Below are positions 1-64,000 of a stretch of 64,000 nucleotides of DNA, piece by piece. Positions within the stretch are counted from its first letter, which is position 1; the number at the start of each line of letters is the position of its first letter. Made by a program: the position numbers and the translations under genes. The stretch spans positions 970,775-1,034,774 of the forward strand of contig NZ_OY781091.1 of the NCBI RefSeq assembly GCF_963676275.1, in the 5' to 3' direction. The notes below the pieces were generated by a model. It searched no databases and was not told where the DNA came from. It worked only from the letters and a program-made list of their open reading frames with translations. The DNA is from an uncultured Cohaesibacter sp. Its GTDB lineage: Bacteria > Pseudomonadota > Alphaproteobacteria > Rhizobiales > Cohaesibacteraceae.

Positions 1-1
1 C

Positions 2-358
2 ATGGAGGCAGGGAGCCGGGATGACATGCTGGTTCAGGCCGAGGCACTCATCGCTCTTGGCCCAAAGGCGATCTATCTCAAAGGCGGGCATCTGGGCTCG
101 CAAGACAGCCCCGACCTTTATCTTTCCGCCACCGGGCAGGAATGGATTTCCACCCCGCGCATCGAGACCAAAAATACCCATGGCACCGGCTGTTCGCTGT
201 CCTCCGCGCTCGCCACGCAGCTGGCGCTGACCGGCGACGGCCTTAAGGCTGCCCGACAGGCCAAGGCCTATATTTCCAGAGCGATTGCGGCCAGTGCCAA
301 TCTTGATGTCGGGTCCGGTCATGGCCCGACGGATCACTTTTTCATGCTGAGGAGCTGA
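2..358 (+). CDS. thiD: Hydroxymethylpyrimidine/phosphomethylpyrimidine kinase, C-terminal part (cut by window edge)
   Basis: ThiD phosphorylates HMP and HMP-P in the cytoplasm to give HMP-PP for thiamin synthesis. Only the last ~118 residues are in the window. They contain the ribokinase-fold signature NTHGTGCSLSSALA with the GTGC anion hole and catalytic Cys typical of ThiD, preceded by a KGGH segment. The true start lies upstream; the first in-frame ATG here is not a real start. The stop is 6 bp before thiY, so it is the first visible gene of a thiD-thiY-thiZ-thiX operon linking HMP uptake to its phosphorylation. Seen: motif and linkage. Inferred: operon and thiamin control (any TPP riboswitch would be outside the window). 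Confidence 0.88.
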   Translation: MEAGSRDDMLVQAEALIALGPKAIYLKGGHLGSQDSPDLYLSATGQEWISTPRIETKNTHGTGCSLSSALATQLALTGDGLKAARQAKAYISRAIAASANLDVGSGHGPTDHFFMLRS

Positions 359-364
359 CCTGTA

Positions 365-1315
365 ATGAAGATTTCCATGAAAATGCTTGCAACGGCTGCC
401 TTGCTTTGTGGCCTCAGTCTGCCCGCCAGTGCTCGAACGCCTTTCTCGGTGATGCTCGACTGGTTCGTCAACCCCGATCACGGCCCGATCATCATCGCCA
501 AACAGCGGGGATATTTCGCAGAAGCCGGACTTGATGTCGAGATCATCGCCCCGGCCGATCCATCCGACCCACCCAAAATGGCTGCTGCCGGGAAAGTGGA
601 TCTGGGTCTATCCTATCAGCCCCAGCTCTATCTGCAGCATAAGGAAGGCCTGCCGGTGATCCGGGTCGGCTCCCTTATCGACAGCCCGCTCTATTGCATC
701 ATGGTTGATGCCGACGGCCCGATCAAGAAACTTGCCGACCTCAAGGGCAGGCGGATCGGTTTTTCCGTGCCCGGCATCGAGGAAGCCCTGATGCATCGCA
801 TGTTGCGCAGCAATGGCGTCGAGCCGGATGAGGTGGAGAGCATCAATGTCAATTTCGCCCTGACCTCGGCGCTTGCCGCCGGCAAGGTGGATGCCGTTGG
901 CGGAGCCTTTCGCAATTTCGAACTGCATCAGATGGAGATGGTCGGCCGCAAGGGGAAATGCTTCTTTCCTGAACAACATGGCGTGCCCGCCTATGAAGAG
1001 CTGATCTATGAAACTGCGGCTGATCGGGCAGACTTTACCAGCATCAAGGCCTTTCTGTCGGCCACGGCACGCGCCGCTGAGGAGATCGCAAAAGATCCCG
1101 AGGGCACATGGGACGAGTTCAAGGGCTATGCCGCCGAGCTGGATGATCAGCTCAATCACGGCGCCTGGTTTGATAGCCATGCCAAATTTTCAGCCCGTCC
1201 GATGGCTCTCGACAAGCAGGGCTATCAGGCGTTCGGTGCCTATCTTGCTGATATCGGCATGATTGACACGGTGCCGCCGCTGGAGGCCATCAGTCGCGAT
1301 CTTGAACAGGAATAG
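365..1315 (+). CDS. thiY: ThiY-type periplasmic binding protein for HMP precursors (NMT1/THI5-like)
   Basis: Predicted periplasmic binding subunit of a ThiXYZ ABC importer that brings pyrimidine thiamin precursors (formylaminopyrimidine/HMP type) to ThiD. The product is 316 aa with a Sec signal (residues ~1-23, ending PASA). An NMT1/THI5 domain follows, starting at DWFVNPDHGPIIIAK. The conserved EEALMHRML and HGVPAYEELIY segments fit the family. The start at 365 follows GGAG by about 10 nt; an ATG at 377 is also possible. It sits between thiD and the ATPase gene in the same direction with 6-9 bp gaps. Substrate is inferred from family and neighbours. Confidence 0.87.
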   Translation: MKISMKMLATAALLCGLSLPASARTPFSVMLDWFVNPDHGPIIIAKQRGYFAEAGLDVEIIAPADPSDPPKMAAAGKVDLGLSYQPQLYLQHKEGLPVIRVGSLIDSPLYCIMVDADGPIKKLADLKGRRIGFSVPGIEEALMHRMLRSNGVEPDEVESINVNFALTSALAAGKVDAVGGAFRNFELHQMEMVGRKGKCFFPEQHGVPAYEELIYETAADRADFTSIKAFLSATARAAEEIAKDPEGTWDEFKGYAAELDDQLNHGAWFDSHAKFSARPMALDKQGYQAFGAYLADIGMIDTVPPLEAISRDLEQE

Positions 1316-1324
1316 GGGGCGCTG

Positions 1325-2029
1325 ATGCCGCAATATGGCCTGTCCGGCACGATCTGGCTCCACGGGGGACGGCTCGTCGAGCCGTTTGAGCTGAGACTGT
1401 CGACGGGCTGGAACGGCTTGCTCGGGCCTTCGGGCTCGGGCAAGTCGACGCTCTTGCGCCTGATTGGCGGGCTGCATTGCGAGGCGAGGCTGGAAGGATG
1501 CCGCAAGGGGGCCGAGCGCATCGGCTGGATGGCCCAGTCAGACCTCATGCAGCCGCGGCTCTCGGTGTTGCAGAATGTCATGTTGATTGAAAGACTGGCC
1601 GGGCGCAAGGCAGATCCGGAGCGGGCAAGGGCGCTGTTGGCCTCCGTCGGCCTGTCCGGTTATGAGAAAAAGAAGCCGGACGCCCTGTCCGGAGGCCAGC
1701 GGCAGAGAGTGGCACTGGCGCGCACACTGATGAGTGATGCGGATCTCATTCTGCTCGACGAACCCTTCTCGGCTCTGGATCCGGCCACCCGCGCTACCAT
1801 GCAGGAACTGGCCTTTGAACATTTCGCCGGACGCACCGTGTTGCTGGTTACCCATGATCCGGCTGAGGCCTTGCGGCTATGCCAAAGCATATGGCTGCTG
1901 AAGGCGGGCAGGCTGCATGAAGTCGCCGCGCTGCCGGGCCAGACTGTCAGCAAGCCCCACGCCCTTGATGATCCAGCCCTTGCGGAGCAAGCGGCTCTCC
2001 TGCTCAATGATATCAGGATGAATGCATGA
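1325..2029 (+). CDS. thiZ: ABC transporter ATP-binding protein of the HMP/thiamin-precursor importer
   Basis: Cytoplasmic ATPase of the ThiXYZ importer, 234 aa. Visible motifs: Walker A GPSGSGKST (near residue 36), Q-loop region, signature LSGGQRQRVALAR, Walker B LILLDEP and the H-loop VTHD. The N-terminus is short, with the first beta strands unusually close to Walker A, as in small SsuB/TauB/ThiZ ATPases. A G-rich ribosome binding site (GGGGG) precedes the ATG. The 3' end overlaps the permease start by four bases (ATGA), showing translational coupling. Confidence 0.86.
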   Translation: MPQYGLSGTIWLHGGRLVEPFELRLSTGWNGLLGPSGSGKSTLLRLIGGLHCEARLEGCRKGAERIGWMAQSDLMQPRLSVLQNVMLIERLAGRKADPERARALLASVGLSGYEKKKPDALSGGQRQRVALARTLMSDADLILLDEPFSALDPATRATMQELAFEHFAGRTVLLVTHDPAEALRLCQSIWLLKAGRLHEVAALPGQTVSKPHALDDPALAEQAALLLNDIRMNA

Positions 2030-2757
2030 GGAAGCTCTCCCGCCCCTTTCTGCTTGCATTTCTGGCCTTGGCATTCTGGCAAGCCATTGTCATGCTTGGC
2101 ATGTTGCCTCCTTTCATTCTGCCCGGCCCCATAGCGGTTGCGACCACCATCTGGACAGATCGGGCCCTGCTGGCGTCCCACAGTCTGGTTACGCTGAAAG
2201 AGGTCGCGCTGGGCTTTGTTTTCGGTGCGGGTCTCGGAGCAGGGGCGGCCATTCTGATGATGTGGTCGCCTGCTGCCCGAGGCGGCCTGCGCCCGCTGTT
2301 CAATGCATCACAGGCGATTCCCGTTTTTGTTCTGGCGCCCATCCTGACCCTGTGGTTCGGCTATGGCATCGCGCCGAAAATCGCCATGACCATCCTGCTG
2401 GTCTTTTTCCCCATCGCCTCGGGGCTTCTGGATGGCATGCTGTCCACCCCGCAGCAGAGCCTCGATCTGGCCCATATAGCCAAGGCAGGGCGCTGGCGGG
2501 AAATGATCTGGCTGCGGCTGCCTCATGCCCTGCCGCAACTGGCCGCCAGCATCCGCATCGCCGTAACCTATGCCCCGACCGGCGCGGTCATTGGCGAATG
2601 GATCGGCGCATCAAGAGGGCTTGGCTATCTGATGCTGATGGCCAATGCACGCTCGCGCATCGCCCTGATGTTTGCCGCGCTCCTGCTGATTGTGGCCATG
2701 ACCTTGCTGCTGCAAACTGTGGCGGACCGCTTGTTGAAGCGCTGGATCGGTGCCTGA
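2026..2757 (+). CDS. thiX: ABC transporter permease of the HMP/thiamin-precursor importer
   Basis: Inner-membrane permease, 243 aa, SsuC/ThiX-type BPD_transp_1 domain with about six hydrophobic helices. The EAA loop is recognisable around SLDLAHIAKAGRWREMIWLRLPHALP, giving the ATPase contact site. An overlapping forward frame from 2022 is a shadow; codon use and homology favour this frame. It overlaps thiZ by four bases and closes the thi operon. The call rests on family resemblance and context. Confidence 0.86.
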   Translation: MRKLSRPFLLAFLALAFWQAIVMLGMLPPFILPGPIAVATTIWTDRALLASHSLVTLKEVALGFVFGAGLGAGAAILMMWSPAARGGLRPLFNASQAIPVFVLAPILTLWFGYGIAPKIAMTILLVFFPIASGLLDGMLSTPQQSLDLAHIAKAGRWREMIWLRLPHALPQLAASIRIAVTYAPTGAVIGEWIGASRGLGYLMLMANARSRIALMFAALLLIVAMTLLLQTVADRLLKRWIGA

Positions 2758-3113
2758 CTTCAACGAAACCGGAGATGGATCCTGATAAAATTCACAGTCT
2801 GGAAGAGATTGGCTGAATTTCGAAAAGGTAGGTGCCGAATAACCTTTGATTCACGAGCTTGCGCTAAGAATAGCGCGAAGGACAATGAATAGTTTATATA
2901 AATACATATATGAATTTGTTATATCAAACATATTGACGTGGTTATGGTGTGTCATTCAACGTGAATATTTCGGAAATACTGCATTTGTAGAGTGTTGAAT
3001 TCTTAAATATTCAGAAATTACAGAAGGTTACATAAATAATTTTCTGAATATCATGAAATTTAAAAATATTTGTTGGCAGATAATATTATTAAATCAATGC
3101 ATATGAAGGATTG
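2758..3113. other. AT-rich intergenic region
   Basis: About 350 bp between the thi operon and the diguanylate cyclase gene. Composition drops sharply to AT-rich from ~2870. A TTGACG hexamer at 2933-2938 could be a -35 element but no convincing -10 follows at normal spacing. I see no ORF, RNA gene or clear terminator here; it presumably holds the promoter of the downstream gene. Confidence 0.4.
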
Positions 3114-3908
3114 ATGCGCGAAATGAAAAGTCGCTTATACAGACTGCTTGTAATCACGATCTGTTCTGTCTTGATTTCTGTTCTGGTCACAGCCCTGCTC
3201 ATGCATTTCATCTTTGGCAATATTCCGGTAAATGGTCTGGCTATTGCTGCTCTTGTGCCCATACTGGCTGGGTTGCCCATCACCCTTGCATTGGACTTCC
3301 AGAGGCGCAAGCTTAATGACGCTTTGGCTGATCTCAGGCTGGCTCATATGCAGTTGGAGAAACTCAATCTCGAACTCGAAAAACAGGCGCGTTACGATTT
3401 CATGACCGGCTTTCTGAACCGCCGTTACTTCATCGCCGCGGTGCGAGAAAATTGCCGCAAGGGCAATGCCGGGGCCATTCTTTGCATCGACGTCGACAAT
3501 TTCAAGCAGATCAATGACAGTTTCGGGCATTTGGTTGGTGATGAAGCACTCAGGAAGATTGCGCAATCCATGTCTGCGGTTCTGGCCATGTCTTCGGTTC
3601 CGGGCGAGCAAGCCCTGATTGCGCGCATGGGCGGGGAGGAGTTCGCCATCTTCCTGCCAAAGGCCGATCGCAGTGAAGCTTACGAACTGGCCGAACGGGT
3701 GCGCAAGGCGGTCGAACGCATGCCATTCGCGCCTGCCGAAGGTGCCGAACACGGGCTTTCGGTCTCTATAGGAGTGGCACTGGCCAACGGAGCCAGAGAT
3801 TTTGAAACTCTGTTTGGCGAGGCCGATCTGCGCATGTATGCAGCCAAGCGACAGGGCAAGAACCGGACCATTCTGCCCGATGCAGCCGAGCTTGGTCGTG
3901 TTGCCTGA
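3114..3908 (+). CDS. Membrane-anchored GGDEF diguanylate cyclase
   Basis: Predicted to make cyclic di-GMP from two GTP at the inner membrane. The 264-residue protein has two N-terminal hydrophobic helices (about residues 8-35 and 40-60), a short helical linker (LAHMQLEKLNLELEKQ) and a C-terminal GGDEF domain. The active motif is GGEEF (~173-177) and the substrate-binding segment DFMTGFLNRR is intact. No RxxD inhibitory site sits five residues before GGEEF, so classical product inhibition is probably missing. AAGGA at 3106-3110 lies 3 nt before ATG 3114 and 12 nt before ATG 3123; a TTG at 3111 is also in frame, so the exact start is uncertain. The signal sensed is unknown. Confidence 0.88.
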   Translation: MREMKSRLYRLLVITICSVLISVLVTALLMHFIFGNIPVNGLAIAALVPILAGLPITLALDFQRRKLNDALADLRLAHMQLEKLNLELEKQARYDFMTGFLNRRYFIAAVRENCRKGNAGAILCIDVDNFKQINDSFGHLVGDEALRKIAQSMSAVLAMSSVPGEQALIARMGGEEFAIFLPKADRSEAYELAERVRKAVERMPFAPAEGAEHGLSVSIGVALANGARDFETLFGEADLRMYAAKRQGKNRTILPDAAELGRVA

Positions 3909-3932
3909 AGCGCTTTGAAAAAAGCGGGAAGG

Positions 3933-3967
3933 GCAAGAAGCACAAGAAGCACAAGAAGCACAAGAAG
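3933..3967. repeat. 9-bp tandem repeat (CACAAGAAG, ~3.9 copies)
   Basis: Three exact and one partial copy of CACAAGAAG run head to tail 25 bp after the stop codon of the GGDEF gene. The repeats lie between that stop and the convergent terminator. No coding role is visible. Confidence 0.9.
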
Positions 3968-3975
3968 AGCAGCCA

Positions 3976-4020
3976 AAATAAAATCCGCCAGCCTCTTATT
4001 GTCTTGAGGGGCTGACGGAT
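3976..4020 (-). terminator. Hairpin terminator between convergent genes
   Basis: ATCCGCCAGCC (3983-3993) pairs with GGCTGACGGAT (4010-4020) with one mismatch. On the minus strand the stem is followed by ATTTTATTTT, so it best serves the GST gene; it may act in both directions. Confidence 0.7.
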
Positions 4021-4056
4021 TATTGTCTGATGCGCTGCGCTATCTGCAAACGGGGA

Positions 4057-4767
4057 TCAATCCCGAGGCGGAATATTGATGCCTTTCTGCACCGCAGGCC
4101 GATCCATGAAGCGCTTGAGATAATCAGCAACATTGCCGTAGCTGTTGAAGTCGACAAGGTCGCTGGCTTCGTAAACTCCGACAATTGAGCGCAGCCATGG
4201 GGCAATGGCCATATCGGCAATGGAATAGTCCCCGGCGATCCAGTCCTGTTCCGCCAGCTCTCCGTTCAGCACATTGAGCAGGCGTTTGGTTTCACCGATA
4301 TAGCGCTCACGCGGGCGTGGATCCTCGATCTCTGCACCCTTGAATCTCACGAAAAAGCCCAACTGACCGAACATCGGTCCGACGCCACCCATCTGGAACA
4401 TCAGCCACTGAATGATCTTGGCGCGGTCGCGCTCTGTGGCACCGATGAATTTACCGGTTTTATCCGACAGATAAAGCAGGATGGCTCCGGACTCAAAAAG
4501 GCCAATTGGGTCCCCGTCAGGTCCGGATGGATCGATGATGGCCGGAATCTTGTTGTTCGGGTTAAGAGAGAGAAATTCCTCGCTTTTCACATCCGCATCC
4601 GAAAGCGTCACCTTGTGGGCTTCATAAGGCAGCCCCATTTCCTCAAGCGCGATGGATACCTTCACACCGTTGGGTGTCGGGAAGGAATATAGCTGGATCA
4701 CGTCCGGATTCTTCGCGGGCCATCTCCTGGTGATTGGGAAGTCAGACAGCTTTTTGGGATCGCTCAT
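4057..4767 (-). CDS. Glutathione S-transferase family protein (YghU/YfcG-like)
   Basis: Cytosolic GST-fold protein of 236 aa, likely a glutathione-dependent disulfide or peroxide reductase. The N-terminal thioredoxin-like domain holds LYSFPTPNGVKVSIALEE (the TPN segment supplies the glutathione-binding Thr/Asn seen in YghU/YfcG-type GSTs) and NNKIPAI with the cis-Pro, then FESGAILLYL. The C-terminal all-helical domain includes WLMFQMGGVGPMFGQ. The start at 4767 is preferred over 4821: GGAGAA lies ~8 nt upstream and family homology begins there. It stands alone and converges on the GGDEF gene. The true substrate is unknown. Confidence 0.85.
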   Translation of the reverse strand: MSDPKKLSDFPITRRWPAKNPDVIQLYSFPTPNGVKVSIALEEMGLPYEAHKVTLSDADVKSEEFLSLNPNNKIPAIIDPSGPDGDPIGLFESGAILLYLSDKTGKFIGATERDRAKIIQWLMFQMGGVGPMFGQLGFFVRFKGAEIEDPRPRERYIGETKRLLNVLNGELAEQDWIAGDYSIADMAIAPWLRSIVGVYEASDLVDFNSYGNVADYLKRFMDRPAVQKGINIPPRD

Positions 4768-5090
4768 ATAGATTTCTCCGAAATTCGACGCGTTTCCAGC
4801 GCAAATGAGCTGAAACGACACAAGTTTGAAAATTCCACTTTTAAGTAAGATGAATGTATGGATTTTGCAGGTCAGACCAAGAAAGAATTTTTCTTATTGG
4901 TGAAGACATGGGAAATGGAATTTCAGGCTATGCGCAGGAAGAGCGTAAAAACCGGTCTGGCCAAGGGGCAAGACCGGACGATGGGAATGCCGACAAGCGG
5001 CCATGGCCATGTCGGTGCGGCTGTCTGATCGGCGCAGAAACGGGCTTTGTGCGAAATGCCGGGAATCGAGGGGGCTTGAAAAAAAGGGAG
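4768..5090. other. Intergenic region with a minus-strand terminator
   Basis: About 320 bp between the GST gene and a small minus-strand ORF. Apart from the hairpin at 4946-4977 no gene is supported; the plus-strand ORF from 4854 has no family resemblance and runs through this terminator and the opposite gene. Confidence 0.4.
4946..4977 (-). terminator. Rho-independent terminator of the 5091-5297 gene
   Basis: CCGGTCT (4952-4958) pairs with AGACCGG (4971-4977). Read on the minus strand the stem is followed directly by TTTTTAC. It lies 114 bp after the stop of the small minus-strand gene and supports that gene being transcribed. Confidence 0.7.
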
Positions 5091-5297
5091 TCAGGCAGCT
5101 TCCTGCAAGCTCATAGCGTCTTCGCACTCCATGTGCGAAAAGACCGACGCGAGCTGATCCAGATCTACGGCATAATTTTCAACGAGAAAATCGACAATCA
5201 GTCCCCGGTCATGTGGATCCATACCGGCTTGCAGAATTACGGATTCAATTTCTGTTTCGTCCAGCAGCTGTGGCCGTACCGAAATATATCTTGGCAT
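5091..5297 (-). CDS. Small hypothetical protein, 68 aa
   Basis: Not recognised. The 68-residue product is acidic and soluble with no signal peptide or membrane helix; it contains two Cys/Met-rich spots (HMECEDAM) and ends SLQEAA. Support for a real gene: a GGGGGA ribosome binding site 4 nt before the ATG, codon use like the neighbours, and a good terminator downstream. The rest of the surrounding region is AT-rich non-coding. A promoter would lie in the gap 5298-5719. No function proposed. Confidence 0.55.
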   Translation of the reverse strand: MPRYISVRPQLLDETEIESVILQAGMDPHDRGLIVDFLVENYAVDLDQLASVFSHMECEDAMSLQEAA

Positions 5298-5719
5298 GCT
5301 GTCCCCCGATCTTGTTGGTTAACAATTACGTTTGACTTCCATGCAATGACTGACGTCGTTGCTCGCATTTTTGGCAGAAATGCTGCGTTTAATGGTTAAT
5401 CAAGATGGTTAACAAAGGGTTAAATAATGTCTGAAAGAGTCCTGTTTGGATGAATTTTATCCATTTGGTTGCATAAAATTGTAACACACGGCTCCGGTTT
5501 TCATGAAATGCAAAATATGAATATTATTAATATTGGCGGTGATTTAAGTATATTTCACTAAGTAATTAAATGTAATAAAATATAATAATGAGATAACAAT
5601 TCCCGTTAAGTGTGAAAATTTCGAGTTTACTATTTTTGATCCCCTTGAAACCGACATCGTGAAACGCAAATACTTGTTATGAATTACGAGCAAGCTCGCC
5701 AAGGAAAAAGGATCACAGC
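5298..5719. other. AT-rich divergent promoter region
   Basis: About 420 bp between the 68-aa gene (minus) and the bacterioferritin gene (plus), strongly AT-rich from 5390 to 5640. It should contain both promoters. I find no convincing Irr/Fur palindrome or RNA gene by eye. Confidence 0.4.
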
Positions 5720-6208
5720 ATGTCAAACGACAAGACCATTGAAAATCTTAATCTGGCTCTCCAGATGGAAATGAGCGCCGCGCATCAATATCAGCTGAAC
5801 GCACAGCGTCTGGATGATTGGGGCCTGGGCAAACTGGCCAACCAGATGCGTGAGGAAATGCGCGAGGAATGGGGCCATTCGGATCGCTTCATCGAGCGCA
5901 TTCTGTTCCTCAAGGGCACCCCGGTTATGGCCTTCGAGAAACCTCCGGTGCTGCATGACTCTCTGGTCGAGCTTTTCAAGGCCGATCTGGCCGATGAAGA
6001 AAATGCCATCCAGACCTATACCAAGGCCTCCAAAGAAGCCTATGAAGTGGGCGATATCGGCTCCAAGGCCCTGTTTGAAGAAATCGTGATCGATGAGGAA
6101 GGCCATAAAGCCTGGCTCGAACTTCAACTGGACCTGATCGAACGTCTCGGAGAGAAAACCTACAGCGCCAAATTCATGTCCACTGGCGGTGAAGAAGACG
6201 AAGCCTGA
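5720..6208 (+). CDS. bfr: Bacterioferritin lacking the haem-ligand methionine
   Basis: Iron-storage ferritin-like protein, 162 aa, forming a 24-mer shell in the cytoplasm. Ferroxidase ligands are all present: Glu17, Glu50, His53, Glu ~93 (LADEEN) and the EEGH motif near 126-129. Family hallmark RFIERILFLKG follows the first site. In E. coli Bfr the residue after Glu51 is Met52, the haem ligand; here the matching position is Trp51 (EEWGHSD), so intersubunit haem binding as in E. coli is unlikely. AAGGA precedes the start. A 12-bp-stem terminator follows. Monocistronic by layout; no Bfd gene next to it. Confidence 0.92.
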   Translation: MSNDKTIENLNLALQMEMSAAHQYQLNAQRLDDWGLGKLANQMREEMREEWGHSDRFIERILFLKGTPVMAFEKPPVLHDSLVELFKADLADEENAIQTYTKASKEAYEVGDIGSKALFEEIVIDEEGHKAWLELQLDLIERLGEKTYSAKFMSTGGEEDEA

Positions 6209-6330
6209 GCCTTGTCATATTAAAGCAATGCCATGAGAAGCTGGCGCGCAGAGACCTTTGCCAAAGGTGGAGGGCGACAGGGCTTTGGGAAGCCGGCTGA
6301 CGGGCATGACCGATCATTGATGAAGTGAAA

Positions 6331-6360
6331 AGCCCCGCATTGCGATATCAATGCGGGGCT
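6331..6360. terminator. Bidirectional terminator
   Basis: A perfect 12-bp stem AGCCCCGCATTG/CAATGCGGGGCT with a 6-nt loop sits between the convergent bfr and acuI genes. T-rich sequence follows on both sides (TCTTC on plus, TTTTCAC on minus). Confidence 0.85.
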
Positions 6361-6389
6361 TCTTCATGAAAACATTCAGGCAAGGTCGC

Positions 6390-7382
6390 TCAGACCAGTT
6401 CGGGAGCGACCGGCACGACGATACGGCCTCGAACCTTGCCTTCCAGAAAGGCCGGGGCAACCGCGATCACATCCTCGAATTCGACCGTCTTGATCATGGC
6501 CTCCAGCTTTTCCTTGTTCAGATCGGAAGCCAGCTGTGCCCATGCCGCCTGACGGATGGCCTTTGGTACCATGACGCTGTCAACGCCTCTGAGGGTCACG
6601 CCGCGCAGAATGAAGGGGGCGACGGTGGTCGGCAGATCCATGCTGCTTGCCAGACCGCAGGCAGCAACTGTGCCTCCATATTTGATCATCGACAGCAGAT
6701 TGGCCAGAACCTGTCCGCCAGCCACGTCAATGGCCGCGCCCCAGCGTTCCTTGTTCAGCGGCCGTGGCTTGCCGGTCAATTCTTCGCGATCAAGAATCGA
6801 GCTGGCTCCAAGCCCCTTGAGATAGTCCGCTTCGCTGGCCCGACCGGTAACAGCAACCACATCATAGCCCTTCGCTGCAAGCAGGGCGACAGCCACGCTG
6901 CCCACGCCGCCGGTTGCTCCGGTCACCAGAATTTCACCGACAGCAGGGGTGATGCCATTTTCTTCCAGAGCCAACACGCAGAGCATCGCCGTATAGCCTG
7001 CCGTGCCAATGGCCATGGCCTGACGCATGGAAAGCCCGGCAGGCAGCGGGATCAGGAAATCGCCATTGACCTGTGCCCGCTTGGCAAGACCGCCCCAATA
7101 TTTCTCGCCCACGGACCAGCCGTTGAGAATCACCTTGTCGCCAGCCTTATAGTCCGGGTGACGGCTTTCGCTGACAATGCCGGAGAAATCGATGCCGGGC
7201 ACCATGGGAAAGCTGCGCACGACGGGGGAGGCGCCGGTGATGGCGAGCGCATCCTTGTAATTGAGGGTCGACCAGGCAACATCGACGGCGACTTCGCCTT
7301 CAGCCAGTGGGTCAAACGAGATCTGGCTCTTGGCCACGCTTTGGCCGCTTTCGCTCTTGTCGATCAGAATCGCATCAAACAT
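6390..7382 (-). CDS. acuI: Acrylyl-CoA reductase (NADPH), AcuI/YhdH family
   Basis: Zinc-independent MDR-superfamily enzyme, 330 aa, reducing toxic acryloyl-CoA to propionyl-CoA with NADPH during acrylate, DMSP or 3-hydroxypropionate metabolism. The N-terminal GroES-like domain has [11 protein letters not shown] and PGIDFSGIV; the nucleotide domain has [17 protein letters not shown]; the C-terminus has GRIVVPV. The start at 7382 has AAGGAAA ~7 nt upstream; the longer frame to 7457 runs into acuR. It lies 10 bp after the acuR stop in the same direction. The identity of the TetR neighbour strengthens AcuI over generic YhdH. No DMSP lyase gene is next to it. Confidence 0.88.
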
Positions 7383-7392
7383 GCTGTTTCCT

Positions 7393-8064
7393 TCAGTTCT
7401 GCAAAGAAGAATGGGTAAGGGGAGTGTTGGTGAGAAGGGAGAAAAAGCCGCTCGCAAAATGCCTCAGAGGATCGGGGCTGCGCTCAAGTTTGGCGCGCAA
7501 CACTGCACCTTCCCAGCCGATCCAGAAAAATTCAGCAAGCGCCTCGGGATCCTGTTGTGGCGCAATCTGTCCCTCGGCTAGAGCGAGCTGAAGGCAATCC
7601 GCCGTCCGCCGCTGCCAGTCTTTCAGAACCGCAATCAGCAGGGCACACATGTCTTCTGTCAGGGCCGCCTTTTCTTGCCCCAGATTGCCCACCAGACAGC
7701 CGCGGCGAAAATCATGTCTTGCCATGCCCTGTTCCGCCTCATCCACAAAATGGCGCAGCCGGTCAAGCGGGGTCAGGCTTTCATCGCTGAAACAGCGCTG
7801 CAATTTGGCGGCAAAATAGTCATGATAGGCCTCGATGAGAGCATGCCCATAATCGGCCTTCGACTTAAAATGATGGTAGAAAGTGCCCTTGGTCTTGCCG
7901 GAAGCAGCAAGGATTTCATCAACGCTGACATCGGTAAACCCGCGTTCTGTCAGGTAGACAAGACCAACCCGGATCAATGCCTTGCGGGCAAGTTGATTGG
8001 CCGGTGCCTTGCGCGGGCGGCCTCTCGGTTTGCTGGTCTCAGACTCTGCTGCATGATCTGTCAT
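7393..8064 (-). CDS. acuR: TetR-family repressor AcuR
   Basis: Acrylate-responsive repressor of acuI-type operons, 223 aa. The N-terminal HTH has [14 protein letters not shown] then [14 protein letters not shown]. The ligand domain contains [15 protein letters not shown] and [18 protein letters not shown], which I recall as very similar to Rhodobacter sphaeroides AcuR. AGGAAAG precedes the start. A TetR-style dyad (AGAC-N6-GTCT) lies about 33 bp upstream, so autoregulation and control of acuI are likely. In R. sphaeroides the operon is acuR-acuI-dddL; here only the first two genes are present. Confidence 0.88.
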
Positions 8065-8096
8065 CGGAACGCTCTTTCCTGAATTTCTGATTTAAT

Positions 8097-8121
8097 AGAC
8101 TGGATGGTCTGGTAAATACCA
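8097..8121. promoter_or_regulatory. Candidate AcuR operator
   Basis: Two touching dyads upstream of acuR: AGAC-TGGATG-GTCT (8097-8110) and TGGTA-AA-TACCA (8110-8121). Position just before a TetR gene is typical of an autoregulatory operator. Which dyad is bound is not decided by sequence alone. Confidence 0.45.
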
Positions 8122-8297
8122 TGGACGAAAATGAATATCAGCCTTGTGCCAAACGCATTCGTTGCGGGGTAGGGCGGGGCGGGGTGGTCCCGTTTTCTCA
8201 AAGCGACAAAGCAAAAAGATGGCAGGCGAGAGGAGAGGACAAAAACAGTAGCGATAAAAGTAAAGCTGATGCCAAGGCGGGGCACTCCGCGGGGCTC

Positions 8298-9479
8298 TCA
8301 CCCTGCGCCGGGGCTTTTGATCCCTTCAATCACCTTGCCAAGTCGTTCAAGATTGGACGTCATCATGTCCAAACTCTCTCTCGCCTTGTCCGGTTGCTGC
8401 TGTTCCACGAAGCCGAGAAAGCTCCTCGCATCTGAATTGAGCAAGAAGCACTTGTCAGAAAAGGCAGTCACCATTTTGAGTTCGCGCGAAGAACGCGCCT
8501 TTATCTGATCTGAAAGATAGTCCAGCTTTCCGGACTGCATGCCAAGACGGATGCGCAGATCATCTGACCATGCGCCATCCTCGCTTTGCGCACATATGCA
8601 GGTCTCCTCCAGCGCTGCAGCAAAGGCGGGAAGCATTTGGCTTGCACTGGCCCAGTGGGGTGCTGTGGGAAGCTGGGCCAACTGGTCAAGTTGTTTGAAA
8701 AGGGCAACGGCGCCCTCATAGGCCGCCGGATGGCGTTGGCCAATAATATGTGCGATTACTGTCTGGCAAAGCTGCGCAAGGGTCGCAATCTCTTCCATCC
8801 AGTCAGTCGACTTGGCGATGGAAAGCAGATCAATCTCTTGCGAGTGGTTTTTCTCCACCCAGCGCCCCAGCTTCCGCTCTGCCGCCCTGATCCGGTCAAG
8901 CGCATGCTGGCAAGCCTCAGCGTTCTTTGCCCGCAGAGCCTTGCTCAATTGGCCCAAATCTTCCAGAAGGCCTTGGCAAATGACGTCGAGCCCCGAACCG
9001 GCTGGCAGAAAGCTGATCGCGCCGACAAGTTCTTCTTTTACGATATAGTCAAGCCCACCGAGCTTGAGGGCCAGTCGAAAGCATCCCTTTTCCTCCCACC
9101 CCTTGACAACAGAACCATTTCGGAACGCATTTCTTGTCCCCTTGCGCACATTGCCAAAGCGGGTAATCACATTGACCAGCTTATGACTGGCATTCTCCTG
9201 AACAAGCCGCAAGAGCGCAGCATGCACCTGTTGCAGATAGTCTCTGGCTTGCGAAAAATTCTGCCTGTCGATAGCCCGCCCCGCTTCGCAGGCCAGTGCC
9301 AGCGCCGCTCTGAGCTCGTCCGACCGGTCGACATAACCCGCATTCGGCAGGGCCTTCTGTTGCATTCGGTCTTCCACCTTGAAGCGCAGCAGAAGGGCGA
9401 TCTTGTAGAAAATCTGTATGAAGATGGCAATTGTGGCCTCAACCAGAATGCCGATCAGCTCTCCGATTATGGTGCCCAT
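8298..9479 (-). CDS. Hypothetical helical membrane-anchored protein, ~393 aa
   Basis: Not recognised. A single hydrophobic N-terminal segment (GELIGILVEATIAIFI, about residues 5-33) is followed by ~360 residues of predicted alpha-helical, Ala/Leu/Gln-rich soluble sequence without known motifs. Charged coiled-coil-like stretches occur (for example RIRAAERKLGRWVEKNHSQE). It could be a membrane-tethered cytoplasmic protein. Two starts are possible: ATG at 9479 (used here) or a TTG at 9524; neither has a strong ribosome binding site. Codon use matches the core genes, so it looks native. Flanked by acuR (same strand) and a terminator for the DUF2948 gene. Confidence 0.7.
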   Translation of the reverse strand: MGTIIGELIGILVEATIAIFIQIFYKIALLLRFKVEDRMQQKALPNAGYVDRSDELRAALALACEAGRAIDRQNFSQARDYLQQVHAALLRLVQENASHKLVNVITRFGNVRKGTRNAFRNGSVVKGWEEKGCFRLALKLGGLDYIVKEELVGAISFLPAGSGLDVICQGLLEDLGQLSKALRAKNAEACQHALDRIRAAERKLGRWVEKNHSQEIDLLSIAKSTDWMEEIATLAQLCQTVIAHIIGQRHPAAYEGAVALFKQLDQLAQLPTAPHWASASQMLPAFAAALEETCICAQSEDGAWSDDLRIRLGMQSGKLDYLSDQIKARSSRELKMVTAFSDKCFLLNSDARSFLGFVEQQQPDKARESLDMMTSNLERLGKVIEGIKSPGAG

Positions 9480-9689
9480 ATGAAAAATCCCGGCTAAATT
9501 GAACAGCGTTGGCTCTGACTGCAATCAGAAACCTAAGGAAATGAATGGAAATATATGGGCAGTCTAGGCAGATATGGAATCGGAAGGCTAGTTGTAAAAA
9601 TGCCAAAAATGGTTGTGATTTCGAGATTTGCACCTTGTATTTATTATGTTGCGTCGCAAGCTTCCGCAAAAGACGGGCAAAAAACAAAA

Positions 9690-9712
9690 AGCCCGCCAAA
9701 ATCTGGCAGGCT
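9690..9712 (-). terminator. Rho-independent terminator after the DUF2948 gene
   Basis: AGCCCGCCA/TGGCAGGCT stem (one mismatch), 5-nt loop, followed on the minus strand by TTTTTGTTTTTTG. It ends the murA-DUF2948 transcript. Confidence 0.85.
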
Positions 9713-9750
9713 TTCTATCTGATATCATCGAGAGGTTTCGGGCAGGGCGT

Positions 9751-10248
9751 TTATTTTCCCTGCACTGCGGCCAGTTGCTGCTCGAAGGTTTCGGCGGCTT
9801 CATGCTCGGGCAGATTTTCCGTTTCCCATGCCGCGCCGGTATCCTTCAACTGGGCTTCAATGCATTCCACGGCAAGGCGGATTTCTGCATCGCCTGCAAA
9901 AATCAGCGAGATGAATCCATCGGGCCCTTCGCCTGAAGGCTCATAGGTGATCGCCAGAAGATTGAGAACCGCATCCTTGGCAGCAGAGCGGATATTGCGG
10001 CTTTGCACTCCGCTCACGCGATTGAAATGCATAATGGCATGATGGCGCTCGTATGTCGGTTTCGCTTTGAAAAACCGGCTCTGCTGGCGAATGGCCTCAT
10101 CCCAGGCAAAGCGGTGCATGGACATCACCAGCCGCCCTTCATCTTTGAGCCAGTTAATGTCGCCAACCTTGAGTACGGCATCTTGTGTCTGGCTGGAAAG
10201 AACATCAAGGTCCTCGCTATCCAGAGCGGCGAGCTTCAACATGGTCAT
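9751..10248 (-). CDS. DUF2948 family protein
   Basis: Conserved alphaproteobacterial protein of unknown function, 165 aa. Family-like segments: LKLAALDSEDLDVLSSQTQDA, MSMHRFAWDE, RSAAKDAVLNLLAI and FAGDAEIRLAVECIEAQL. No signal peptide or membrane helix. AAGGAGAG lies 6 nt before the ATG. In many Hyphomicrobiales (from memory) it sits between murA and hisD; here it follows murA but hisD is 25 kb away on the other strand. Function unknown. Confidence 0.85.
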   Translation of the reverse strand: MTMLKLAALDSEDLDVLSSQTQDAVLKVGDINWLKDEGRLVMSMHRFAWDEAIRQQSRFFKAKPTYERHHAIMHFNRVSGVQSRNIRSAAKDAVLNLLAITYEPSGEGPDGFISLIFAGDAEIRLAVECIEAQLKDTGAAWETENLPEHEAAETFEQQLAAVQGK

Positions 10249-10427
10249 GGCACTCTCCTTACAACAAAATCCCCAGAAAAGCGGACGCGCTTTTCATGAA
10301 CGGGCAGCCCGAAGGCGCTGGTACCAAGGCGCAGTTGCAGCCTGTGCGAACCCTCTTCAGCCTGTCCTTTGGACGGGACATCGTCCTGTTACAAATGACA
10401 TAGGCAGACGAGCATGCAAATGCAAGA

Positions 10428-10450
10428 GAGGCGCACCGATTGTGCGCCTC
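10428..10450 (-). terminator. Hairpin after murA
   Basis: Perfect 9-bp stem GAGGCGCAC/GTGCGCCTC with a 5-nt loop, 13 bp after the murA stop. The minus-strand tail TCTTGCATTTGC has only a weak T-run, so it may attenuate rather than fully terminate before the DUF2948 gene. Confidence 0.5.
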
Positions 10451-10462
10451 CAGATAAGAAAA

Positions 10463-11752
10463 TTATGCGGAAATGCGTTCAATTGTTGCGCCGCAGGCCG
10501 CCAGCTTGTCTTCCAGCCGCTCGAAGCCGCGATCAAGATGATAAACGCGGTTGACCTTGGTCTCGCCTTCGGCCACCAGTCCGGCGATCACCAGCGACAC
10601 CGAGGCACGCAAATCCGTCGCCATCACCTGTGCCCCTTTTAGTTTCCTGACGCCGGTGACATGGGCCTTCTGGCCATCCAGAGAAATCTTCGCCCCCAGA
10701 CGCGCCAGTTCCTGCACATGCATGAAGCGATTCTCGAAAATGGTTTCGGTAATGGTCGAGGTGCCCTCGGCCATGGTCATCAGGGCCATGAACTGCGCCT
10801 GCAAATCGGTCGGAAAGCCGGGGAAGGGGTCTGTCGCTACACTGACGGCCTTCAGTGCCGTGCCGTTGCGTGCGATCCTGATGCCTTCCTTGCTGGCTTC
10901 CACGGTCGTGCCGGTCTGTTCGAGAATATCAAGGGCCGACTGCAACAGCTCCGCTCTTGCTCCTTTGAGCATCACGTCGCCGCCGGTCATGGCAACCGCC
11001 ATGGCATAGGTGCCGGTTTCGATCCGGTCTGGCAGAACCGAATGGCGTGCTCCATGCAGCTTCTCGACACCCTCGATGGTAATCGTGTCTGTTCCCGCGC
11101 CCTTGATCTTTGCGCCCATGGCAATCAGGCATTCCGCCAGATCAACCACTTCGGGTTCCTTTGCCGCCTTGCGCAGGATGGTCGTTCCCTTGGCAAGGGT
11201 GGCCGCCATCATCAGGGTGTGGGTTGCTCCCACAGAGATCCGCGGGAAGGTATAGTCTCCGCCGCTCAGGCCACCGGTCGCATCAGCGACCACATAGCCA
11301 TTCTCGATCTCGATCTTTGCCCCCATGGCGGCCAGACCGTCGATGAAAAAGTCAACCGGACGGGTACCGATGGCGCAACCGCCCGGCAGGGATACCTCGC
11401 AATGGCCCATGCGCGCCAGAAGCGGCCCGATCACCCAGAAGCTTGCCCGCATCTTGGAGACCAGATCATAGGGTGCACAGGTATCGATGATCTGTTCCGC
11501 CTGCAAATGTACGGTCTGTCCGGCCATGGTGTCCTGACCGGGGCGTTTGCCTTCGATCATGTAGCTGACGCCATGGTTGGAAAGAATCTGCTGGAGTTGC
11601 TGCACATCGCGCAGGCGCGGAAGATTGTCCAATATCAACGCTTCATCCGTAAGAAGCGAAGCGATCATCAGGGGAAGAGCCGCATTTTTTGCTCCGGAAA
11701 TGGGAATCTCCCCATTCAATTTTGCTCCGCCTACAATGCGAATTGCGTCCAT
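10463..11752 (-). CDS. murA: UDP-N-acetylglucosamine 1-carboxyvinyltransferase
   Basis: First committed step of peptidoglycan synthesis in the cytoplasm: transfers enolpyruvate from PEP to UDP-GlcNAc. The 429-aa length is standard. Seen: [16 protein letters not shown] with the catalytic Lys/Asn, the active-site loop [15 protein letters not shown] with the PEP-binding Cys (fosfomycin-sensitive form), [13 protein letters not shown], and [18 protein letters not shown]2948 follows; a small basic protein precedes it on the same strand. Housekeeping gene. Confidence 0.97.
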
Positions 11753-12002
11753 TTCAAACTCTTTCTGTTGTCGGTCCTGTTGATCTGGCTTGTGATGCGA
11801 GCTGTCTTGTGAGCCATGCGCGCCGATCGGCCGATTATTCTTGATCCCGTAAGGGAATGGTCCTGATATTCTGATCTTTCAATGCAGATGCGATAGAGCG
11901 AGCGTTCATGCGGGCGGTTTGGGGAAGGAATGATGTCCGGCCTTGTTGCCGTCAGATGACAGTAATTTGCCTGATCATTTCATGCCCCTGTTTGCGCCCA
12001 AT

Positions 12003-12236
12003 TCACGCTTCTTTATCGGCTTCATTCCGCTTGCCTTCCTGCTCTGCCGCCTGATCGCTCAATTCGGCTTTTCTGGCCCGCGTCTGTGCCTTGCGTCTTT
12101 TCAGATTGTCCCGCAGCGCTTGTGAAAGGCGAGCCTTGCGGTCTTCCCCTTTGCCATGGGAAGAAGCCTGACTGCTTTTTGCACCAGGGCTCTGCGCCTT
12201 GTCTGGGCCGGAAATGTTGATATCGGTAGAAGGCAT
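12003..12236 (-). CDS. Small basic conserved protein upstream of murA, 77 aa
   Basis: Product of 77 aa, hydrophilic and strongly charged, with a disordered N-terminus and a Lys/Arg-rich helix (RLSQALRDNLKRRKAQTRARK) similar to small hypothetical proteins found near murA in related bacteria. The ATG at 12236 is chosen because the frame above it to 12506 looks non-coding (Cys/His/Trp-rich, no bias). No clear ribosome binding site. It precedes murA by ~250 bp on the same strand. Function unknown; a nucleic-acid-binding role is only a guess from charge. Confidence 0.65.
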   Translation of the reverse strand: MPSTDINISGPDKAQSPGAKSSQASSHGKGEDRKARLSQALRDNLKRRKAQTRARKAELSDQAAEQEGKRNEADKEA

Positions 12237-12556
12237 TATTCTGCTGCAATCTTGCAATGAAATGATCATCGGATTTGTCTGTTGGCAGTTTCTATACCAA
12301 AAGTGCGTCGCAAGAAAGCCCACAATGGGGCGATTTGAGGGCCGAAAAGCGCTTTTTCGCCGGGGATGGTTTACAGCGAGACCCGCGGCCCCTTGGTTAC
12401 AACATATAAGGTCTTTTGCGGGTACGATTTTCACAGGTGTCATCAAATTCACAAAATTGTTGCTTTTTTTCAAAAACGCGCTTGCATAATCGAAATCCGT
12501 ATGCAAAAAACCGCCCGCATCAGGTGGTCAACATCTGATCAAAAACACCGTGGAAC

Positions 12557-12631
<75 letters not shown>

Positions 12632-13113
12632 CGGTTTTTTATTTTCAAGGCCTCCTCTCTCGCCGTTTTTCCCTTCCATTTTATTCTCGATTTTCCGAGA
12701 GATGTTTTTAAGATTCTGTTGAACCAGCTTTTTTGGTAAAATAAGCAATGTGCCTCTTTTACCTCAAGCGATCTGATGCCTATGGTGCAGACCGTTCTGT
12801 GTAACAGCGATGCTTGAATGACCAAGACGCTGTGCAATCTGGTGTAGGGGAACCTAAGCAACCGCGAGATGCAAGACAGAGGGCGCGATATTGCGGCGAA
12901 AACGGGATGCGTCCGGGCATTGATCAGGCTCAAGCTGGATGGGCCATACTTGGATTTACAGCAATCGCTTGGGGGGGCATAATATCAACCTGCTGCAGAT
13001 GAGCGTGGCGGTGATCACATCGCTTTGCGCAGGCATTTGGTTGTTCAAGTTCCTTATGCTTGGTATCTGGATCAGACAGAAGGAACTTGAACAGATATTG
13101 AAAGGAAGCTTGC
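12632..13113. other. Non-coding region after tRNA-Thr
   Basis: About 480 bp. A T-run follows the tRNA (12635-12640). The short frames present show no family resemblance. No repeat of the tRNA 3' end is seen here, so there is no direct sign of an integrated element. Confidence 0.4.
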
Positions 13114-13860
13114 TTAGCAACCTTCTCTCACCGCAAGTCCGAGACCCATCCATCTAATGGGGCTATGGGCAAACTCGAATACCGAGTGGTCCATGACCAA
13201 TACCCCTTTAATTTCATCCCATGCTCTCACAATACCACCATTAAGCTTATCATATTCATGGCCATGAATATCGTGGAAAGCGACAGCCCTGTTGGCATAG
13301 CGGCCCACATTGAGCCAGTCGCCTTTCGCCCCCATATATGAGTGATCAGCGTCAATGAACACGAAGTCAAAGCTCTGTCCCAAGATATTCTCTGACGTTG
13401 CAGGCATAAGTTTCTCAAGATTGAGAAGTTTTGAAAAGCGTTTGTAAGCGATGATTGCATCTTTGATGTCAACCATGGTGTATTTGAGTTTTGGATTACG
13501 GCGCTGCAAGAATGCCGCAATAACATAGGCCGACGCTCCCCTGAAAACCCCGATCTCAGCGGCAGTTTCTATATCTACTGTTAGCAGCTGCTTTATGAAG
13601 TCCGCGAATTCTGTAGGATATTGAATAACTCCAAATTGGCTTGAATTATGCCAGTTCGTCCAGCGTGCCAAATTTTTATTCTTATTCCGGACGATACCAA
13701 ACTCCAGTATCCTTTCGAGAATAAACTGCCGTGACAGCAATTGTTCGTTGGTACAATTCAGAATTTTCTCAACCACCCGGAGGCCTTTGATAATGTCTGG
13801 CTCTAGTAGATTAACCGGGGCCGGGACTTCTTGTTCTGGGGTTACAGTCTTGTTCTCCAT
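13114..13860 (-). CDS. Class I SAM-dependent methyltransferase (Methyltransf_24-like)
   Basis: 248 aa. A Rossmann methyltransferase core starts near residue 95: motif I AAEIGVFRGASAYV, motif II YTMVDIKDA, motif IV DFVFIDADHSYMGAKGDW, then AVAFHDIHGHEYDKLNGG. The DADHSY...HDIHGHE pattern is that of the CmcI/Methyltransf_24 group, often acting on small molecules or glycans. The N-terminal ~90 residues have no recognised domain. The gene is distinctly AT-rich compared with murA or the liv genes and stands alone beside a tRNA, suggesting horizontal gain. Substrate unknown. Confidence 0.8.
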   Translation of the reverse strand: MENKTVTPEQEVPAPVNLLEPDIIKGLRVVEKILNCTNEQLLSRQFILERILEFGIVRNKNKNLARWTNWHNSSQFGVIQYPTEFADFIKQLLTVDIETAAEIGVFRGASAYVIAAFLQRRNPKLKYTMVDIKDAIIAYKRFSKLLNLEKLMPATSENILGQSFDFVFIDADHSYMGAKGDWLNVGRYANRAVAFHDIHGHEYDKLNGGIVRAWDEIKGVLVMDHSVFEFAHSPIRWMGLGLAVREGC

Positions 13861-14547
13861 GAAATTTTCTCTTTCAGCATCAAATTAAAAATGAATAATC
13901 AGGAGTTGCAATGCGAGGCATTGCGTATATTTGATACTGATTGCACTGCTGAGAAATACAATCAATGGCTAAATTTATCGATGTAATTGTCTTTAGTTTC
14001 ACGCTTCAGCGAGGATCTGGAAGTGATCTCACGGCTCGAGCTTCAGGTTCACTTTTGAAAGCTGTTCCGGAATGACTACCAACTCTGACGAGATATCAAG
14101 GTGGATTGCGATTGAGCTGCCATCATTGGCGACTTGCAAACAGCTTTGCGGCAAAACCGAAATGACTTTGGTTGTCCGCTTTTCTCTTCAAAAGCTTTGA
14201 TAGAATGCCTCTTTTGGCCTCAGATCGGCTTCAGTGTTTTTACCCTTTTGCGAAAAATGCACCATAATTTGGCAATTTTGTTATGTTTGAAAGAATACAT
14301 CGTCCATTCGATGTATTCGGTCATGTTTTATTGACCATGCTGCACCCTCAAATTACTGATTTGTTTGAATATTACGGCTTTAATACTTTTTCTCCCTTAG
14401 CATAATCAACAAAAGTTCTATGGTATTTCTAATCAAACCATCGGTACGTTTACTTAGTCTGTATTGGACGGCGAGACCACTTTGAGGAGAGTCGGTCACG
14501 TTCGGTCACTTTAGGGAAGGTGACCGCTCACATTTTGGGAGGAATTT
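13861..14547. other. Intergenic region upstream of the Liv-type operon
   Basis: About 690 bp, AT-rich to 14450. It should contain the promoter of the Liv operon and of the methyltransferase. The only clear structure is the CGGTCAC repeat cluster at 14493-14526. No ORF is convincing. Confidence 0.4.
14493..14526. promoter_or_regulatory. CGGTCAC direct/inverted repeat before the Liv operon
   Basis: CGGTCAC occurs at 14493-14499 and 14503-14509 (10-bp period, one helical turn) and inverted as GTGACCG at 14520-14526. The last arm is 21 bp before the start codon. It could be a regulator site or a 5'UTR hairpin close to the ribosome binding site GGGAGGAA. Confidence 0.5.
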
Positions 14548-15897
14548 ATGACCAAGCTTACGATTTCACGTCGTGGTTTGATCAAGACCGGTGCATTCGT
14601 CAGTGCCGGCTTGGCCATGCCAACCATTTTTACCAGCAGAGCCAACGCTTTTACCAACGCGCCCACCGGCTCGACCGTGACGCTCGGCTTCAACGTGCCG
14701 CAAACCGGTCCTTACGCCGATGAAGGCGCTGACGAACTTCTTGCACAAAAGCTCGCCGTAGAGCATCTCAATGGTGAAGGGGATGGCGGCTGCCTCAATA
14801 CCTTTACCTCCAAGGCATTGAAGGGCAACGGCATTCTGGGCAAGAAGGTTCAGTTTGTAACGGGCGACACCCAGACCAAATCCGACGCAGCCCGCGCTTC
14901 GGCTCGCTCGATGATCGAAAAAGACGGGGCGATCATGATCAACGGTGGCTCGTCCTCGGGCGTGGCTGTTGCCGTACAGGGTCTGTGTCAGGAAGCCGGT
15001 GTCATCTTCATGGCTGGCCTGACCCACTCCAACGACACCACCGGCAAGGACAGAAAAGCCAACGGCTTCCGCCATTTCTTCAACGCCTATATGTCGGCAG
15101 CAGCGCTGGCTCCGATTCTGGCCAAGGAACTCGGCACCGATCGTAATGCCTATCACCTGACCGCCGACTATACCTGGGGCTGGACGCAGCAGGAATCCAT
15201 GCAGGCGGCAACCGAGGCAATGGGTTGGAAGACCGTCAACAACGTGCTCACTCCGCTGGCCACCACTGACTTCTCGTCCTACATCGCTCCGGTGATCAAT
15301 GCCGGTGCGGACGTGCTGGTTCTCAACCACTATGGCGGCAACATGGTCAACTCTCTGACCAACGCCGTGCAGTTCGGCCTGCTCGACAAGATGGTCAACG
15401 GCAAGGACTTCAAGATCATCGTTCCTCTCTATTCCGAACTGATGGCTGCAGGTGCGGGTGAAAACATCAAGGGCGTGCTTGGCTCGATGAACTATAACTG
15501 GCAGCTGGACAATGAAGGCTCCAAGGCCTTCGTGAAATCCTTCGGCGAGAAATATGGTCGCCCACCGTCCAACTCCGCCCAGACCTGCTACGCACAGGTT
15601 CTGCTCTATGCAGATGCTTGCGAACGGGCTGGCACCTTCAATCCTTGCGGTGTTGCCGAAGCGCTTGAAGGCTTCGAGTTTGACGGTCTTGGCAATGGCA
15701 AGACCCTCTATCGCAAAGAAGACCACCAGTGCTTCAAGGATGTTCTGGTCGTGCGTGGTGCACAGAATCCGACCACAGCCTACGACACGCTGGAAATCGT
15801 TGAAGTCACTCCGGTCGATCAGGTTACCTATCCTGCAAACCACCCGATGTTCGGTGGCGATGAAGCAACGCTTGGTACCTGCAACGCCGGCGCATAA
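14548..15897 (+). CDS. ABC transporter substrate-binding protein, Liv (Peripla_BP_6) type, Tat-exported
   Basis: Periplasmic binding protein of a branched-chain-amino-acid-type importer, 449 aa. The N-terminus carries a twin-arginine signal (ISRRGLIKTG then hydrophobic SAGLAMPTIF, cleavage near RANA). The mature part has the two-lobe Peripla_BP_6 pattern: VTLGFNVPQTGPYAD, IMINGGSSSGVAVAVQ, YMSAAALAPILAKEL, FSSYIAPVINAGADVLVLNHYGG. GGGAGGAA precedes the ATG. Four transport genes follow. Substrate cannot be read from sequence: amides, amino acids, urea and others are all used by this family. Confidence 0.85.
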   Translation: MTKLTISRRGLIKTGAFVSAGLAMPTIFTSRANAFTNAPTGSTVTLGFNVPQTGPYADEGADELLAQKLAVEHLNGEGDGGCLNTFTSKALKGNGILGKKVQFVTGDTQTKSDAARASARSMIEKDGAIMINGGSSSGVAVAVQGLCQEAGVIFMAGLTHSNDTTGKDRKANGFRHFFNAYMSAAALAPILAKELGTDRNAYHLTADYTWGWTQQESMQAATEAMGWKTVNNVLTPLATTDFSSYIAPVINAGADVLVLNHYGGNMVNSLTNAVQFGLLDKMVNGKDFKIIVPLYSELMAAGAGENIKGVLGSMNYNWQLDNEGSKAFVKSFGEKYGRPPSNSAQTCYAQVLLYADACERAGTFNPCGVAEALEGFEFDGLGNGKTLYRKEDHQCFKDVLVVRGAQNPTTAYDTLEIVEVTPVDQVTYPANHPMFGGDEATLGTCNAGA

Positions 15898-16007
15898 TCA
15901 GAATCATGATTCTGGCCGTGTCGCAGCAATGCGGCACGGCTATCTGTTTGATTTGGGACTAGAACCGCCGCCGCAGCTGCGCCCGGTTTATCGATGCAGG
16001 CTTTCCA

Positions 16008-17039
16008 ATGGACGCAATCATTCTTCAGATCCTCAACGGTCTAGACAAAGGCAGTGCCTATGCTCTGATCGCGTTGGGACTGACACTCATCTTCGGTACG
16101 CTGGGCGTGGTCAATTTCGCCCATGGTGCCCTTTTCATGCTTGGCTCCTTTTGCGCCGTCACGCTTCAGAGAATTTTGTCGCTGTCTTTCACCGTCGAAG
16201 ATCCAACGAAAAAGGACTTTCTGGGAAATCCGCTGAAGGTCGATACACCCTATGTGGTTGACTGGTTCGGCGATGCGGCCGGTAATGCCATCCTGAGCTG
16301 GTCTGTGCCACTGGCCATCCTGTTTGCCATTCCCATCATGCTGTTTATCGGCTATGCGATGGAGCGCGGGCTGATCAAGCATTTCTACAAGCGCCCCCAT
16401 GCCGACCAGATCCTCGTCACCTTTGGTTTGGCCATCGTGATTCAGGAAATCGTCAAATATTTCTATGGTGCAAATCCGATCCCGACTCCGGCTCCGGAGG
16501 TCTTCAAGGGTTCGCTCGATTTCGGGGTCATGATCGGTTTTGTCGAGAATACGATCATCTATCCCTATTGGCGGCTGGTCTATTTCCTGTTCTCCGCTGT
16601 CATCATCAGCGCGGTCTTTGCATTCCTGCGCTTCACCACATTCGGCATGGTGGTCCGGGCCGGCATGGCCGACCGGGAAACCGTCGGCCTTCTGGGTATC
16701 AATATCGACAAGCGTTTCACCATCATGTTCGGATTGGCCGCCGCAGTGGCCGGGCTGGCCGGTGTCATGTATGCACCGATCAATTCGCCCAACTATCATA
16801 TGGGCATGGACTTTCTGGTGTTGTCCTTCGTCGTGGTCGTTGTCGGCGGCATGGGCTCGTTGCCCGGTGCCGTGCTGGCGGGCTTCCTGCTTGGCATTCT
16901 CGAGAGCTTTGCCTCGATGAATGAAATCAAGTCGGTGATCCCCGGGATCGACCAGATCATCATTTATCTCGTTGCAATCATCATCCTTTTGACCCGTCCG
17001 CGCGGTCTTATGGGTCGCAAAGGCGTGATGGAGGAATAA
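16008..17039 (+). CDS. Liv-type ABC transporter permease (LivH-like)
   Basis: Inner-membrane permease, 343 aa, BPD_transp_2 family. Family signatures: ILNGLDKGSAYALIALGLTLIFGTLGVVNFAHG at the N-terminus and GMADRETVGLLGINIDKRF, the cytoplasmic loop contacting the ATPase; PGAVLAGFLLGILES near the C-terminus. About eight hydrophobic helices. An insertion of ~25 polar residues (VEDPTKKDFLGNPLK region) follows the second helix. Stop and next start are 3 bp apart. Confidence 0.88.
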   Translation: MDAIILQILNGLDKGSAYALIALGLTLIFGTLGVVNFAHGALFMLGSFCAVTLQRILSLSFTVEDPTKKDFLGNPLKVDTPYVVDWFGDAAGNAILSWSVPLAILFAIPIMLFIGYAMERGLIKHFYKRPHADQILVTFGLAIVIQEIVKYFYGANPIPTPAPEVFKGSLDFGVMIGFVENTIIYPYWRLVYFLFSAVIISAVFAFLRFTTFGMVVRAGMADRETVGLLGINIDKRFTIMFGLAAAVAGLAGVMYAPINSPNYHMGMDFLVLSFVVVVVGGMGSLPGAVLAGFLLGILESFASMNEIKSVIPGIDQIIIYLVAIIILLTRPRGLMGRKGVMEE

Positions 17040-17042
17040 GCC

Positions 17043-18251
17043 ATGCTGGGTTTGAGCAAGAAAGACACTACCTTCCTCCTCATCGTCATGTTTCTGACTT
17101 TGGCGACGCCGATATTGCTGCAGCCGTTTCCCGAAAATTCGGCGCTGGCGCAGTTCAATGCCGGATATCCTGATCTGATGCAGAGATTTGCCATCTACGG
17201 CATCTTTGCCATCGGCTTCAACATTCTCTTCGGCCTGACCGGCTATCTTTCCTTCGGTCACGCCGCCTTCCTTGGCGTCGGCTCCTATTCCGTCGTCTGG
17301 ATGTACAAGCTGCTGAGCTACAATGTGCTGCCGGGGCTGCTTCTGGCGGTGATCATGTCGGCGCTGTTTGCGCTGCTGATCGGCTATGTTTCCCTGCGCC
17401 GATCCGGCATCTATTTCTCGATCCTGACATTGGCCATGGCGCAGATGTCCTTCAACCTGGCCTATTCGGTGCTTACGCCCCTGACCAACGGGGAAACCGG
17501 ACTTCAGGTTTACATGGATGATCCGCAGGTTCTGATGGGGGAGGGCAGCCCGAGCTCGCCGCATTTCTTCGGCATCGTGATGAATGAGGCAACCAAGGTC
17601 GATTTTGCCGGTTGGCAATTTACCTTCAGCAACGGCTACTATTTCTGCGCCATCATCGCCATTGCTGTCTTCTACATCTCGCTTCGGATCTTCCGTTCGC
17701 CCTTCGGCATGATGCTGCGCGCGATCAAGACCAACCAGACCCGCATGAACTATACCGGCCTCAATCCGCGTCCCTACACGCTCGCAGCCTTCGTCATATC
17801 TGGCATGTATGCCGGACTGGCGGGCGGTCTGCTGGCGGCGATGGACCCGCTGGCCGGTGCCGAGCGCATGCAATGGACGGCGTCGGGTGAAGTGGTGCTG
17901 ATGACCATCCTCGGCGGAGCCGGAACCCTGATGGGGCCGGTGCTTGGCGCGGGTTTTATCAAATATTTCGAGAATATCTTCTCCAAGATCAACGACAATA
18001 TCCTGCATGGCTGGTTCGCCGCGCTGCCTGATGGGCTTGAAGACGCCATTGTCTTCATGCTGCATCCCTTCATTGGTAAGGGGTGGCATCTGACGCTGGG
18101 TCTCCTGTTCATGCTGGTGGTGATCTTCCTGCCCGGAGGGCTGCTGGAAGGCGGACAACGCATCAAGGACTGGTTCAAGCGCGAGAAGAAACCTGACATT
18201 CCGCCCAAGGATCCTGAACATACCCCCAAACCGAGCCCCCAAGTGGTCTGA
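17043..18251 (+). CDS. Liv-type ABC transporter permease (LivM-like)
   Basis: Second permease subunit, 402 aa. Seen: [28 protein letters not shown] (classic LivM), [19 protein letters not shown], and the ATPase-contact loop [51 protein letters not shown] late. The C-terminus carries a charged Pro-rich tail of ~35 residues. Longer than many LivM proteins because of an internal periplasmic insertion ([17 protein letters not shown] region). Coupled to the flanking genes. Confidence 0.88.
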
Positions 18252-18266
18252 TGGAGATAGCGAATA

Positions 18267-19022
18267 ATGGGCATTCTTGAAGTCAAGGACGTTAACAAGC
18301 GCTTCGGTGGACTGCAGGCACTTGGCAATGTCAACCTGTCGGTGGCCGAGCATTCGGTACACGCGATCATTGGCCCCAACGGGGCAGGCAAATCCACCCT
18401 GCTCAACTGCCTCGTCGGCAAGCTTGAGCCGGATACGGGGTCGGTCACCTTCAACGGCCAGCCGGTGCTTGGCCGCACCCCCTATCAGATCAATCAGATG
18501 GGGATCAGCCGGGTGTTCCAGACGCCGGAAATCTTCACCGATCTGACGGTGCTGGAAAATATGCTGATCCCGTGCTTTGCCAAGCGGGACGGCTCCTTCC
18601 GCATGCAGGCATTCGGCTCGGTGCAGGGCGAACGCGAGATCATCGAGCGGGCAGAGCATATGCTCGAAGAGGTCAGGATGACCGAAAAGCTGCATATGCA
18701 AGCCGGATCGATGTCCCGCGGTGACAAGCGGCGGCTGGAAATGGCCATGTGTCTGGTGCAGGAACCAAAGCTGCTGCTGCTGGACGAGCCAACAGCGGGC
18801 ATGGCCCGGGCCGACACCAACAACACCATCGATCTTCTCAAGGAAATTCACGAGAAGCACGACATCACCATCGCAATCATCGAGCATGACATGCATGTGG
18901 TCTTCTCTCTTGCCCAGCGCATCACTGTTCTGGCGCAAGGCACACCGCTGGTCGAGGATGTGCCCGAGAAGATCAAGGGGCATCCGAAGGTCAAGGAAGC
19001 ATATCTGGGAGAAGCAGCATGA
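18267..19022 (+). CDS. Liv-type ABC transporter ATP-binding protein (LivG-like)
   Basis: Cytoplasmic ATPase, 251 aa. Walker A GPNGAGKST, Walker B LLLLDEPTAGMA and the H-loop IIEHDMHVVF are intact. The signature motif is atypical: MSRGDKRRLEMA replaces the usual LSxGQ-type sequence. The C-terminus KVKEAYLGE is the LivG ending. It overlaps the second ATPase gene by four bases. Confidence 0.88.
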   Translation: MGILEVKDVNKRFGGLQALGNVNLSVAEHSVHAIIGPNGAGKSTLLNCLVGKLEPDTGSVTFNGQPVLGRTPYQINQMGISRVFQTPEIFTDLTVLENMLIPCFAKRDGSFRMQAFGSVQGEREIIERAEHMLEEVRMTEKLHMQAGSMSRGDKRRLEMAMCLVQEPKLLLLDEPTAGMARADTNNTIDLLKEIHEKHDITIAIIEHDMHVVFSLAQRITVLAQGTPLVEDVPEKIKGHPKVKEAYLGEAA

Positions 19023-19810
19023 CCGATCTCGCCATTGAAGCAACCCCGCGACCGAGTGAAGAGCGGCCGGATTTTTCCAAACAGGCCAATGTGGCAGCCA
19101 CCGCGCCGGCCTTTCTGTCGGTGCATGATATCCATGCCTATTATGGCGAGAGCTACATCGTTCAGGGCGTGTCCTTCAACGTGCATGAAGGTGAGATCCT
19201 TGCCCTGCTCGGGCGCAATGGTGCGGGCAAGACATCGACCCTGCGCACCATCGCCCGGCTGGACAAGCCGATGCTGACCTATGGCGAAATCTGGCTGGAC
19301 CACAAGCATCTGCATACCATGGCCAGCCATGAGGCGGCGCGTGCAGGCATGGTGCTGGTGCCAGAGGATCGGCGCATCATTCCCGGATTGACCGTTGAGG
19401 AGAATCTTCAACTGGCCCAGATTGTCGAGCCGATCGGCTGGAGCATCGAGCGCCTCTATGATCTGTTCCCGCGTCTGGGCGAGCGGCGCAATCAGGAGGG
19501 CGTGACACTCTCGGGTGGTGAACAGCAGATGCTGGCAATTGCCCGTGCTCTGGCCCGCGACATCAAGGTGCTGCTGCTCGATGAGCCCTATGAGGGGCTG
19601 GCTCCCGTCATCGTGGACGAGATCGAGAAAACCCTCGAGATCATCAAGCTGCAGGGCATTACCACCATTCTGGTGGAACAGAATGCCATTCGTGCGCTCG
19701 AACTGGCGGACCGCTCTGTCATTCTCGACACCGGCTCGGTGGTCTTTGACGGCACCGCCAAGGAAGTGCTCGACAATAAGGAACTGCGCGAGGAATATCT
19801 CGCCATTTAG
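19019..19810 (+). CDS. Liv-type ABC transporter ATP-binding protein (LivF-like)
   Basis: Second ATPase, 263 aa. It has an N-terminal extension of ~33 residues before the ABC fold starts at LSVHDIHAYYGESYIV. Walker A GRNGAGKTS, LSGGEQQMLAIARAL signature, Walker B VLLLDEPYEGLAP and LVEQNAIRALELADR. The ATGA overlap with the upstream gene supports this start despite the extension. A hairpin follows ~20 bp after the stop and closes the operon. Confidence 0.88.
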   Translation: MTDLAIEATPRPSEERPDFSKQANVAATAPAFLSVHDIHAYYGESYIVQGVSFNVHEGEILALLGRNGAGKTSTLRTIARLDKPMLTYGEIWLDHKHLHTMASHEAARAGMVLVPEDRRIIPGLTVEENLQLAQIVEPIGWSIERLYDLFPRLGERRNQEGVTLSGGEQQMLAIARALARDIKVLLLDEPYEGLAPVIVDEIEKTLEIIKLQGITTILVEQNAIRALELADRSVILDTGSVVFDGTAKEVLDNKELREEYLAI

Positions 19811-19829
19811 CATCTATATGGGCAAAACG

Positions 19830-19872
19830 CTGGCGGCATGATGGCATCCATCTGTCGCCAGTCGCTTTTCTT
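19830..19872 (+). terminator. Probable terminator of the Liv operon
   Basis: Outer stem CTGGCG (19830-19835)/CGCCAG (19856-19861) encloses a short ATGG/CCAT inner pairing and is followed by TCGCTTTTCTTG. Weak T-run, so moderate support. Confidence 0.5.
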
Positions 19873-20035
19873 GTCGCTACATGTCGACCATGCCGCCAAT
19901 GGATGTCGCTGAGAGATGCGGCCTCTCTTCCTCGCTCTTACATTCTCGGCTCCCCAGCGCTTAATGCCTCCTTTTGAGCAGGCAAGAGCCGCGCGGGACA
20001 TGATCAAGAGGCCGCCGCTCCAGATTTTGAGAATA

Positions 20036-20049
20036 TTTCTGATCACAAA
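20036..20049. promoter_or_regulatory. Polyamine-regulon operator copy (13/14 match)
   Basis: TTTCTGATCACAAA differs by one base from the perfect palindrome TTTGTGATCACAAA found at 20213 and 27789. It lies 220 bp before the amidotransferase gene. Confidence 0.55.
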
Positions 20050-20212
20050 CATCTTTAGGCCAGACATGCATCTGAGGCCTTTTGGATAGGAAAACTGGCG
20101 GAAAATCCCGTATCCTACCCATATATCCTGTGTTTATCGCATATTTTCCCGCTGTGATGCATTTGATATTGCGTGAAATTGGACGATTGACGCCAGCGCT
20201 TTGTCTTAGTAT

Positions 20213-20226
20213 TTTGTGATCACAAA
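20213..20226. promoter_or_regulatory. Polyamine-regulon operator, perfect palindrome
   Basis: TTTGTGATCACAAA, a perfect 14-bp palindrome 42 bp before the amidotransferase start. The same sequence recurs at 27789-27802 before puuA. Most likely bound by the GntR-family regulator at 27910-28632. Confidence 0.7.
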
Positions 20227-20268
20227 TCATCATGACGCCGCTCACTTCGCGCATTCTGGACGATATCA

Positions 20269-21045
20269 ATGAAAGACACATTCACGCTCGGTATTCTGGA
20301 AACGGGCCGCCCGCCCGAGCCATTGGCAAAGAGCTTCCCCTCTTATGCGGACATGTTCGCTCAAATGGTGGGAGCCACAGCACCAGCGCATTGGCAATTT
20401 GAATATTATGCGCCGCTGGATGGCCAGTTGCCGCCACGCCCGGACAGCTGCCACGCATGGCTGATCACCGGTTCCAAATTCGGAGCCTATGAAGATATTC
20501 CATGGATCCATGCGCTCAAGGACTTTATCGTCAAGGCCTATGCGGCTGCGGTTCCCATGGTCGGCATCTGCTTTGGCCATCAGATTTTGGCCGAGGCGCT
20601 GGGTGGCAAGGTGATCAAGTCGGAAAAGGGCTGGGGCGTTGGCCGTCAGACCTACCAATGGAGCGCAAACAGGCCCGACTGGCTGGAAAAGACCGACCTG
20701 TCCGGGAGCGATGATTTCTCCATTCTCGCCTTCCATCAGGATCAGGTGGTCGAGGTGCCGCCTGAAGCTGCGGTCATCGCTTCGAGCGATTTCTGCAATG
20801 TGGCTGCCCTTGCCTATGGCGATCAGGTGCTCTCCTTTCAGGGCCACCCGGAATTCAATGCTGCCTTTGTCGGCGAACTGATCGAAAACCGGCGTGAGGC
20901 CAGCCTTGGCGATGCGCTGGCTGACAGGGCCGCATCCTCCCTTGAGCTGCCGATCGACAAGAATGCCATCGGCGCCGGGATCGTTCAATTCCTCAAGGCA
21001 CGCGAAGCAGACTGGATCAGAAAAACGGCTGCAAAAGCGAAATAA
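20269..21045 (+). CDS. Class I glutamine amidotransferase-like protein, probable PuuD-type gamma-glutamyl hydrolase role
   Basis: 258 aa GATase1-fold protein. Catalytic nucleophile elbow GICFGHQILAEALGG (Cys ~103) and the His-Glu pair in FQGHPEF are intact; WLITGSKFGAYED lies upstream as in GMP-synthase-like GATases. It is a stand-alone glutaminase domain with no synthetase partner. Position at the head of a polyamine locus and an operator shared with puuA suggest it hydrolyses gamma-glutamyl-GABA or a related glutamyl amide, the PuuD step. The motif GICFGHQ is closer to the GuaA-like class than to the E. coli PuuD subfamily, so no symbol is given. Confidence 0.75.
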   Translation: MKDTFTLGILETGRPPEPLAKSFPSYADMFAQMVGATAPAHWQFEYYAPLDGQLPPRPDSCHAWLITGSKFGAYEDIPWIHALKDFIVKAYAAAVPMVGICFGHQILAEALGGKVIKSEKGWGVGRQTYQWSANRPDWLEKTDLSGSDDFSILAFHQDQVVEVPPEAAVIASSDFCNVAALAYGDQVLSFQGHPEFNAAFVGELIENRREASLGDALADRAASSLELPIDKNAIGAGIVQFLKAREADWIRKTAAKAK

Positions 21046-21091
21046 GCTGCAAAGGCGGAAAACAAAATTGGCGCAGAGGGGCGCAGCAATC

Positions 21092-22516
21092 ATGTTGGAC
21101 AAACGCAAATTCTTTATCGACGGACAATGGGTTGACCCGATCAGTGCGACGGATCTGGAGGTCATCAATCCGGCAACCGAAGAGGTCATTGCCGTGATCT
21201 CGATGGGCAGCGAGGCCGACGCCGACGCTGCCGTGAAGGCGGCCAATGCAGCCTTTGCAGGCTTTTCCCAGACCAGCAAGGCCGAGCGCATCGACCTGCT
21301 GGAAAGCATTCTGGCCGTTTATAAGAACCGCTATGACGAAATGGCCGAGACGATCACTGCCGAGATGGGCGCGCCTTGCAAGCTTTCCCATGCGGCGCAG
21401 GCCGGTGTCGGAGTGGGACATCTTCAGGGCTTCATCGATGCCCTCAAACATTACGAGTTCGAGAGCGCCTGCTGTGGCGATGTCATCCTGCGCGAGCCAA
21501 TCGGTGTCTGCGGCCTGATCACGCCCTGGAACTGGCCGATGAACCAGATGGTGCTGAAAATCGCTCCCGCCTTGGCCACCGGCTGCACAATGATATTGAA
21601 GCCCTCCGAACTGACCCCGCTTTCCGCCATGCTTTATGCCGAAATCCTGCATGAGGCAGGCGTGCCCAATGGTGTCTTCAACCTTGTAAACGGTGAGGGG
21701 CCTGTGGTCGGCTCGGCGCTTTCCCGCCACAAGGATGTGCAGATGATGTCCTTTACCGGCTCGACCCGTGGCGGTGTGGCCGTAACCAAAGATGCTGCCG
21801 AAACGGTCAAGCGCGTCGCGCTGGAGCTTGGCGGCAAGAGCCCGAATGTGATTTTCGCAGATACCGAGGATCTGGAAAAATCGGTCACAAGAGGCGCCCG
21901 GCAGGTCTTTAGCAATACCGGTCAGTCCTGCAATGCACCGACCCGCATGCTGGTCGAGAAAAGCGTTTATGACAAGGCGATGCAGATTGCCAAGGCTGCC
22001 GCAGAAGCGACAGAGGTGGGCGATCCGGCAAAGGAGGGACATCATATCGGGCCGCTGGTCAGCCAGTTGCAATATGACAAGGTGCAGGCGCTGATCCAAC
22101 AGGGCATCGACGAGGGCGCAACCCTCTTGGCCGGAGGCACCGGCAAGCCGGAGGGGCGCAATGTTGGCTATTTCTGCAAGCCGACAGTCTTTGGCAACGC
22201 AACCAACGAGATGACCATCGCAAGGGAAGAGATCTTTGGCCCCGTTCTGACCATGATCCCGTTCGAAGGCGAAGCAGAGGCCATCGCCATCGCCAACGAT
22301 ACCCCCTATGGCCTTGCGGCCTATATCGAAACCGGAGACGAGGCCCGCGGCATGCGCGTGGCAAGGGCCTTGCGCGCGGGTATGGTGCGTCTCAATGGCA
22401 CCGATATCAACTGGGGCAGCCCGTTCGGCGGCTACAAGATGAGCGGCCTTGGGCGCGAAGGCGGGCATTTCGGCATGGAAGATTTCCTTGAAATCAAGGC
22501 CGTGTCCCGTCCGTGA
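21092..22516 (+). CDS. NAD(P)-dependent aldehyde dehydrogenase (probable PuuC-role enzyme)
   Basis: 474 aa, full ALDH superfamily enzyme. Seen: GLITPWNWPMNQ (NAD-binding entry), KPSELTPLSA, FTGSTRGGVAVTK, catalytic Glu in LELGGKSPNV, catalytic Cys in NTGQSCNAPTRM, EEIFGPVLTMIPF. The start at 21092 has GAGGGG upstream, and homology begins there; the frame extended to 20894 overlaps the upstream gene. It follows the amidotransferase gene by 46 bp. Expected to oxidise gamma-glutamyl-aminobutyraldehyde or another aminoaldehyde; the precise substrate is inferred from context. A terminator follows. Confidence 0.85.
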   Translation: MLDKRKFFIDGQWVDPISATDLEVINPATEEVIAVISMGSEADADAAVKAANAAFAGFSQTSKAERIDLLESILAVYKNRYDEMAETITAEMGAPCKLSHAAQAGVGVGHLQGFIDALKHYEFESACCGDVILREPIGVCGLITPWNWPMNQMVLKIAPALATGCTMILKPSELTPLSAMLYAEILHEAGVPNGVFNLVNGEGPVVGSALSRHKDVQMMSFTGSTRGGVAVTKDAAETVKRVALELGGKSPNVIFADTEDLEKSVTRGARQVFSNTGQSCNAPTRMLVEKSVYDKAMQIAKAAAEATEVGDPAKEGHHIGPLVSQLQYDKVQALIQQGIDEGATLLAGGTGKPEGRNVGYFCKPTVFGNATNEMTIAREEIFGPVLTMIPFEGEAEAIAIANDTPYGLAAYIETGDEARGMRVARALRAGMVRLNGTDINWGSPFGGYKMSGLGREGGHFGMEDFLEIKAVSRP

Positions 22517-22552
22517 TGAACAGAGGGATTTCCTTTTTGAGACAGTCTATTG

Positions 22553-22580
22553 AGAAAGGGGCCTAGAGGCCCTTTTCTAT
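22553..22580 (+). terminator. Terminator after the aldehyde dehydrogenase gene
   Basis: A 10-bp stem GAAAGGGGCC/GGCCCTTTTC (one G-T pair), TAGA loop, then TATTTAT. It separates the aldehyde dehydrogenase from the AT-rich unknown gene. Confidence 0.7.
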
Positions 22581-22633
22581 TTATGAGTGTGCTGCTAGAA
22601 GTAGATGTCCTGTTTACACAATCGAGTCTTACA

Positions 22634-23398
22634 ATGAGTGATCAAGCTATCTCCGAACTCAATAATTCAGCTGACGTTCTTCTTGCTTTGATTGGAAAAA
22701 TTAGGAATTTGGGAAGCAAAGAGCTAGGAAGAAACGGCGGAAATATAAACTCGCTCTTAAAAACTGTTAGTTCGTCTCTTGGGTGTGAAAATACCACTGA
22801 ATTTGTACTTAGGTACTACCAAGCATGCAATCATGTGTTGCAAGATCTTGAAAATATCGAGGTTGCAAAACCGGATATTAAGAAGCGTTGGATTTCAAAA
22901 GTCAAAGAAATTAGAGGAACATTTGAAATTCAAATGGGCTCTACAGATGCGAAAAGCTCTTTTGAACAGCGGATAGAACGCAACGAAGAAGTTCTTTACA
23001 CTCTTTCAGAGCGTATTCAAAAAGAAGGTGGGTTTGTTGTAAGCAGAGACAAAATGACACAAGCTTTTAACGCAATGAGAGACGCTGTTCAAGAATTCTG
23101 TAAGTCGGAAGGCATTTCGGATCGTTTTAAGAACCTGTTAATGCATTACATGCAGCAAATTGAAGCTGCTTATAAGCAATATGATGATTTTGGTGAGGAG
23201 CAATTCTGGAAATTGTATAAGGAAACATTTGCGACATTCGTCCAGTTGCACCCACAGATCATGGGAGCACAAAATCGAGATTCGATTTTAAGTAAGTTTA
23301 AGACAATGACAGACACTATGGTTGTGGCGCTAAGTGTTAGCGCTGACGCCGCAACTTTGACAACTGGCGCATTTATTCTTCTCGATAAGCTCTCTTGA
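22634..23398 (+). CDS. AT-rich hypothetical protein of unknown function, ~254 aa
   Basis: Not recognised. The product is helical and charged with many Lys/Glu/Asn residues, no signal peptide, and a weakly hydrophobic C-terminus (VSADAATLTTGAFILL). Composition is plainly AT-rich and codon use differs from both neighbours. The gene begins right after the aldehyde dehydrogenase terminator and ends ~20 bp before the convergent puuB stop, so it looks inserted into the polyamine locus. Two starts are possible: ATG 22634 (used) or ATG 22583; neither has a good ribosome binding site. A phage/defence or mobile origin is conceivable but unsupported by any motif. Confidence 0.65.
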   Translation: MSDQAISELNNSADVLLALIGKIRNLGSKELGRNGGNINSLLKTVSSSLGCENTTEFVLRYYQACNHVLQDLENIEVAKPDIKKRWISKVKEIRGTFEIQMGSTDAKSSFEQRIERNEEVLYTLSERIQKEGGFVVSRDKMTQAFNAMRDAVQEFCKSEGISDRFKNLLMHYMQQIEAAYKQYDDFGEEQFWKLYKETFATFVQLHPQIMGAQNRDSILSKFKTMTDTMVVALSVSADAATLTTGAFILLDKLS

Positions 23399-23418
23399 AT
23401 GATCATACTAAACTGTTG

Positions 23419-24753
23419 CTATGATGAGGTGCCGATCCGGTCTCTCGTCTTGTAATAGAGCATTGCCATGACCAGAAGTGCATAGCGCAAATGCCGACCG
23501 CCGGGGAAGGGGTAGGTCGGCACATGTTCCATGGCATCAAAGCGGCTGGCCTGCCCGTCAATGGTATCGGCCAGAATCTTGCCCGCGATGGTGGCAATCG
23601 CCACCCCGTGGCCGGAAAAACCGCTGGCATTGAGAATATTCTTGTCCAGCTTCGAGAAATAGGGCATGCGATTGACCGTTATGCCCAGCGTGCCGCCCCA
23701 GCCATAATCGATGCGTACATCCTTCAATTGCGGATAGATTTCCAGCATCGGCCGCCGCACGAAGGATTTGATGTCTTCGGGGAATTTGAAACTGTAGGTC
23801 TCGCCACCGCCAAACAGCAAACGCTTGTCCGCTGACAGGCGATAATAGTTGACCACGAATTTGCTGTCTGCCACGCCCAGATCATCCCGGATCAACGAGC
23901 GGGCAAATGCATCGTCAAGCGGCTCGGTGGCAAGGACATAATTGTTCATCGGCATGACACGGGAGGCCACCTTGGGCACCAGATTCTCGATATAGCCGTT
24001 GCAGGCAAGAATGAGATATTTGGCCTTGACCTGTCCCTGATCACATTTGACGGTCACCGTCTCGCCCTTGGTGATGGACCGGGCCTCGCTATTCTCGAAG
24101 ATCTCGGCACCAGCCTTGAGGACAGCCTGTCCCAGACCGAGGGCATAATTGAGCGGATGGAGGTGGGCGGCAAACATGTCGACCATGCCGCCATAATAGG
24201 CGGTGCTGCCGACCATCTGTTCCACTTCGCCCTTGTCCACATAGCGGATCTGCTCGTAGCCATATTGCTTGTTGAGCTTCTCGACATAGGCCTTGGATTC
24301 TTCGGCATAATGAGGCTTGTGGTCGGCATGCAGGGTGCCCGGCTTGAGGTCGCAGGCGATGGAATGCTCGGCAATCAGATCCTTGACCATCTGTATGCCG
24401 TCCACCGCGATATCCCACAGCAGCCGCGCCTCGGACGCGCCAACCATTTTTTCCAGCACATCCTGATCCTGTCGCTGGCCGGTGCAGACCTGACCGCCAT
24501 TGCGCCCCGAAGCGCCCCAGCCCACGCGGTGGGCTTCAAGCACAATGACCTTGTAGCCTTTCTGACGCAGATGCAGGGCGGAAGAAAGACCGGCATAACC
24601 GCCGCCGATGACGCAGACATCGCAGCTTTGTTCGCCCTGAAGCGAGGGGAGTGGTTCATGCGGGTTGGCCGTAGCGGTGTAATAACTGTCGGGGTAGGTT
24701 CCCTGCTTGTCATTGCCATGCAGAAAACCACCCTTTGGGCTACTCAGACTCAT
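23419..24753 (-). CDS. puuB: FAD-dependent gamma-glutamylputrescine oxidase-like oxidoreductase
   Basis: 444-aa DAO-family flavoprotein. The FAD dinucleotide motif is VCVIGGGYAGLSSALHLRQKG, followed by VLEAHRVGWGASGRNGGQ (the GASGRNGG segment is typical of PuuB/OrdL). Late motifs LFGGGETYSF and NASGFSGHGVAIATIAGK fit the family. It should oxidise gamma-glutamylputrescine to the aldehyde with H2O2 release. Third gene of a puuA - aminotransferase - puuB operon on the minus strand; AGGTG precedes the ATG. Symbol rests on family plus context. Confidence 0.82.
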   Translation of the reverse strand: MSLSSPKGGFLHGNDKQGTYPDSYYTATANPHEPLPSLQGEQSCDVCVIGGGYAGLSSALHLRQKGYKVIVLEAHRVGWGASGRNGGQVCTGQRQDQDVLEKMVGASEARLLWDIAVDGIQMVKDLIAEHSIACDLKPGTLHADHKPHYAEESKAYVEKLNKQYGYEQIRYVDKGEVEQMVGSTAYYGGMVDMFAAHLHPLNYALGLGQAVLKAGAEIFENSEARSITKGETVTVKCDQGQVKAKYLILACNGYIENLVPKVASRVMPMNNYVLATEPLDDAFARSLIRDDLGVADSKFVVNYYRLSADKRLLFGGGETYSFKFPEDIKSFVRRPMLEIYPQLKDVRIDYGWGGTLGITVNRMPYFSKLDKNILNASGFSGHGVAIATIAGKILADTIDGQASRFDAMEHVPTYPFPGGRHLRYALLVMAMLYYKTRDRIGTSS

Positions 24754-24763
24754 AAGGCACCTA

Positions 24764-24773
24764 TGTGATCATG
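24764..24773. promoter_or_regulatory. Partial TGTGATCA operator copy before puuB
   Basis: TGTGATCATG in the 64-bp gap between the aminotransferase stop and the puuB start shares eight bases with the regulon palindrome. It may be a weak internal site or chance. Confidence 0.3.
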
Positions 24774-24817
24774 GGGCAGGGAAGGGCTGCGTTCGAGCCG
24801 CTTCCCCGCAAGGCAGG

Positions 24818-26212
24818 TTATTTGTAAAGGTCGCGGGCTTTGAGATCGGCAAGGGTCAGGTCAAGGCATTTGGCGGCCTTGCTGACCAGTTCGTCGATTT
24901 CGCTGTTGGAAATGATGAGTGGTGGCGAAATGATCATCGTGTCGCCGACATGGCGCATCACCAGCCCGTTATTGAAGCAATGTTCGCGGCAGATGAGGCC
25001 CACGGTGCCCTTGGAAGCGGCAAAGGGAGCCCTTGCGGCCTTGTCCGGGGTCAGTTCCAGTGCGCCGACAAGTCCCTTGCTACGAGCTTCCCCGATCAGC
25101 GGATGGTCACCCAGTTCGGCCCATTTCTGCGCAAGATAGGGCGCTGCCCTGTCTCTGACACCATCGATCAGTTTTTCATTCTCGATGATTTCCAGATTGG
25201 CGAGCGCGGCTGCGCAGGAAACCGGATGGCCCGAATAGGTATAGCCATGGGTGAATTCACCGCCATGGGCGATAAAGCCCTCGGCGACCCGATCGGAAAC
25301 CAGCACACCGGCGATCGGCAGATAGCCCGACGACAGGCCTTTGGCGATGGTCATCAGGTCCGGCTTGATGGAATAGGTGTCCGAGCCAAACCAGTTGCCG
25401 GTGCGGCCAAAACCGCAGATCACTTCGTCGGCGATCAGCAGAATATCGCGTTCATCGCAGATGCGCTGGATTTCCGGCCAGTAGGTCTCAGGCGGAATGA
25501 CCACACCACCAGCCCCCTGAATCGGTTCGGCAATGAAGGCGGCGACCTTGTCTTCGCCGATGCGATCAATTTCCGCTTCCAGCAGGCGGGCGCGTTGCAG
25601 GCCGAATTCTGCAGGGCTCATGTCCCCGCCTTCTCCATACCAGTAAGGCTGGTCGATATGGCTGATATCAGGTATCGGCAGTCCGCCCTGAGCATGCATG
25701 CCCGCCATACCACCCAGCGAAGCAGCGGCCACAGTGGAGCCGTGATAGGCATTCTTGCGGGCGATGATCACCTTCTTTTCCGGCTTGCCAAGGCTGGCCC
25801 AGTAATGGCGCACCATGCGCACCACCGTGTCATTGGATTCCGAACCGGAATTGCCATAGAAGACATGGTTGATATGCGGCGGCGCAATGGAGGCCAGTTT
25901 TTCAGACAGCGCCACCACCGGCGGATGGGTGGTCTGGAAGAAGGTGTTGTAATAGGGCAGCTGTTCCATCTGCCGGCTGGCCGCTTCCAGAATCTCCTTG
26001 CGGCCATAGCCGACATTGACACACCAGAGCCCGGCCATGCCATCCAGCAGGCGGTTGCCCTCGCTGTCATAGAGATAAACCCCTTCTGCCCGCGTGATGA
26101 TGCGAGCACCCTTTGCATTGAGCTGCTGGGTATCGGTGAAGGGGTGCAAGTGGTGGCTCGCGTCTTTTTTCTGCAACTCTTCGGTTGGAGGCAGATTGGC
26201 CATGAAATTCAT
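24818..26212 (-). CDS. spuC: Class III aminotransferase, putrescine-pyruvate type (SpuC-like)
   Basis: 464-aa PLP enzyme transferring the amino group of putrescine or another diamine/omega-amino acid to pyruvate. Seen: LLDGMAGLWCVNVGYG, VFYGNSGSESNDTVVRM, AYHGSTVAAASLGG, IAEPIQGAGGVVIPP, LIADEVICGFGRTG and the PLP lysine in IAKGLSSGYLPI. These fit the SpuC/omega-transaminase group. ATG 26212 is followed by an alternative at 26203. Second gene after puuA with a 75-bp gap. It offers a second route from putrescine beside the gamma-glutamyl path. Symbol by similarity of motifs and context. Confidence 0.82.
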   Translation of the reverse strand: MNFMANLPPTEELQKKDASHHLHPFTDTQQLNAKGARIITRAEGVYLYDSEGNRLLDGMAGLWCVNVGYGRKEILEAASRQMEQLPYYNTFFQTTHPPVVALSEKLASIAPPHINHVFYGNSGSESNDTVVRMVRHYWASLGKPEKKVIIARKNAYHGSTVAAASLGGMAGMHAQGGLPIPDISHIDQPYWYGEGGDMSPAEFGLQRARLLEAEIDRIGEDKVAAFIAEPIQGAGGVVIPPETYWPEIQRICDERDILLIADEVICGFGRTGNWFGSDTYSIKPDLMTIAKGLSSGYLPIAGVLVSDRVAEGFIAHGGEFTHGYTYSGHPVSCAAALANLEIIENEKLIDGVRDRAAPYLAQKWAELGDHPLIGEARSKGLVGALELTPDKAARAPFAASKGTVGLICREHCFNNGLVMRHVGDTMIISPPLIISNSEIDELVSKAAKCLDLTLADLKARDLYK

Positions 26213-26287
26213 TTTACTCTCCCGTCTCTGGATACCGGCCTGAGGCGACGGTTCGGCGGATAGGCTGATTGTGAAGGCGATGTTGGT

Positions 26288-27706
26288 TTATACGGTCAGC
26301 AGCAGATGTTCGCGTTCCCACGGGCTGATGACCTGATTGAATTCTTCCGATTCATGCAGTTTGATCTGGCTGTAGATGCTGACGAAATCCGGCCCCAGCA
26401 GATCATGCAACTGCTCGTTCTTCTCCAGCCGTCCCAGCGAATGATGCACTGAACGGGGAAGCGAGAAGGGCATGTGATGGGCATGATGCTGAAGTTGCGG
26501 CCTTGGCTTGGCCTTGTTGATCACGCCCAGCAGGCCACAGGCCAGACTGGCCGCAATCGCCAGATAGGGATTGGTATCCGCCCCGACAAGGCGGTTTTCG
26601 ATGCGCCGGTTGCTGGGGGAAGAATTGGGAATTCTAAGGCCGACCGAGCGGTTGTCGATGGACCATTCCAGATTGATGGGTGCTGAATCACCAGCCAGCA
26701 GACGGCGGTAGCTGTTCACATATGGGGCCAATATGCTCATCACATCCGGCAGATATTTCTGCTGGCCACCCAGAAACTGGTAGAAAAGCTCACTCGGCTC
26801 GCCATTCTCGTCAGAAAAGACATTGGCGCCGGTCTTGGCATCCACCACGCTCTGATGGATATGCATGGCGCTGCCCGGCTCATTGTCCATCGGCTTGGCC
26901 ATGAAGGTGGCATAGCAATCATGCCGGAAGGCTGCTTCACGAATGAGGCGCTTGAAGACGAAAATCTGGTCTGCCAGATCCAGCGGGCTGCCATGGATCA
27001 GGTTGATTTCCAGCTGTCCGGCACCGCCTTCCTGAATCACCGTGTCGATTTCCAGCCCCTGCGCTTCGGCAAAATCATAGATATCCTCGATGATCCGGTC
27101 ATATTCGTCCACCGCCGCAATGGAATAGGCCTGCCGACCCACAGACTGGCGACCGGAGCGCCCGATCGGTGGTTCGAGCGGATAGTCAGCGTCGGTATTG
27201 CGCTTGGTGAGATAGAATTCGAGTTCCGGTGCCACAACGGCATTCCAGCCCAGAGCTTCAAAGCCCCCCATCACGCGGCGCAGCACATTGCGCGGTGCCA
27301 GCTCAACGGGCTCTCCCTCCAGTGTATAAAGGTCATGAATGACCTGTACGGTCGGATCATTCGCCCAGGGCACAGACCTGACGGTGGAGAGATCCGGCAC
27401 CAGCTGGATATCGCGCTCCATCATGAAATCCTGCCGGTCCTCCATTTCGATATAGGCCCCGGTAATGGTCTGAAAGAAGATGGAGGTGGGCAGATAGGTT
27501 GGGTTGAGGCCGGAAAATTTGGACGCCGGCATAGCCTTGCCGCGCGCAATGCCGACGATGTCGGGCACAACGCACTCGACCTCGTCAATATGCCTGCTGC
27601 GCATCCATTCGCGCACCTCTTCGGCTTTCTGAGGGATGGGATTGCCCATATTGTCGGATGGGATTGAGCTTTCCGGATTTGCTATATTGTCTTCTGAACT
27701 GGTCAT
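26288..27706 (-). CDS. puuA: Gamma-glutamylputrescine synthetase-like glutamine synthetase family ligase
   Basis: 472 aa, the same length as E. coli PuuA. ATP-dependent ligation of glutamate to putrescine. Glutamine-synthetase-fold motifs: ELEFYLTKRN, VIQEGGAGQLEINL, FMAKPMDNEPGSAMHIHQS, RLLAGDSAPINLEWSIDNRS, RIENRLVGADTNPYLAIAA. It lacks the adenylylation-site Tyr region of GlnA. The start at 27706 (ribosome binding site TAGGTAA, 7 nt) is chosen because the frame above it holds operator sites and codes for Cys/His-rich nonsense. First gene of a puuA-spuC-puuB operon, preceded by two operator palindromes. Confidence 0.87.
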   Translation of the reverse strand: MTSSEDNIANPESSIPSDNMGNPIPQKAEEVREWMRSRHIDEVECVVPDIVGIARGKAMPASKFSGLNPTYLPTSIFFQTITGAYIEMEDRQDFMMERDIQLVPDLSTVRSVPWANDPTVQVIHDLYTLEGEPVELAPRNVLRRVMGGFEALGWNAVVAPELEFYLTKRNTDADYPLEPPIGRSGRQSVGRQAYSIAAVDEYDRIIEDIYDFAEAQGLEIDTVIQEGGAGQLEINLIHGSPLDLADQIFVFKRLIREAAFRHDCYATFMAKPMDNEPGSAMHIHQSVVDAKTGANVFSDENGEPSELFYQFLGGQQKYLPDVMSILAPYVNSYRRLLAGDSAPINLEWSIDNRSVGLRIPNSSPSNRRIENRLVGADTNPYLAIAASLACGLLGVINKAKPRPQLQHHAHHMPFSLPRSVHHSLGRLEKNEQLHDLLGPDFVSIYSQIKLHESEEFNQVISPWEREHLLLTV

Positions 27707-27766
27707 GAAATTACCTATAGACGTCAAATCGCAGCCTCTGCGACTATTCGACAATTTACTGCAAGA

Positions 27767-27802
27767 TGTGATCACAAAGCAAGAGAAATTTGTGATCACA
27801 AA
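27767..27802. promoter_or_regulatory. Two tandem polyamine-regulon operators before puuA
   Basis: TGTGATCACA at 27767-27776 and TTTGTGATCACAAA at 27789-27802. Their centres are 24 bp apart, 61-97 bp upstream of the puuA ATG. The pair sits between the regulator stop and puuA, as expected for cooperative repression of puuA-spuC-puuB. Confidence 0.7.
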
Positions 27803-27909
27803 ATGAAAATGCTGCCCGCAAATGGGAATTTTGACGTGCAAAACTTCCCTTGCATTTGCGAATTGGCAAGCAAAGTCAATGAGCTGGCAGAGGGTGGGGA
27901 GAGGGGTGT

Positions 27910-28632
27910 TTACAAATCGTCGCTGATCAGCAGCATGCCCTGTCGAACATCTTCCGAAATGGCGGTGCGGAGCGCCAGACTGTCGCGATTTTGCAGGGCT
28001 TCAATGGCCTGTTTATGCTGGTCAATCAGGTTGGCTGTGCCATGACGGCCATAGACAAGACGCATGAAGGGGCCAAACTGCATCCAGACGCTTTCCACCA
28101 GCTTTATGATCACTTCAGACTGGGCCAGTTGATAGAGCGTAAAGTGGAAGGCATGGTTACCGCGCATATATCCTTCCACGTCGCCATTCTCCAGACATAT
28201 GTCGATTGCGTCATCGATGGTGATGAGCGTCTGAATGTCTGTTTCCTGCACATTGGGCAGGGCCATGATCGCCAGTTCCGGCTCAAGCAGCGAGCGCGTG
28301 AGATTGATCTCGCGATATTTCTTGTTGGTCATTTCGGGGATGGAAACCCGCCGGTTTCCGTGGCTTTCAAGGGCGCCTTCGGCGGTCAGGCGACGCACGG
28401 CATCGCGCACCGGCATTGGCGAGACTTCAAGATGATCGGCAAGGCCACGCAAGGTTACGGCCTTGCCCGGAAGGAAACCGCCAAAAAGCAACCGCTCGCG
28501 CAAATCCTGATAGATGCGCTCGTGAGCGGTCAATGGTCTGGCGTCCGGATCGTCTTCACCCATGCCTTGCCTGTGATTTGTTTCGGTATCATCTTGTGTC
28601 ATTGCTCTTTTATACCGACGCTTGTCTGCCAT
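27910..28632 (-). CDS. GntR-family (FadR/FCD type) transcriptional regulator of the polyamine locus
   Basis: 240 aa. The N-terminal winged HTH is visible: TAHERIYQDLRERLLFGGFLPG, LRGLADHLEVSPMPVRDAVRRL, LESHGNRRVSIPEM. The C-terminal FCD helical ligand domain (about 95-235) includes NHAFHFTLYQLAQSEVIIKLVESVW with its metal/ligand His. It lies between the divergent puuA and potF transcription units, and the same TGTGATCA palindrome appears before puuA, potF and the amidotransferase gene, so it is the obvious candidate repressor, with a polyamine or glutamylated intermediate as inducer (inference). Start 28632 or 28602; neither has a strong ribosome binding site. Confidence 0.85.
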   Translation of the reverse strand: MADKRRYKRAMTQDDTETNHRQGMGEDDPDARPLTAHERIYQDLRERLLFGGFLPGKAVTLRGLADHLEVSPMPVRDAVRRLTAEGALESHGNRRVSIPEMTNKKYREINLTRSLLEPELAIMALPNVQETDIQTLITIDDAIDICLENGDVEGYMRGNHAFHFTLYQLAQSEVIIKLVESVWMQFGPFMRLVYGRHGTANLIDQHKQAIEALQNRDSLALRTAISEDVRQGMLLISDDL

Positions 28633-28673
28633 GCAAAGAGAATTTGATCGAAAAGGCTTGCAGACGGGAAAAT

Positions 28674-28687
28674 TTTGTGATCAAATT
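28674..28687. promoter_or_regulatory. Degenerate regulon operator between the GntR gene and potF
   Basis: TTTGTGATCAAATT matches the palindrome TTTGTGATCACAAA at 11 of 14 positions. It lies between divergent starts (GntR at 28632, potF at 28775), suitable for control of both. Confidence 0.5.
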
Positions 28688-28774
28688 TTGCCATAATGGC
28701 CAAAAAGGCCAATCGGGCGACAACAGCCCATCGCAATCATCACAATTCCCGATAGAATCGAGGGGACTTATATA

Positions 28775-29884
28775 ATGGCAGACAAGGCAGGCAAGCTTTT
28801 CTCCAAAACCGCTCTTGCCACAGCGGCGCTGTTGACCGCGACGGCTGCGGGCATGGCCGCGGACAAAGAACTCCATATCTATAACTGGTCGGACTATATC
28901 GACGAGTCCATCATCTCCGATTTCGAGGCGGAAACCGGGGTCAAGGTCACCTACGACGTTTTCGACTCCAACGAAGTGCTCGAAACCAAATTGCTGGCTG
29001 GCTCTACCGGCTATGACATTGTGGTTCCCACCGGCACCTTCCTTCAGCGCCAGATTCAGGCCGGTGTTTTCCAGAAGCTGGACAAATCGAAGCTGCCCAA
29101 TCTGAAAAATATGTGGGACGCCGTATCCGAGCGCACTGCGGCCTATGATCCGGGCAACGAATATTCCATCAACTATATGTGGGGCACCACCGGCGTCGGC
29201 TTCAATGTCGCTGCCGCCAAGGAGCGCATGGGCGATGTGCCTCTCAACACATGGGACATGATCTTCAAGCCTGAAAATGCCGCCAAATTCGCCGATTGCG
29301 GCATTCATATTCTGGATGCTCCAACCGAAGTGATCCCGCTCACCCTTATGTATTTAGGCAAGGATCCGAATAGCCACGACAAGGACGATATCGCTGCCGC
29401 CGAAGCGCTGCTGCTCTCGATCCGTCCCTATGTCCAGAAATTCCATTCATCCGAATATATCAACGCGCTGGCAAATGGTGACATCTGTCTGGCCATCGGC
29501 TGGTCCGGCGATGTCTTTCAGGCGCGCGACCGGGCAGCAGAGGCAAATAATGGCGTGGAAGTGAATTACATCATCCCGAAAGAAGGGGCCCAGATGTGGT
29601 TCGACCAGATGGCCATTCCGGCCGATGCCAAGAATGTCGAAGAGGCCCATCTCTTCCTTGATTTCATCATGCGTCCGGAAATGATCGCCAAGGCGTCCAA
29701 CTATATCTATTACGCCAACGGCAACAAGGCCTCGCAGGCGCTGCTGGAAGAAGACGTGATTGGCGATCCGGCGGTTTATCCCGATGAGGAAACCACAGCC
29801 AAACTGTTCGTGCATATGCCATATCCGCCAAAGATTCAGCGGTTGGTCACACGCGCATGGACCAAGGTCAAGTCCGGCCAGTGA
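28775..29884 (+). CDS. potF: Polyamine-binding periplasmic protein (PotF/SpuD-like)
   Basis: 369-aa substrate-binding protein with a Sec signal ending near AAGMA-ADKE. The mature N-terminus KELHIYNWSDYIDESII is diagnostic of PotF/PotD-type proteins. Other family motifs: YDIVVPTGTFLQRQI, YMWGTTGVGFNV, LAIGWSGDVFQARDRA and YANGNKAS. Ligand-contact aromatics (NWSDY, MWGTTG, WSGD) are kept. GAGGGGA precedes the ATG. It opens the uptake genes potF-potG-potH-potI, with a 409-bp gap before potG that holds its own promoter-like element. Putrescine versus spermidine preference cannot be decided. Confidence 0.9.
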   Translation: MADKAGKLFSKTALATAALLTATAAGMAADKELHIYNWSDYIDESIISDFEAETGVKVTYDVFDSNEVLETKLLAGSTGYDIVVPTGTFLQRQIQAGVFQKLDKSKLPNLKNMWDAVSERTAAYDPGNEYSINYMWGTTGVGFNVAAAKERMGDVPLNTWDMIFKPENAAKFADCGIHILDAPTEVIPLTLMYLGKDPNSHDKDDIAAAEALLLSIRPYVQKFHSSEYINALANGDICLAIGWSGDVFQARDRAAEANNGVEVNYIIPKEGAQMWFDQMAIPADAKNVEEAHLFLDFIMRPEMIAKASNYIYYANGNKASQALLEEDVIGDPAVYPDEETTAKLFVHMPYPPKIQRLVTRAWTKVKSGQ

Positions 29885-30210
29885 TGAGGCTCTGGCAGGG
29901 AAGTGTCCGCTCTTGGCGCTTCCTGAAAGGGCTTGGGGATCACGGTCAGTCAAGAGGGCTTGTCGGCATCTTTCTGCCGGCAAACCCGCTCCCCGCTCGT
30001 TCGGGTGGAGCTTATGCTATGGTTGTCACCACAGGGCCCCGACCCTTTCAAGGGGCTGACCGATTGTCTTTAATCGCCCGATACAAGGCCAGTCGCGCCA
30101 AATGAATGCGCGGCAGCCTCCGGCACGGCCCGATGGCTCCGGATGTCCTCCCGCATCCGCCATCGACGACAAGCCAATGCTCGCCCGCAAGCACTGAATT
30201 GAGCGACCGA

Positions 30211-30227
30211 TTGGCACGATTTATGCC
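30211..30227 (+). promoter_or_regulatory. Sigma-54-like promoter before potG
   Basis: TTGGCACG-ATTT-ATGCC keeps the invariant GG and GC dinucleotides 10 nt apart, and the full TTGGCACG -24 box; the -12 box deviates (ATGCC for TTGCA/T). A start about 12 nt downstream would fall at the hairpin base. Confidence 0.45.
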
Positions 30228-30237
30228 TTGCAGCTTT

Positions 30238-30260
30238 GCCAGAAACCTCCCATTTCTGGC
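30238..30260 (+). other. Hairpin in the potG leader
   Basis: Perfect 8-bp stem GCCAGAAA/TTTCTGGC with a 7-nt loop, 34 bp before the potG start. No T-run follows, so it is more likely a leader structure or processing site than a terminator. Confidence 0.5.
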
Positions 30261-30293
30261 GATTTGGCGGGCGTTTATATAGCGAGATTGAGA

Positions 30294-31460
30294 ATGAATG
30301 GTTCCCAAAATTCCGGCTCGGGCAGCAATTTTGCGCCATGGGCAGATCCGCATGAAAAGCCTTTGATACGGTTCGATGCCGTAACCAAGAAATTCGGCGA
30401 TTTCGTCGCCATCGACAATTTGAACCTGAAGATCTATGAGCGGGAATTCTTTGCGCTGCTCGGCCCCTCCGGTTGTGGCAAGACAACGCTGATGCGCATG
30501 CTGGCCGGCTTCGAGCAGCCCACGACCGGTTCGATCATGATGAAACAGGAACATCTGACCGACATTCCGCCGCATCGTCGGCCGGTCAACATGATGTTCC
30601 AGTCCTACGCGCTCTTTCCGCATATGACGGTTGAACAGAATATCGCCTTCGGCCTCAAGCAGGAGAAACGCCCCAAGGCCGAGATCAAGGATCGCGTCGA
30701 GGAAATGATTGCACTGGTGCAGCTACAGGCCTTTGCCAAACGCAAGCCACATCAGCTTTCCGGCGGCCAGAGACAGCGCGTCGCGCTGGCGCGCTCCCTT
30801 GCCAAGAAGCCCAAGCTGCTGTTGCTCGATGAGCCACTGGGGGCGCTGGATCGCAAATTGCGCGAGCAGACCCAGTTTGAACTGATGACCATTCAGGAAA
30901 AGCTCGGGCTCACCTTCGTCATCGTGACCCACGATCAGGAAGAAGCCATGACGGTGGCTAGCCGCATTGCCCTGATGGAGGCGGGCAAGGTGGTGCAGGT
31001 CTCCACTCCGAGAGAGATTTATGAAACGCCCAATTGCCGCTATGTCGCCGATTTCCTCGGAGACGTGAATATCATCGGAGGCCGCATTCTGGGGCCAGAC
31101 GACAAGGAAGACGATATCGTCCAGATGGCGTGGCATGAGGATTATCACCCTTTGCGCATACGTCTACCCGAACCGGTGACCTTCCCTGAAAAGGGAGCGG
31201 AACGCTGGGTCGCCGTGCGCCCCGAAAAGGTGCGCATCAGCAAGGACTATCCCACCGACACCCACAATATACTCAAGGGCAAGGTGCTCGACATCGCCTA
31301 TACGGGCAATATCTCCACCTATCATGTTCAGACCGAGGACGGTCAAATCATCAAGTCGCAGGAAGCCAATCTGGAGCATCTGCACCGTCGGGCCATCACA
31401 TGGGATGACGAGGTCTATGTCCACTGGCGCGCCGGTGGCTGCGTGTTGCTGGAGCGTTAA
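30294..31460 (+). CDS. potG: Polyamine ABC transporter ATP-binding protein
   Basis: 388-aa ATPase of the PotFGHI importer. Seen: LIRFDAVTKKFGDFVAIDN, Walker A GPSGCGKTT, VNMMFQSYALFPHMTV, signature LSGGQRQRVALARSL, Walker B LLLLDEPLGALD, VTHDQEEAMTV, then a C-terminal TOBE domain (~300-388). The start at 30294 is chosen from homology and spacing; the longer frame from 30228 would cross the leader hairpin. Ribosome binding site weak. potH follows after 3 bp. Confidence 0.9.
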   Translation: MNGSQNSGSGSNFAPWADPHEKPLIRFDAVTKKFGDFVAIDNLNLKIYEREFFALLGPSGCGKTTLMRMLAGFEQPTTGSIMMKQEHLTDIPPHRRPVNMMFQSYALFPHMTVEQNIAFGLKQEKRPKAEIKDRVEEMIALVQLQAFAKRKPHQLSGGQRQRVALARSLAKKPKLLLLDEPLGALDRKLREQTQFELMTIQEKLGLTFVIVTHDQEEAMTVASRIALMEAGKVVQVSTPREIYETPNCRYVADFLGDVNIIGGRILGPDDKEDDIVQMAWHEDYHPLRIRLPEPVTFPEKGAERWVAVRPEKVRISKDYPTDTHNILKGKVLDIAYTGNISTYHVQTEDGQIIKSQEANLEHLHRRAITWDDEVYVHWRAGGCVLLER

Positions 31461-31463
31461 GCC

Positions 31464-32465
31464 ATGAGCAACCTGACCAACCTCACCGAAGTGACCGATC
31501 TGCTGACCAGTCCGGAGCCGGAAAGTCCGGAAAGAAGCCCGAAACGGCGGGCCCGGATGGCTCTACCCAAGAATTTCGGCCGCTGTGTGCTGATACTGGT
31601 GCCCTATATCTGGCTGCTGGTTCTGTTTCTGATCCCCTTTGTCATTGTCGTCAAGATTTCCCTCTCCGATACGGCCATCGCCATGCCGCCCTACACGCCG
31701 ACCTTCAATTGGTCGGAAGGCTGGGCCGGGCTCAAGGAAATGCTCACGGGCTGGGATTTCGAGAATTTTACCTGGCTGATGGAAGATGATCTCTATTGGA
31801 AAAGCTATCTTTCCAGCCTCGAGATCGCCTCTGTCTCCAGCCTGCTGGCACTGCTGATCGGCTATCCGATCGCCTATTCCATGGCGCGGGCACCTGCTGA
31901 ATGGCGCCCCACCTTGCTGATGCTGATCATTCTGCCCTTCTGGACCAGCTTCCTTATTCGCGTCTATGCCTGGATTGGCATTCTCAAGAAAGAAGGGCTG
32001 CTCAACATGCTGCTGATGCATATGGGCATCATCGACGACCCGCTGATTATCCTCAATACCGACATCGCGGTCTATATCGGCATCGTCTATTCCTATCTGC
32101 CTTTCATGGTGTTGCCTCTCTATTCCTCGCTTGAGAAGATGGATGATTCCCTGCTTGAAGCGGCGACCGATCTGGGCTGTTCGCCCATCAAGGCTTTCTG
32201 GCTGATCACCGTGCCCCTGTCCCTGCCGGGGATTCTTGCGGGCTGCTTCCTCGTCTTCATTCCAGCGGTCGGTGAGTTCGTCATTCCCGATCTGCTGGGC
32301 GGCTCCAACACCCTGATGATCGGCAAGACCCTCTGGGTGGAATTTTTCGCCAACCGCGATTGGCCTGTGGCCTCTGCCGTGGCGGTTATCCTGCTCATTC
32401 TGCTGGTCGTGCCCATCGTGCTGTTCCAGCGCATGCAGGAAAAACAACAGGAAAAGGGAGCATAA
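31464..32465 (+). CDS. potH: Polyamine ABC transporter permease
   Basis: 333-aa PotB/PotH-type permease. A ~45-residue charged N-terminal tail precedes the first helix (CVLILVPYIWLLVLFLIPF). The EAA loop is EAATDLGCSPIKAFWLITVPLSLPGI and VGEFVIPDLLGGSNTLMIGK is the standard PotH/PotB segment. Six main hydrophobic helices. Gaps of 3 bp to both neighbours show tight coupling. Confidence 0.9.
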   Translation: MSNLTNLTEVTDLLTSPEPESPERSPKRRARMALPKNFGRCVLILVPYIWLLVLFLIPFVIVVKISLSDTAIAMPPYTPTFNWSEGWAGLKEMLTGWDFENFTWLMEDDLYWKSYLSSLEIASVSSLLALLIGYPIAYSMARAPAEWRPTLLMLIILPFWTSFLIRVYAWIGILKKEGLLNMLLMHMGIIDDPLIILNTDIAVYIGIVYSYLPFMVLPLYSSLEKMDDSLLEAATDLGCSPIKAFWLITVPLSLPGILAGCFLVFIPAVGEFVIPDLLGGSNTLMIGKTLWVEFFANRDWPVASAVAVILLILLVVPIVLFQRMQEKQQEKGA

Positions 32466-32468
32466 ATC

Positions 32469-33287
32469 ATGAGACGGTTCAGTTTCTTCAATGCCTCCGC
32501 CCTCACGCTGGGTTTTGCCTTCCTTTACCTGCCGATCATCCTGCTGATCATTTTCTCTTTCAACGAGAGTCGGCTGGTGACGGTGTGGGGCGGCTTTTCC
32601 ACCAAATGGTATGGCGAGGTTTTCGCCAACAAGGGCTTTATGGACGCAGCCTGGGTTACGGTCAGGGTCGGGCTGGTCTCGGCGACGCTGGCCACCATTC
32701 TGGGCACGATGGCCGCGCTGGTGCTGGTGCGGGCAGGGCGCTTTCCCGGCAAGACGCTTTTCTCGGGCATGGTCTATGCGCCGCTGGTGATGCCTGAAGT
32801 CATCACCGGTCTGTCGCTGCTGCTGCTGTTCGTCTCGCTCGATTTCGACCGCGGCTTCTGGACCATCATTCTGGCCCATGTCACCTTTTCCATGTGCTAT
32901 TCGGCGGTGGTGGTGTCATCCCGGCTTGTCACCTTCGACATGTCGCTGGAGGAAGCCGCGATGGATCTGGGGGCGAGCCGCATGGCGACCTTCTTTCAGG
33001 TCACGGTGCCGATCATTCTGCCCTCGATCATTTCGGCATGGCTGTTGAGTTTCACCCTTTCGCTGGATGATCTGGTGATCGCCTCCTTCACCTCCGGCCC
33101 CGGAGCCACCACGTTGCCCATGCGGATCTATTCGCAAGTGCGCCTTGGCGTGACGCCGGAGATCAATGCCCTCTCGACCATTCTGGTGGTGCTGGTTTCC
33201 ACCGGAGTGATCATCGCCTCGCTTCTGACCAAGCGGCGCGAAGTGCGTCGGCGCCGCGAAGAGAGGGCGGCTGTGGCCCAGACCTGA
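32469..33287 (+). CDS. potI: Polyamine ABC transporter permease
   Basis: 272-aa PotC/PotI-type permease. Seen: FLYLPIILLIIFSFNES, VWGGFSTKWYGEVF, MPEVITGLSLLLLF, EAAMDLGASRMATFFQVTVPIILPSI (EAA loop) and LSLDDLVIASFTSGPGATTLPM, a strong family marker. The C-terminal tail is Arg-rich (KRREVRRRREERA), positive-inside. Last gene of the transporter; a second glutamine-synthetase-like gene follows 250 bp on. Confidence 0.9.
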   Translation: MRRFSFFNASALTLGFAFLYLPIILLIIFSFNESRLVTVWGGFSTKWYGEVFANKGFMDAAWVTVRVGLVSATLATILGTMAALVLVRAGRFPGKTLFSGMVYAPLVMPEVITGLSLLLLFVSLDFDRGFWTIILAHVTFSMCYSAVVVSSRLVTFDMSLEEAAMDLGASRMATFFQVTVPIILPSIISAWLLSFTLSLDDLVIASFTSGPGATTLPMRIYSQVRLGVTPEINALSTILVVLVSTGVIIASLLTKRREVRRRREERAAVAQT

Positions 33288-33336
33288 GATGGTAACCTTC
33301 ATCTATGGTCAAAGCTCGGGCTTCAGGCCATCCCGG

Positions 33337-33375
33337 CCCTGTCGCCCAGCCCTGTCGCCCAACCCTGTAGCTCGG
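33337..33375. repeat. 13-bp tandem repeat (CCCTGTCGCCCAR, ~3 copies)
   Basis: Copies at 33337-33349, 33350-33362 and a diverged one from 33363, located 49 bp after the potI stop. Non-coding. Confidence 0.75.
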
Positions 33376-33537
33376 GTCTTTGCCCAATGCATAAGGCGAC
33401 GTGAACGCATTCCGGGTGATAAAAGCGGGAGGAGACAATGCACCTCTGGCGAATATGTTGCCGCGACCTGTTATGCCTATATGGCAGTCAATTCCAAGGA
33501 TCAGGCCCTGAGAACCTGATGAACAAATGAGACAATC

Positions 33538-34938
33538 ATGTTGAAGACCGAAAAGAACAAAGAGCAAATGCAGGCTTTCAAGGCCGAGGCGGAGGCTTTC
33601 CTCGAGGCCCATCCCGATCTGGTAAAGGTTGAGCTGCTGCTTCCCCGCTTCTGTGGTTCGCTTATGGGCAAATGGCTGCCAGCCGCGATGCTGCCAAAGC
33701 TCGCCGACGGGGCCGTGCGCCTGCCGCGTTCCACCGCAGCGCTCGATATCTGGGGCGATGATGTACCCGCTGTCGGCATCGCGCTGGAAAAGGGCGATCC
33801 GGACGGGGTTTGCGCGCCGGTGCCGGGAAGTCTTTGCATGGTGCCTTGGGCCAGCGAACCGACCGCTCAGGTGCTCGTCACCATGCGGGATCTGGTGACC
33901 GGAGAAGAATGCGGTTATGACACGCGCGGCACGCTCGCTCGCATTCAGGACCAGTTCACCGACAAGGGGCTGACGCCTGTTGTCGCCACCGAACTGGAAT
34001 TCTATCTGATCGATGGGGAAACCACTGCCACCGGCCATCCGCAGGGGCCGATGGTTCCCGGCCTTGGTGAGCGGCTGACAAGCAGTCAGGTCTATAACAT
34101 GGATGTCATCGCCGCCTTCGAGCCGGTGCTTGCCGATATTTTTCAGGCCTGCCAGATCCAGAATATCCCTGCCGAAACCACCATTTCCGAATTTGGTCCC
34201 GGCCAGTTCGAGATGAATCTCTTGCATGTGCCAAGCGCACTGGAGGCGGCCGATCACTGCATGCTGTTCAAGCGGGTGGTGCGCAATGTCGCCCGCAAGC
34301 ATGGCTTCGATGCCACTTTCATGGCCAAGCCCTACGCCCATTCCACTGGCAACGGTTTCCATATTCACATGTCGGTACAGGATGAAGAGGGCACCAACAT
34401 TTTCGCAGGTGACAGCGAAATAGAGGCAAACCCGCCCTTGCGTCATGCCATTGGTGGCCTGCTCAAGCATATGCGCGAATGCCAGATCCTTTATGCGCCT
34501 CACGCCAACAGCTATCGCCGATTCCAGCCCGAGAGCTATGCGCCCACCACCCCCTGCTGGGGTTATGATCATCGCGCCGTGGCGATCCGCGTTCCTTCAG
34601 CCAAGGGTGGGGCCGCGAGACTGGAACACCGGGTCGCTGGCGCTGACGCCAATCCCTATCTGGTGATTGCATCGCTGCTGGCTGGCACGCTGACCGGTTT
34701 TGAGGAAAAGTCCGATCCGGGCACCCCCGTCGAAACGCTGGAAGATGTCGCCGCCTACAAGCCCCTGACGCCCATCTGGCAGGAAGCCATCGCCACGTTC
34801 GCGGCTTCCGACTGGGCCGAAGCGTTGTTCGGGCATGATTTCCATATTTGCTACACCCGTTCGCGTGAAGCCGAGGAACGAATCGTCTCTGCGGCAATCA
34901 CCGATTTTGAATGTCGGTCCTATCTGCGCACGGTGTGA
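33538..34938 (+). CDS. Second glutamine synthetase family protein, probable gamma-glutamylpolyamine ligase
   Basis: 466 aa. GS-fold motifs: ATELEFYLIDGE, ETTISEFGPGQFEMNL, FMAKPYAHSTGNGFHIHMS, YAPHANSYRRFQPESYAPTTPCWGYDHRAVAIR, RLEHRVAGADANPYLVIA. The N-terminal domain starts VKVELLLPRFCGSLMGKWLP, unlike GlnA. It is only a distant relative of the puuA product here, so the locus has two non-identical GS-like ligases. Likely glutamylates a polyamine or another amine taken up by potFGHI. ATG 33538 follows a weak GAGA site. Ordinary glutamine synthesis is unlikely. Confidence 0.82.
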   Translation: MLKTEKNKEQMQAFKAEAEAFLEAHPDLVKVELLLPRFCGSLMGKWLPAAMLPKLADGAVRLPRSTAALDIWGDDVPAVGIALEKGDPDGVCAPVPGSLCMVPWASEPTAQVLVTMRDLVTGEECGYDTRGTLARIQDQFTDKGLTPVVATELEFYLIDGETTATGHPQGPMVPGLGERLTSSQVYNMDVIAAFEPVLADIFQACQIQNIPAETTISEFGPGQFEMNLLHVPSALEAADHCMLFKRVVRNVARKHGFDATFMAKPYAHSTGNGFHIHMSVQDEEGTNIFAGDSEIEANPPLRHAIGGLLKHMRECQILYAPHANSYRRFQPESYAPTTPCWGYDHRAVAIRVPSAKGGAARLEHRVAGADANPYLVIASLLAGTLTGFEEKSDPGTPVETLEDVAAYKPLTPIWQEAIATFAASDWAEALFGHDFHICYTRSREAEERIVSAAITDFECRSYLRTV

Positions 34939-34959
34939 GCAATCTTGCTTCCCAGATTT

Positions 34960-35001
34960 GGCCTGCAATATCTGGCCTGCAAGATCAGGCCTGCAAGATC
35001 A
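34960..35001. repeat. 14-bp tandem repeat (GGCCTGCAAGATCA, 3 copies)
   Basis: GGCCTGCAATATCT at 34960-34973, then two identical GGCCTGCAAGATCA copies at 34974-34987 and 34988-35001, beginning 21 bp after the stop of the GS-like gene. Confidence 0.9.
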
Positions 35002-35074
35002 GGACGGAGGGGGCTCCGACAAAAAGGCCTTTCCTTCCGTTCTCTTCGTAAGGGGGGGGGCGGGCTTTGCGAGC

Positions 35075-35095
35075 CAGCCGCTCATAAAGCGGCTG
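35075..35095 (+). terminator. Hairpin, possible terminator of the polyamine genes
   Basis: Perfect 8-bp stem CAGCCGCT/AGCGGCTG with a CATAA loop; the tail AGCTTGTTG is not a good T-run, so its terminator role is uncertain. Confidence 0.4.
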
Positions 35096-35240
35096 AGCTT
35101 GTTGCCCATGATGCTGGCGCAGTGGCAGGCATCCGGGCGTCATTGTCATGAAATATTGTTAGTTTTATAAAGTTGTGCAGAAAGCTGAATATGTTTCCTT
35201 GTTGCAATATAGTAGGCTGGGCATATCAGGGAGAAGGAAC

Positions 35241-35360
35241 ATGATTGAGAATCTTTATTGGATCATCTTCGGTGCCGTGCTTGCTCTTGGGGCCTTCTGG
35301 CTCTTCATGATGTGGTTCCGGGCACCAAAAGACAGCCGCTGGCCACGCGGCCCGAAATAG
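35241..35360 (+). CDS. Small single-pass membrane protein, 39 aa
   Basis: Not recognised by name. The 39-residue product has one strong hydrophobic helix (LYWIIFGAVLALGAFWLFMMW, about residues 5-25) and a basic C-terminal tail (RAPKDSRWPRGPK), giving an N-out/C-in prediction. The start is supported by a strong ribosome binding site GGGAGAAGGA just upstream; the frame above it to 35175 is poor. It is monocistronic and 300 bp before hisD. Similar short Trp-rich membrane peptides are often missed; no function proposed. Confidence 0.6.
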   Translation: MIENLYWIIFGAVLALGAFWLFMMWFRAPKDSRWPRGPK

Positions 35361-35663
35361 GCTGCAAAGCCTCTTCAGATAATAACGGTCGGCGGGCCAC
35401 CTTGAGGCCGAACCTCTGTCCATAGCCGCTTCTTGCGGTTCGTCTGCGGCAGGGCGAGGTGGCGTGCCCGAACCGAAGCCGTGATGTCCGCTCCGGTCAA
35501 GTGAGGCAAATCGCACAGCGGAAGTGGCAGCTGACGCAGATTTTTTCTTGCCTCTCACACAAGAAACTCCCATAAATGCGCCGACGTCCAAATGGCACCC
35601 GCTGCCTGCCCCGACGTCTGTCTGTAAGCAAGCCGCACAAGCCGCATATGAGAGGACCACGCC
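35361..35663. other. Intergenic region before hisD
   Basis: About 300 bp. I see no ORF with support, no RNA gene and no strong inverted repeat; it presumably contains the hisD promoter. Confidence 0.35.
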
Positions 35664-36959
35664 ATGGCCATTCGTCTGGACGCAACCGACAGCAATTTCG
35701 ATGCCGCCTTTTCCGATCTGCTGGCAATGAAACGGGAAGTGTCCGATGATGTGGATGCCATCGTGCGCGATATCATCGAGGATGTCCGCAACAGGGGCGA
35801 TAAGGCCCTGTTCGATTATACGGCCAAATTCGACCGTTTCGACGCCCGCACCAAGGGCCTGCGCATCAGCGAGGCTGAGATTCAGACCGCGATTGCCAAG
35901 GTCGATCCGGAGGTCTTGAAGGCGCTTGAGCTGGCCGCCCTGCGAATCCGCTCCCACCATGAGCGGCAATTGCCGAAAGATGATTTCTATGAGGATGCGC
36001 TCGGGGTAAAGCTCGGCTCGCGCTGGACTGCGATCGAGGCGGTGGGGCTTTATGTCCCCGGCGGCCTTGCTGCCTATCCCTCTTCCGTGTTGATGAATGC
36101 GATTCCTGCCAAGGTGGCCGGTGTCGAGCGTCTGGTGATGGTCGTGCCAACACCGGATGATGTCCTCAATCCCCTGGTGCTGGCGGCTGCCAGACTGGCC
36201 GGTGTCGATGAAATCTATCGCATTGGTGGAGCGCAGGCCGTGGCAGCGCTGGCCTATGGAACCGACAGCATCGCCCCCGTCTACAAGATCGTCGGTCCGG
36301 GCAATGCCTTCGTGGCAGCAGCCAAGCGACGGGTATTTGGTCTGGTCGGTATCGACATGATCGCCGGTCCCTCCGAAGTGCTCATTCTGGCAGACAAGAA
36401 TAACAATCCCGACTGGCTGGCCGTGGATCTGATGGCTCAGGCCGAGCATGACAAGGCCGCTCAGGCCATTCTGATCACCGATGATGCAGGCATTGCCGAA
36501 GCCGTGGAAGAGGCCGTGCAACGCCTGCTCAAGACCCTGCCCAAGGCCGAAATCGCCGGTGCCAGCTGGGCCGATTATGGTGCTGTCATCACCGTTCCCG
36601 ACTGGAAGACCGGCATGGCGCTGGCCAACCGGATCGCGCCCGAGCATCTGGAACTGGCTCTGGACAATGCGTCGGACTATCTCGCCAGCGTGCGCAATGC
36701 CGGTGCTGTCTTTGTCGGCCATTATACGCCCGAAGCGGTGGGCGATTATGTTGGTGGCTCCAACCATGTTCTTCCGACCGCACGCTCCGCCCGTTTCTCG
36801 TCCGGCCTGTCGACGCTGGAATTCATGAAGCGCACATCCGTGCTCGAATGCAATGTGGAAAATCTGCGCGAGATTGGCTCCGCCGCGGTTACCCTTGCCC
36901 GTGAAGAAGGGCTTGAAGCCCACGCCCGTTCGGTTGCCAAGCGCCTGAACTTGGCTTAA
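35664..36959 (+). CDS. hisD: Histidinol dehydrogenase
   Basis: Last two steps of histidine synthesis: L-histidinol to L-histidine with 2 NAD, Zn-dependent. 431 aa, standard length. Seen: [82 protein letters not shown] (Zn/base residues), [12 protein letters not shown] and [20 protein letters not shown]. First gene of hisD - UPF0262 - LMW phosphatase - infA - maf - yacG, a conserved order in Hyphomicrobiales. Confidence 0.96.
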
Positions 36960-37102
36960 TCACCTTTGTAGCGGGGGTATTTCTGCTATCTTCTAAGCAG
37001 AAAGTTTGACTCCGGCTGGCAAGTTGGGCAAACATGCCTGCAAATACTCGTGAAAATAACGCATGGTGCAGTATGGCTGAACGGGAACAGGAGGTTGACG
37101 GA

Positions 37103-37639
37103 ATGAATGCCTCCGATCTGTTGCGGGATGCAGAATCCAGCCAAATGGAAAAGCCTCAGGTCGCAATCGGCCCCTTTTCTCTTTGCATGATCGTGCTGGA
37201 CCCGACATCGATTCAGCCCGCCACGCCCGATATCGAACATGAGCGCTCCGTCGCCATCTATGATCTGGTCGAGGAAAACAGTTTTCATCCTGTTGGCCAT
37301 GACGAGGGCGGCCCCTACAGGCTCGACTTGTCCATGATCGAGCGAAAGCTGGTGATGGACATCAAGCTGGAAAATGGCGATCAGATCGCCACCCATATTC
37401 TCTCGCTGACCCCCTTCCGTCGCATCATCAAGGATTATTTCCTGATCTGCGACAGCTATTATGAAGCCATCAAGACCGCCACGCCGAGCAAGATCGAAGC
37501 CATCGATATGGGGCGGCGCGGTCTGCATAATGAAGGCTCCCAGATTCTGCAAGCACGACTCGACGGCAAGATCGAGACGGACTTTGCCACCGCGCGACGC
37601 TTATTCACGCTGATCTGCGCATTGCATTGGCGGGGGTAA
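37103..37639 (+). CDS. UPF0262 family protein
   Basis: 178 aa conserved alphaproteobacterial protein of unknown function. Family core: [93 protein letters not shown]. The start at 37103 is chosen for its AGGAGG ribosome binding site 8 nt upstream; ATGs at 37034 and 37073 lack one. It ends 1 bp before the phosphatase start, so the two are coupled. Confidence 0.88.
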
Positions 37640-37640
37640 C

Positions 37641-38105
37641 ATGGTTCTCGGTCTCATCGGGCCTGATCTTCGCCCCGACTCTATCCTCTTTGCCTGTGGC
37701 ATGAATGCCATTCGCTCGCCCATGGCGGCAGCACTGGCCAAACATCTTTTCCCGGGTGCCTTCTATGTGCAGTCCGTTGGTGTGCGTTGCGGCAAGCCAG
37801 ACCCCTTTGCTGCAGCGGTGATGGAAGAAATCGGGCTGGACATTTCCGAGCATGAACCAAGCTGCTTTGACGATCTGGAAGACAGCTATTTTGATCTGAT
37901 CGTCTCGCTTGCTCCCGAGGCCCATCACCGGGCGCTGGAATGGAGCAGGGGGCATGCGGTGGAAACGGAATATTGGCCCACCATGGATCCTGCTCTGGTG
38001 ACCGGCTCGCGCGAGCAGATCATGGATTCCTATCGTGCCGTGCGCGATGGCCTGATCGTCAAGCTCAAAGATCGCTTTGAATGGATTGCGGATATTCGCG
38101 CCTGA
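37641..38105 (+). CDS. Low-molecular-weight protein tyrosine phosphatase / ArsC-like protein
   Basis: 154 aa, LMW-PTP fold. The P-loop CX5R is CGMNAIRS (Cys ~19, Arg ~25) near the N-terminus; the late general acid Asp is likely in the YWPTMDPALVTGSREQ loop. Paired with UPF0262 in this gene order throughout the order. The cellular substrate is unknown; arsenate reductase activity cannot be inferred. Confidence 0.85.
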   Translation: MVLGLIGPDLRPDSILFACGMNAIRSPMAAALAKHLFPGAFYVQSVGVRCGKPDPFAAAVMEEIGLDISEHEPSCFDDLEDSYFDLIVSLAPEAHHRALEWSRGHAVETEYWPTMDPALVTGSREQIMDSYRAVRDGLIVKLKDRFEWIADIRA

Positions 38106-38603
38106 TGGGTGTAGCTGCTCTCAAGCAAACACCCGCCTGAGCAGATCAACGGCTCTGGCAGCCAAGGTTTCAGCAAGCTGTGGGCAAGAAAAGACGGTCG
38201 GTGAAACGTGTTTTTGTCTGATTTCGAGGCGGAATTCGTGAAAAATGCGTGAAGCGATTGCACTCACTTCCGCTTTGGACTAGATTGCGCACGATCTCAC
38301 TGATAAGAACAGGCCTACCGAACCGAATTCTTGCATGCTTGCAAGCGGATTCATGCTAGAGTCATTTATCAAGCAAATCTGCGGGATGGACAGAGATTGT
38401 CAGCCAACGAGCACCTAGCCAAAGGGCGTTGGCTGTGGGGGCTTTCCATTCCTCCCGTCAAAGACAAGGCGAGCCGTTGATCGTTGCCTGTGGTTCTGAC
38501 GGGGCCTCTGGCAGGCCAAGATGATACAAATCAGGGCCCATGCGTTATCGTGATGCATGGCCTTGCGAAGGCAAACGCAACCTAAAAGGATTGAAAAACG
38601 CTT
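38106..38603. other. Intergenic region upstream of infA
   Basis: About 500 bp before a tiny essential gene. It contains an inverted repeat CTTGCA-TGCT-TGCAAG (38330-38345) and a perfect 9-bp hairpin (38401-38435). No ORF is convincing; a leader RNA or small RNA is possible. Confidence 0.4.
38401..38435 (+). other. Perfect 9-bp hairpin in the infA leader region
   Basis: CAGCCAACG (38401-38409) pairs fully with CGTTGGCTG (38427-38435), 17-nt loop, ~170 bp before infA. No T-run follows directly. It may be an RNA structural element. Confidence 0.45.
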
Positions 38604-38822
38604 ATGGCGAAAGAAGAAGTACTGGAATTTCCCGGTGTCGTAACTGAACTGCTGCCAAATGCCACCTTCCGCGTGAAGCTGGAAAATGACCACGAAATCG
38701 TAGCGCATACCGCAGGCCGCATGCGCAAGAACCGCATTCGTGTTCTGGCGGGGGACAAGGTTCAAGTGGAAATGACACCCTATGACCTGACCAAGGGCCG
38801 GATTACCTATCGCTTCAAATAA
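38604..38822 (+). CDS. infA: Translation initiation factor IF-1
   Basis: 72 aa, exact family length. OB-fold protein binding the 30S A site. Seen: [22 protein letters not shown] with [25 protein letters not shown] and the C-terminal [12 protein letters not shown]. Spaced from the upstream phosphatase by ~500 bp, so it probably has its own promoter. Confidence 0.97.
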
Positions 38823-39186
38823 GAGTTTCGCGCTCATCGGCCGGGCTTCTGCCGCTTCCTTGTTGCCGCTCCTCTGGGTGCCTTTGGGCACCGGAAGGGG
38901 CAAGATCAAGGGCGGCATGGTAAGCCGATCCTGACATCAGCGATAGCTCTATCGGCGCATTGCGCAAATGCGCGCTGCCATGCTTCAGGACAGGTCGTCA
39001 AAAAGGCCCAAAACAAGCCCGAACGAGCTTGGCAACAAGCTTGTCTGTTACTGTCAAAATCCATTGCGCGCCAGCCATCCTGGGCAATCGCGCAAGATAA
39101 ACAGAATCCCATTGCGGTCTATTTCTGTCAGCCATCCTTGGTAAATGGGCAGGAATGCCCATGAGCCATATGAATTTTATAGCGTT
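38823..39186. other. infA-maf intergenic region
   Basis: About 360 bp. A GGTGCC-TTTG-GGCACC hairpin lies at 38877-38892, 55 bp after infA, but lacks a T-run. A near-duplicated phrase (CCATTGCGCGCCAGCCATCCT / CCATTGCGGTC...CAGCCATCCTTGG, 39061-39140) is seen. No gene. Confidence 0.4.
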
Positions 39187-39810
39187 ATGCCTGACTCTCA
39201 TCGCCTGATTCTGGCTTCGGCCTCTCCGCGTCGCTTGCAGCTTTTGCAACAGATCGGTATCGAGCCCCATGCGCTCAAACCGGCCGATCTCGATGAAACA
39301 CCGCGCAAGAATGAACAGCCGCGTGCGCTGGCCCAGCGCCTTGCGGAAGCCAAGGCCGAAGCTGTCTATAAAAGCTGCAAGGACGATGCTGATCTCACGG
39401 GCAGCTATATTCTGGCCGCCGACACCGTGGTTGCCGTGGGGCGTCGTATCCTGCCCAAGGCTGAACTGGCCGAAGAGGCTTCCCAGTGCCTCAATCTTCT
39501 CTCGGGCCGGACCCATAAGGTTTTTTCGGGCATTTCCCTGATTACCCCCAAGGGCAAGACCCGCACCAAGGTGGTGACCACCAAGGTGCGCTTCAAGCGC
39601 CTCAGCCATGATATCGACCCCTATATCGCCTCTGGCGAATGGCGCGGCAAGGCTGGTGGTTATGCCATTCAGGGTATCGCCGGCACATTCGTCGTCAACC
39701 TGATCGGCTCCTACAGCTCGGTTGTTGGCTTGCCCCTGCATGAGACCGCCAATCTGCTGATCGGAGAGGGCTATCCTCTGCGCCTCAAATGGCTGGGTGG
39801 CGTCGAGTAA
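39187..39810 (+). CDS. maf: Maf family nucleoside triphosphate pyrophosphatase
   Basis: 207-aa house-cleaning pyrophosphatase of the HAM1/Maf fold acting on dTTP/UTP or modified NTPs. Seen: [77 protein letters not shown] and [13 protein letters not shown]. The ATG at 39187 fits family length; the frame upstream to 39145 is non-homologous. Follows infA and precedes yacG in the conserved order. Confidence 0.93.
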
Positions 39811-39869
39811 CCGCTCCCTGTCCGCAAAGAGGTCTTGGGCTGTCTTGAAAGAGCAAAAGAGCAACAGGC

Positions 39870-40100
39870 ATGACAAATAAAACCGAAGACGAAAAGGCGG
39901 CTGCTGGCGGCAAGGTAACGGGCCTGCGCCGGTCTCGCCCCTGTCCGATCTGCTCCAAGCCTTCCACGAAGGAAAATTATCCCTTCTGCTCTGATCGTTG
40001 CAAGCGGGTTGATCTCAGCCGCTGGCTGACGGGCTCCTACGCGATCCCGGCGAGCGAAGAGGATGATCCTGATGAAAGCGATTTTGATCAGCAGGACTAG
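39870..40100 (+). CDS. yacG: DNA gyrase inhibitor YacG, zinc protein
   Basis: 76 aa. Zinc ribbon CPIC (25-28) and CSDRC (40-44), spacing CX2C-X11-CX3C typical of YacG, then KRVDLSRWLTGSYAIP. The C-terminal tail is acidic (EEDDPDESDFDQQD). In E. coli YacG binds GyrB and inhibits gyrase. It follows maf by ~60 bp and precedes tRNA-Phe. Confidence 0.92.
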   Translation: MTNKTEDEKAAAGGKVTGLRRSRPCPICSKPSTKENYPFCSDRCKRVDLSRWLTGSYAIPASEEDDPDESDFDQQD

Positions 40101-40357
40101 CGCCAGTCCCATCCTTTCTGATTGCTGCGCCAAAACAAGGGGATAGGTAAATTCCTGGCGAGTTTCGCATTCAATCGGGAGAGAGTTTTCCTCGCCATAT
40201 GAAAAAAAACACGCCGCCCTGTAGAAAACATCAAAAGCGCACTGGACAGGGCAATATGAACCTTCTATAACGCCGAAACAAATTGCGAGGTTGCCAAGGC
40301 AACCCAAGCAAAAGCTTCTGTCAGTTGGTGTTTTAAAGATCAAATGACAGTGCAGAT

Positions 40358-40433
40358 GCCCGGATAGCTCAGTTGGTAGAGCAGCGGATTGAAAATCCGC
40401 GTGTCGGTGGTTCGAATCCGCCTCCGGGCACCA
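40358..40433 (+). tRNA. tRNA-Phe (anticodon GAA)
   Basis: 76-nt cloverleaf: acceptor GCCCGGA/TCCGGGC, D arm AGCTCAGTTGGTAGAGC, anticodon stem CGGAT/ATCCG with loop TGAAA (anticodon GAA), T arm GGTGG-TTCGAAT-CCGCC, encoded CCA at 40431-40433. Its 3' end is the likely attachment site for the adjacent integrase element. Confidence 0.97.
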
Positions 40434-40546
40434 TCATTTTTTCCCAGCCCGTCCCACTCATATCGACAAGTCCTTGGAATTATGGGATTTTTAGGTCTCA
40501 GATTTCTCGGAGTGTGTCAGGCGATTTCACCAGATCCGACCCATCT

Positions 40547-40606
40547 GGGGCCATATTTGGTGCCATATTTGGGGCCAAGATTTTTCATGAATTCATTGAT
40601 GGCCCC
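40547..40606. repeat. Direct and inverted repeats between tRNA-Phe and the integrase gene
   Basis: GGGGCCATATTTGG (40547-40560) is followed by TGCCATATTTGG (40561-40572), then GGGGCCA (40571-40577) pairs with TGGCCCC (40600-40606) around an ATGAATTCAT core. The position next to the att site suits integrase arm or excisionase (AlpA) binding sites. Confidence 0.5.
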
Positions 40607-40657
40607 AATTTTAGGGTTTCATGCCACCTGATCGCTCCTGAACCAGGGAGAATTGCT

Positions 40658-41872
40658 GTGGCACTGACAGATCTTCAAATTCGACAACTTCGCCCCAGAG
40701 ACAAGGCTTATCAATGCATCGATGGTCTCGGGCTCTATCTTGAAGTCTCCCCGAGTGGAGCGAGGCTTTGGCGATATAAATATCGCTTCATGAAGAAGCA
40801 AAAACGCCTTTCCCTAGGAAGCTATCCCGATGTGAGCCTTGCTGAGGCGCGTGACAAAAGAAATGAAGCACGAAAAAGGCTTGATGCCGGAGAGGATCCG
40901 CTTGCTGAGCGCAAGCGCGAAAAGCTCGTTGCAGCGTTCGCGGCCTCAAACACTTTCGGCGATATCGGTCGAGAATATATTAAAAAGCAGATTGCTGAAG
41001 GAAGGTCGCCCAAAACGATTGAGAAATCCAATTGGCTTATTAGGCAGTTTGCACTGATCGATGAACGACCTGTAACTGAATTAAAGCCTCTTGATATTCT
41101 CGCTGTTCTGAAGCGGCTCGAGGCGCACGGAAAATATGAAACGGTTATGCGTTGCCGTTCCTTCGCCAGTTGTGTTTTTCGCTACGCCGTGGCGACGGGG
41201 AGGGCAGAGGAAGATCCTACAGTCGTTCTTCGAGGCGCTTTGATTAGGCCAAAGGTGACGCACTATGCGGCTATCATAGAGCCAGACGGTGTTGGCGATC
41301 TGCTTCTGGCAATCGATAATTATCCCGGCAACCCCATCTCGCGCATTGCCTTGCAGATAGTCCCGCACATTATGGCGCGTCCGGGAGAATTCAGAAAGGC
41401 GCATTGGTCTGAGTTCGATCTTGATGCGGCTATCTGGAGAATCCCCGCGGAGCGCATGAAAATGCGGCGTCCTCACCAGACGCCTTTGTCAAAACAGGTC
41501 ATCGCATATCTCAAACAACTTTTGCCGATGACAGGCCCCAAGGGCTTTGTCTTTCCGGCCTACCATACGACCAAGCGTCCAATGAGTGAGAATACGGTCA
41601 ATCAGGCACTTCGACGTATTGGTTATGCACGGGGTGAGGTGACTGCGCACGGATTTAGGACGACGGCTTCAACGCTTCTTAACGAGAGCGGGCTTTGGAG
41701 CCCTGATGCTATAGAACGTTCTCTCGCTCATGAAGATGCAAACAGCATTCGCGGTATCTACAATCGTGGTCGCTACTGGGAAGAGCGCGTCCGAATGCAT
41801 CAGTGGTGGAGTGACTATTTGGACGAGCTGCGTGATAAGGCGGCAAATAGGTTGATAACACGGCGCCGCTGA
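40658..41872 (+). CDS. Tyrosine recombinase/integrase, P4 type (DUF4102 N-terminus)
   Basis: 404 aa, GTG start. The N-terminal arm-binding DUF4102 domain is visible (ALTDLQIRQLRPRDKAYQCIDGLGLYLEV, LWRYKYRF, LSLGSYPDVSLAEARDKR), then a core-binding SAM-like domain, then the catalytic domain: Arg in HIMARPGEFRKAHWSEF, HGFRTTASTLLNE, LAHE, and the C-terminal Tyr region IYNRGRYWEERVRMHQWW. The start at 40658 has AGGGAG 8 nt upstream; the frame above it begins inside the tRNA and is not real. Catalyses site-specific integration, here most likely at tRNA-Phe. Confidence 0.92.
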   Translation: MALTDLQIRQLRPRDKAYQCIDGLGLYLEVSPSGARLWRYKYRFMKKQKRLSLGSYPDVSLAEARDKRNEARKRLDAGEDPLAERKREKLVAAFAASNTFGDIGREYIKKQIAEGRSPKTIEKSNWLIRQFALIDERPVTELKPLDILAVLKRLEAHGKYETVMRCRSFASCVFRYAVATGRAEEDPTVVLRGALIRPKVTHYAAIIEPDGVGDLLLAIDNYPGNPISRIALQIVPHIMARPGEFRKAHWSEFDLDAAIWRIPAERMKMRRPHQTPLSKQVIAYLKQLLPMTGPKGFVFPAYHTTKRPMSENTVNQALRRIGYARGEVTAHGFRTTASTLLNESGLWSPDAIERSLAHEDANSIRGIYNRGRYWEERVRMHQWWSDYLDELRDKAANRLITRRR

Positions 41873-41894
41873 TTGGTGGTTATCATAAAACCTC

Positions 41895-42110
41895 CTAGCT
41901 AGCTGCTTCAGGCTCGGTACCAGCACGCCATCTTGCAGGATTGGCAATCCAACGATTGACCTCTGACTCTCGCCATCCTGCGCCATGGATGCTGATCTTG
42001 ATCTGTGCAGGAAAGGTCCCTTCGGCCATCTTCCGATAGATGGTTGATCGGGACAGGCCCGTTCTATCGAGAACGGTCTTAAGGCGAATAATACGATCTG
42101 GTTGGCTCAT
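41895..42110 (-). CDS. AlpA-family excisionase/regulator
   Basis: 71-aa MerR-like HTH protein: RIIRLKTVLDRTGLSRSTIYRKMAEGTFPAQIKI followed by AGWRESEVNRWIANPARWR, the full AlpA/phage-transcriptional-regulator pattern. Such proteins activate integrase genes or act as excisionases in P4-like satellites. Convergent with the integrase, stops 23 bp apart. The start at 42110 follows the family; the extended frame to 42206 is unsupported. Confidence 0.85.
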   Translation of the reverse strand: MSQPDRIIRLKTVLDRTGLSRSTIYRKMAEGTFPAQIKISIHGAGWRESEVNRWIANPARWRAGTEPEAAS

Positions 42111-42271
42111 GTCTCGCTTGGCTCCGGTTGGTTGTCTCTGACGGCTTCTGAGCCAGAAAGAACCTGTATGTGCCATTGGGCAAGAGCGCTCCGTTAGGGG
42201 GCGCACTGCAGCGCAAAAAAGGCGGCAAATCGGATCGGCAGTACACTCAACAGGAAAGGAAAAAAATTAGC

Positions 42272-42457
42272 ATGATGCAGCATGTGATCTTGTCAGGCTG
42301 CTCGGGAGGTGGGAAATCAACACTGCTCAATGAGCTCGCTTGCAGAGGTTTTGAAACAGTGCCTGAACCGGGGAAGAAGAATTATCGCGCTTGAACGTGA
42401 AGGAGATGGATCTGCGCTCCCTTGGGTGAATATGGAAGCATTCGGGAGGCAGGGGCC
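42272..42457 (+). pseudogene. Broken AAA/P-loop ATPase gene (COG3911-like), frameshifted and truncated
   Basis: The first frame reads HVILSGCSGGGKSTLL...ELACRGFETVPEPGK (Walker A intact) and stops at 42394. From ~42377 the +1 frame continues the same family, reading GRRIIALEREGDGSALPWVNMEAFGRQ. It then runs directly into tRNA-Pro sequence. A full-length relative is ~180 aa; only ~60 codons remain. A single-base shift in the GGGGAAGAAGAA stretch is the likely lesion. AGGAAAGGA precedes the ATG, so the gene was once expressed. It marks an element edge. Confidence 0.75.
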
Positions 42458-42485
42458 GGAGGTTCGAATCCTCTCACTCCGACCA
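42458..42485 (+). pseudogene. Orphan 3' end of a tRNA-Pro gene (attachment-site scar)
   Basis: GGAGG-TTCGAAT-CCTCT forms a T arm, followed by CACTCCG, A and CCA (42483-42485), as in alphaproteobacterial tRNA-Pro. No 5' half precedes it; upstream is ATPase coding sequence. Such partial tRNA 3' ends are typical att duplicates left by tRNA-targeting integrases. Confidence 0.7.
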
Positions 42486-42666
42486 ACCTTTTCAATAGGT
42501 TAGGTCTTTCCCCTTTGGGTGAAAAACAAAAAACTCACCAAAAACTCACCAGAAGTATTTCACGAAAAAAAGCCGCATCTAAGTGCGGCATGTTTTATGT
42601 GGAAAATAGTGTGCACGTAAGTCTGCAAGCTCGCGAAGCAAGCCTGCAGACGCTCACTGCCACTGA

Positions 42667-43350
42667 TTAGTGCACCAGCATTTCCTTGACGATTTCATCT
42701 CCTGTCAGGGACGCAGGATAGTAGGTTGGCCAGTTGGTAACTTCCTTCAGCAATTCAGCTCGATCATTGCCCCAGTAGAGATGATAGTGATCGGCGTCCG
42801 CCGGAGCGATGCGGTGATCACTAAACTGAATAAACCGAGGGGCCTCACTGTCTCCTTCTGTTTTCTCAAAGATGAACCGGACACCTCTATTGCCCTTCTT
42901 ATACGTCAGGATCTCATAGCCATCTGATTTATAGCTGGCTTTGAGAGCCTGACCGCCCTTATTGAAGGTAACACTACCGCCGTCGATAACGATGCGATCC
43001 ACATCGGTTTTGTAGCCGATGTCATAGTAACTGCGATACTCATCGACGCTCATGGTGCCGTGCTGTGCTTTGTGTTCCATCACCGCATCGAGAGTACCAT
43101 CCTGAAGATAGGGATAAACTGACTGCCAGTTGCCTTGCCAATCAAAAAGTTGGCGATCCTTGATCTGACTGTCCTCGAAATATCCCTTGTAGATGGCGTC
43201 TGACCCATGAGAATGGCTGTCGGATGTTGCATGGCTGTGCTGGTGTGTCGTTTCACCATCAGTGTGTTTATGTTCAGCTGCTAGTGCCGGGGCCAGAAGC
43301 AGTGTGCCTACCAGTAAAGCACCTATGGATACCGTAGCTCCGCTCTTCAT
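42667..43350 (-). CDS. zinT: Periplasmic zinc-binding protein ZinT
   Basis: 227 aa. Sec signal (residues 1-24, cleavage near ALA-AEH), a His-rich linker (HKHTDGETTHQHSH...SHSHGS), then the ZinT/YodA lipocalin-like domain: GYFEDSQIKDRQLFDWQGNWQSVYPYLQDGTLD, YDIGYKTDVDRIVIDG and the metal-site pattern FSDHRIAPADADHYHLYWG. ZinT scavenges Zn under limitation and can pass it to a ZnuA-type protein. A long dyad with a Zur-like core lies 19 bp upstream of the ATG, so zinc-dependent repression is likely. No znuABC in the window. Confidence 0.9.
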   Translation of the reverse strand: MKSGATVSIGALLVGTLLLAPALAAEHKHTDGETTHQHSHATSDSHSHGSDAIYKGYFEDSQIKDRQLFDWQGNWQSVYPYLQDGTLDAVMEHKAQHGTMSVDEYRSYYDIGYKTDVDRIVIDGGSVTFNKGGQALKASYKSDGYEILTYKKGNRGVRFIFEKTEGDSEAPRFIQFSDHRIAPADADHYHLYWGNDRAELLKEVTNWPTYYPASLTGDEIVKEMLVH

Positions 43351-43368
43351 ACCTGTCGTCTCTCCGTG

Positions 43369-43412
43369 TTATACGATTTATGTAATGTTATAACGTAACA
43401 TAAATCGTATAA
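43369..43412. promoter_or_regulatory. 44-bp dyad with Zur-like core before zinT
   Basis: Outer arms TTATACGATTTATGT (43369-43383) and ACATAAATCGTATAA (43398-43412) are perfectly complementary. The centre ATGTTATAACGTAACAT (43385-43401) matches the core of the 38-bp palindrome at 48040-48077 at 16 of 17 bases. Confidence 0.7.
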
Positions 43413-43617
43413 ACTTATGTGAACAGACAATCAATATGAGCCGAACCAGACTTTGTCGGTTCAGAGCAAACACAGCCAAATGCGGAGGTTTGGCTGTTGA
43501 AAACATGAGTTATTGGCTCAAGAAATATTCTGTATATGCATGTGCTAAATTCTCAACTGTAATGCGTGGAAGCTTCCTCATCCTGAGCTGCTGCTCACTG
43601 ACAAGCACATTCCCTTC

Positions 43618-44175
43618 ATGAGCCTTCCTGTTTTAAAAGGCTTTGCTTCCCGGTAAAGGCTGCTCGCCCTGATGACCGTTCTGGCATTGCCGGTTCTCGG
43701 CATCACTCTCTGGCACTTCTGTTCTACGCGAAGCTGGTTCAACGCCTATCTGTTGCCGTCGCCAGTGGAAATCTGTACCGCAGCCGTGGATCTTTGGGAC
43801 AGGGGGGGCCTCGCCGAGCATATAGAGGTGAGCCTGATGCGAATGCTTGTCGGCTTTGCACTGTCAGGGTCTTCCGCCTTGCTGCTAGCTCCGCTCAACT
43901 ATCGCGTCCCGCTCATTCGGCGCATGACCTTCCTGCCGCTCGAAGCCATCCGGGTGATCCCGCCGCTGGCACGGGTCCCCTTGCTCATCTCGTGGTTCGG
44001 CATCGGGGAGGGGTCAAAACTAGCAGTCATCATCCTTGCCAGCTTCTTCCCCGTCCACCTGTCGCCTTGACGGCGCTCCAGACGGTTGACCCCCAAACTT
44101 CTGCAAATGGCCCAGACCCTTAACCTCAACAAGCTGGCGACTATCCGCTTTGTGCTGCTGCCGGTAGAAAGCCCC
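43618..44175 (+). pseudogene. Decayed SsuC/TauC-type ABC permease
   Basis: Reading from ATG 43618 gives a plausible permease N-terminus but meets TAA at 43654. The same frame reopens at 43672: LALPVLGITLWHFCSTRSWFNAYLLPSP, LMRMLVGFALSGSSALLLAPL, FLPLEAIRVIPPLARVPLLISWFGIGEGSKLAVIILASFFP, which is classic SsuC/TauC. It stops at 44070. The next two frames continue it (LTALQTVDPQ, then KLLQMAQTLNLNKLATIRFVLLP), and it ends abruptly at the neighbouring gene. At least one nonsense mutation, two frameshifts and a 3' truncation. No partner ATPase or binding protein nearby. Confidence 0.8.
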
Positions 44176-44922
44176 TCACTTCAATGTCTGCTTCTTGCCG
44201 TTTGAAGGATAGCTGAGAACGTCAACGGGTTCTCCCTTGCCGATATGGCCTTCCAGAATGTGGTCGATATCCGCCTCATCGACCCCGCCATATATCGTGC
44301 CTTCGGGCCAGACCTGAACGACAGGAGCGAGGCTGCAGGGGCCAAGACAGTTTGTCTTGCAGCTCATCATGCCAGCGCCGCTGTCTCTCAGCTTCAAACG
44401 GTCCTGCTCAGATCTTACATGGCTATAGATGAGGCTCGCTCCAGCGTCGTTGCAAGCTCCCCCCATACAAACCAGCAGACGGTATTTCTGATCGGGCACA
44501 ACGGTTCCCTTTGGCACCTTGATACGCTCCTGGACAATGTCGCTTTCATCCGCCGCAAAGGTCAGCGCCTCGATCATGTCGCTGAGCCTGTCAGTTTCCC
44601 CGATGGGAGGATGCGCGATCCTGATGCGCGGGAAGAAGGCGTCTCCGCGCTGTTCGATCCAGCGATGCACCGATTTTCTGATCCAGCCAGGAAAGGCCGG
44701 TTCCATCGGGAAGATCAGCGAGACGATGATGACCTCTTCCACCCTGTCATCCGCAAGCTCTGTCAGCCTGGTACGCAAGGACGGGGTTCCAAGTTCCTGC
44801 AAGGCATAGGTGACGGCATAATGAGGGTTTCTGGCGATAACGGCATCACACAATCCCTGCAGTTCCTCTCTGGGCTTTGCAGCCATGGCAGCTTTTGCCA
44901 GCAACAGAATGACTGGTTTCAT
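44176..44922 (-). CDS. CbiX/sirohydrochlorin-chelatase-like domain fused to a [2Fe-2S] thioredoxin-like ferredoxin
   Basis: 248 aa. Residues ~1-130 follow the CbiX fold pattern (VILLLAK, YALQELGTPSLRTRLTELADDRVEEVIIVSLIF, RIRIAHPPIGETDRLSDMI). The catalytic His of the usual GHGS motif is replaced (LLAKAAMA), and no His follows the second strand (SLIFPMEPAFPGW). Residues ~155-235 are a thioredoxin-like ferredoxin: CMGGACNDAGAS, CKTNCLGPCSLAPVVQVWPEGTIYGG, with five Cys for the cluster. Last gene of an ABC transporter operon, overlapping the ATPase gene by four bases. Role: perhaps redox handling of imported metal/corrinoid; metal chelation as in CbiX is doubtful. Confidence 0.75.
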   Translation of the reverse strand: MKPVILLLAKAAMAAKPREELQGLCDAVIARNPHYAVTYALQELGTPSLRTRLTELADDRVEEVIIVSLIFPMEPAFPGWIRKSVHRWIEQRGDAFFPRIRIAHPPIGETDRLSDMIEALTFAADESDIVQERIKVPKGTVVPDQKYRLLVCMGGACNDAGASLIYSHVRSEQDRLKLRDSGAGMMSCKTNCLGPCSLAPVVQVWPEGTIYGGVDEADIDHILEGHIGKGEPVDVLSYPSNGKKQTLK

Positions 44923-45692
44923 CGAACATCTCCGCTTTCGATCGGTAACACATAAGGATAGACCTGCACTTCACCGACGAGTGACTCGACCTGATAGGCA
45001 TGATGGATATTGTCCGGCGACAGGACATCCTGCCACGCGCCGCGCGCACGAATGCGCCCTTCAGACAGAAGCACCAGACGCGAGCAATAGCGGGCGGCAA
45101 GAGAGAGATCATGAACCGCGATGATGATCGTCATCTCCGTCTCGGTCGCGAGCATCCGAATGAGGGCCATGGTCTCCATCTGGTACTTGAGATCCAGCGC
45201 CGAGGTCGGCTCGTCAAGCAGCAGCACTTGCGGCTCCTGCACCAGCGCCCGCGCGATGGCCGCGCGTTGCCGCTCGCCGCCAGAGAGGTTTGAAACCTCC
45301 GAGAAGGCATGGTGAGACATGTTGACCCGTTCGAGCGCTGCGATCACCATGTCACGGTCCTTCTCTCCGAGGGCACCACTCAGATGCGGTGTGCGTCCCA
45401 GTTGAACCAAATCGACGACTGATAAAGCCACGTCATCGGGGATATGCTGAGGCACATAGGCAACATGGCGGGCATAGGCGCGGCGCGGATAGGCTTCGAT
45501 TGCCTTCCCGGCCAATGCAATGTCGCCGCTGTTCGGCGTCGCGAGCCGCGCAAGACACTTCAACAATGTGCTCTTGCCAGCACCATTGGCCCCGAGCAGG
45601 CCTACGCATTCCCCCTTGTTCACCGCGAGGGAAATGTCGTCAAGGATCGTGCGTTTGCCATAGGAGAGGGTGAGCTTTTCAATACGGATCAT
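44919..45692 (-). CDS. FecE/BtuD-type ABC transporter ATP-binding protein
   Basis: 257-aa cytoplasmic ATPase of a metal-chelate/corrinoid importer. Walker A GANGAGKSTLL, signature NLSGGERQRAAIARAL, Walker B VLLLDEPTSALD, and AVHDLSLAARYCSRLVLL. The sequence RIEKLTLSYGKRTILDD and the C-terminal SEGRIRARGAWQDVLSPDNIHHAYQVE pattern fit the FecE/FhuC/BtuD group. Four-base overlaps on both sides. Substrate not defined by this subunit. Confidence 0.87.
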   Translation of the reverse strand: MIRIEKLTLSYGKRTILDDISLAVNKGECVGLLGANGAGKSTLLKCLARLATPNSGDIALAGKAIEAYPRRAYARHVAYVPQHIPDDVALSVVDLVQLGRTPHLSGALGEKDRDMVIAALERVNMSHHAFSEVSNLSGGERQRAAIARALVQEPQVLLLDEPTSALDLKYQMETMALIRMLATETEMTIIIAVHDLSLAARYCSRLVLLSEGRIRARGAWQDVLSPDNIHHAYQVESLVGEVQVYPYVLPIESGDVR

Positions 45693-46813
45693 TGCAGAGC
45701 CCTCCGGCGTTGTCTCAGGATCAGATGCACGAAGAGCGGCACGCCCACATAGGCGACGACGATCCCGACAGGAATGACGGCAGGCGAGAAAAGCGACCGG
45801 CCGATGGTATCGGCGACCAGCAGCAGGAAGGCCCCCACGATCATCGAGAAAGGCACAAGCCAGCGATGGTCATTGCCGATCAGCATGCGGGCGATGTGGG
45901 GCGAGACCAACCCGATGAAGCCGATGACCCCGGTGAAGGCGATGATGCAGGCTGTGACAAGCACCGAGAGAAGGGCCGTCACCAGCCGGATCGACTTGAG
46001 ATCATAGCCAAGGGATGCTGCAGTTTCTTCTCCTGCGGCCAGAGCGTTGAGTGCCCAAGCCATGCGCCAGAAGACGGGAGCCGCAATGGCAAGCATGACG
46101 GCCGAGAAGCCGACCTCTTCCCAACCGGCAGCATTGAGCGAGCCAAATGTCCAGTGAACAATCGCCGCCAGCTGCTCCTGCGTGGCAACAAATTGCAGGG
46201 TCGCGGTGAAGGCGCTGAAGAGATAGGTCAGCCCGATGCCTGCCAGAATGATCGTGGTGGCAGAAATGCCGCTCAATCCTGCGATGCCGAGAACGATTCC
46301 GGCACAAAGAAGAGACGAGGCAAAGGCTCCACCAACAATCATGTAGGTGCCGACATGGGGCATCTCCAGCGCTCCGAACAGAATTGCCAGCGCCGCCCCG
46401 AAAGCCGCTGCCGGTGACAGGCCGATGGTGAAGGGGCTGACGAGCGGATTGCGCGTGATCCCCTGCATCATGACGCCCGCGACAGACAGGCCCGCACCGC
46501 CAACAATCGCCATGACGATGCGAGGTAGGCGCAATTGCATCACGACCTTCTCCTGTAGAACGGAAACCTCGGCAAGAAGATTGTCCGGCAGAACGGGGTT
46601 CAGAAGAATCTGAAACGCCTGAGTCAATGAAATGTCATTGGCGCCAAGCGACACCGCAAACACCGAGAGCAGGACCAGCAGCAGCACACCCAGCAGACAC
46701 ATCAAAGAGGCGCGGACCGTCCGGCGAGCATAGGCCCGCCGGATATCCGCTGATTGTCCGCCAGATGCTGCCCCGGACCGAACAACCTCTGAAGGAAAGA
46801 CAGCGCTGTTCAT
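45689..46813 (-). CDS. FecCD-family ABC transporter permease (BtuC-like)
   Basis: 374-aa permease. Seen: LRLPRIVMAIVGGAGLSVAGVMMQGITRNPLVSPFTIGLSPAAAFG, the diagnostic FecCD segment; GISATTIILAGIGLTYLFSAFTATLQF; and VTGVIGFIGLVSPHIARMLIGNDHR-type ending with SLFSPAVIPVGIVVAYVGVPLF. About ten helices. The start at 46813 gives a one-base TGATG overlap with the binding-protein gene; the frame extended to 46891 is not needed. Works with the ATPase above. Confidence 0.87.
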   Translation of the reverse strand: MNSAVFPSEVVRSGAASGGQSADIRRAYARRTVRASLMCLLGVLLLVLLSVFAVSLGANDISLTQAFQILLNPVLPDNLLAEVSVLQEKVVMQLRLPRIVMAIVGGAGLSVAGVMMQGITRNPLVSPFTIGLSPAAAFGAALAILFGALEMPHVGTYMIVGGAFASSLLCAGIVLGIAGLSGISATTIILAGIGLTYLFSAFTATLQFVATQEQLAAIVHWTFGSLNAAGWEEVGFSAVMLAIAAPVFWRMAWALNALAAGEETAASLGYDLKSIRLVTALLSVLVTACIIAFTGVIGFIGLVSPHIARMLIGNDHRWLVPFSMIVGAFLLLVADTIGRSLFSPAVIPVGIVVAYVGVPLFVHLILRQRRRALQ

Positions 46814-47868
46814 CACTGAGCTGCTTCCAGTTCGGAGAATTTGGTCCAGTAACGCCCTGGATAGGTCACGCCCTGAAACTCCTCTAGCCATGTTTTCATG
46901 ACAGCATCGGGATCAACATCCGCAAAGCGATCCGGATAGAGCCATTTCGCAATCGACAAGGCACCGATCATCTTTGAGCAGCCACCCGCCAGATAATAGT
47001 TCATGTGGTAGACATCTCCATTCTTCACCGCTGGCACTTCGTCAAAACCCGGGCGTTCCTTGAGTTCTTCGAAGAAGGCCTTTGAGAAGCTCTCCGGGTG
47101 AAGTGGATAGGAGCCCGGTTGCAGCTTGACGATCATGTCCGGCTGCGCCTTGAGGATCGCTTCGGGGTCCACTTCGTGATTGTGGACGCTGCCCCGCTCC
47201 TTGGGCTGGGTTTCGATATCGACGTCTTCGAAGATGTTGCGACCGCCTGCTGCTTCAATCATGTCGTGCCAGCCGGAACCGCGCAGCACCGAGCGATAGG
47301 GCGTCTTCTCCTCAAGATAGACAGCCTTGCGCTCCACGCCCTGAAGCCGCTCTTCCAGAAGCGCCATATTGCCGGAGTAGAATTCGTTGAGCTTTGCGGC
47401 CTTGTCCTCGGCACCGAACATCTTGCCGAAAGCGGTGATGTTGGAAACATGCTTGAGAACATCCCAACCGGTCAGCACAACGACCGGAATGTCGAACGGC
47501 TCCAGCGTCTTGATGGCTTCCTGCCAGCTGCCGTTGCGCGGAAAGATAACCACGTCCGGGTTCTGCGCAATGATGGCCTCATAATTGGGCTCGCTCTGCC
47601 CTTCGCCCACCAGCATGCCGTCCTTGAGGCTGGGCCAGTAGGTCGGGTCGCGGGTCACCCAGCTGTCAACACCGACAATCACGTCCATACCGGCAACGGC
47701 ACGGACAAATTCGGCATTGTATCGGTTGAAGACGACGGCGCGTTTCAATGGTTTGTCGAAGATAATCGTCCGACCGCTATCGTCGGTAATTTCGATTGGC
47801 GCTGCGATGGCTGCCAGCGTCCAGAGCATTGTGAAGGCGGCTGCGAGCAGCCTAACAAAAAATTTCAT
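46813..47868 (-). CDS. FecB/BtuF-type periplasmic substrate-binding protein
   Basis: 351 aa with a Sec signal (FFVRLLAAAFTMLWTLAAIAA). Class III binding-protein fold: ITDDSGRTIIFDKPLKRAVVFN, GVDSWVTRDPTYWPSL, NYEAIIAQNPDVVIFPRNGSW, WHDMIEAAGGRNIFED, DPEAILKAQPDMIVKLQPG. Likely ligands are corrinoids or metal chelates. ATG 47868 has GGAA 6 nt upstream; ATG 47880 does not. Upstream lie a perfect 38-bp palindrome, a 44-codon ORF and a cobalamin riboswitch, so both zinc (Zur) and cobalamin could influence the operon. Cobalamin/cobinamide is the best guess for the ligand. Confidence 0.82.
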   Translation of the reverse strand: MKFFVRLLAAAFTMLWTLAAIAAPIEITDDSGRTIIFDKPLKRAVVFNRYNAEFVRAVAGMDVIVGVDSWVTRDPTYWPSLKDGMLVGEGQSEPNYEAIIAQNPDVVIFPRNGSWQEAIKTLEPFDIPVVVLTGWDVLKHVSNITAFGKMFGAEDKAAKLNEFYSGNMALLEERLQGVERKAVYLEEKTPYRSVLRGSGWHDMIEAAGGRNIFEDVDIETQPKERGSVHNHEVDPEAILKAQPDMIVKLQPGSYPLHPESFSKAFFEELKERPGFDEVPAVKNGDVYHMNYYLAGGCSKMIGALSIAKWLYPDRFADVDPDAVMKTWLEEFQGVTYPGRYWTKFSELEAAQ

Positions 47869-48039
47869 GATGATTTCCATGTGTCTGTTTGGGTAAAGGG
47901 AACGATGCCTTGTCGTGCAAAGGCCAGACGCTCTTGAGACGGTAATTCCCGCTCGGAAAGACGGTTTTGGGTGAAAAGGGAAGGGATTGGACTAAAACGT
48001 GATTGGCCAAACCAGTCGCACTTGTCCGCTCCACTAACG

Positions 48040-48077
48040 GCTATGAAATGTTATGTTATAACATAACATTTCATAGC
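48040..48077. promoter_or_regulatory. Perfect 38-bp palindrome, Zur-like operator
   Basis: Each half reads GCTATGAAATGTTATGTTA, mirrored exactly about 48058/48059. The core ATGTTATAACATAACAT is shared (16/17) with the dyad before zinT. It lies 172 bp before the binding-protein start. AT-rich ATGTTATAACATAAC-type palindromes are typical of alphaproteobacterial Zur. Confidence 0.75.
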
Positions 48078-48113
48078 TATGAGCGCGAAGTTTGAGTTTC
48101 CCCACCAAACAGG

Positions 48114-48248
48114 TTAGCGATTGGAAAGATAGCCGATGTTCGAGAAGCATAGTCCCGTACTCCAGATGCGGCGAAGCAACCGAAGTCGGGCATGTCTGAT
48201 ACAAACAGATTCAATATGGCGAAGACGCAAAGATATGCGCATTGTCAT
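48114..48248 (-). CDS. Arg-rich 44-aa ORF directly after the cobalamin riboswitch
   Basis: Reads MTMRISLRLRHIESVCIRHA then RLRLLRRIWSTGLCFSNIGY and LSNR. It has nine Arg and three Cys... in fact two Cys (16, 34), and no signal peptide. The ribosome binding site GGAGGAGGG is among the strongest in the window, 3 nt before the ATG, and lies 45 nt after the B12 box, where a riboswitch would be expected to hide it. It ends 37 bp before the Zur-like palindrome. It could be a regulatory leader peptide, a small protein, or the remnant start of a lost cobalamin-regulated gene. No family recognised. Confidence 0.5.
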   Translation of the reverse strand: MTMRISLRLRHIESVCIRHARLRLLRRIWSTGLCFSNIGYLSNR

Positions 48249-48292
48249 GCGACCCTCCTCCAGGACACCCCGCCCGGGTTGAATGAATGGAC

Positions 48293-48470
48293 GTCGGCAG
48301 GTCTCCTGGCTTACAGGTCACTGCGCTCCCCGGCCTTCCCAGATTGGTAAAATCCAGTGGCCAGCTTGAGGGCGCTCTCTGTTTACAGTTGCGGGGACAG
48401 CTTCGGATTGGCGACAGGCTCAAGCATCTGCCGCGCACCGAATTCCCTTTTCATTCCGTCAAGGAAACCG
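48293..48470 (-). promoter_or_regulatory. Cobalamin (AdoCbl) riboswitch
   Basis: On the minus strand, in order: GGGAATTCGGTGCG (48434-48447), GAAGCTGTCCCCGCAACTGTAA, GCCACTG (48355-48361), GGGAAGGC with GGGGAGCG, and the B12 box AAGCCAGGAGACCTGCC (48296-48312). All core elements of the class-I cobalamin riboswitch are present and in order. It reads toward the Arg-rich ORF and the FecCD-type transporter operon. No terminator hairpin with T-run follows, so translational control of the strong ribosome binding site at ~48252-48262 is more likely. Confidence 0.93.
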
Positions 48471-49152
48471 ACAAGAAATTTATCCAACCTTGCGCAGAAG
48501 CTGTCAATGGTCGCCGATGCTTTTCTCCAAAGAGAGGAGTATTTCGTGAAAAGGGCATTTAGCGCACCGGATTCGAGCGATATAGCGCGGCCGACAGTAA
48601 GATCGATCCTGAGCATGAGAGGCACCGAGGCGACACCATCCTTGATTTCGGTTTTGTGCTGAGGCGGCTCAAAGTCCGGATACTCAAGTACAAAGGAATG
48701 AAGTTCTACTATGCCAGTTGCCAAGTAGCAGCCATCGACTTTTTCGGCCCATTCCTGCCGTTTGTAACGGAGAGATCTTGCTTCACAGTATCCCACTAGC
48801 AGACATTCGCTTCATCCTTTTCGATAATGGCAGAATAATTCTCACGATCAGAGTCTACTGACAACACGCTTCATTTTCTTTCTGTATGCTTCTCGTGATT
48901 TGTAGGCGATACAAAGCCTGATTGGAGCTATTCGTGAGAAAAATTCATAAAGACATGCGGACTTTGCCATCTTCTCGATGAAAGCTCCAACCGCTAAATA
49001 CAGGCCAGTCAAACAACATGGGTTGGCTGGGTGCAATTGAGTTTCTCAAAAGTTCAATTGCTCTGGGCATGTGTTGAGGAGACCTTACAGGTGGTCTCTT
49101 CTCATCCAAAGACGGAAGCTCAATCAACCTCGCCAAAGCGAAGGAGAAACGC
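48471..49152. other. Region upstream of the riboswitch and the SDR cluster
   Basis: About 680 bp. The minus-strand frame 48383-48796 overlaps the riboswitch and has no family resemblance, so it is not called. It should hold the riboswitch promoter (minus) and the promoter of the first SDR gene (plus). Possible gene debris, but nothing identifiable. Confidence 0.35.
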
Positions 49153-49899
49153 ATGTCAGAAGGAATTAAAGATAAGGTTGTTGTCATCACTGGTGCAAGC
49201 AGTGGACTTGGTGAAGCAACCGCTCGCCGTCTTGCTGCTGCTGGCGCAAAGGTTGTTCTCGGTGCCCGCCGTGCCGACCGCATTGAGGCATTGGCCAAAG
49301 AGCTTTCCGCTGCGGGACATACAGCCCTTGCCGTCACAACCGATGTCACCGATCGTGATCAGGTCAAACATCTCGTAGACAGTGCCGTTGCGGAATTCGG
49401 GCGCATCGATGTCATGCTCAACAATGCTGGCCTCATGCCACTGGCTCCGCTCGAGCGCCTCAAGGTTGATGAATGGGATCAGATGATCGACGTCAACCTC
49501 AAGGGCGTGCTCTACGGCATTGCTGCAGTCCTGCCTCATATGCAGGCGCAAAGACAGGGCCACATCATCAACGTTTCGTCTGTTTACGGCCATGTTGTTG
49601 ATCCTGGTGCTGCGGTTTATTGCGCGACCAAGTCGGCCATTCGCGCTCTGTCGGAAGGTCTGCGCAAAGAGGTCAAGCCTTATAACATCCGCACGACAGT
49701 CATTTCTCCGGGCGCTGTGAGCACGGAACTGACCGACCACATCAGCGATGCCGACATTCGCAACAGCGTCAAGGATGTCGTCGGGAAATTCTCCGTCGGA
49801 CCGGACACATTCGCACGGGCAGTCGCCTTTGCCATCAATGAGCCGGATGATGTCGACATCAACGAAATTCTATTCCGCCCGATTGATCAGCCGGTGTGA
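49153..49899 (+). CDS. Short-chain dehydrogenase/reductase (classical SDR), copy 1
   Basis: 248-aa NAD(P)-dependent oxidoreductase. Cofactor motif [30 protein letters not shown] (basic pair favouring NADP), [11 protein letters not shown], catalytic Ser in [10 protein letters not shown] and YxxxK in [30 protein letters not shown] precedes the ATG. It is clearly a paralogue of the SDR at 50958 (same GEATAR...[10 protein letters not shown], NxGLMP and C-terminal INE...QP ending). Substrate unknown. Confidence 0.88.
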
Positions 49900-50097
49900 G
49901 TTTTGACAGTAAGGGAGCGGCAGCCGCTTCCTGCCTTGAAACAACCATGAAATTGCTTGGTGCCGGACCTCAGTGAGGGCGATGCACAATCGAGCAGTGT
50001 TGCCGTGTACCTTGATGCTCGGCAGGCCAAATTCTCACAAATTCGAACGCTTTCACTCATTATGCTCGTTTGCAGAAGAGACAAAAAGGATATCGAT

Positions 50098-50862
50098 ATG
50101 GCACGCATTTTTGTGACCGGATCGACTGCCGGCCTTGGGCTGATGGCAGGTCAAGCGCTTCAAGCCGAGGGGCATGAAGTGATCTTTCACGCCCGAAATG
50201 CATCCCGCGCGGATGAACTGAAGGGCTCGATCGGCCGCAAGGCTGATATCGTGATCGGTGACGTCAGCACCATCGCCGGGGCTCTTGATATTGCCGATCA
50301 GGTCAATGCGATCGGTGAGGTTGGTGCCGTCATTCACAATGCGGGGCTTGGGGCGGATACAGAACTGTCCTTGACCGTTGATGGCATTCCAGACCTGTTT
50401 GGTGTCAATGTCCTAGCGCCATACATCCTGACCGCGAAAATTCCCGGCCCATCACGGCTGGTCTATATCAGCTCGGATATGCATTTCGTAACGCCCAAAC
50501 TGGATGATTTGCTCTGGAACAAGCGCAGCTGGAGTGGCTATTCGGCCTATTCAGAGAGTAAGTTCTTCGTGACAGCACTTGCATTTGCAGTGGCTCGCCT
50601 CAATCCGGGCATCCACTCGAATGCTGTTGATCCAGGCTGGGTGCCGACACGTATGGGTGGAAGACAGGCCCCGGATGATCTGCGCCAAGGGCACCTCACA
50701 CAGGCGGCCCTTGCCTCGGGCAAAGACCGCAAACTCTCAAATCTTACCGGACAATTCCTCTATCACATGGGCACACAAGAGCCTCAGCGTGGAACACGGG
50801 ATTTGGACATCCAAAACCGTTTGCTTGACCTGTGCCAGAACCTGTCCGGGATCAGCTTATAG
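50098..50862 (+). CDS. SDR-family oxidoreductase, copy 2
   Basis: 254 aa. Starts ARIFVTGSTAGLGLMAGQAL (glycine motif TGSTAGLG), VIHNAGLGADTE in place of NNAG, catalytic Ser in LVYISSDMH and YxxxK in YSESKFFVTALAFAVARL, then VDPGWVPTRMGGRQAPDD. This resembles the retinol-dehydrogenase-like/WWOX group of SDRs rather than its neighbours. AAGGA is 7 nt before ATG 50098; the frame upstream to 49957 is not needed. Same direction as both flanking SDR genes. Confidence 0.85.
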   Translation: MARIFVTGSTAGLGLMAGQALQAEGHEVIFHARNASRADELKGSIGRKADIVIGDVSTIAGALDIADQVNAIGEVGAVIHNAGLGADTELSLTVDGIPDLFGVNVLAPYILTAKIPGPSRLVYISSDMHFVTPKLDDLLWNKRSWSGYSAYSESKFFVTALAFAVARLNPGIHSNAVDPGWVPTRMGGRQAPDDLRQGHLTQAALASGKDRKLSNLTGQFLYHMGTQEPQRGTRDLDIQNRLLDLCQNLSGISL

Positions 50863-50957
50863 GGATGGGACATCCTTTTGCCCCACCACAGGCAAATCCG
50901 ACCAAAGCTGCCCCATCTTCATCGCGAAACATCAACAAACATTGGAAAGACACTACC

Positions 50958-51701
50958 ATGATCAAGGATAAAGTCGTCATCATCACCGGTGCATCGTCAG
51001 GTATTGGCGAAGCAACCGCCAGACTTCTCGCCAGCAAAGGGGCCAAAGTGGTATTGGGTGCCCGCCGTGGTGAGAAGCTCAAAACCATCGTTGACGAAAT
51101 CGTCAAAGACGGTGGGCAGGCTGTCTATCAGGAGCTCGACGTCACTCAGCAGTCCGACAATGATGCCATCGTGGATCTTGCCAAAAACACCTTCGGCGGT
51201 GTTGATGTCATCTTCCTCAATGCAGGCCTGATGCCCAATTCGCCCTTGTCTGCCCTTAGAACGGACGATTGGCACCAGATGGTAGACGTCAACATCAAGG
51301 GCGTTCTCAACGGTGTTGCTGCCGTGCTGCCGTTCTTTATGGAACAGAAGGCCGGGCATGTCATCGCAACCTCCTCGATCGCTGGTCTGAAAGCCTATCC
51401 GAATGGTGCTGTCTATGGTGGCACCAAATGGTTTGTGAAGGATTTCATGGAAGTTCTGCGCATGGAATCGGCCATGGAAGGCACGAATATTCGTACCGCG
51501 ACCATCTACCCGGCTGCCATCAGCACCGAACTTCTTGAAACGATCGGCGACAAGGAAACCGCAGATTCGCTCGGCAAGATCTATGACCAGTATGGCATTT
51601 CCCCGGCGCGGATCGCAGACGTTGTTGCGTTCGCTATTGATGCCCCTGAAGACACGACGATCAACGAATTCACCGTTGGTCCGGCAAATCAGCCTTGGTA
51701 A
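50958..51701 (+). CDS. Short-chain dehydrogenase/reductase (classical SDR), copy 3
   Basis: 247 aa. VVIITGASSGIGEATARLLASKG, GARRGEKL, LNAGLMPNSPLSAL, Ser in IATSSIAGLKAYP, YGGTKWFVKDFMEVLRME (YxxxK), and the C-terminus TINEFTVGPANQPW. A paralogue of copy 1, probably by duplication. Start at 50958 by homology. A strong hairpin terminator follows 8 bp after the stop, so copies 1-3 may form one transcription unit. Confidence 0.87.
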   Translation: MIKDKVVIITGASSGIGEATARLLASKGAKVVLGARRGEKLKTIVDEIVKDGGQAVYQELDVTQQSDNDAIVDLAKNTFGGVDVIFLNAGLMPNSPLSALRTDDWHQMVDVNIKGVLNGVAAVLPFFMEQKAGHVIATSSIAGLKAYPNGAVYGGTKWFVKDFMEVLRMESAMEGTNIRTATIYPAAISTELLETIGDKETADSLGKIYDQYGISPARIADVVAFAIDAPEDTTINEFTVGPANQPW

Positions 51702-51708
51702 AACAAAT

Positions 51709-51742
51709 GAAGGTCAGCGTCGTGAAGGCAACGCTGACCTTC
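51709..51742 (+). terminator. Terminator of the SDR cluster
   Basis: Perfect 12-bp stem GAAGGTCAGCGT/ACGCTGACCTTC, 10-nt loop, followed by TTCATTTC. Confidence 0.8.
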
Positions 51743-51858
51743 TTCATTTCTGACGATCATATTTCGAACGGGTTGGTGTTTTGCCTCTGAATTGAAAGAC
51801 TTTATAGTCGCTTTCAATCTAATATACGGATGAATAGTGTGAATGAGGAGATCAATTC

Positions 51859-52752
51859 ATGGCACGAGACAACCTGAATGACCTGCAGGCTTTTCTTGAA
51901 GTTGCTCAATCGCGCAGTTTTACCCGTGCCGCTGCCAAGATGGGCGTTTCTCAGTCCGCACTCAGCCATACCATGCGTAATCTGGAAGAAAGGCTTGGGG
52001 TGCGTCTGCTGACAAGAACGACGCGCGCCGTCTCCCCAACCGAAGCAGGCGAAATGCTGATCAAGGGGATCGCGCCACATCTGGATGAGATTTCAGCCCA
52101 GTTGGACGGCGTGAGCAGCTTGAAAGACAAGCCCGTCGGGAATATCAGAATTTCAGCCTCTGATCACGCGATTCATTCCGTGCTCTGGCCGAAGCTTCAA
52201 AAAATTCTCCCCTCTTATCCGGACATCAAAGTCGAGCTCATTCGCGAAAACAGACTGATCGATATCGTCGCCGAACGATTTGATGCAGGTGTCCGTATGG
52301 GTGAGCAACTGGCCAAGGACATGATCTCAGCCCGGATAGGGCCTGATATGCGTTTCGCCGTGGTTGGGTCGAAATCCTATTTTGAAGCCAACAAGCAGCC
52401 CGCGCACCCGGAAGATCTCATCCAGCACAACTGTATCAACGAGCGCCTGCAAACTCTGGGCGGAAACTGGGCCTGGGAATTTGAAGAGGATGGCCGTGAG
52501 ATAAAGATCCGGGTTGAAGGTCAGTTGACCTTCAGCAACTGTTACGACGTTCTGGAAGCGGCATTGGCCGGATTTGGCTTGGCATACGTTCCAGAAGATA
52601 TTGCCGCCGCGCATATTGCTGAAGGGCGATTGATCAGGGTGCTCGAAGACTTCTGCGCTCTTTGGGAGGGGTATTATCTCTATTATCCCAATCGCCGCCA
52701 ATCCTTGCCGGCCTTTGCTGTCGTCGTTGATGCCCTACGGCACCGAAGCTGA
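51859..52752 (+). CDS. LysR-family transcriptional regulator
   Basis: 297 aa. N-terminal HTH: LNDLQAFLEVAQSRSFTRAAAKMGVSQSALSHTMRNLEERLGVRLLTRTTRAVSPTEAG. C-terminal periplasmic-binding-like effector domain from ~residue 90 (GNIRISASDHAIHSVLWPKLQKIL, IVAERFDAGVRMGEQL, FGLAYVPEDIAAAHIAEGRLI). Of the subgroup common next to SDR/oxidoreductase genes; it may control the SDR cluster. GAGGAGA precedes the ATG. Convergent with the VOC gene (22 bp apart). Confidence 0.92.
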   Translation: MARDNLNDLQAFLEVAQSRSFTRAAAKMGVSQSALSHTMRNLEERLGVRLLTRTTRAVSPTEAGEMLIKGIAPHLDEISAQLDGVSSLKDKPVGNIRISASDHAIHSVLWPKLQKILPSYPDIKVELIRENRLIDIVAERFDAGVRMGEQLAKDMISARIGPDMRFAVVGSKSYFEANKQPAHPEDLIQHNCINERLQTLGGNWAWEFEEDGREIKIRVEGQLTFSNCYDVLEAALAGFGLAYVPEDIAAAHIAEGRLIRVLEDFCALWEGYYLYYPNRRQSLPAFAVVVDALRHRS

Positions 52753-52774
52753 CCTTGCGATATGGGGCGCCAAT

Positions 52775-53113
52775 CTATTCCTCGATGACGTCGAAAGCGT
52801 TGCCCACCGGATCCAGAAAGCTTGTATAGCGAATTTGAGGCAACTCGACTTCTTGTTTGATGGTCGCTCCTATCGCAACAAGATGGTCTGTCGCCTTGTC
52901 GAGATCTGGAACCCGGAAGTCAGCATGAACACGACCTGGGCGCGTATTTTTGTCGTCGGTCTTTTGGAACTGGATCTGGGGGAAGGCTTCTGATGAGGCC
53001 AATTGAACAATAGAGCCGAAATCATTGCCGACCGGGACGCCCAAAGCTTTGGCCCACCAGGCCGCTAGCTCCTGAGGCTCTGCGCAGTCAATTGTGATTG
53101 CATGAATTTTCAT
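52775..53113 (-). CDS. VOC (glyoxalase-like) family protein
   Basis: 112-aa single-domain vicinal-oxygen-chelate fold: IHAITIDCAEPQELAAWWAKALG, QIQFQKTDDKNTRPGRVHADFRVPDLDKATDHLVAIGA, YTSFLDPVGNAFDVIEE. The usual paired beta-alpha-beta-beta-beta half sites and a C-terminal Glu metal ligand are visible. Enzymatic role unknown. Downstream of an SDR gene on the same strand by 73 bp. Confidence 0.88.
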   Translation of the reverse strand: MKIHAITIDCAEPQELAAWWAKALGVPVGNDFGSIVQLASSEAFPQIQFQKTDDKNTRPGRVHADFRVPDLDKATDHLVAIGATIKQEVELPQIRYTSFLDPVGNAFDVIEE

Positions 53114-53186
53114 GAATAATATTCCTTTTGTACTGGGTGGAGAGGGCTTTGCTGGGTGCCCACTCCAATGCTGGTGTCAGGTGCAA

Positions 53187-53930
53187 TTACCGGGCACTGT
53201 CGATAATCGAACCACCATCCGGGGTCAGGCTCGAGCCGGTGATGAATTGTGAATCCTTGCTTGCCAGAAACAGCAAGACAGGCGCTATGTCTTCCTCCGG
53301 AGACCCATACCGGCCCAGCGGATTGGTCGGGCTCGGAACCTCGACGTCCGGACCCCAAGTTTCTGCAACTGGCAGGATGTTATTGACCGTGATCTTGTCT
53401 GGTCCCCATTCGCGAGCCGCAGTTCGGGTCAGGGCACGCACCGCTTCCTTCGCCATGTTGTAGGGGGTGTAGCCCATAAGGCCAACAACGCCTGCCATAG
53501 AGCCGAGATTTATGATGCGACCTTCGCCACTCTGTTTGAGGTGCGGATAGGCGGCCTGCATGAAACGCAAATAGGCAATCGGTCCCAGATTGAAGTTTCG
53601 TTGCAGCTGTTCGGCAGAAAGTTCAAGAACCGAAGAAAAGGGAGCAGACGGGTCGAAAGCATTGTTGACGAGGATGTCGAGCCCTCCAAAGGCGTCGACG
53701 GTCTTTTCAATGGCGGCCTTAATCTGATCCGCTTCATTGATGTCGCAGACGATGCCAATCGCCTGTCCGCCGGATTGGGTAATGTCGCTGACGACTGCAT
53801 CCACATTCTGAGGCGTGCGTGACAGCACAGCCACTTTGGCTCCTTCAGCAGCAAACAGCTTTGCGGTCGCTCGGCCAATTCCGCGACCAGCTCCGGTCAC
53901 GATTGCGATTTTTCCTTTTAGTCTATCCAT
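53187..53930 (-). CDS. Short-chain dehydrogenase/reductase (classical SDR), copy 4
   Basis: 247 aa. [47 protein letters not shown] (NNA motif slightly altered), Ser in [11 protein letters not shown], YxxxK in [22 protein letters not shown], and the FabG-like end [15 protein letters not shown]. The start at 53930 has AGGAAAG upstream; the frame to 54035 is rejected. Divergent from an HxlR regulator gene, which probably controls it. Confidence 0.88.
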
Positions 53931-54141
53931 TGTCTTTCCTGACTGGTGCGTCTCGCTCCCCGGCGAGATCGGTTTGTTTTGTTTCAGAGCCTTCCCCAAG
54001 TCGTCACGGCGCCGGAAGTAGATTCGGTTGGGCAACGCTGCTGGTTTGAACTCCGTTCTCTTGCTGAGCAGAAATTGCTACCTAAGTGTCGATGTTTCAA
54101 GTAGGATGAATTTTGATAGGCTAGTATGGAAAATGTGACTA

Positions 54142-54507
54142 ATGGAAACCGAACCGATCAATATGCATGACGAAATGCGCCGGGCATTTGCGCTTTTGTC
54201 CGGGAAATGGAAGCTCGAAATCATGTGGTTGCTGAATGAACGCGTCTATCGCTTTGGTGAATTGCGCAAGGCCATACCGGGTATTACACAACACATGCTC
54301 ACACGGCAGTTGCGCGAGCTTGAAGCCGACGGGCTGATCTCTCGCACCGTGTTTGCTGAGGTTCCACCGCGCGTTGAATATGCCGTCACCCAGAAGGCCC
54401 GTGGTCTAGGCCCCACAATGGAAGCGCTCACCAAATGGTGGGAGGAATATGGAACCTCTGTTCCTGCCAAGGCCACAAATCCGGGGCGAAAGCCTTCCAA
54501 GCGTTGA
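54142..54507 (+). CDS. HxlR-family transcriptional regulator
   Basis: 121-aa winged-helix protein: AFALLSGKWKLEIMWLLNERVYRFGELRKAIPGITQHMLTRQLRELEADGLISRTVFAEVPPRVEYAVT is the complete HxlR/DUF24 domain. No Cys sensor at the common N-terminal position, so a quinone/aldehyde thiol switch is not obvious. Divergent from SDR copy 4 with 211 bp between them and convergent with the MFS gene. Confidence 0.92.
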   Translation: METEPINMHDEMRRAFALLSGKWKLEIMWLLNERVYRFGELRKAIPGITQHMLTRQLRELEADGLISRTVFAEVPPRVEYAVTQKARGLGPTMEALTKWWEEYGTSVPAKATNPGRKPSKR

Positions 54508-54608
54508 AACCCGACATCGAAATTCAGGTATAGGCCGTCAGCTCGAGAGGGTTCAGCGACGGCCCATCCTGCTTGGAGGGCAAAAAGGGAAGATTCCTCT
54601 TTACCAAC

Positions 54609-55811
54609 TTAGCTATTTTGCGTTTTGGGTGCGGATGTAACAGCCTTTATGGCCATGACCGCAGATCCGGCAAGCAACACTGCGCCCAGAAGAAACCCGC
54701 TCCACCAGCCAACATGATCCAGAAACATGCCGCCGAGAAAGGCTCCGCTCGCGATCGAGCACTGGATCAGGGCGACTTGCAAGCCACCACCTGCCTCAAG
54801 CTCATCGGGGATGACAACCGTCATCCAGGTATTCCAGGCAACCATCAAAGGCGTTGCGCACATTCCCCATACCACCAGCAGCGGGATTGTAATTGTCGCG
54901 AGCCCTCCCAGAAGGATCAGAAGCACCCCGATCAATGCCAAGATAGATGGTACAGCCATCAAAGGCAGAAGTGGTTTTCTGCGCAAGATCGAACCGATCA
55001 GCAGCAGTCCTGCGACACCGCCCAGCCCAAGGCTCAACAAGGACAAAGAGACATATTCTTCGTGTAGATTTGTGATTGTCTCCAGGAATGGTCGCAGATA
55101 GATCGCTACGGCATTCTGACCGATGAAAAACAGCCCGATGGCTCCCATGCTGGTCGCGAAATGCTTTCTTCTGAGCATTCCAAACATATCTCCCAATCGG
55201 ACGAGACTGCGCGGAGGAAGTGGCGGAATGATGAGGAACAACCAGATCAGCGTTATCACTCCAAGAGGGATGGTGAGGAGGAACGTGTCATGCCAACCGA
55301 TGATGGTCTCCAGAAAGCTGCCAACCGGAGCGGCCAGGACCAGCGCAGAAGTTGGGCCGATCTGCAGAATGGCAATTGCCCGCGGGACGTCAACGCTTCT
55401 GGCCAACCGGGTAACAATAGCGGTCGATAAAGACCAGAAGCCGCCGACTGCAACGCCAACAAGCGCCCGACCGACTAGGAACAGGGCAAAATTGTTCGAC
55501 ATGCCAACTATCAGGCTTGAGGCTACCAAGAGTAAAGCATAGAGCAGCAAAACGGACCTGCGGTCCATACCAGAAAGAAGACGATTGCCGAGCAGGCTTG
55601 CAGTCACCGCGAAAAATGCGGAAACGACAATCGCAAAGCCGGCTTGCCCCTCTGTGATCACAAGATCGCTGGCAATCGGCGTCAAAAGGCTGGCAGGCAG
55701 AAATTCTAGCCCGACCAGCAGAAAAGTGAGAAGTGAAAGGCAGCCAATAGCGCCCCACCGCGTCGGTGTGCTCTCGCTAACACCAATTGGCTCATCCATG
55801 AGAACAGTCAT
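54609..55811 (-). CDS. MFS transporter (DHA1, AraJ/NepI-like)
   Basis: 400-aa inner-membrane exporter with about 12 hydrophobic helices. Motif A-like loop GNRLLSGMDRRSVLLLYALLLVAS, motif RALVGVAVGGFWSLSTAIVTRL and VPRAIAILQIGPTSALVLAAPVGSFLETIIGW (motif C-like) fit the DHA1 AraJ/NepI group. GAGGG lies 6 nt before the start. Probable efflux of a sugar, nucleoside or small toxic compound; not determinable. Confidence 0.88.
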   Translation of the reverse strand: MTVLMDEPIGVSESTPTRWGAIGCLSLLTFLLVGLEFLPASLLTPIASDLVITEGQAGFAIVVSAFFAVTASLLGNRLLSGMDRRSVLLLYALLLVASSLIVGMSNNFALFLVGRALVGVAVGGFWSLSTAIVTRLARSVDVPRAIAILQIGPTSALVLAAPVGSFLETIIGWHDTFLLTIPLGVITLIWLFLIIPPLPPRSLVRLGDMFGMLRRKHFATSMGAIGLFFIGQNAVAIYLRPFLETITNLHEEYVSLSLLSLGLGGVAGLLLIGSILRRKPLLPLMAVPSILALIGVLLILLGGLATITIPLLVVWGMCATPLMVAWNTWMTVVIPDELEAGGGLQVALIQCSIASGAFLGGMFLDHVGWWSGFLLGAVLLAGSAVMAIKAVTSAPKTQNS

Positions 55812-56050
55812 ACTAAACCCTCTATTTGTTTCCGGGCTTAGATAACCTTCATTGATTGTTTGTCCTAGAGAGGCAATCTGGCATGTGGCAATGAAGAAAA
55901 TTCATGAATTTGTTGGTGTCGGCTCTGACTACGGAAGCGCTATTCGGGCATGCATAACTGCTGATCAAAGTGATTTCGGTCCAAAGCTGCCTTTTGTTGA
56001 CCGTAAGATCTCACGAAGTGGCTTTCCCTTTGCTGCCATTTACCAGGTGT

Positions 56051-56878
56051 CTAGCTTTTGAATTTCATGACCGTCTTTCGATAGTCATCCGGGGTTTTAC
56101 CGGTCATCTGCCTGAACATCGCGATGAAGGATGAGGCACTTCCATATCCGAGCGAAGACGCTATATTCTGGACGGGCTCACCTGCCTCCAGCAAGGGCAT
56201 CGCCTTCAATACGCGCAGCCTTTGCTTCCATTCGGCAAAGGGGATTCCCAGATCGCGCTGACAACGGCGTATCAGGGTTCGCTCTGTCGTCTCATGAAGT
56301 CGAGCCAGTTCAGCAAGAGATCGATTATCAGCGGAATTGTCCTGAAGATGCTGCAGAATAGGCTCTAACAAACTGTCAGTCGACCACGGCAGGAAAGACC
56401 CGACCTGTTGCCCTGCTGCAAATAGATCAACAACCACTTGCATAAAGCGAAGATGTGCCGGGTCGTTCGGATCAGTTCCTTCCGTTTCCCTTAGATGTTC
56501 CAGCATAGTGCGCAGCATCGGGCTGACTTCTAGTGCCGTGGTCTCCTTGGGTAGCGGTGCGCACAGATCGAGAGAGACATATAGTGAGCAATGCACGGCG
56601 GCCTGCCTGTTGAGCCCCTGATGCTCCATGTTTGGCGGTAGCCACACCGCATATTGGGGCGGGGCGAGGAAGTAGCCGTCTTTGAGACTGATCTCCATTA
56701 CGCCACTGTAGGAATAGACCAGCTCGCCCCACGGGTGGCTGTGGCGCGGATAAATCGCGTTCTTGGGCATCTGCGCTGACCGGAAATATAGCGGTTGCGG
56801 CAATTGTTTCTGAAACGGCGCATCATGAAGATGCGGTTTTCCCGAACGGCCTGTCAGATTCTCAATAGCAACTGTCAT
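56051..56878 (-). CDS. AraC-family transcriptional regulator with N-terminal cupin
   Basis: 275 aa. The N-terminal AraC-binding cupin shows YPRHSHPWGELVYSYSGVMEIS and YAVWLPPNMEHQG. The C-terminal double HTH is SLAELARLHETTERTLIRRCQRDLGIPFAEWKQRLRVLKAMPLLEAGEPVQNIASSLGYGSASSFIAMFRQMTGKTPDDYRK. Divergent from the start of an EamA transporter gene (now split by an IS), the usual pairing for this subgroup. A 17-bp palindrome lies in the intergenic region. Confidence 0.92.
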   Translation of the reverse strand: MTVAIENLTGRSGKPHLHDAPFQKQLPQPLYFRSAQMPKNAIYPRHSHPWGELVYSYSGVMEISLKDGYFLAPPQYAVWLPPNMEHQGLNRQAAVHCSLYVSLDLCAPLPKETTALEVSPMLRTMLEHLRETEGTDPNDPAHLRFMQVVVDLFAAGQQVGSFLPWSTDSLLEPILQHLQDNSADNRSLAELARLHETTERTLIRRCQRDLGIPFAEWKQRLRVLKAMPLLEAGEPVQNIASSLGYGSASSFIAMFRQMTGKTPDDYRKTVMKFKS

Positions 56879-56917
56879 AATTTCAATATATACGCATTTG
56901 GTGACAATTGCTATCGT

Positions 56918-56934
56918 CCTTGTAAATTACAAGG
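56918..56934. promoter_or_regulatory. 17-bp palindrome between the AraC gene and the EamA start
   Basis: CCTTGTAAATTACAAGG is a perfect palindrome about a single central A, 40 bp upstream of the AraC gene start and just before the broken EamA gene. Candidate operator, though AraC proteins more often bind direct repeats. Confidence 0.5.
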
Positions 56935-56941
56935 AATAGGA

Positions 56942-57036
56942 TTTTGGATCACCGCAAACCTCTCGATCTGACGGCCATCGGCCTGATGATGTTTATCTGT
57001 TCCGTCTCAGCACCTATGGGACAGATTGGATTGATT
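56942..57036 (+). pseudogene. 5' fragment of an EamA/DMT-family transporter gene
   Basis: Reads LDHRKPLDLTAIGLMMFICS from a TTG (56943 region), a typical EamA N-terminus, then drifts (SAPMGQIGLI) and stops at the IS3 left end. The matching remainder of the family starts after the IS at ~58519. Divergent from the AraC gene. The overlap of both fragments in the FIC...QIGL segment shows the break is not a simple clean insertion. Confidence 0.6.
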
Positions 57037-57085
57037 TGACAAAGGAGGATTTTGGCTCATCGTAGCTCTATCAAAGGAAGCGAAG

Positions 57086-57460
57086 ATGAGACAGAAATCC
57101 GGTCTGCAGAAGCCATCTGCAGAGATGACCATCAAAGACATCCGCCGAAAGACCCGAAAGAAATATTCGGCAGAAGAGAAGATCCGCATTGTGTTGGACG
57201 GTTTGCGTGGCGAAGACAGCATCGCCGCCCTGTGCCGCCGCGAAGGTATCTCCGAGAGCCTTTATTACACCTGGTCGAAGGAATTCCTTGAGGCTGGCAA
57301 GAAGCGTCTGGCCGGAGATACGGCTCGTGCAGCCACCAGCGATGAAGTGAAGTTGCTGCGCAAGGAGGCTAGGGATCTTAAGGAAGTTGTCGCAGAGCAA
57401 ACACTTGAGCTCCGTCTGCTTAAAAAAAGCATGATCGAAGATGGGGGCGAAGAAGAGTGA
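57086..57460 (+). CDS. IS3-family transposase OrfA
   Basis: 124-aa DNA-binding subunit. The HTH is KKYSAEEKIRIVLDGLRGEDSIAALCRREGISESLYYTWSKEFLEAGKKRL, followed by a leucine-zipper-like helix (EVKLLRKEARDLKEVVAEQTLELRLLKKS). A heptameric A-run followed by G (57422-57429) lies near the 3' end and suits programmed -1 frameshifting into OrfB. Complete. Confidence 0.9.
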   Translation: MRQKSGLQKPSAEMTIKDIRRKTRKKYSAEEKIRIVLDGLRGEDSIAALCRREGISESLYYTWSKEFLEAGKKRLAGDTARAATSDEVKLLRKEARDLKEVVAEQTLELRLLKKSMIEDGGEEE

Positions 57461-58437
57461 GATATCCCGCATCCGAGAAGCATGAGATCATCCGCCTTGT
57501 CGAGGAATCCCATCTGCCGGTAACTCGAACATTGAAGATGTTGGGCATTCCTAAATCAACATTTTATCGTTGGTACGACCGTTTCCTGATCGATGGTGTT
57601 GAAGGGCTGGAAGATCACAGCTCTGCCCCGTCACGAGTCTGGAACCGGATTGAGGATGATGTCCGTGACAAGATCGTCGAACTGGCTCTGGAGCAAACCG
57701 AATTGTCTCCCCGGGAGCTGGCAGTGACCTTCACAGACACGGAAAGCTATTTTGTCTCAGAGGCTTCGGTCTATCGTCTTCTGAAAGCTCATGACTTGAT
57801 CACGTCTCCGGCCTTCATCGTCATGAAAGCTGATAATGAATTCCGGGACAAGACAACCCGTCCCAACGAGATGTGGCAAACCGACTTCACCTACTTGAAG
57901 GTCATTGGCTGGGGTTGGCTTTACCTGTCCACCATTCTTGATGACTTTTCGCGCTATGTCGTGGCTTGGAAATTGTGCACTACCATGAAGGTCCATGATG
58001 TTACCGACACCCTCAATTTGGCCCTTGAGGCTTCTGGCTGCGATAGCGTGAAGGTTGAACATAAACCGCGCCTGTTGTCGGACAATGGCCCATGTTACAT
58101 CGCTGAGGATCTGGGAAATTGGCTGGAAGACCGGTCAATGAAACAGATACATGGTGCGCCAGGTCATCCGCAGACACAGGGTAAAATCGAGCGTTGGCAT
58201 CAGACACTCAAGAACCGGATCCTGCTGGAGAACTACTTCTTCCCGGCGGATCTGGAAAATGAGATTGCTGCATTCATCAACCACTATAATCATCACCGGT
58301 ACCATGAGAGCCTTGGAAATCTCACACCAGCCGATGTCTACTTCGGAAGAGGACAGGCAATTCTGGAACAAAGGGAAAGGATCAAACAGAAGACAATTCA
58401 ACTGCGCCGCTTGCAACATCAATCACAAGCCGCTTAA
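57457..58437 (+). CDS. IS3-family transposase OrfB (DDE integrase)
   Basis: 326 aa. Catalytic triad: Asp in MWQTDFTYLKV, Asp in LLSDNGPCYIA and Glu in GKIERWHQTLKNRI. The N-terminal HTH_21-like part contains LGIPKSTFYRWYDRF. GTG start overlaps the OrfA stop by two bases; the -1 frame is open back to 57424, so an OrfAB fusion by slippage on AAAAAAAG is possible. Appears intact and probably active. Confidence 0.92.
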   Translation: MRYPASEKHEIIRLVEESHLPVTRTLKMLGIPKSTFYRWYDRFLIDGVEGLEDHSSAPSRVWNRIEDDVRDKIVELALEQTELSPRELAVTFTDTESYFVSEASVYRLLKAHDLITSPAFIVMKADNEFRDKTTRPNEMWQTDFTYLKVIGWGWLYLSTILDDFSRYVVAWKLCTTMKVHDVTDTLNLALEASGCDSVKVEHKPRLLSDNGPCYIAEDLGNWLEDRSMKQIHGAPGHPQTQGKIERWHQTLKNRILLENYFFPADLENEIAAFINHYNHHRYHESLGNLTPADVYFGRGQAILEQRERIKQKTIQLRRLQHQSQAA

Positions 58438-58518
58438 ATCGCAGACACTAATGAGCTGAACCCTCCAGTCATAACCACACACATCAGTCCCAAAGCATTC
58501 GACGATGGACAGATATTT

Positions 58519-59400
58519 ATCTGCGTAATCTGGGCCATGCAGCAAATCGGCTTGAAGGCAACAGACAGCTATGCCTCCTCTGTGCTTCAGATCGGCATTC
58601 GCTCCGGGCTTGCAGCGGCCTGTCTCTATGCTTTGTCTGTGATTCAGCAAAAACGACCGGTCTTTTGGGGGAAAACCGCTTTCCTCGGAGCTGTGGCGGG
58701 CCTATTCTTCTCGCTTGAGTTCTTCCTCATCGGTAAAGCTCTACAATATAGCACGGCATCCCATGTGGTTGTTTTCCTCTATACCGCGCCGGTTTTTGCG
58801 GCTCTTGGTCTGCATCTGAAACTGCCGACAGAGCGTCTGTCACCCGTTCAGTGGGGCGGAATTTTCGTCGCCGTTATCGGCATTGCCTATGCTTTTTTGA
58901 CGCCATCCGAGGTTCAGGCCGGCGCGACAAGCTCTGCTCCAACATGGATGGGAGATGCCATGGCGCTCGCGGCAGCTGCGGTGTGGGGCGCAACGACCGT
59001 TCTGATCCGGACGACCGATCTCAGCGACTTGCCCGCGTCACATGTACTTTTCTATCAGCTTTCGGTCACTTCGATTGTTCTGATCTTGATTGCGGTTCTG
59101 ACGCAGCAAATTGCGGTTATACCCTCAGCTCCGCTCTTCTGGAACCTTGCTTTCCAGACCATCATTGTCGCTTTCGCGAGCTTCCTTTGTTGGTTCTGGA
59201 TGCTGACCCGTTACAAAGCCTCGCAGTTGGGCGTCTTTTCCTTTCTGACACCGTTGTTTGGTGTCATTTTGGGCGCGTTCCTACTTCATGAGCCTCTGAC
59301 GACCCATTCCTGACAGGATCCACCGGGGTGTTGATTGGCATCATAACCGTCAGCGCCAGCCCCTGGATAGGGAGGATCCTTCACGCCCATCGTCACCGTA
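58519..59400 (+). pseudogene. 3' fragment of the EamA/DMT-family transporter, frameshifted
   Basis: Frame from ~58519: IFICVIWAMQQIGLKATDSYASSVLQIGIRSGLAAACLYAL, then about eight helices of the EamA fold (FLIGKALQYSTASHVVVFLYTAPVF, ALAAAAVWGATTVLIRTTDLS, FSFLTPLFGVILGAFLLHEPLT). It stops at 59313; the +1 frame continues the usual ending (FLTGSTGVLIGIITVSASPW). The internal ATG at 58537 is not a natural start. Lesions: loss of the 5' end to the IS junction and a C-terminal frameshift. Confidence 0.75.
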
Positions 59401-59422
59401 AAACAGATCAGGAGATCGCAGC

Positions 59423-60199
59423 ATGAAAGCGCACATTGTTCTCGCTCACCCTGAGCCACAATCCTATAACGCCCATCTTGCCAAGACCTCTCAAGATCAG
59501 CTCGAACGCGAAGGTTATTCAGTCACCATCTCGGATCTCTACGCTATGGGATTTGATCCTTGCGAGCGGGCCAGCCACTATTGTCATCGCATCGCTCCGG
59601 ATCGTTTCGATGTTCAGAGCGAACAGCGCCATGCATCCTCTGAAGGGGCTATTCCGATTGATATACAGGAATAAATCGCCCGCCTTGAAGCGGCTGATCT
59701 GGTGATCCTGCAATATCCCATGTGGTGGCACTTGCCACCCGCCATCCTCAAGGGCTGGATGGATCGCGTGTTTATTTACGGCTCGGTTTACACCAGCAAG
59801 AAGCGGTTTGAAAATGGCGCCTTCACAGGCAAGAAAGCCATGCTTTCGGTGACAGTTGGAACGAGCCGTGAGACCTATGAGTATAACGGCCGCAGCGGCG
59901 ACATAGACCTGATGCTCTGGCCGGTAAACTTCAATCTCGCCTATGTCGGTTTTGATGTTCTGGAGCCATTCGTTGCATATGGTGTCGAGGCAGGGCTGCG
60001 TTATTCATCTGCCGATGCGGTTAAAAAACGCCTTCAAGCCATTACGGATGACCTGCGGAAATCAATCTCGCTGTTGTCTTCGCGTCCAACGATACCCTTC
60101 AACAGGATGGAAGAGTGGGGTGCGGACGGTCACATGGTTCCAGACGCTCCTGCCCATTCCCCCTTCATAAGGCACAAAGAGCATCTGGACCTTGGATGA
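59423..60199 (+). pseudogene. NAD(P)H quinone oxidoreductase-like flavodoxin gene with one in-frame stop
   Basis: The frame is open over 258 codons except for a TAA at 59672-59674. N-terminal part: AHIVLAHPEPQSYNAHLAKTSQ, ISDLYAMGFDP, EQRHASSEG. After the stop: ARLEAADLVILQYPMWWHLPPAILKGWMDRVFIYGSVYT, KKAMLSVTVGTSRETYEYNG, the FMN/FAD-binding core of the NQO1/MdaB/KefF family. AGGAGATCGCAGC precedes the ATG. Either a recent nonsense mutation, a sequencing error, or read-through; I call it a pseudogene. Confidence 0.75.
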
Positions 60200-60304
60200 A
60201 ACTGCAGTGACCGCCGATACCGATAAAAAAGTCGTAGATTTTGAGGGGGAATTTGGCGCGGTAAAGAGGCCGTCGATGGCGTTTTATACCGGGATCGGGA
60301 CTTG

Positions 60305-61282
60305 CTACTTTCCAGAGCTCAAAAGCATCGTTTGCCCTTCTGACAGCAATATGAACTCGCCCTCCACGTCTTTGTTCTCGTGGAGCGCTCGCAGTAAATC
60401 GTTTTGTGGATCATCATATCCCTCAGCAGATAGCTGAAATGTTCCGAAGTGCATTCCGATACTGATTGTTGCACCAAGATCCTTGTGAGCCTGAACTGCT
60501 TCTGCAGGACTGGTATGAATAGGCTTCATAAAATCGCGTGGTTGATATGCACCAATTCCCAGAATTGCAACTTCGGGTGACCCTAACTGTGCTTTAATGC
60601 TTGCAAAATGCGTAGAGTAGCCTCCGTCGCCGCCGAAGTAGACGCTCCGAGCTTTTCGACGGACGAAATAGCTTCCCCACAGGCTCCGGTCCCGATCAAA
60701 CAAGCTTCTACCCGATGAATGTTGGGTAGGAGCAAAAGTGATTTCCACGTCTGGATGAAGGTTGATCGTCTCCCACCAATCCATTTCGGTAATCTGTTTA
60801 GCTCCAGACTTTTGAAGATGGGCTTTGTCTCCAAGGGGAACGAAGTAACTTGGTGAATGACGTTTGTTGATGAGGCGAAGAGTGTCAAGATCAAGATGAT
60901 CATAATGATTGTGGCTGATTAGGACCAAATCGATTTTGGGAAGTGCATCTAGATCAACACCAGGAGCCCTTACTCTCTTAGGACCGAACCATCCAACAGG
61001 ACTAACCCGGTCAGACCAGACCGGATCGGTGAGTATATTGAGGCCGGGAAGTTGAATGAGAAAGGTGGCATGGTTGATAAAGGTGATGGCCATCTCATCA
61101 GCCTTTAATTCCTCATAAATGGACGGGGTCGCTGTATTTGGAACATGTTTTGGCCATTCCGCGCGACCTTCTCGCATCATGTTGAATACGTCGGAGATCC
61201 CGGGCGAAAACTGTTCATCAAGCGTGGGATTGAAAAACTTCTTGCCGTTGAAGTGATCCGAAATTTTGTAATCCGCAGCCAT
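60305..61282 (-). CDS. MBL-fold metallohydrolase (NAPE-PLD/UlaG-like)
   Basis: 325 aa. Metallo-beta-lactamase Zn motif SHNHYDHLDLDTLR (HxHxDH) with further ligands in APTQHSSGRSLFD, YFGGDGGY and GMHFGTF. FINHATFLIQLPGLNILTDPVWSDRVSPVGWFGPKRVRAPG is typical of the YtnP/NAPE-PLD-like group. The start at 61282 has AGGAGGG 5 nt upstream; the frame extended to 61417 is a Cys-rich non-coding lead. More AT-rich than the core genes. Monocistronic; substrate unknown. Confidence 0.88.
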   Translation of the reverse strand: MAADYKISDHFNGKKFFNPTLDEQFSPGISDVFNMMREGRAEWPKHVPNTATPSIYEELKADEMAITFINHATFLIQLPGLNILTDPVWSDRVSPVGWFGPKRVRAPGVDLDALPKIDLVLISHNHYDHLDLDTLRLINKRHSPSYFVPLGDKAHLQKSGAKQITEMDWWETINLHPDVEITFAPTQHSSGRSLFDRDRSLWGSYFVRRKARSVYFGGDGGYSTHFASIKAQLGSPEVAILGIGAYQPRDFMKPIHTSPAEAVQAHKDLGATISIGMHFGTFQLSAEGYDDPQNDLLRALHENKDVEGEFILLSEGQTMLLSSGK

Positions 61283-61451
61283 AATCCCTCCTGAGTATAC
61301 AATAGAGCAAATTCCAACCGCGATTATGCGCACGGTCAAGTAGAGATGGTTGATCGTGCATGAGAAAGCGGGAAAACATAATCCGTTCATCAGGACATCG
61401 CCTTTGTAATCACACATATGGGTTTCAGCAACTTGACACAGTGCATTTCCG

Positions 61452-62048
61452 TTACGGTCGTGCAGGGCGTTGGGTAATTCTGTAAACTGAAGCCGGTGGG
61501 AGATTTCTATAAGTCATGCTAACTTTGAGGGCTTTCAAACCAAGCCGGTCAAGAATTGGTCGAGCGATTGGGCAGCGTGGCCCATAGGTAAACTGATAAA
61601 GCGCACTGTTCGGTCTCATTTTTTCAAACAGTGCTGTCAGAAGCATCATCACTTTCTTGGGTGGCATTGAAACCACCGGCAACCCGCTGATCGCAGCTCC
61701 TGGTGGACGTGATTTATCAAAGGTCATCTTCCTCAGTTCGGCTGCATCAATCATCAGAACCTTCGCCGTTGGAAAACGAGATTCCAGCAACTGCGCGAAC
61801 TCCTTATCGGACTCGATCAGGTGTATCTGAGCTTCTGGTACGCCACGCCTTATCAGCGCCTTTGTAAAAGATCCGGTTCCAGCACCTAGCTCGATAATAG
61901 GCGAGGAAGAAGAAGTGATTTCGCTAGTGATAAGGTTAGCAAGACTTTGGCTCGATGGAGCAATCGCCGCTATTCGAAACGGATCGGCTATCCAGGCACG
62001 AGCAAACCTCAACAGGTCGCCTGCCGTTTCGTCTTGAGACATGTTCAT
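61452..62048 (-). CDS. SAM-dependent methyltransferase, phospholipid N-methyltransferase (PmtA)-like
   Basis: 198 aa. Motif I IIELGAGTGSFTKALIRRG, acidic loop HLIESDKEFAQLL, DAAELRKM and the PmtA-like segment AAISGLPVVSMPPKKVMMLL...LYQFTYGPRCPI are visible, as is the N-terminal FARAWIADPFRIAAIAPSSQSLA found in Rhizobium/Sinorhizobium-type PmtA. It may methylate phosphatidylethanolamine. The start at 62048 makes an ATGA overlap with the upstream DedA gene; the longer frame is rejected. Confidence 0.82.
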   Translation of the reverse strand: MNMSQDETAGDLLRFARAWIADPFRIAAIAPSSQSLANLITSEITSSSSPIIELGAGTGSFTKALIRRGVPEAQIHLIESDKEFAQLLESRFPTAKVLMIDAAELRKMTFDKSRPPGAAISGLPVVSMPPKKVMMLLTALFEKMRPNSALYQFTYGPRCPIARPILDRLGLKALKVSMTYRNLPPASVYRITQRPARP

Positions 62049-62677
62049 TTTGAACACCTTTTTCTGGAAGTCTGTTGAGTGGATCTGATTTGAAAAAATG
62101 CAATTGCCAAAAGCTCCGCCAACACAATCAATGCCAGAGCCGTGAGAGCGTGCGATTGCGTTGTGGGATCTCCGATCCCGCGCCCAATAAGGAAACCGGC
62201 TCCGATGAAAATCATGTTCCAATGCATTGAGCCCAGCAATGTGGCAATGACGAACGGCCAGAGTTCGGATCTCAATCCTCCAGAAATACTTGGAGCGATC
62301 AGACGGACCATCGGGAGCAGTTGTGAACCAAGCGCAAAGGATTGTTCATGACGCTTCAGGTGATGCAGTGCACTGTCCAAAAGTTCCCCTGTTCCTCCAT
62401 GATATTTGGAGAGTTGATGCAGGATGGTTCGGATGCGCTGTTCTCCCAGCTTTGCTCCTATGAAATAGGCAGCCAAACAGCCCCCCACGCTTCCCAGACT
62501 CGTTAATGTCAACGCCTGATAGAACTCAATATGGCCGGCAGAGGCGGCTATCCCGACCAATATGAAAAAGGGAAATACCGGAAAGATTGGAACAAGGTGC
62601 TCGACAAATGCCATCCCAATTAGACATGTAAACCAGCAGGACCCAAGCCAAATAATCAGGGCATCAATATAAAACAT
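62045..62677 (-). CDS. DedA-family membrane protein
   Basis: 210-aa integral membrane protein of the DedA/VTT family. FVEHLVPIFPVFPFFILVGIAASAG, LGSVGGCLAAYFIGAKLGEQRIR, GSQLLPMVRLIAPSISGGL (the conserved R...P in re-entrant loops) and the late helices fit. DedA proteins act in lipid-carrier recycling and membrane homeostasis; coupling with a PmtA-like gene suggests a phospholipid-linked role here (inference). Confidence 0.85.
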   Translation of the reverse strand: MFYIDALIIWLGSCWFTCLIGMAFVEHLVPIFPVFPFFILVGIAASAGHIEFYQALTLTSLGSVGGCLAAYFIGAKLGEQRIRTILHQLSKYHGGTGELLDSALHHLKRHEQSFALGSQLLPMVRLIAPSISGGLRSELWPFVIATLLGSMHWNMIFIGAGFLIGRGIGDPTTQSHALTALALIVLAELLAIAFFQIRSTQQTSRKRCSK

Positions 62678-63128
62678 TCAACCATTCCGAGTTCACGATT
62701 TCTGCCATGACTTAAGCAAATTTTTCGTCTTGTTTTATACGAAATAAGAACAAGTTAGACTAAGTTTGACTTTTGGATTAAGCGAGAACCAGAGATACTA
62801 TCCCAATTCTTTGTAATCTCATTGTTGTGGAGTAAAATAGTTGCAATACAATATCAATTTGCGCGTTAAAGTATGTTAATTCTCTGTAAAGTTAGGTAAA
62901 ACTAGGCATTGAGCAGTCGGAAAATTTACATAACTTTACACTGCCTTGACGGTGCTTGACATTTAATGAGCTAGAACAGCGTTTGGTGAGAGTAACGGCC
63001 GGCATTATCAAGGCAAACTTTCAGTGACGAAAAACAATTAGAACCAGCAGACGTGATCAGCATTCAAATTTCACTGTTGCTCCCATGTGATGCGACAACA
63101 CGCTTGTTTGCCGGGAGGGAAACTGCTG
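62678..63128. other. AT-rich divergent region with a long inverted repeat
   Basis: About 450 bp between the DedA gene (minus) and the efflux genes (plus). It holds the 16-bp inverted repeat at 62885-62940 and two overlapping TTGAC(G/A) hexamers at 62946-62961. No gene is supported. Confidence 0.5.
62885..62940. promoter_or_regulatory. Inverted 16-bp repeats upstream of the RND efflux operon
   Basis: TGTAAAGTTAGGTAAA (62885-62900) and TTTACATAACTTTACA (62925-62940) are reverse complements at 15 of 16 positions, 24 bp apart. A weaker copy, TTAAAGTATGTTAA, lies at 62866-62879. The arrangement suits a TetR-type repressor of the downstream efflux genes; no such regulator is in the window. Confidence 0.6.
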
Positions 63129-63296
63129 ATGGGGCTAAGTGATCAACGAAAAGTCTCTGTTGTTCGCAGCATGTACGTTGAGAGGTCTCCAACTCCGTCA
63201 AAGTGGATAGTGCTTATATTTCTGTTCGCATTTGCGGCATGTGTTGGGTGCGGTTTCTTCATCGGTTGGAATTGTATGAAATTGGGCATTTGCTAA
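63129..63296 (+). CDS. Small single-pass membrane protein, 55 aa
   Basis: One hydrophobic helix (KWIVLIFLFAFAACVGCGFFIGW, about residues 25-47) between a basic N-terminus and a short Cys-containing tail (NCMKLGIC). ATG 63129 has GGGAGGG ~9 nt upstream; the frame to 63087 is weaker. It ends 14 bp before the membrane-fusion-protein gene in the same direction, so the two are probably co-transcribed. Family not recognised; possibly an accessory peptide of the efflux pump. Confidence 0.5.
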   Translation: MGLSDQRKVSVVRSMYVERSPTPSKWIVLIFLFAFAACVGCGFFIGWNCMKLGIC

Positions 63297-63310
63297 AGGA
63301 CTGATAAAAA

Positions 63311-64000
63311 ATGACAAGAAACGACCAGCCAAGCGAGCCAATCAAACTGAGCTTTGAAGATGAACCAGGTTCATCCAGATCCAAATGGCTCGCGGTAATC
63401 TTTAGCCTGATCTTGGTTGCTTGGATGGGAAGTCGATTTTTCCTACCGGAACGCCAGGATGAGGAAGCCTCTTCACAGGTTGCCAAAATCGTATCTGTCG
63501 CTGTTCAAAGCAGCCAGGCTCAGCAAGTGACGAAAACCTTCACGGCCGAAGGACAGGCGCAGCCTGATAGAAAGGCCAGTGTTCGAGCACAGGCATCCGG
63601 TGAGGTCATCGAACTCAAAGCCGAGAAGGGTGATACACTGGAGGCAAATCAGGACATCGCAATTTTGGCCACGCGAGAGCTGGACGCCAAAGTGCTCGAA
63701 GCACAGGAGGAACTGTCACAGACACAGGAAGACTTTGACGTTGCTCAGTCGCTTTTTGACAAGGGTGTGGCAACGGCCGCCAGATTAAGGGAAGCCAGAG
63801 CGACTCTGGCAACTTCAAAAGCCCAGCTCACACAAGCGGAAGAGGCGCTGAAGGCGGCAATTATTCGGGCTCCCTTTGCGGGCCGGTTGGATACGCTTGA
63901 TCTCGACATTGGCTCCTACGTTTTAATTGGTACCGAGATCGGTGTGATCCTCGATACCAATCCTCTCAAGATTATTATTCAGGTCCCTCAACAGTCCCTT
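63311..64000 (+). CDS. RND efflux periplasmic adaptor (membrane fusion protein), 5' part cut by window edge
   Basis: 230 codons are in the window, open to the end. N-terminal membrane anchor (KWLAVIFSLILVAWMGSRFF, ~25-45), then the HlyD/MFP pattern: FTAEGQAQPDRKASVRAQASGEVIEL (lipoyl half), KGDTLEANQDIAILATRELDAKVLEAQEELSQTQEDFDVAQSLFDKG (coiled-coil hairpin), AAIIRAPFAGRLDTLDLDIGSYV (second lipoyl half). AAAGGA precedes ATG 63311. An RND pump gene is expected just beyond 64 kb. Preceded by a long inverted repeat. Confidence 0.88.
   Translation, partial: MTRNDQPSEPIKLSFEDEPGSSRSKWLAVIFSLILVAWMGSRFFLPERQDEEASSQVAKIVSVAVQSSQAQQVTKTFTAEGQAQPDRKASVRAQASGEVIELKAEKGDTLEANQDIAILATRELDAKVLEAQEELSQTQEDFDVAQSLFDKGVATAARLREARATLATSKAQLTQAEEALKAAIIRAPFAGRLDTLDLDIGSYVLIGTEIGVILDTNPLKIIIQVPQQSL

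Follow-up and report, generated by a model that had tools for sequence, protein, structure and literature searches.

Organisation of the locus

The window (the whole 64-kb stretch of DNA analysed) comes from a genome represented by a single 5.03-Mb contig, which carries four cobalamin riboswitches besides the one in the window. The sequence-only reading had described, on the minus strand, a riboswitch followed by a ribosome binding site (RBS), a 44-codon open reading frame (ORF), a palindrome and FecBCD-type genes; this succession is confirmed by coordinates and profile matches, and the features are located as follows.

48279..48487, minus strand: cobalamin riboswitch aptamer, AdoCbl-type (RF00174, model positions 1-189 of 189)
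48260..48277, minus strand: predicted regulatory hairpin of the expression platform (stem covariation; loop GCGGGG complementary to aptamer CCCCGC)
48253..48261, minus strand: strong RBS GGAGGAGGG, adjoining the hairpin (from the sequence)
48114..48248, minus strand: uORF of 44 codons, the mini-ORF of the earlier reading (sequence and leader comparison)
48034..48150, minus strand: ORF2, 38 codons, with its own GGAG at 48160-48163 (alignment with loci L053-L057)
48040..48077, minus strand: 38-bp perfect palindrome, putative Zur box, core 48048-48069 (palindrome search and weight matrix)
46813..47868, minus strand: periplasmic binding protein of a BtuF/CbtJ-type importer (PF01497; start codon by comparison with genome G001)
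45689..46891, minus strand: FecCD/BtuC-type permease (PF01032)
44919..45692, minus strand: ABC ATPase (PF00005)
44176..44922, minus strand: CbiX-like and [2Fe-2S] ferredoxin-like protein (PF01257, 2Fe-2S-thioredoxin-like; CbiX part from homologues)
43369..43412, minus strand: second putative Zur box, a 44-bp near-perfect palindrome before zinT (36.8 bits)
42667..43350, minus strand: zinT, periplasmic zinc-recruitment protein (PF09223, E 1.6e-83)

The FecBCD-type assignment of the downstream genes is borne out by the PF01497 and PF01032 matches, the ABC ATPase and the 2Fe-2S-thioredoxin-like protein; for this last gene only PF01257 was reported in the window copy, and CbiX (PF01903) is matched by its homologues in L021 (43% identity) and L016 (41%). 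The binding-protein gene probably starts at ATG 47868 rather than at 47880, since G001 carries TTG at the position of the window's first ATG. A GTG-started ORF of 60 codons (48034-47852, minus strand) runs from the ORF2 stop across the binding-protein start. The zinT gene starts approximately 0.8 kb past the end of the CbiX/ferredoxin-like gene. Between the importer operon and zinT, on the opposite strand (43672-44070, plus), lies a 132-codon fragment of an SsuC-like permease, which is probably a remnant.

The riboswitch and its regulatory hairpin

The RF00174 match at 48487-48279 spans the full model at 127.7 bits (gathering score 31.5; E 9.9e-32), as expected of the complete riboswitch that had been claimed, and which presumably prefers AdoCbl. 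Immediately behind it, a 5-bp hairpin stem is formed in 98.7% of 75 cells (32-57% in slid controls), with both sides changed at four of the five pairs; this count derives from 18 hand-chosen sequences, 15 of them distinct, and is biased in favour of the stem, which was first spotted by eye on some of them. The hairpin loop GCGGGG, read from the sequence, is able to pair with the aptamer loop CCCCGC. Folded alone, the expression platform is no more stable than its shuffles (z 0.65).

The riboswitch accompanies the importer in all six genus genomes that hold the operon and at 11 of 12 outgroup loci, at three of which a gene for a TonB receptor intervenes between riboswitch and importer. Of three further loci, L123 has a riboswitch, and the importer-family members Shinella L124 and L126 have none. 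L123, on a Ponticoccus plasmid, carries two divergent cobalamin riboswitches (L123:5044-5237 and 5616-5806), one facing nrdHIEF (class Ib ribonucleotide reductase) and the other the importer. The weakest of the five riboswitches of the source genome (L006, G000:C1:1124362-1124580; 86.5 bits) precedes a gene that looks, by eye, like a TetR-type regulator, an unusual target.

A second version of the leader, with hairpin, RBS, uORF and a second GGAG-ATG, precedes a gene that we name by eye as an SLC13-like permease in six genus genomes (L071, L074, L078, L079, L080 and L081, from about 1501 onward); the G004 copy of this leader has a conserved stretch around GGAGCACGGGA whose frame relative to the uORF is different. 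We had considered a conserved second RNA element at CGCCGCATCTGGAGTACGGGA, which was dropped and is read instead as a second ribosome binding site. A variant of the CGCCGCATCTGGAGTACGGGA region also occurs behind the second riboswitch, before the SLC13-like gene, in the six genomes (by eye).

The uORF as the immediate target of the riboswitch

We compared 22 leaders in which a riboswitch directly precedes the binding-protein gene. Left out were L021, L124, L126 and L133, which have no riboswitch (L133 is a cbtJ-like match in A. tumefaciens, lacking a riboswitch anchor), and L016, L018 and L019, in which the TonB-receptor gene intervenes; for L127-L132 the aptamer end was placed by a sequence anchor, with no covariance model. 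A uORF with a good RBS starts 28-38 nt past the aptamer in 15 of the 22 leaders, the S. meliloti cbtJKL-type locus among them. From this arrangement the uORF is, on the leader comparison, the immediate target of the riboswitch.

In ten of the 22 leaders (L011, L012, L013, L014, L017, L022, L054, L055, L056 and L057) a uORF overlaps the binding-protein start, with a frame offset of 2 modulo 3 in every case; in L055 and L057 the overlapped start would be TTG, and at four Aminobacter loci the overlap takes the form of an ATGA stop/start. From the single frame offset we infer translational coupling between uORF and binding protein in these relatives. Elsewhere the uORF of seven cbtJ-type loci (L122 and L127-L132) stops short of the gene, in L123 an annotated ORF of 41 codons ends 13 nt upstream of it, L020 has uORFs of which none reaches the gene, and the leader of L015 has no uORF.

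The sequence-only reading had singled out the mini-ORF of the window as Arg-rich. Its strong RBS GGAGGAGGG (48261-48253) and 44 codons are present, but its Arg content, nine of 44 residues, is only mildly unusual, being reached by 7% of the 558 ATG ORFs of 28-59 codons in the window; rather than an extra element in its own right, the ORF appears to be the common, sequence-variable uORF of this riboswitch type found in the 15 leaders above. A functional role in trans for the Arg-rich peptide, for which one might cite its Arg residues and the fact that the ORF is open at all six genus loci, is very improbable: differences within the genus are shared evenly among the three codon positions (8, 11 and 11, for instance, between the window and L056) with no third-position bias, no relationship is apparent by eye among the peptides of L011, L012, L122 and L132, and the peptide has no Pfam or NCBIfam match. 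The first two of these observations led us to discard the idea that the mini-ORF peptide is conserved.

Identification of the palindrome as a very probable Zur box

The palindrome at 48040-48077 is perfect and gap-free, with 19-nt arms; no other in the window combines these two properties with arms of at least 11 nt. The sequence TATGTTATAACATA occurs twice in the window with up to two mismatches, against 0.04 occurrences expected, and the motif lies at three sites of the source genome, namely this operon, zinT and an ABC ATPase gene resembling znuC. Across the 18 genus genomes, the derived motif gave 144 strand matches with up to two mismatches versus 17 for the reversed pattern, near-palindromic sites being counted on both strands.

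Pfam analysis of 20 hand-chosen ORFs beside the motif identified seven ZnuA, three COG0523, two ZinT, one znuC-like ABC ATPase and one Fur-family protein; the rest were two GTP cyclohydrolase I, two SBP_bac_5, one alkaline phosphatase and one pyridine nucleotide oxidoreductase. These ORFs are 19 of the 38 neighbours at the 30 loci listed, plus the znuC-like one. The 19 neighbours not scanned were far-side, duplicate or apparently antisense by eye, and several loci represent the same gene in different species.

With a weight matrix built from 14 sites, none from the source genome, G001 or a zinT promoter, the palindrome core scores 39.6 bits, above all 14 training sites (28.0-38.2 bits), and two registers that overlap it, shifted by 5 bp in either direction (starts at 48043 and 48053), score 21.4 bits each. 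The null maxima were 11.7 bits in 40 Markov-simulated windows and 17.9 bits in 20 base-shuffled windows. The same scan found no Zur box at the other four riboswitch loci of the source genome. This genome has three Fur-family genes, candidates for Zur, and L062 matches PF01475.

The palindrome is thus almost certainly a Zur box by its sequence, as had been suggested from its zinT operator core, which in the genus is shared with znuA, COG0523, zinT and zur-like genes. The 15-mer published for the P. denitrificans Zur box, GTAATGTAATAACAT, and the window core share 13 of 15 bases by eye (PMC5387054). Unlike the alphaproteobacterial Zur boxes described for P. denitrificans (PMC5387054) and S. fredii (PMC7029138), that of the window extends to 38 bp of perfect palindrome, comprises three registers that overlap, and lies in a B12-riboswitch operon. 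The palindrome does fold stably as RNA (-27.7 kcal/mol, z -6.65), which would suit a mere RNA or DNA hairpin, acting as terminator or attenuator; we regard this as extremely improbable, since the core recurs before the zinc-related genes of the genus and no run of T follows the palindrome, and it was rejected as a terminator on the latter ground.

The centre of the box lies approximately 190 nt above ATG 47868; for the 19 chosen genus ORFs, the box is 13-106 nt above the first ATG in 16 cases and 145-240 nt in three. A scan of 47800-48800 for sigma-70-like promoters returned none at the box and none for the riboswitch either, and because the latter was also missed, the scan hardly discriminates between possible promoter positions.

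Rewiring of the leader within the genus

A close homologue of the binding protein is present in six of the 18 genus genomes, other matches being distant, and all six have the riboswitch and an open uORF. In G004 and G006 there are two tandem binding-protein genes, the first of which overlaps the uORF, and in G008 and G016 a single gene overlaps it. The G016 gene (L057:7947-9010) matches in two pieces in different frames and may be broken or frameshifted.

The source genome (G000) and G001 alone depart from this arrangement. In both, the uORF overlaps ORF2, which occupies the place where the relatives start the binding-protein gene, and it has no overlap with the binding-protein start, which lies 282 bp further down, past the Zur box. 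In the window, 165 nt separate the ORF2 stop from the binding-protein start. The GTG-started ORF that bridges this distance may allow a translational relay in the window; the G001 version ends after 22 codons. Between G000 and G001 the uORF is identical over its first 35 codons, and the 311 nt of 48180-47870 are 85% identical. When a donor of the displaced stretch was sought with these 311 nt in the 18 genus genomes, the whole stretch was found in G000 and G001 only, and six other genomes matched just the Zur core or the leader end. These comparisons point to the window layout as a rewiring of an ancestral leader, with uORF coupling lost in G000 and G001.

The Zur box of G001 (L053) is degenerate, at 28.1 bits, and no Zur box stands before the operon in the other four genus genomes that hold it. 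The order riboswitch, uORF, Zur box, for which a search among relatives had been proposed, is therefore found in two of the six genus genomes with the operon, one of them with this weaker box, and at none of the other related loci scanned. The zinT gene stands beside the operon in G000, G001 and G016, and in G016 the Zur box is at zinT only. In G002, G007 and G016, zinT-like stretches (L067, L068 and L069) contain two TAA stops and are probable zinT pseudogenes.

Zur boxes at related importers

Scanning 21 related loci with the matrix gave high scores at the importer operon in L053, L021 and L016 and a weaker one in L122; the other 17 have no Zur box. In Martelella (L021), a 28.1-bit box lies directly before an operon of CbiX/ferredoxin, binding-protein, permease and ATPase genes, for which no riboswitch was found even at E <= 0.1. 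At one or two mismatches the motif also precedes, in the Martelella genome, genes for ZnuA with an ABC ATPase, three COG0523 proteins and a further ABC ATPase, as well as one ORF that matches no Pfam family. In Acidovorax (L016), a 23.6-bit box, the best motif match in that genome (two mismatches), is followed by a COG0523 gene, the riboswitch directly behind it, a TonB-receptor gene and the importer. The null maxima in 100 simulations were 7.2 bits (L021) and 8.2 bits (L016). Counted up to three mismatches, motif matches show no excess over the reversed control in either genome (19 versus 20 for L021; 7 versus 8 for L016).

The S. meliloti pSymB locus has a Zur-like site of 18.8 bits (null maximum 15.4, but 17.9 in base-shuffled windows), and similar sites score 21.5 bits in S. 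kummerowiae and 15.6 bits in S. medicae, with no null computed for either. These sites lie 88-104 bp before the riboswitch, next to TTGAC (L122:21121-21142, L127:656-677, L128:557-578). In S. medicae the site is present outside the blastn match to S. meliloti, which starts below it; the site is absent from the S. fredii, two Rhizobium, Paracoccus and Agrobacterium loci. For S. meliloti-type loci, the case for a Zur-like box ahead of the riboswitch is suggestive only.

A class-wide search for the binding-protein subfamily (E <= 1e-40) found it in two of 385 genomes, the source genome and G355, too few for statistics; the 4-kb stretch of G355 (L126) has neither a riboswitch nor a Zur-like site. 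Across the loci scanned, predicted Zur boxes are a recurrent but minority feature of this importer family.

Cargo and the closest known systems

The likeliest cargo of the importer is cobalt or a cobalt chelate, in view of the riboswitch association, the CbiX-like partner and remote homology to the importer on S. meliloti pSymB; a zinc chelate may be carried instead. The pSymB locus, for which the sequence record has no annotated genes and which we take to be cbtJKL from its position together with homology and riboswitch, is 24, 35 and 37.5% identical to the window importer in binding protein, permease and ATPase; the latter is a distinct subfamily, and the riboswitch is shared. As identity is only of this order, we infer cobalt rather than assign it. 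The two systems share the order of binding protein, permease and ATPase, and S. meliloti likewise has a riboswitch, a hairpin with GGGCGGGG, a good RBS and, at the same spacing, a 30-codon Arg-rich uORF. They differ in that the homology is remote, the S. meliloti uORF ends before the binding-protein gene, and the Zur-like box there precedes the riboswitch. Co(II) import is reported for S. meliloti CbtJKL, which is encoded on pSymB and controlled by an AdoCbl riboswitch (PMC7689651).

For a uORF as intermediary, the closest parallel is ppe2 of M. tuberculosis, where a B12 riboswitch acts via the out-of-frame uORF uPPE2, which overlaps the gene; the ATGA overlap is shared with the four Aminobacter loci, whereas the riboswitch variant and the gene are different and the window genome has no overlap with the main gene (PMC11260477). 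A SAM-II riboswitch system similarly has its riboswitch-controlled RBS well above the real start codon, but there the riboswitch is SAM-II, the second AUG is in frame and a terminator lies between the two. Among the literature matches listed for this importer class, a scope outside which the subscription literature largely falls, we found neither Zur in connection with a cobalamin riboswitch or cobalt transporter, nor a uORF or leader peptide with a B12 riboswitch.

Proposed regulation

We consider it likely, though well short of certain, that the locus encodes a CbtJKL/BtuFCD-type importer, most probably for cobalt or a cobalt chelate, in which Zur control has been acquired and stacked on a B12 riboswitch, with the coupling between riboswitch and gene broken. 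In the ancestral arrangement, low AdoCbl would leave the RBS of the uORF open, and, as in the relatives, translation of the uORF would be coupled to the overlapping binding-protein start; AdoCbl would close the RBS through the regulatory hairpin, the loop of which would pair with the aptamer loop, and so switch the operon off. In the lineage of the source genome and G001, the 282-bp displacement of the gene start would have broken this coupling, and the new stretch, which carries the Zur box, would have put the importer under Zur. In the source genome the uORF has lost contact with the binding-protein start, which probably weakens direct control of the importer by the riboswitch. A promoter at the box, with a zinc response of the operon, would give a transcript free of B12 control, since the box lies below the riboswitch, and would thus act as a zinc-starvation bypass; alternatively, Zur may block transcripts arriving from the riboswitch.

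Several observations count against this reading. The box lies farther above its gene than 16 of the 19 genus boxes, that of G001 is degenerate, and no box is seen at four of six genus operons or at 17 of 21 related loci. The bridging ORF and the motif totals equal to the reversed control lower our confidence slightly. Whether Zur would respond to cobalt also bears on it: S. fredii Zur represses at high cobalt as well as zinc, which was ascribed to mismetalation (PMC7029138), and, speaking against the reading, the response of R. leguminosarum Zur is reported to be zinc-specific in a mutant lacking both zinc-binding proteins (PMC12183173). The original proposal, that B12 and zinc both act on one importer, gains from the identity of the box and from the separate arrangements in Martelella and Acidovorax, and loses in so far as direct riboswitch control is probably weakened.

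Zur may instead have taken over entirely, leaving riboswitch and uORF as relics and the importer expressed only from a Zur-controlled promoter on which B12 has no effect. The loss of uORF coupling in G000 and G001, the 165-nt distance and the Martelella operon, which has a Zur box and no riboswitch, would all fit; however, aptamer, hairpin and uORF are intact, and divergence in a decaying leader should be no slower than in the neighbouring stretch, whereas the uORF codons compared are identical beside a stretch that is 85% identical. We regard the takeover as unlikely. Nor do we give much weight to an AND gate, in which a single promoter above the riboswitch would serve the operon and Zur at the palindrome would block RNA polymerase, so that low B12 and low zinc (or cobalt) were both needed. 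No promoter was found between palindrome and gene, and the weak S. meliloti-type box, upstream of the riboswitch and next to TTGAC, would itself give AND logic; against this, most of the 19 genus Zur boxes examined are no more than 106 nt from the first ATG, as is usual for operators at promoters. Stacked B12 and acquired Zur control with broken coupling remains the reading we prefer.

Implications for B12-riboswitch-type cobalt importers

The comparison suggests that the part worth following is the meeting of B12 riboswitch and Zur more than once at one importer class. The orders observed are Zur box-riboswitch (S. meliloti-type, weak), Zur box-COG0523-riboswitch (Acidovorax), riboswitch-uORF-Zur box (the window) and Zur box alone (Martelella). 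We advance tentatively, and at rather less than even confidence, that Zur is a recurrent co-regulator of B12-riboswitch-type cobalt importers, wired on several times in different orders. If so, the leaders form a natural series of rewirings, and cobalt uptake would be raised when zinc, or cobalt sensed by Zur, is short, perhaps to substitute cobalt in zinc enzymes; the source genome would thereby bypass the veto of the vitamin on the importer. Metal sensors have difficulty in distinguishing zinc from cobalt, and a cobalt-type importer answering both to its end product B12, through RNA, and to a zinc sensor would make cross-talk between these metals concrete and open to test. A uORF relay between riboswitch and gene would also apply to the known cbtJKL system.
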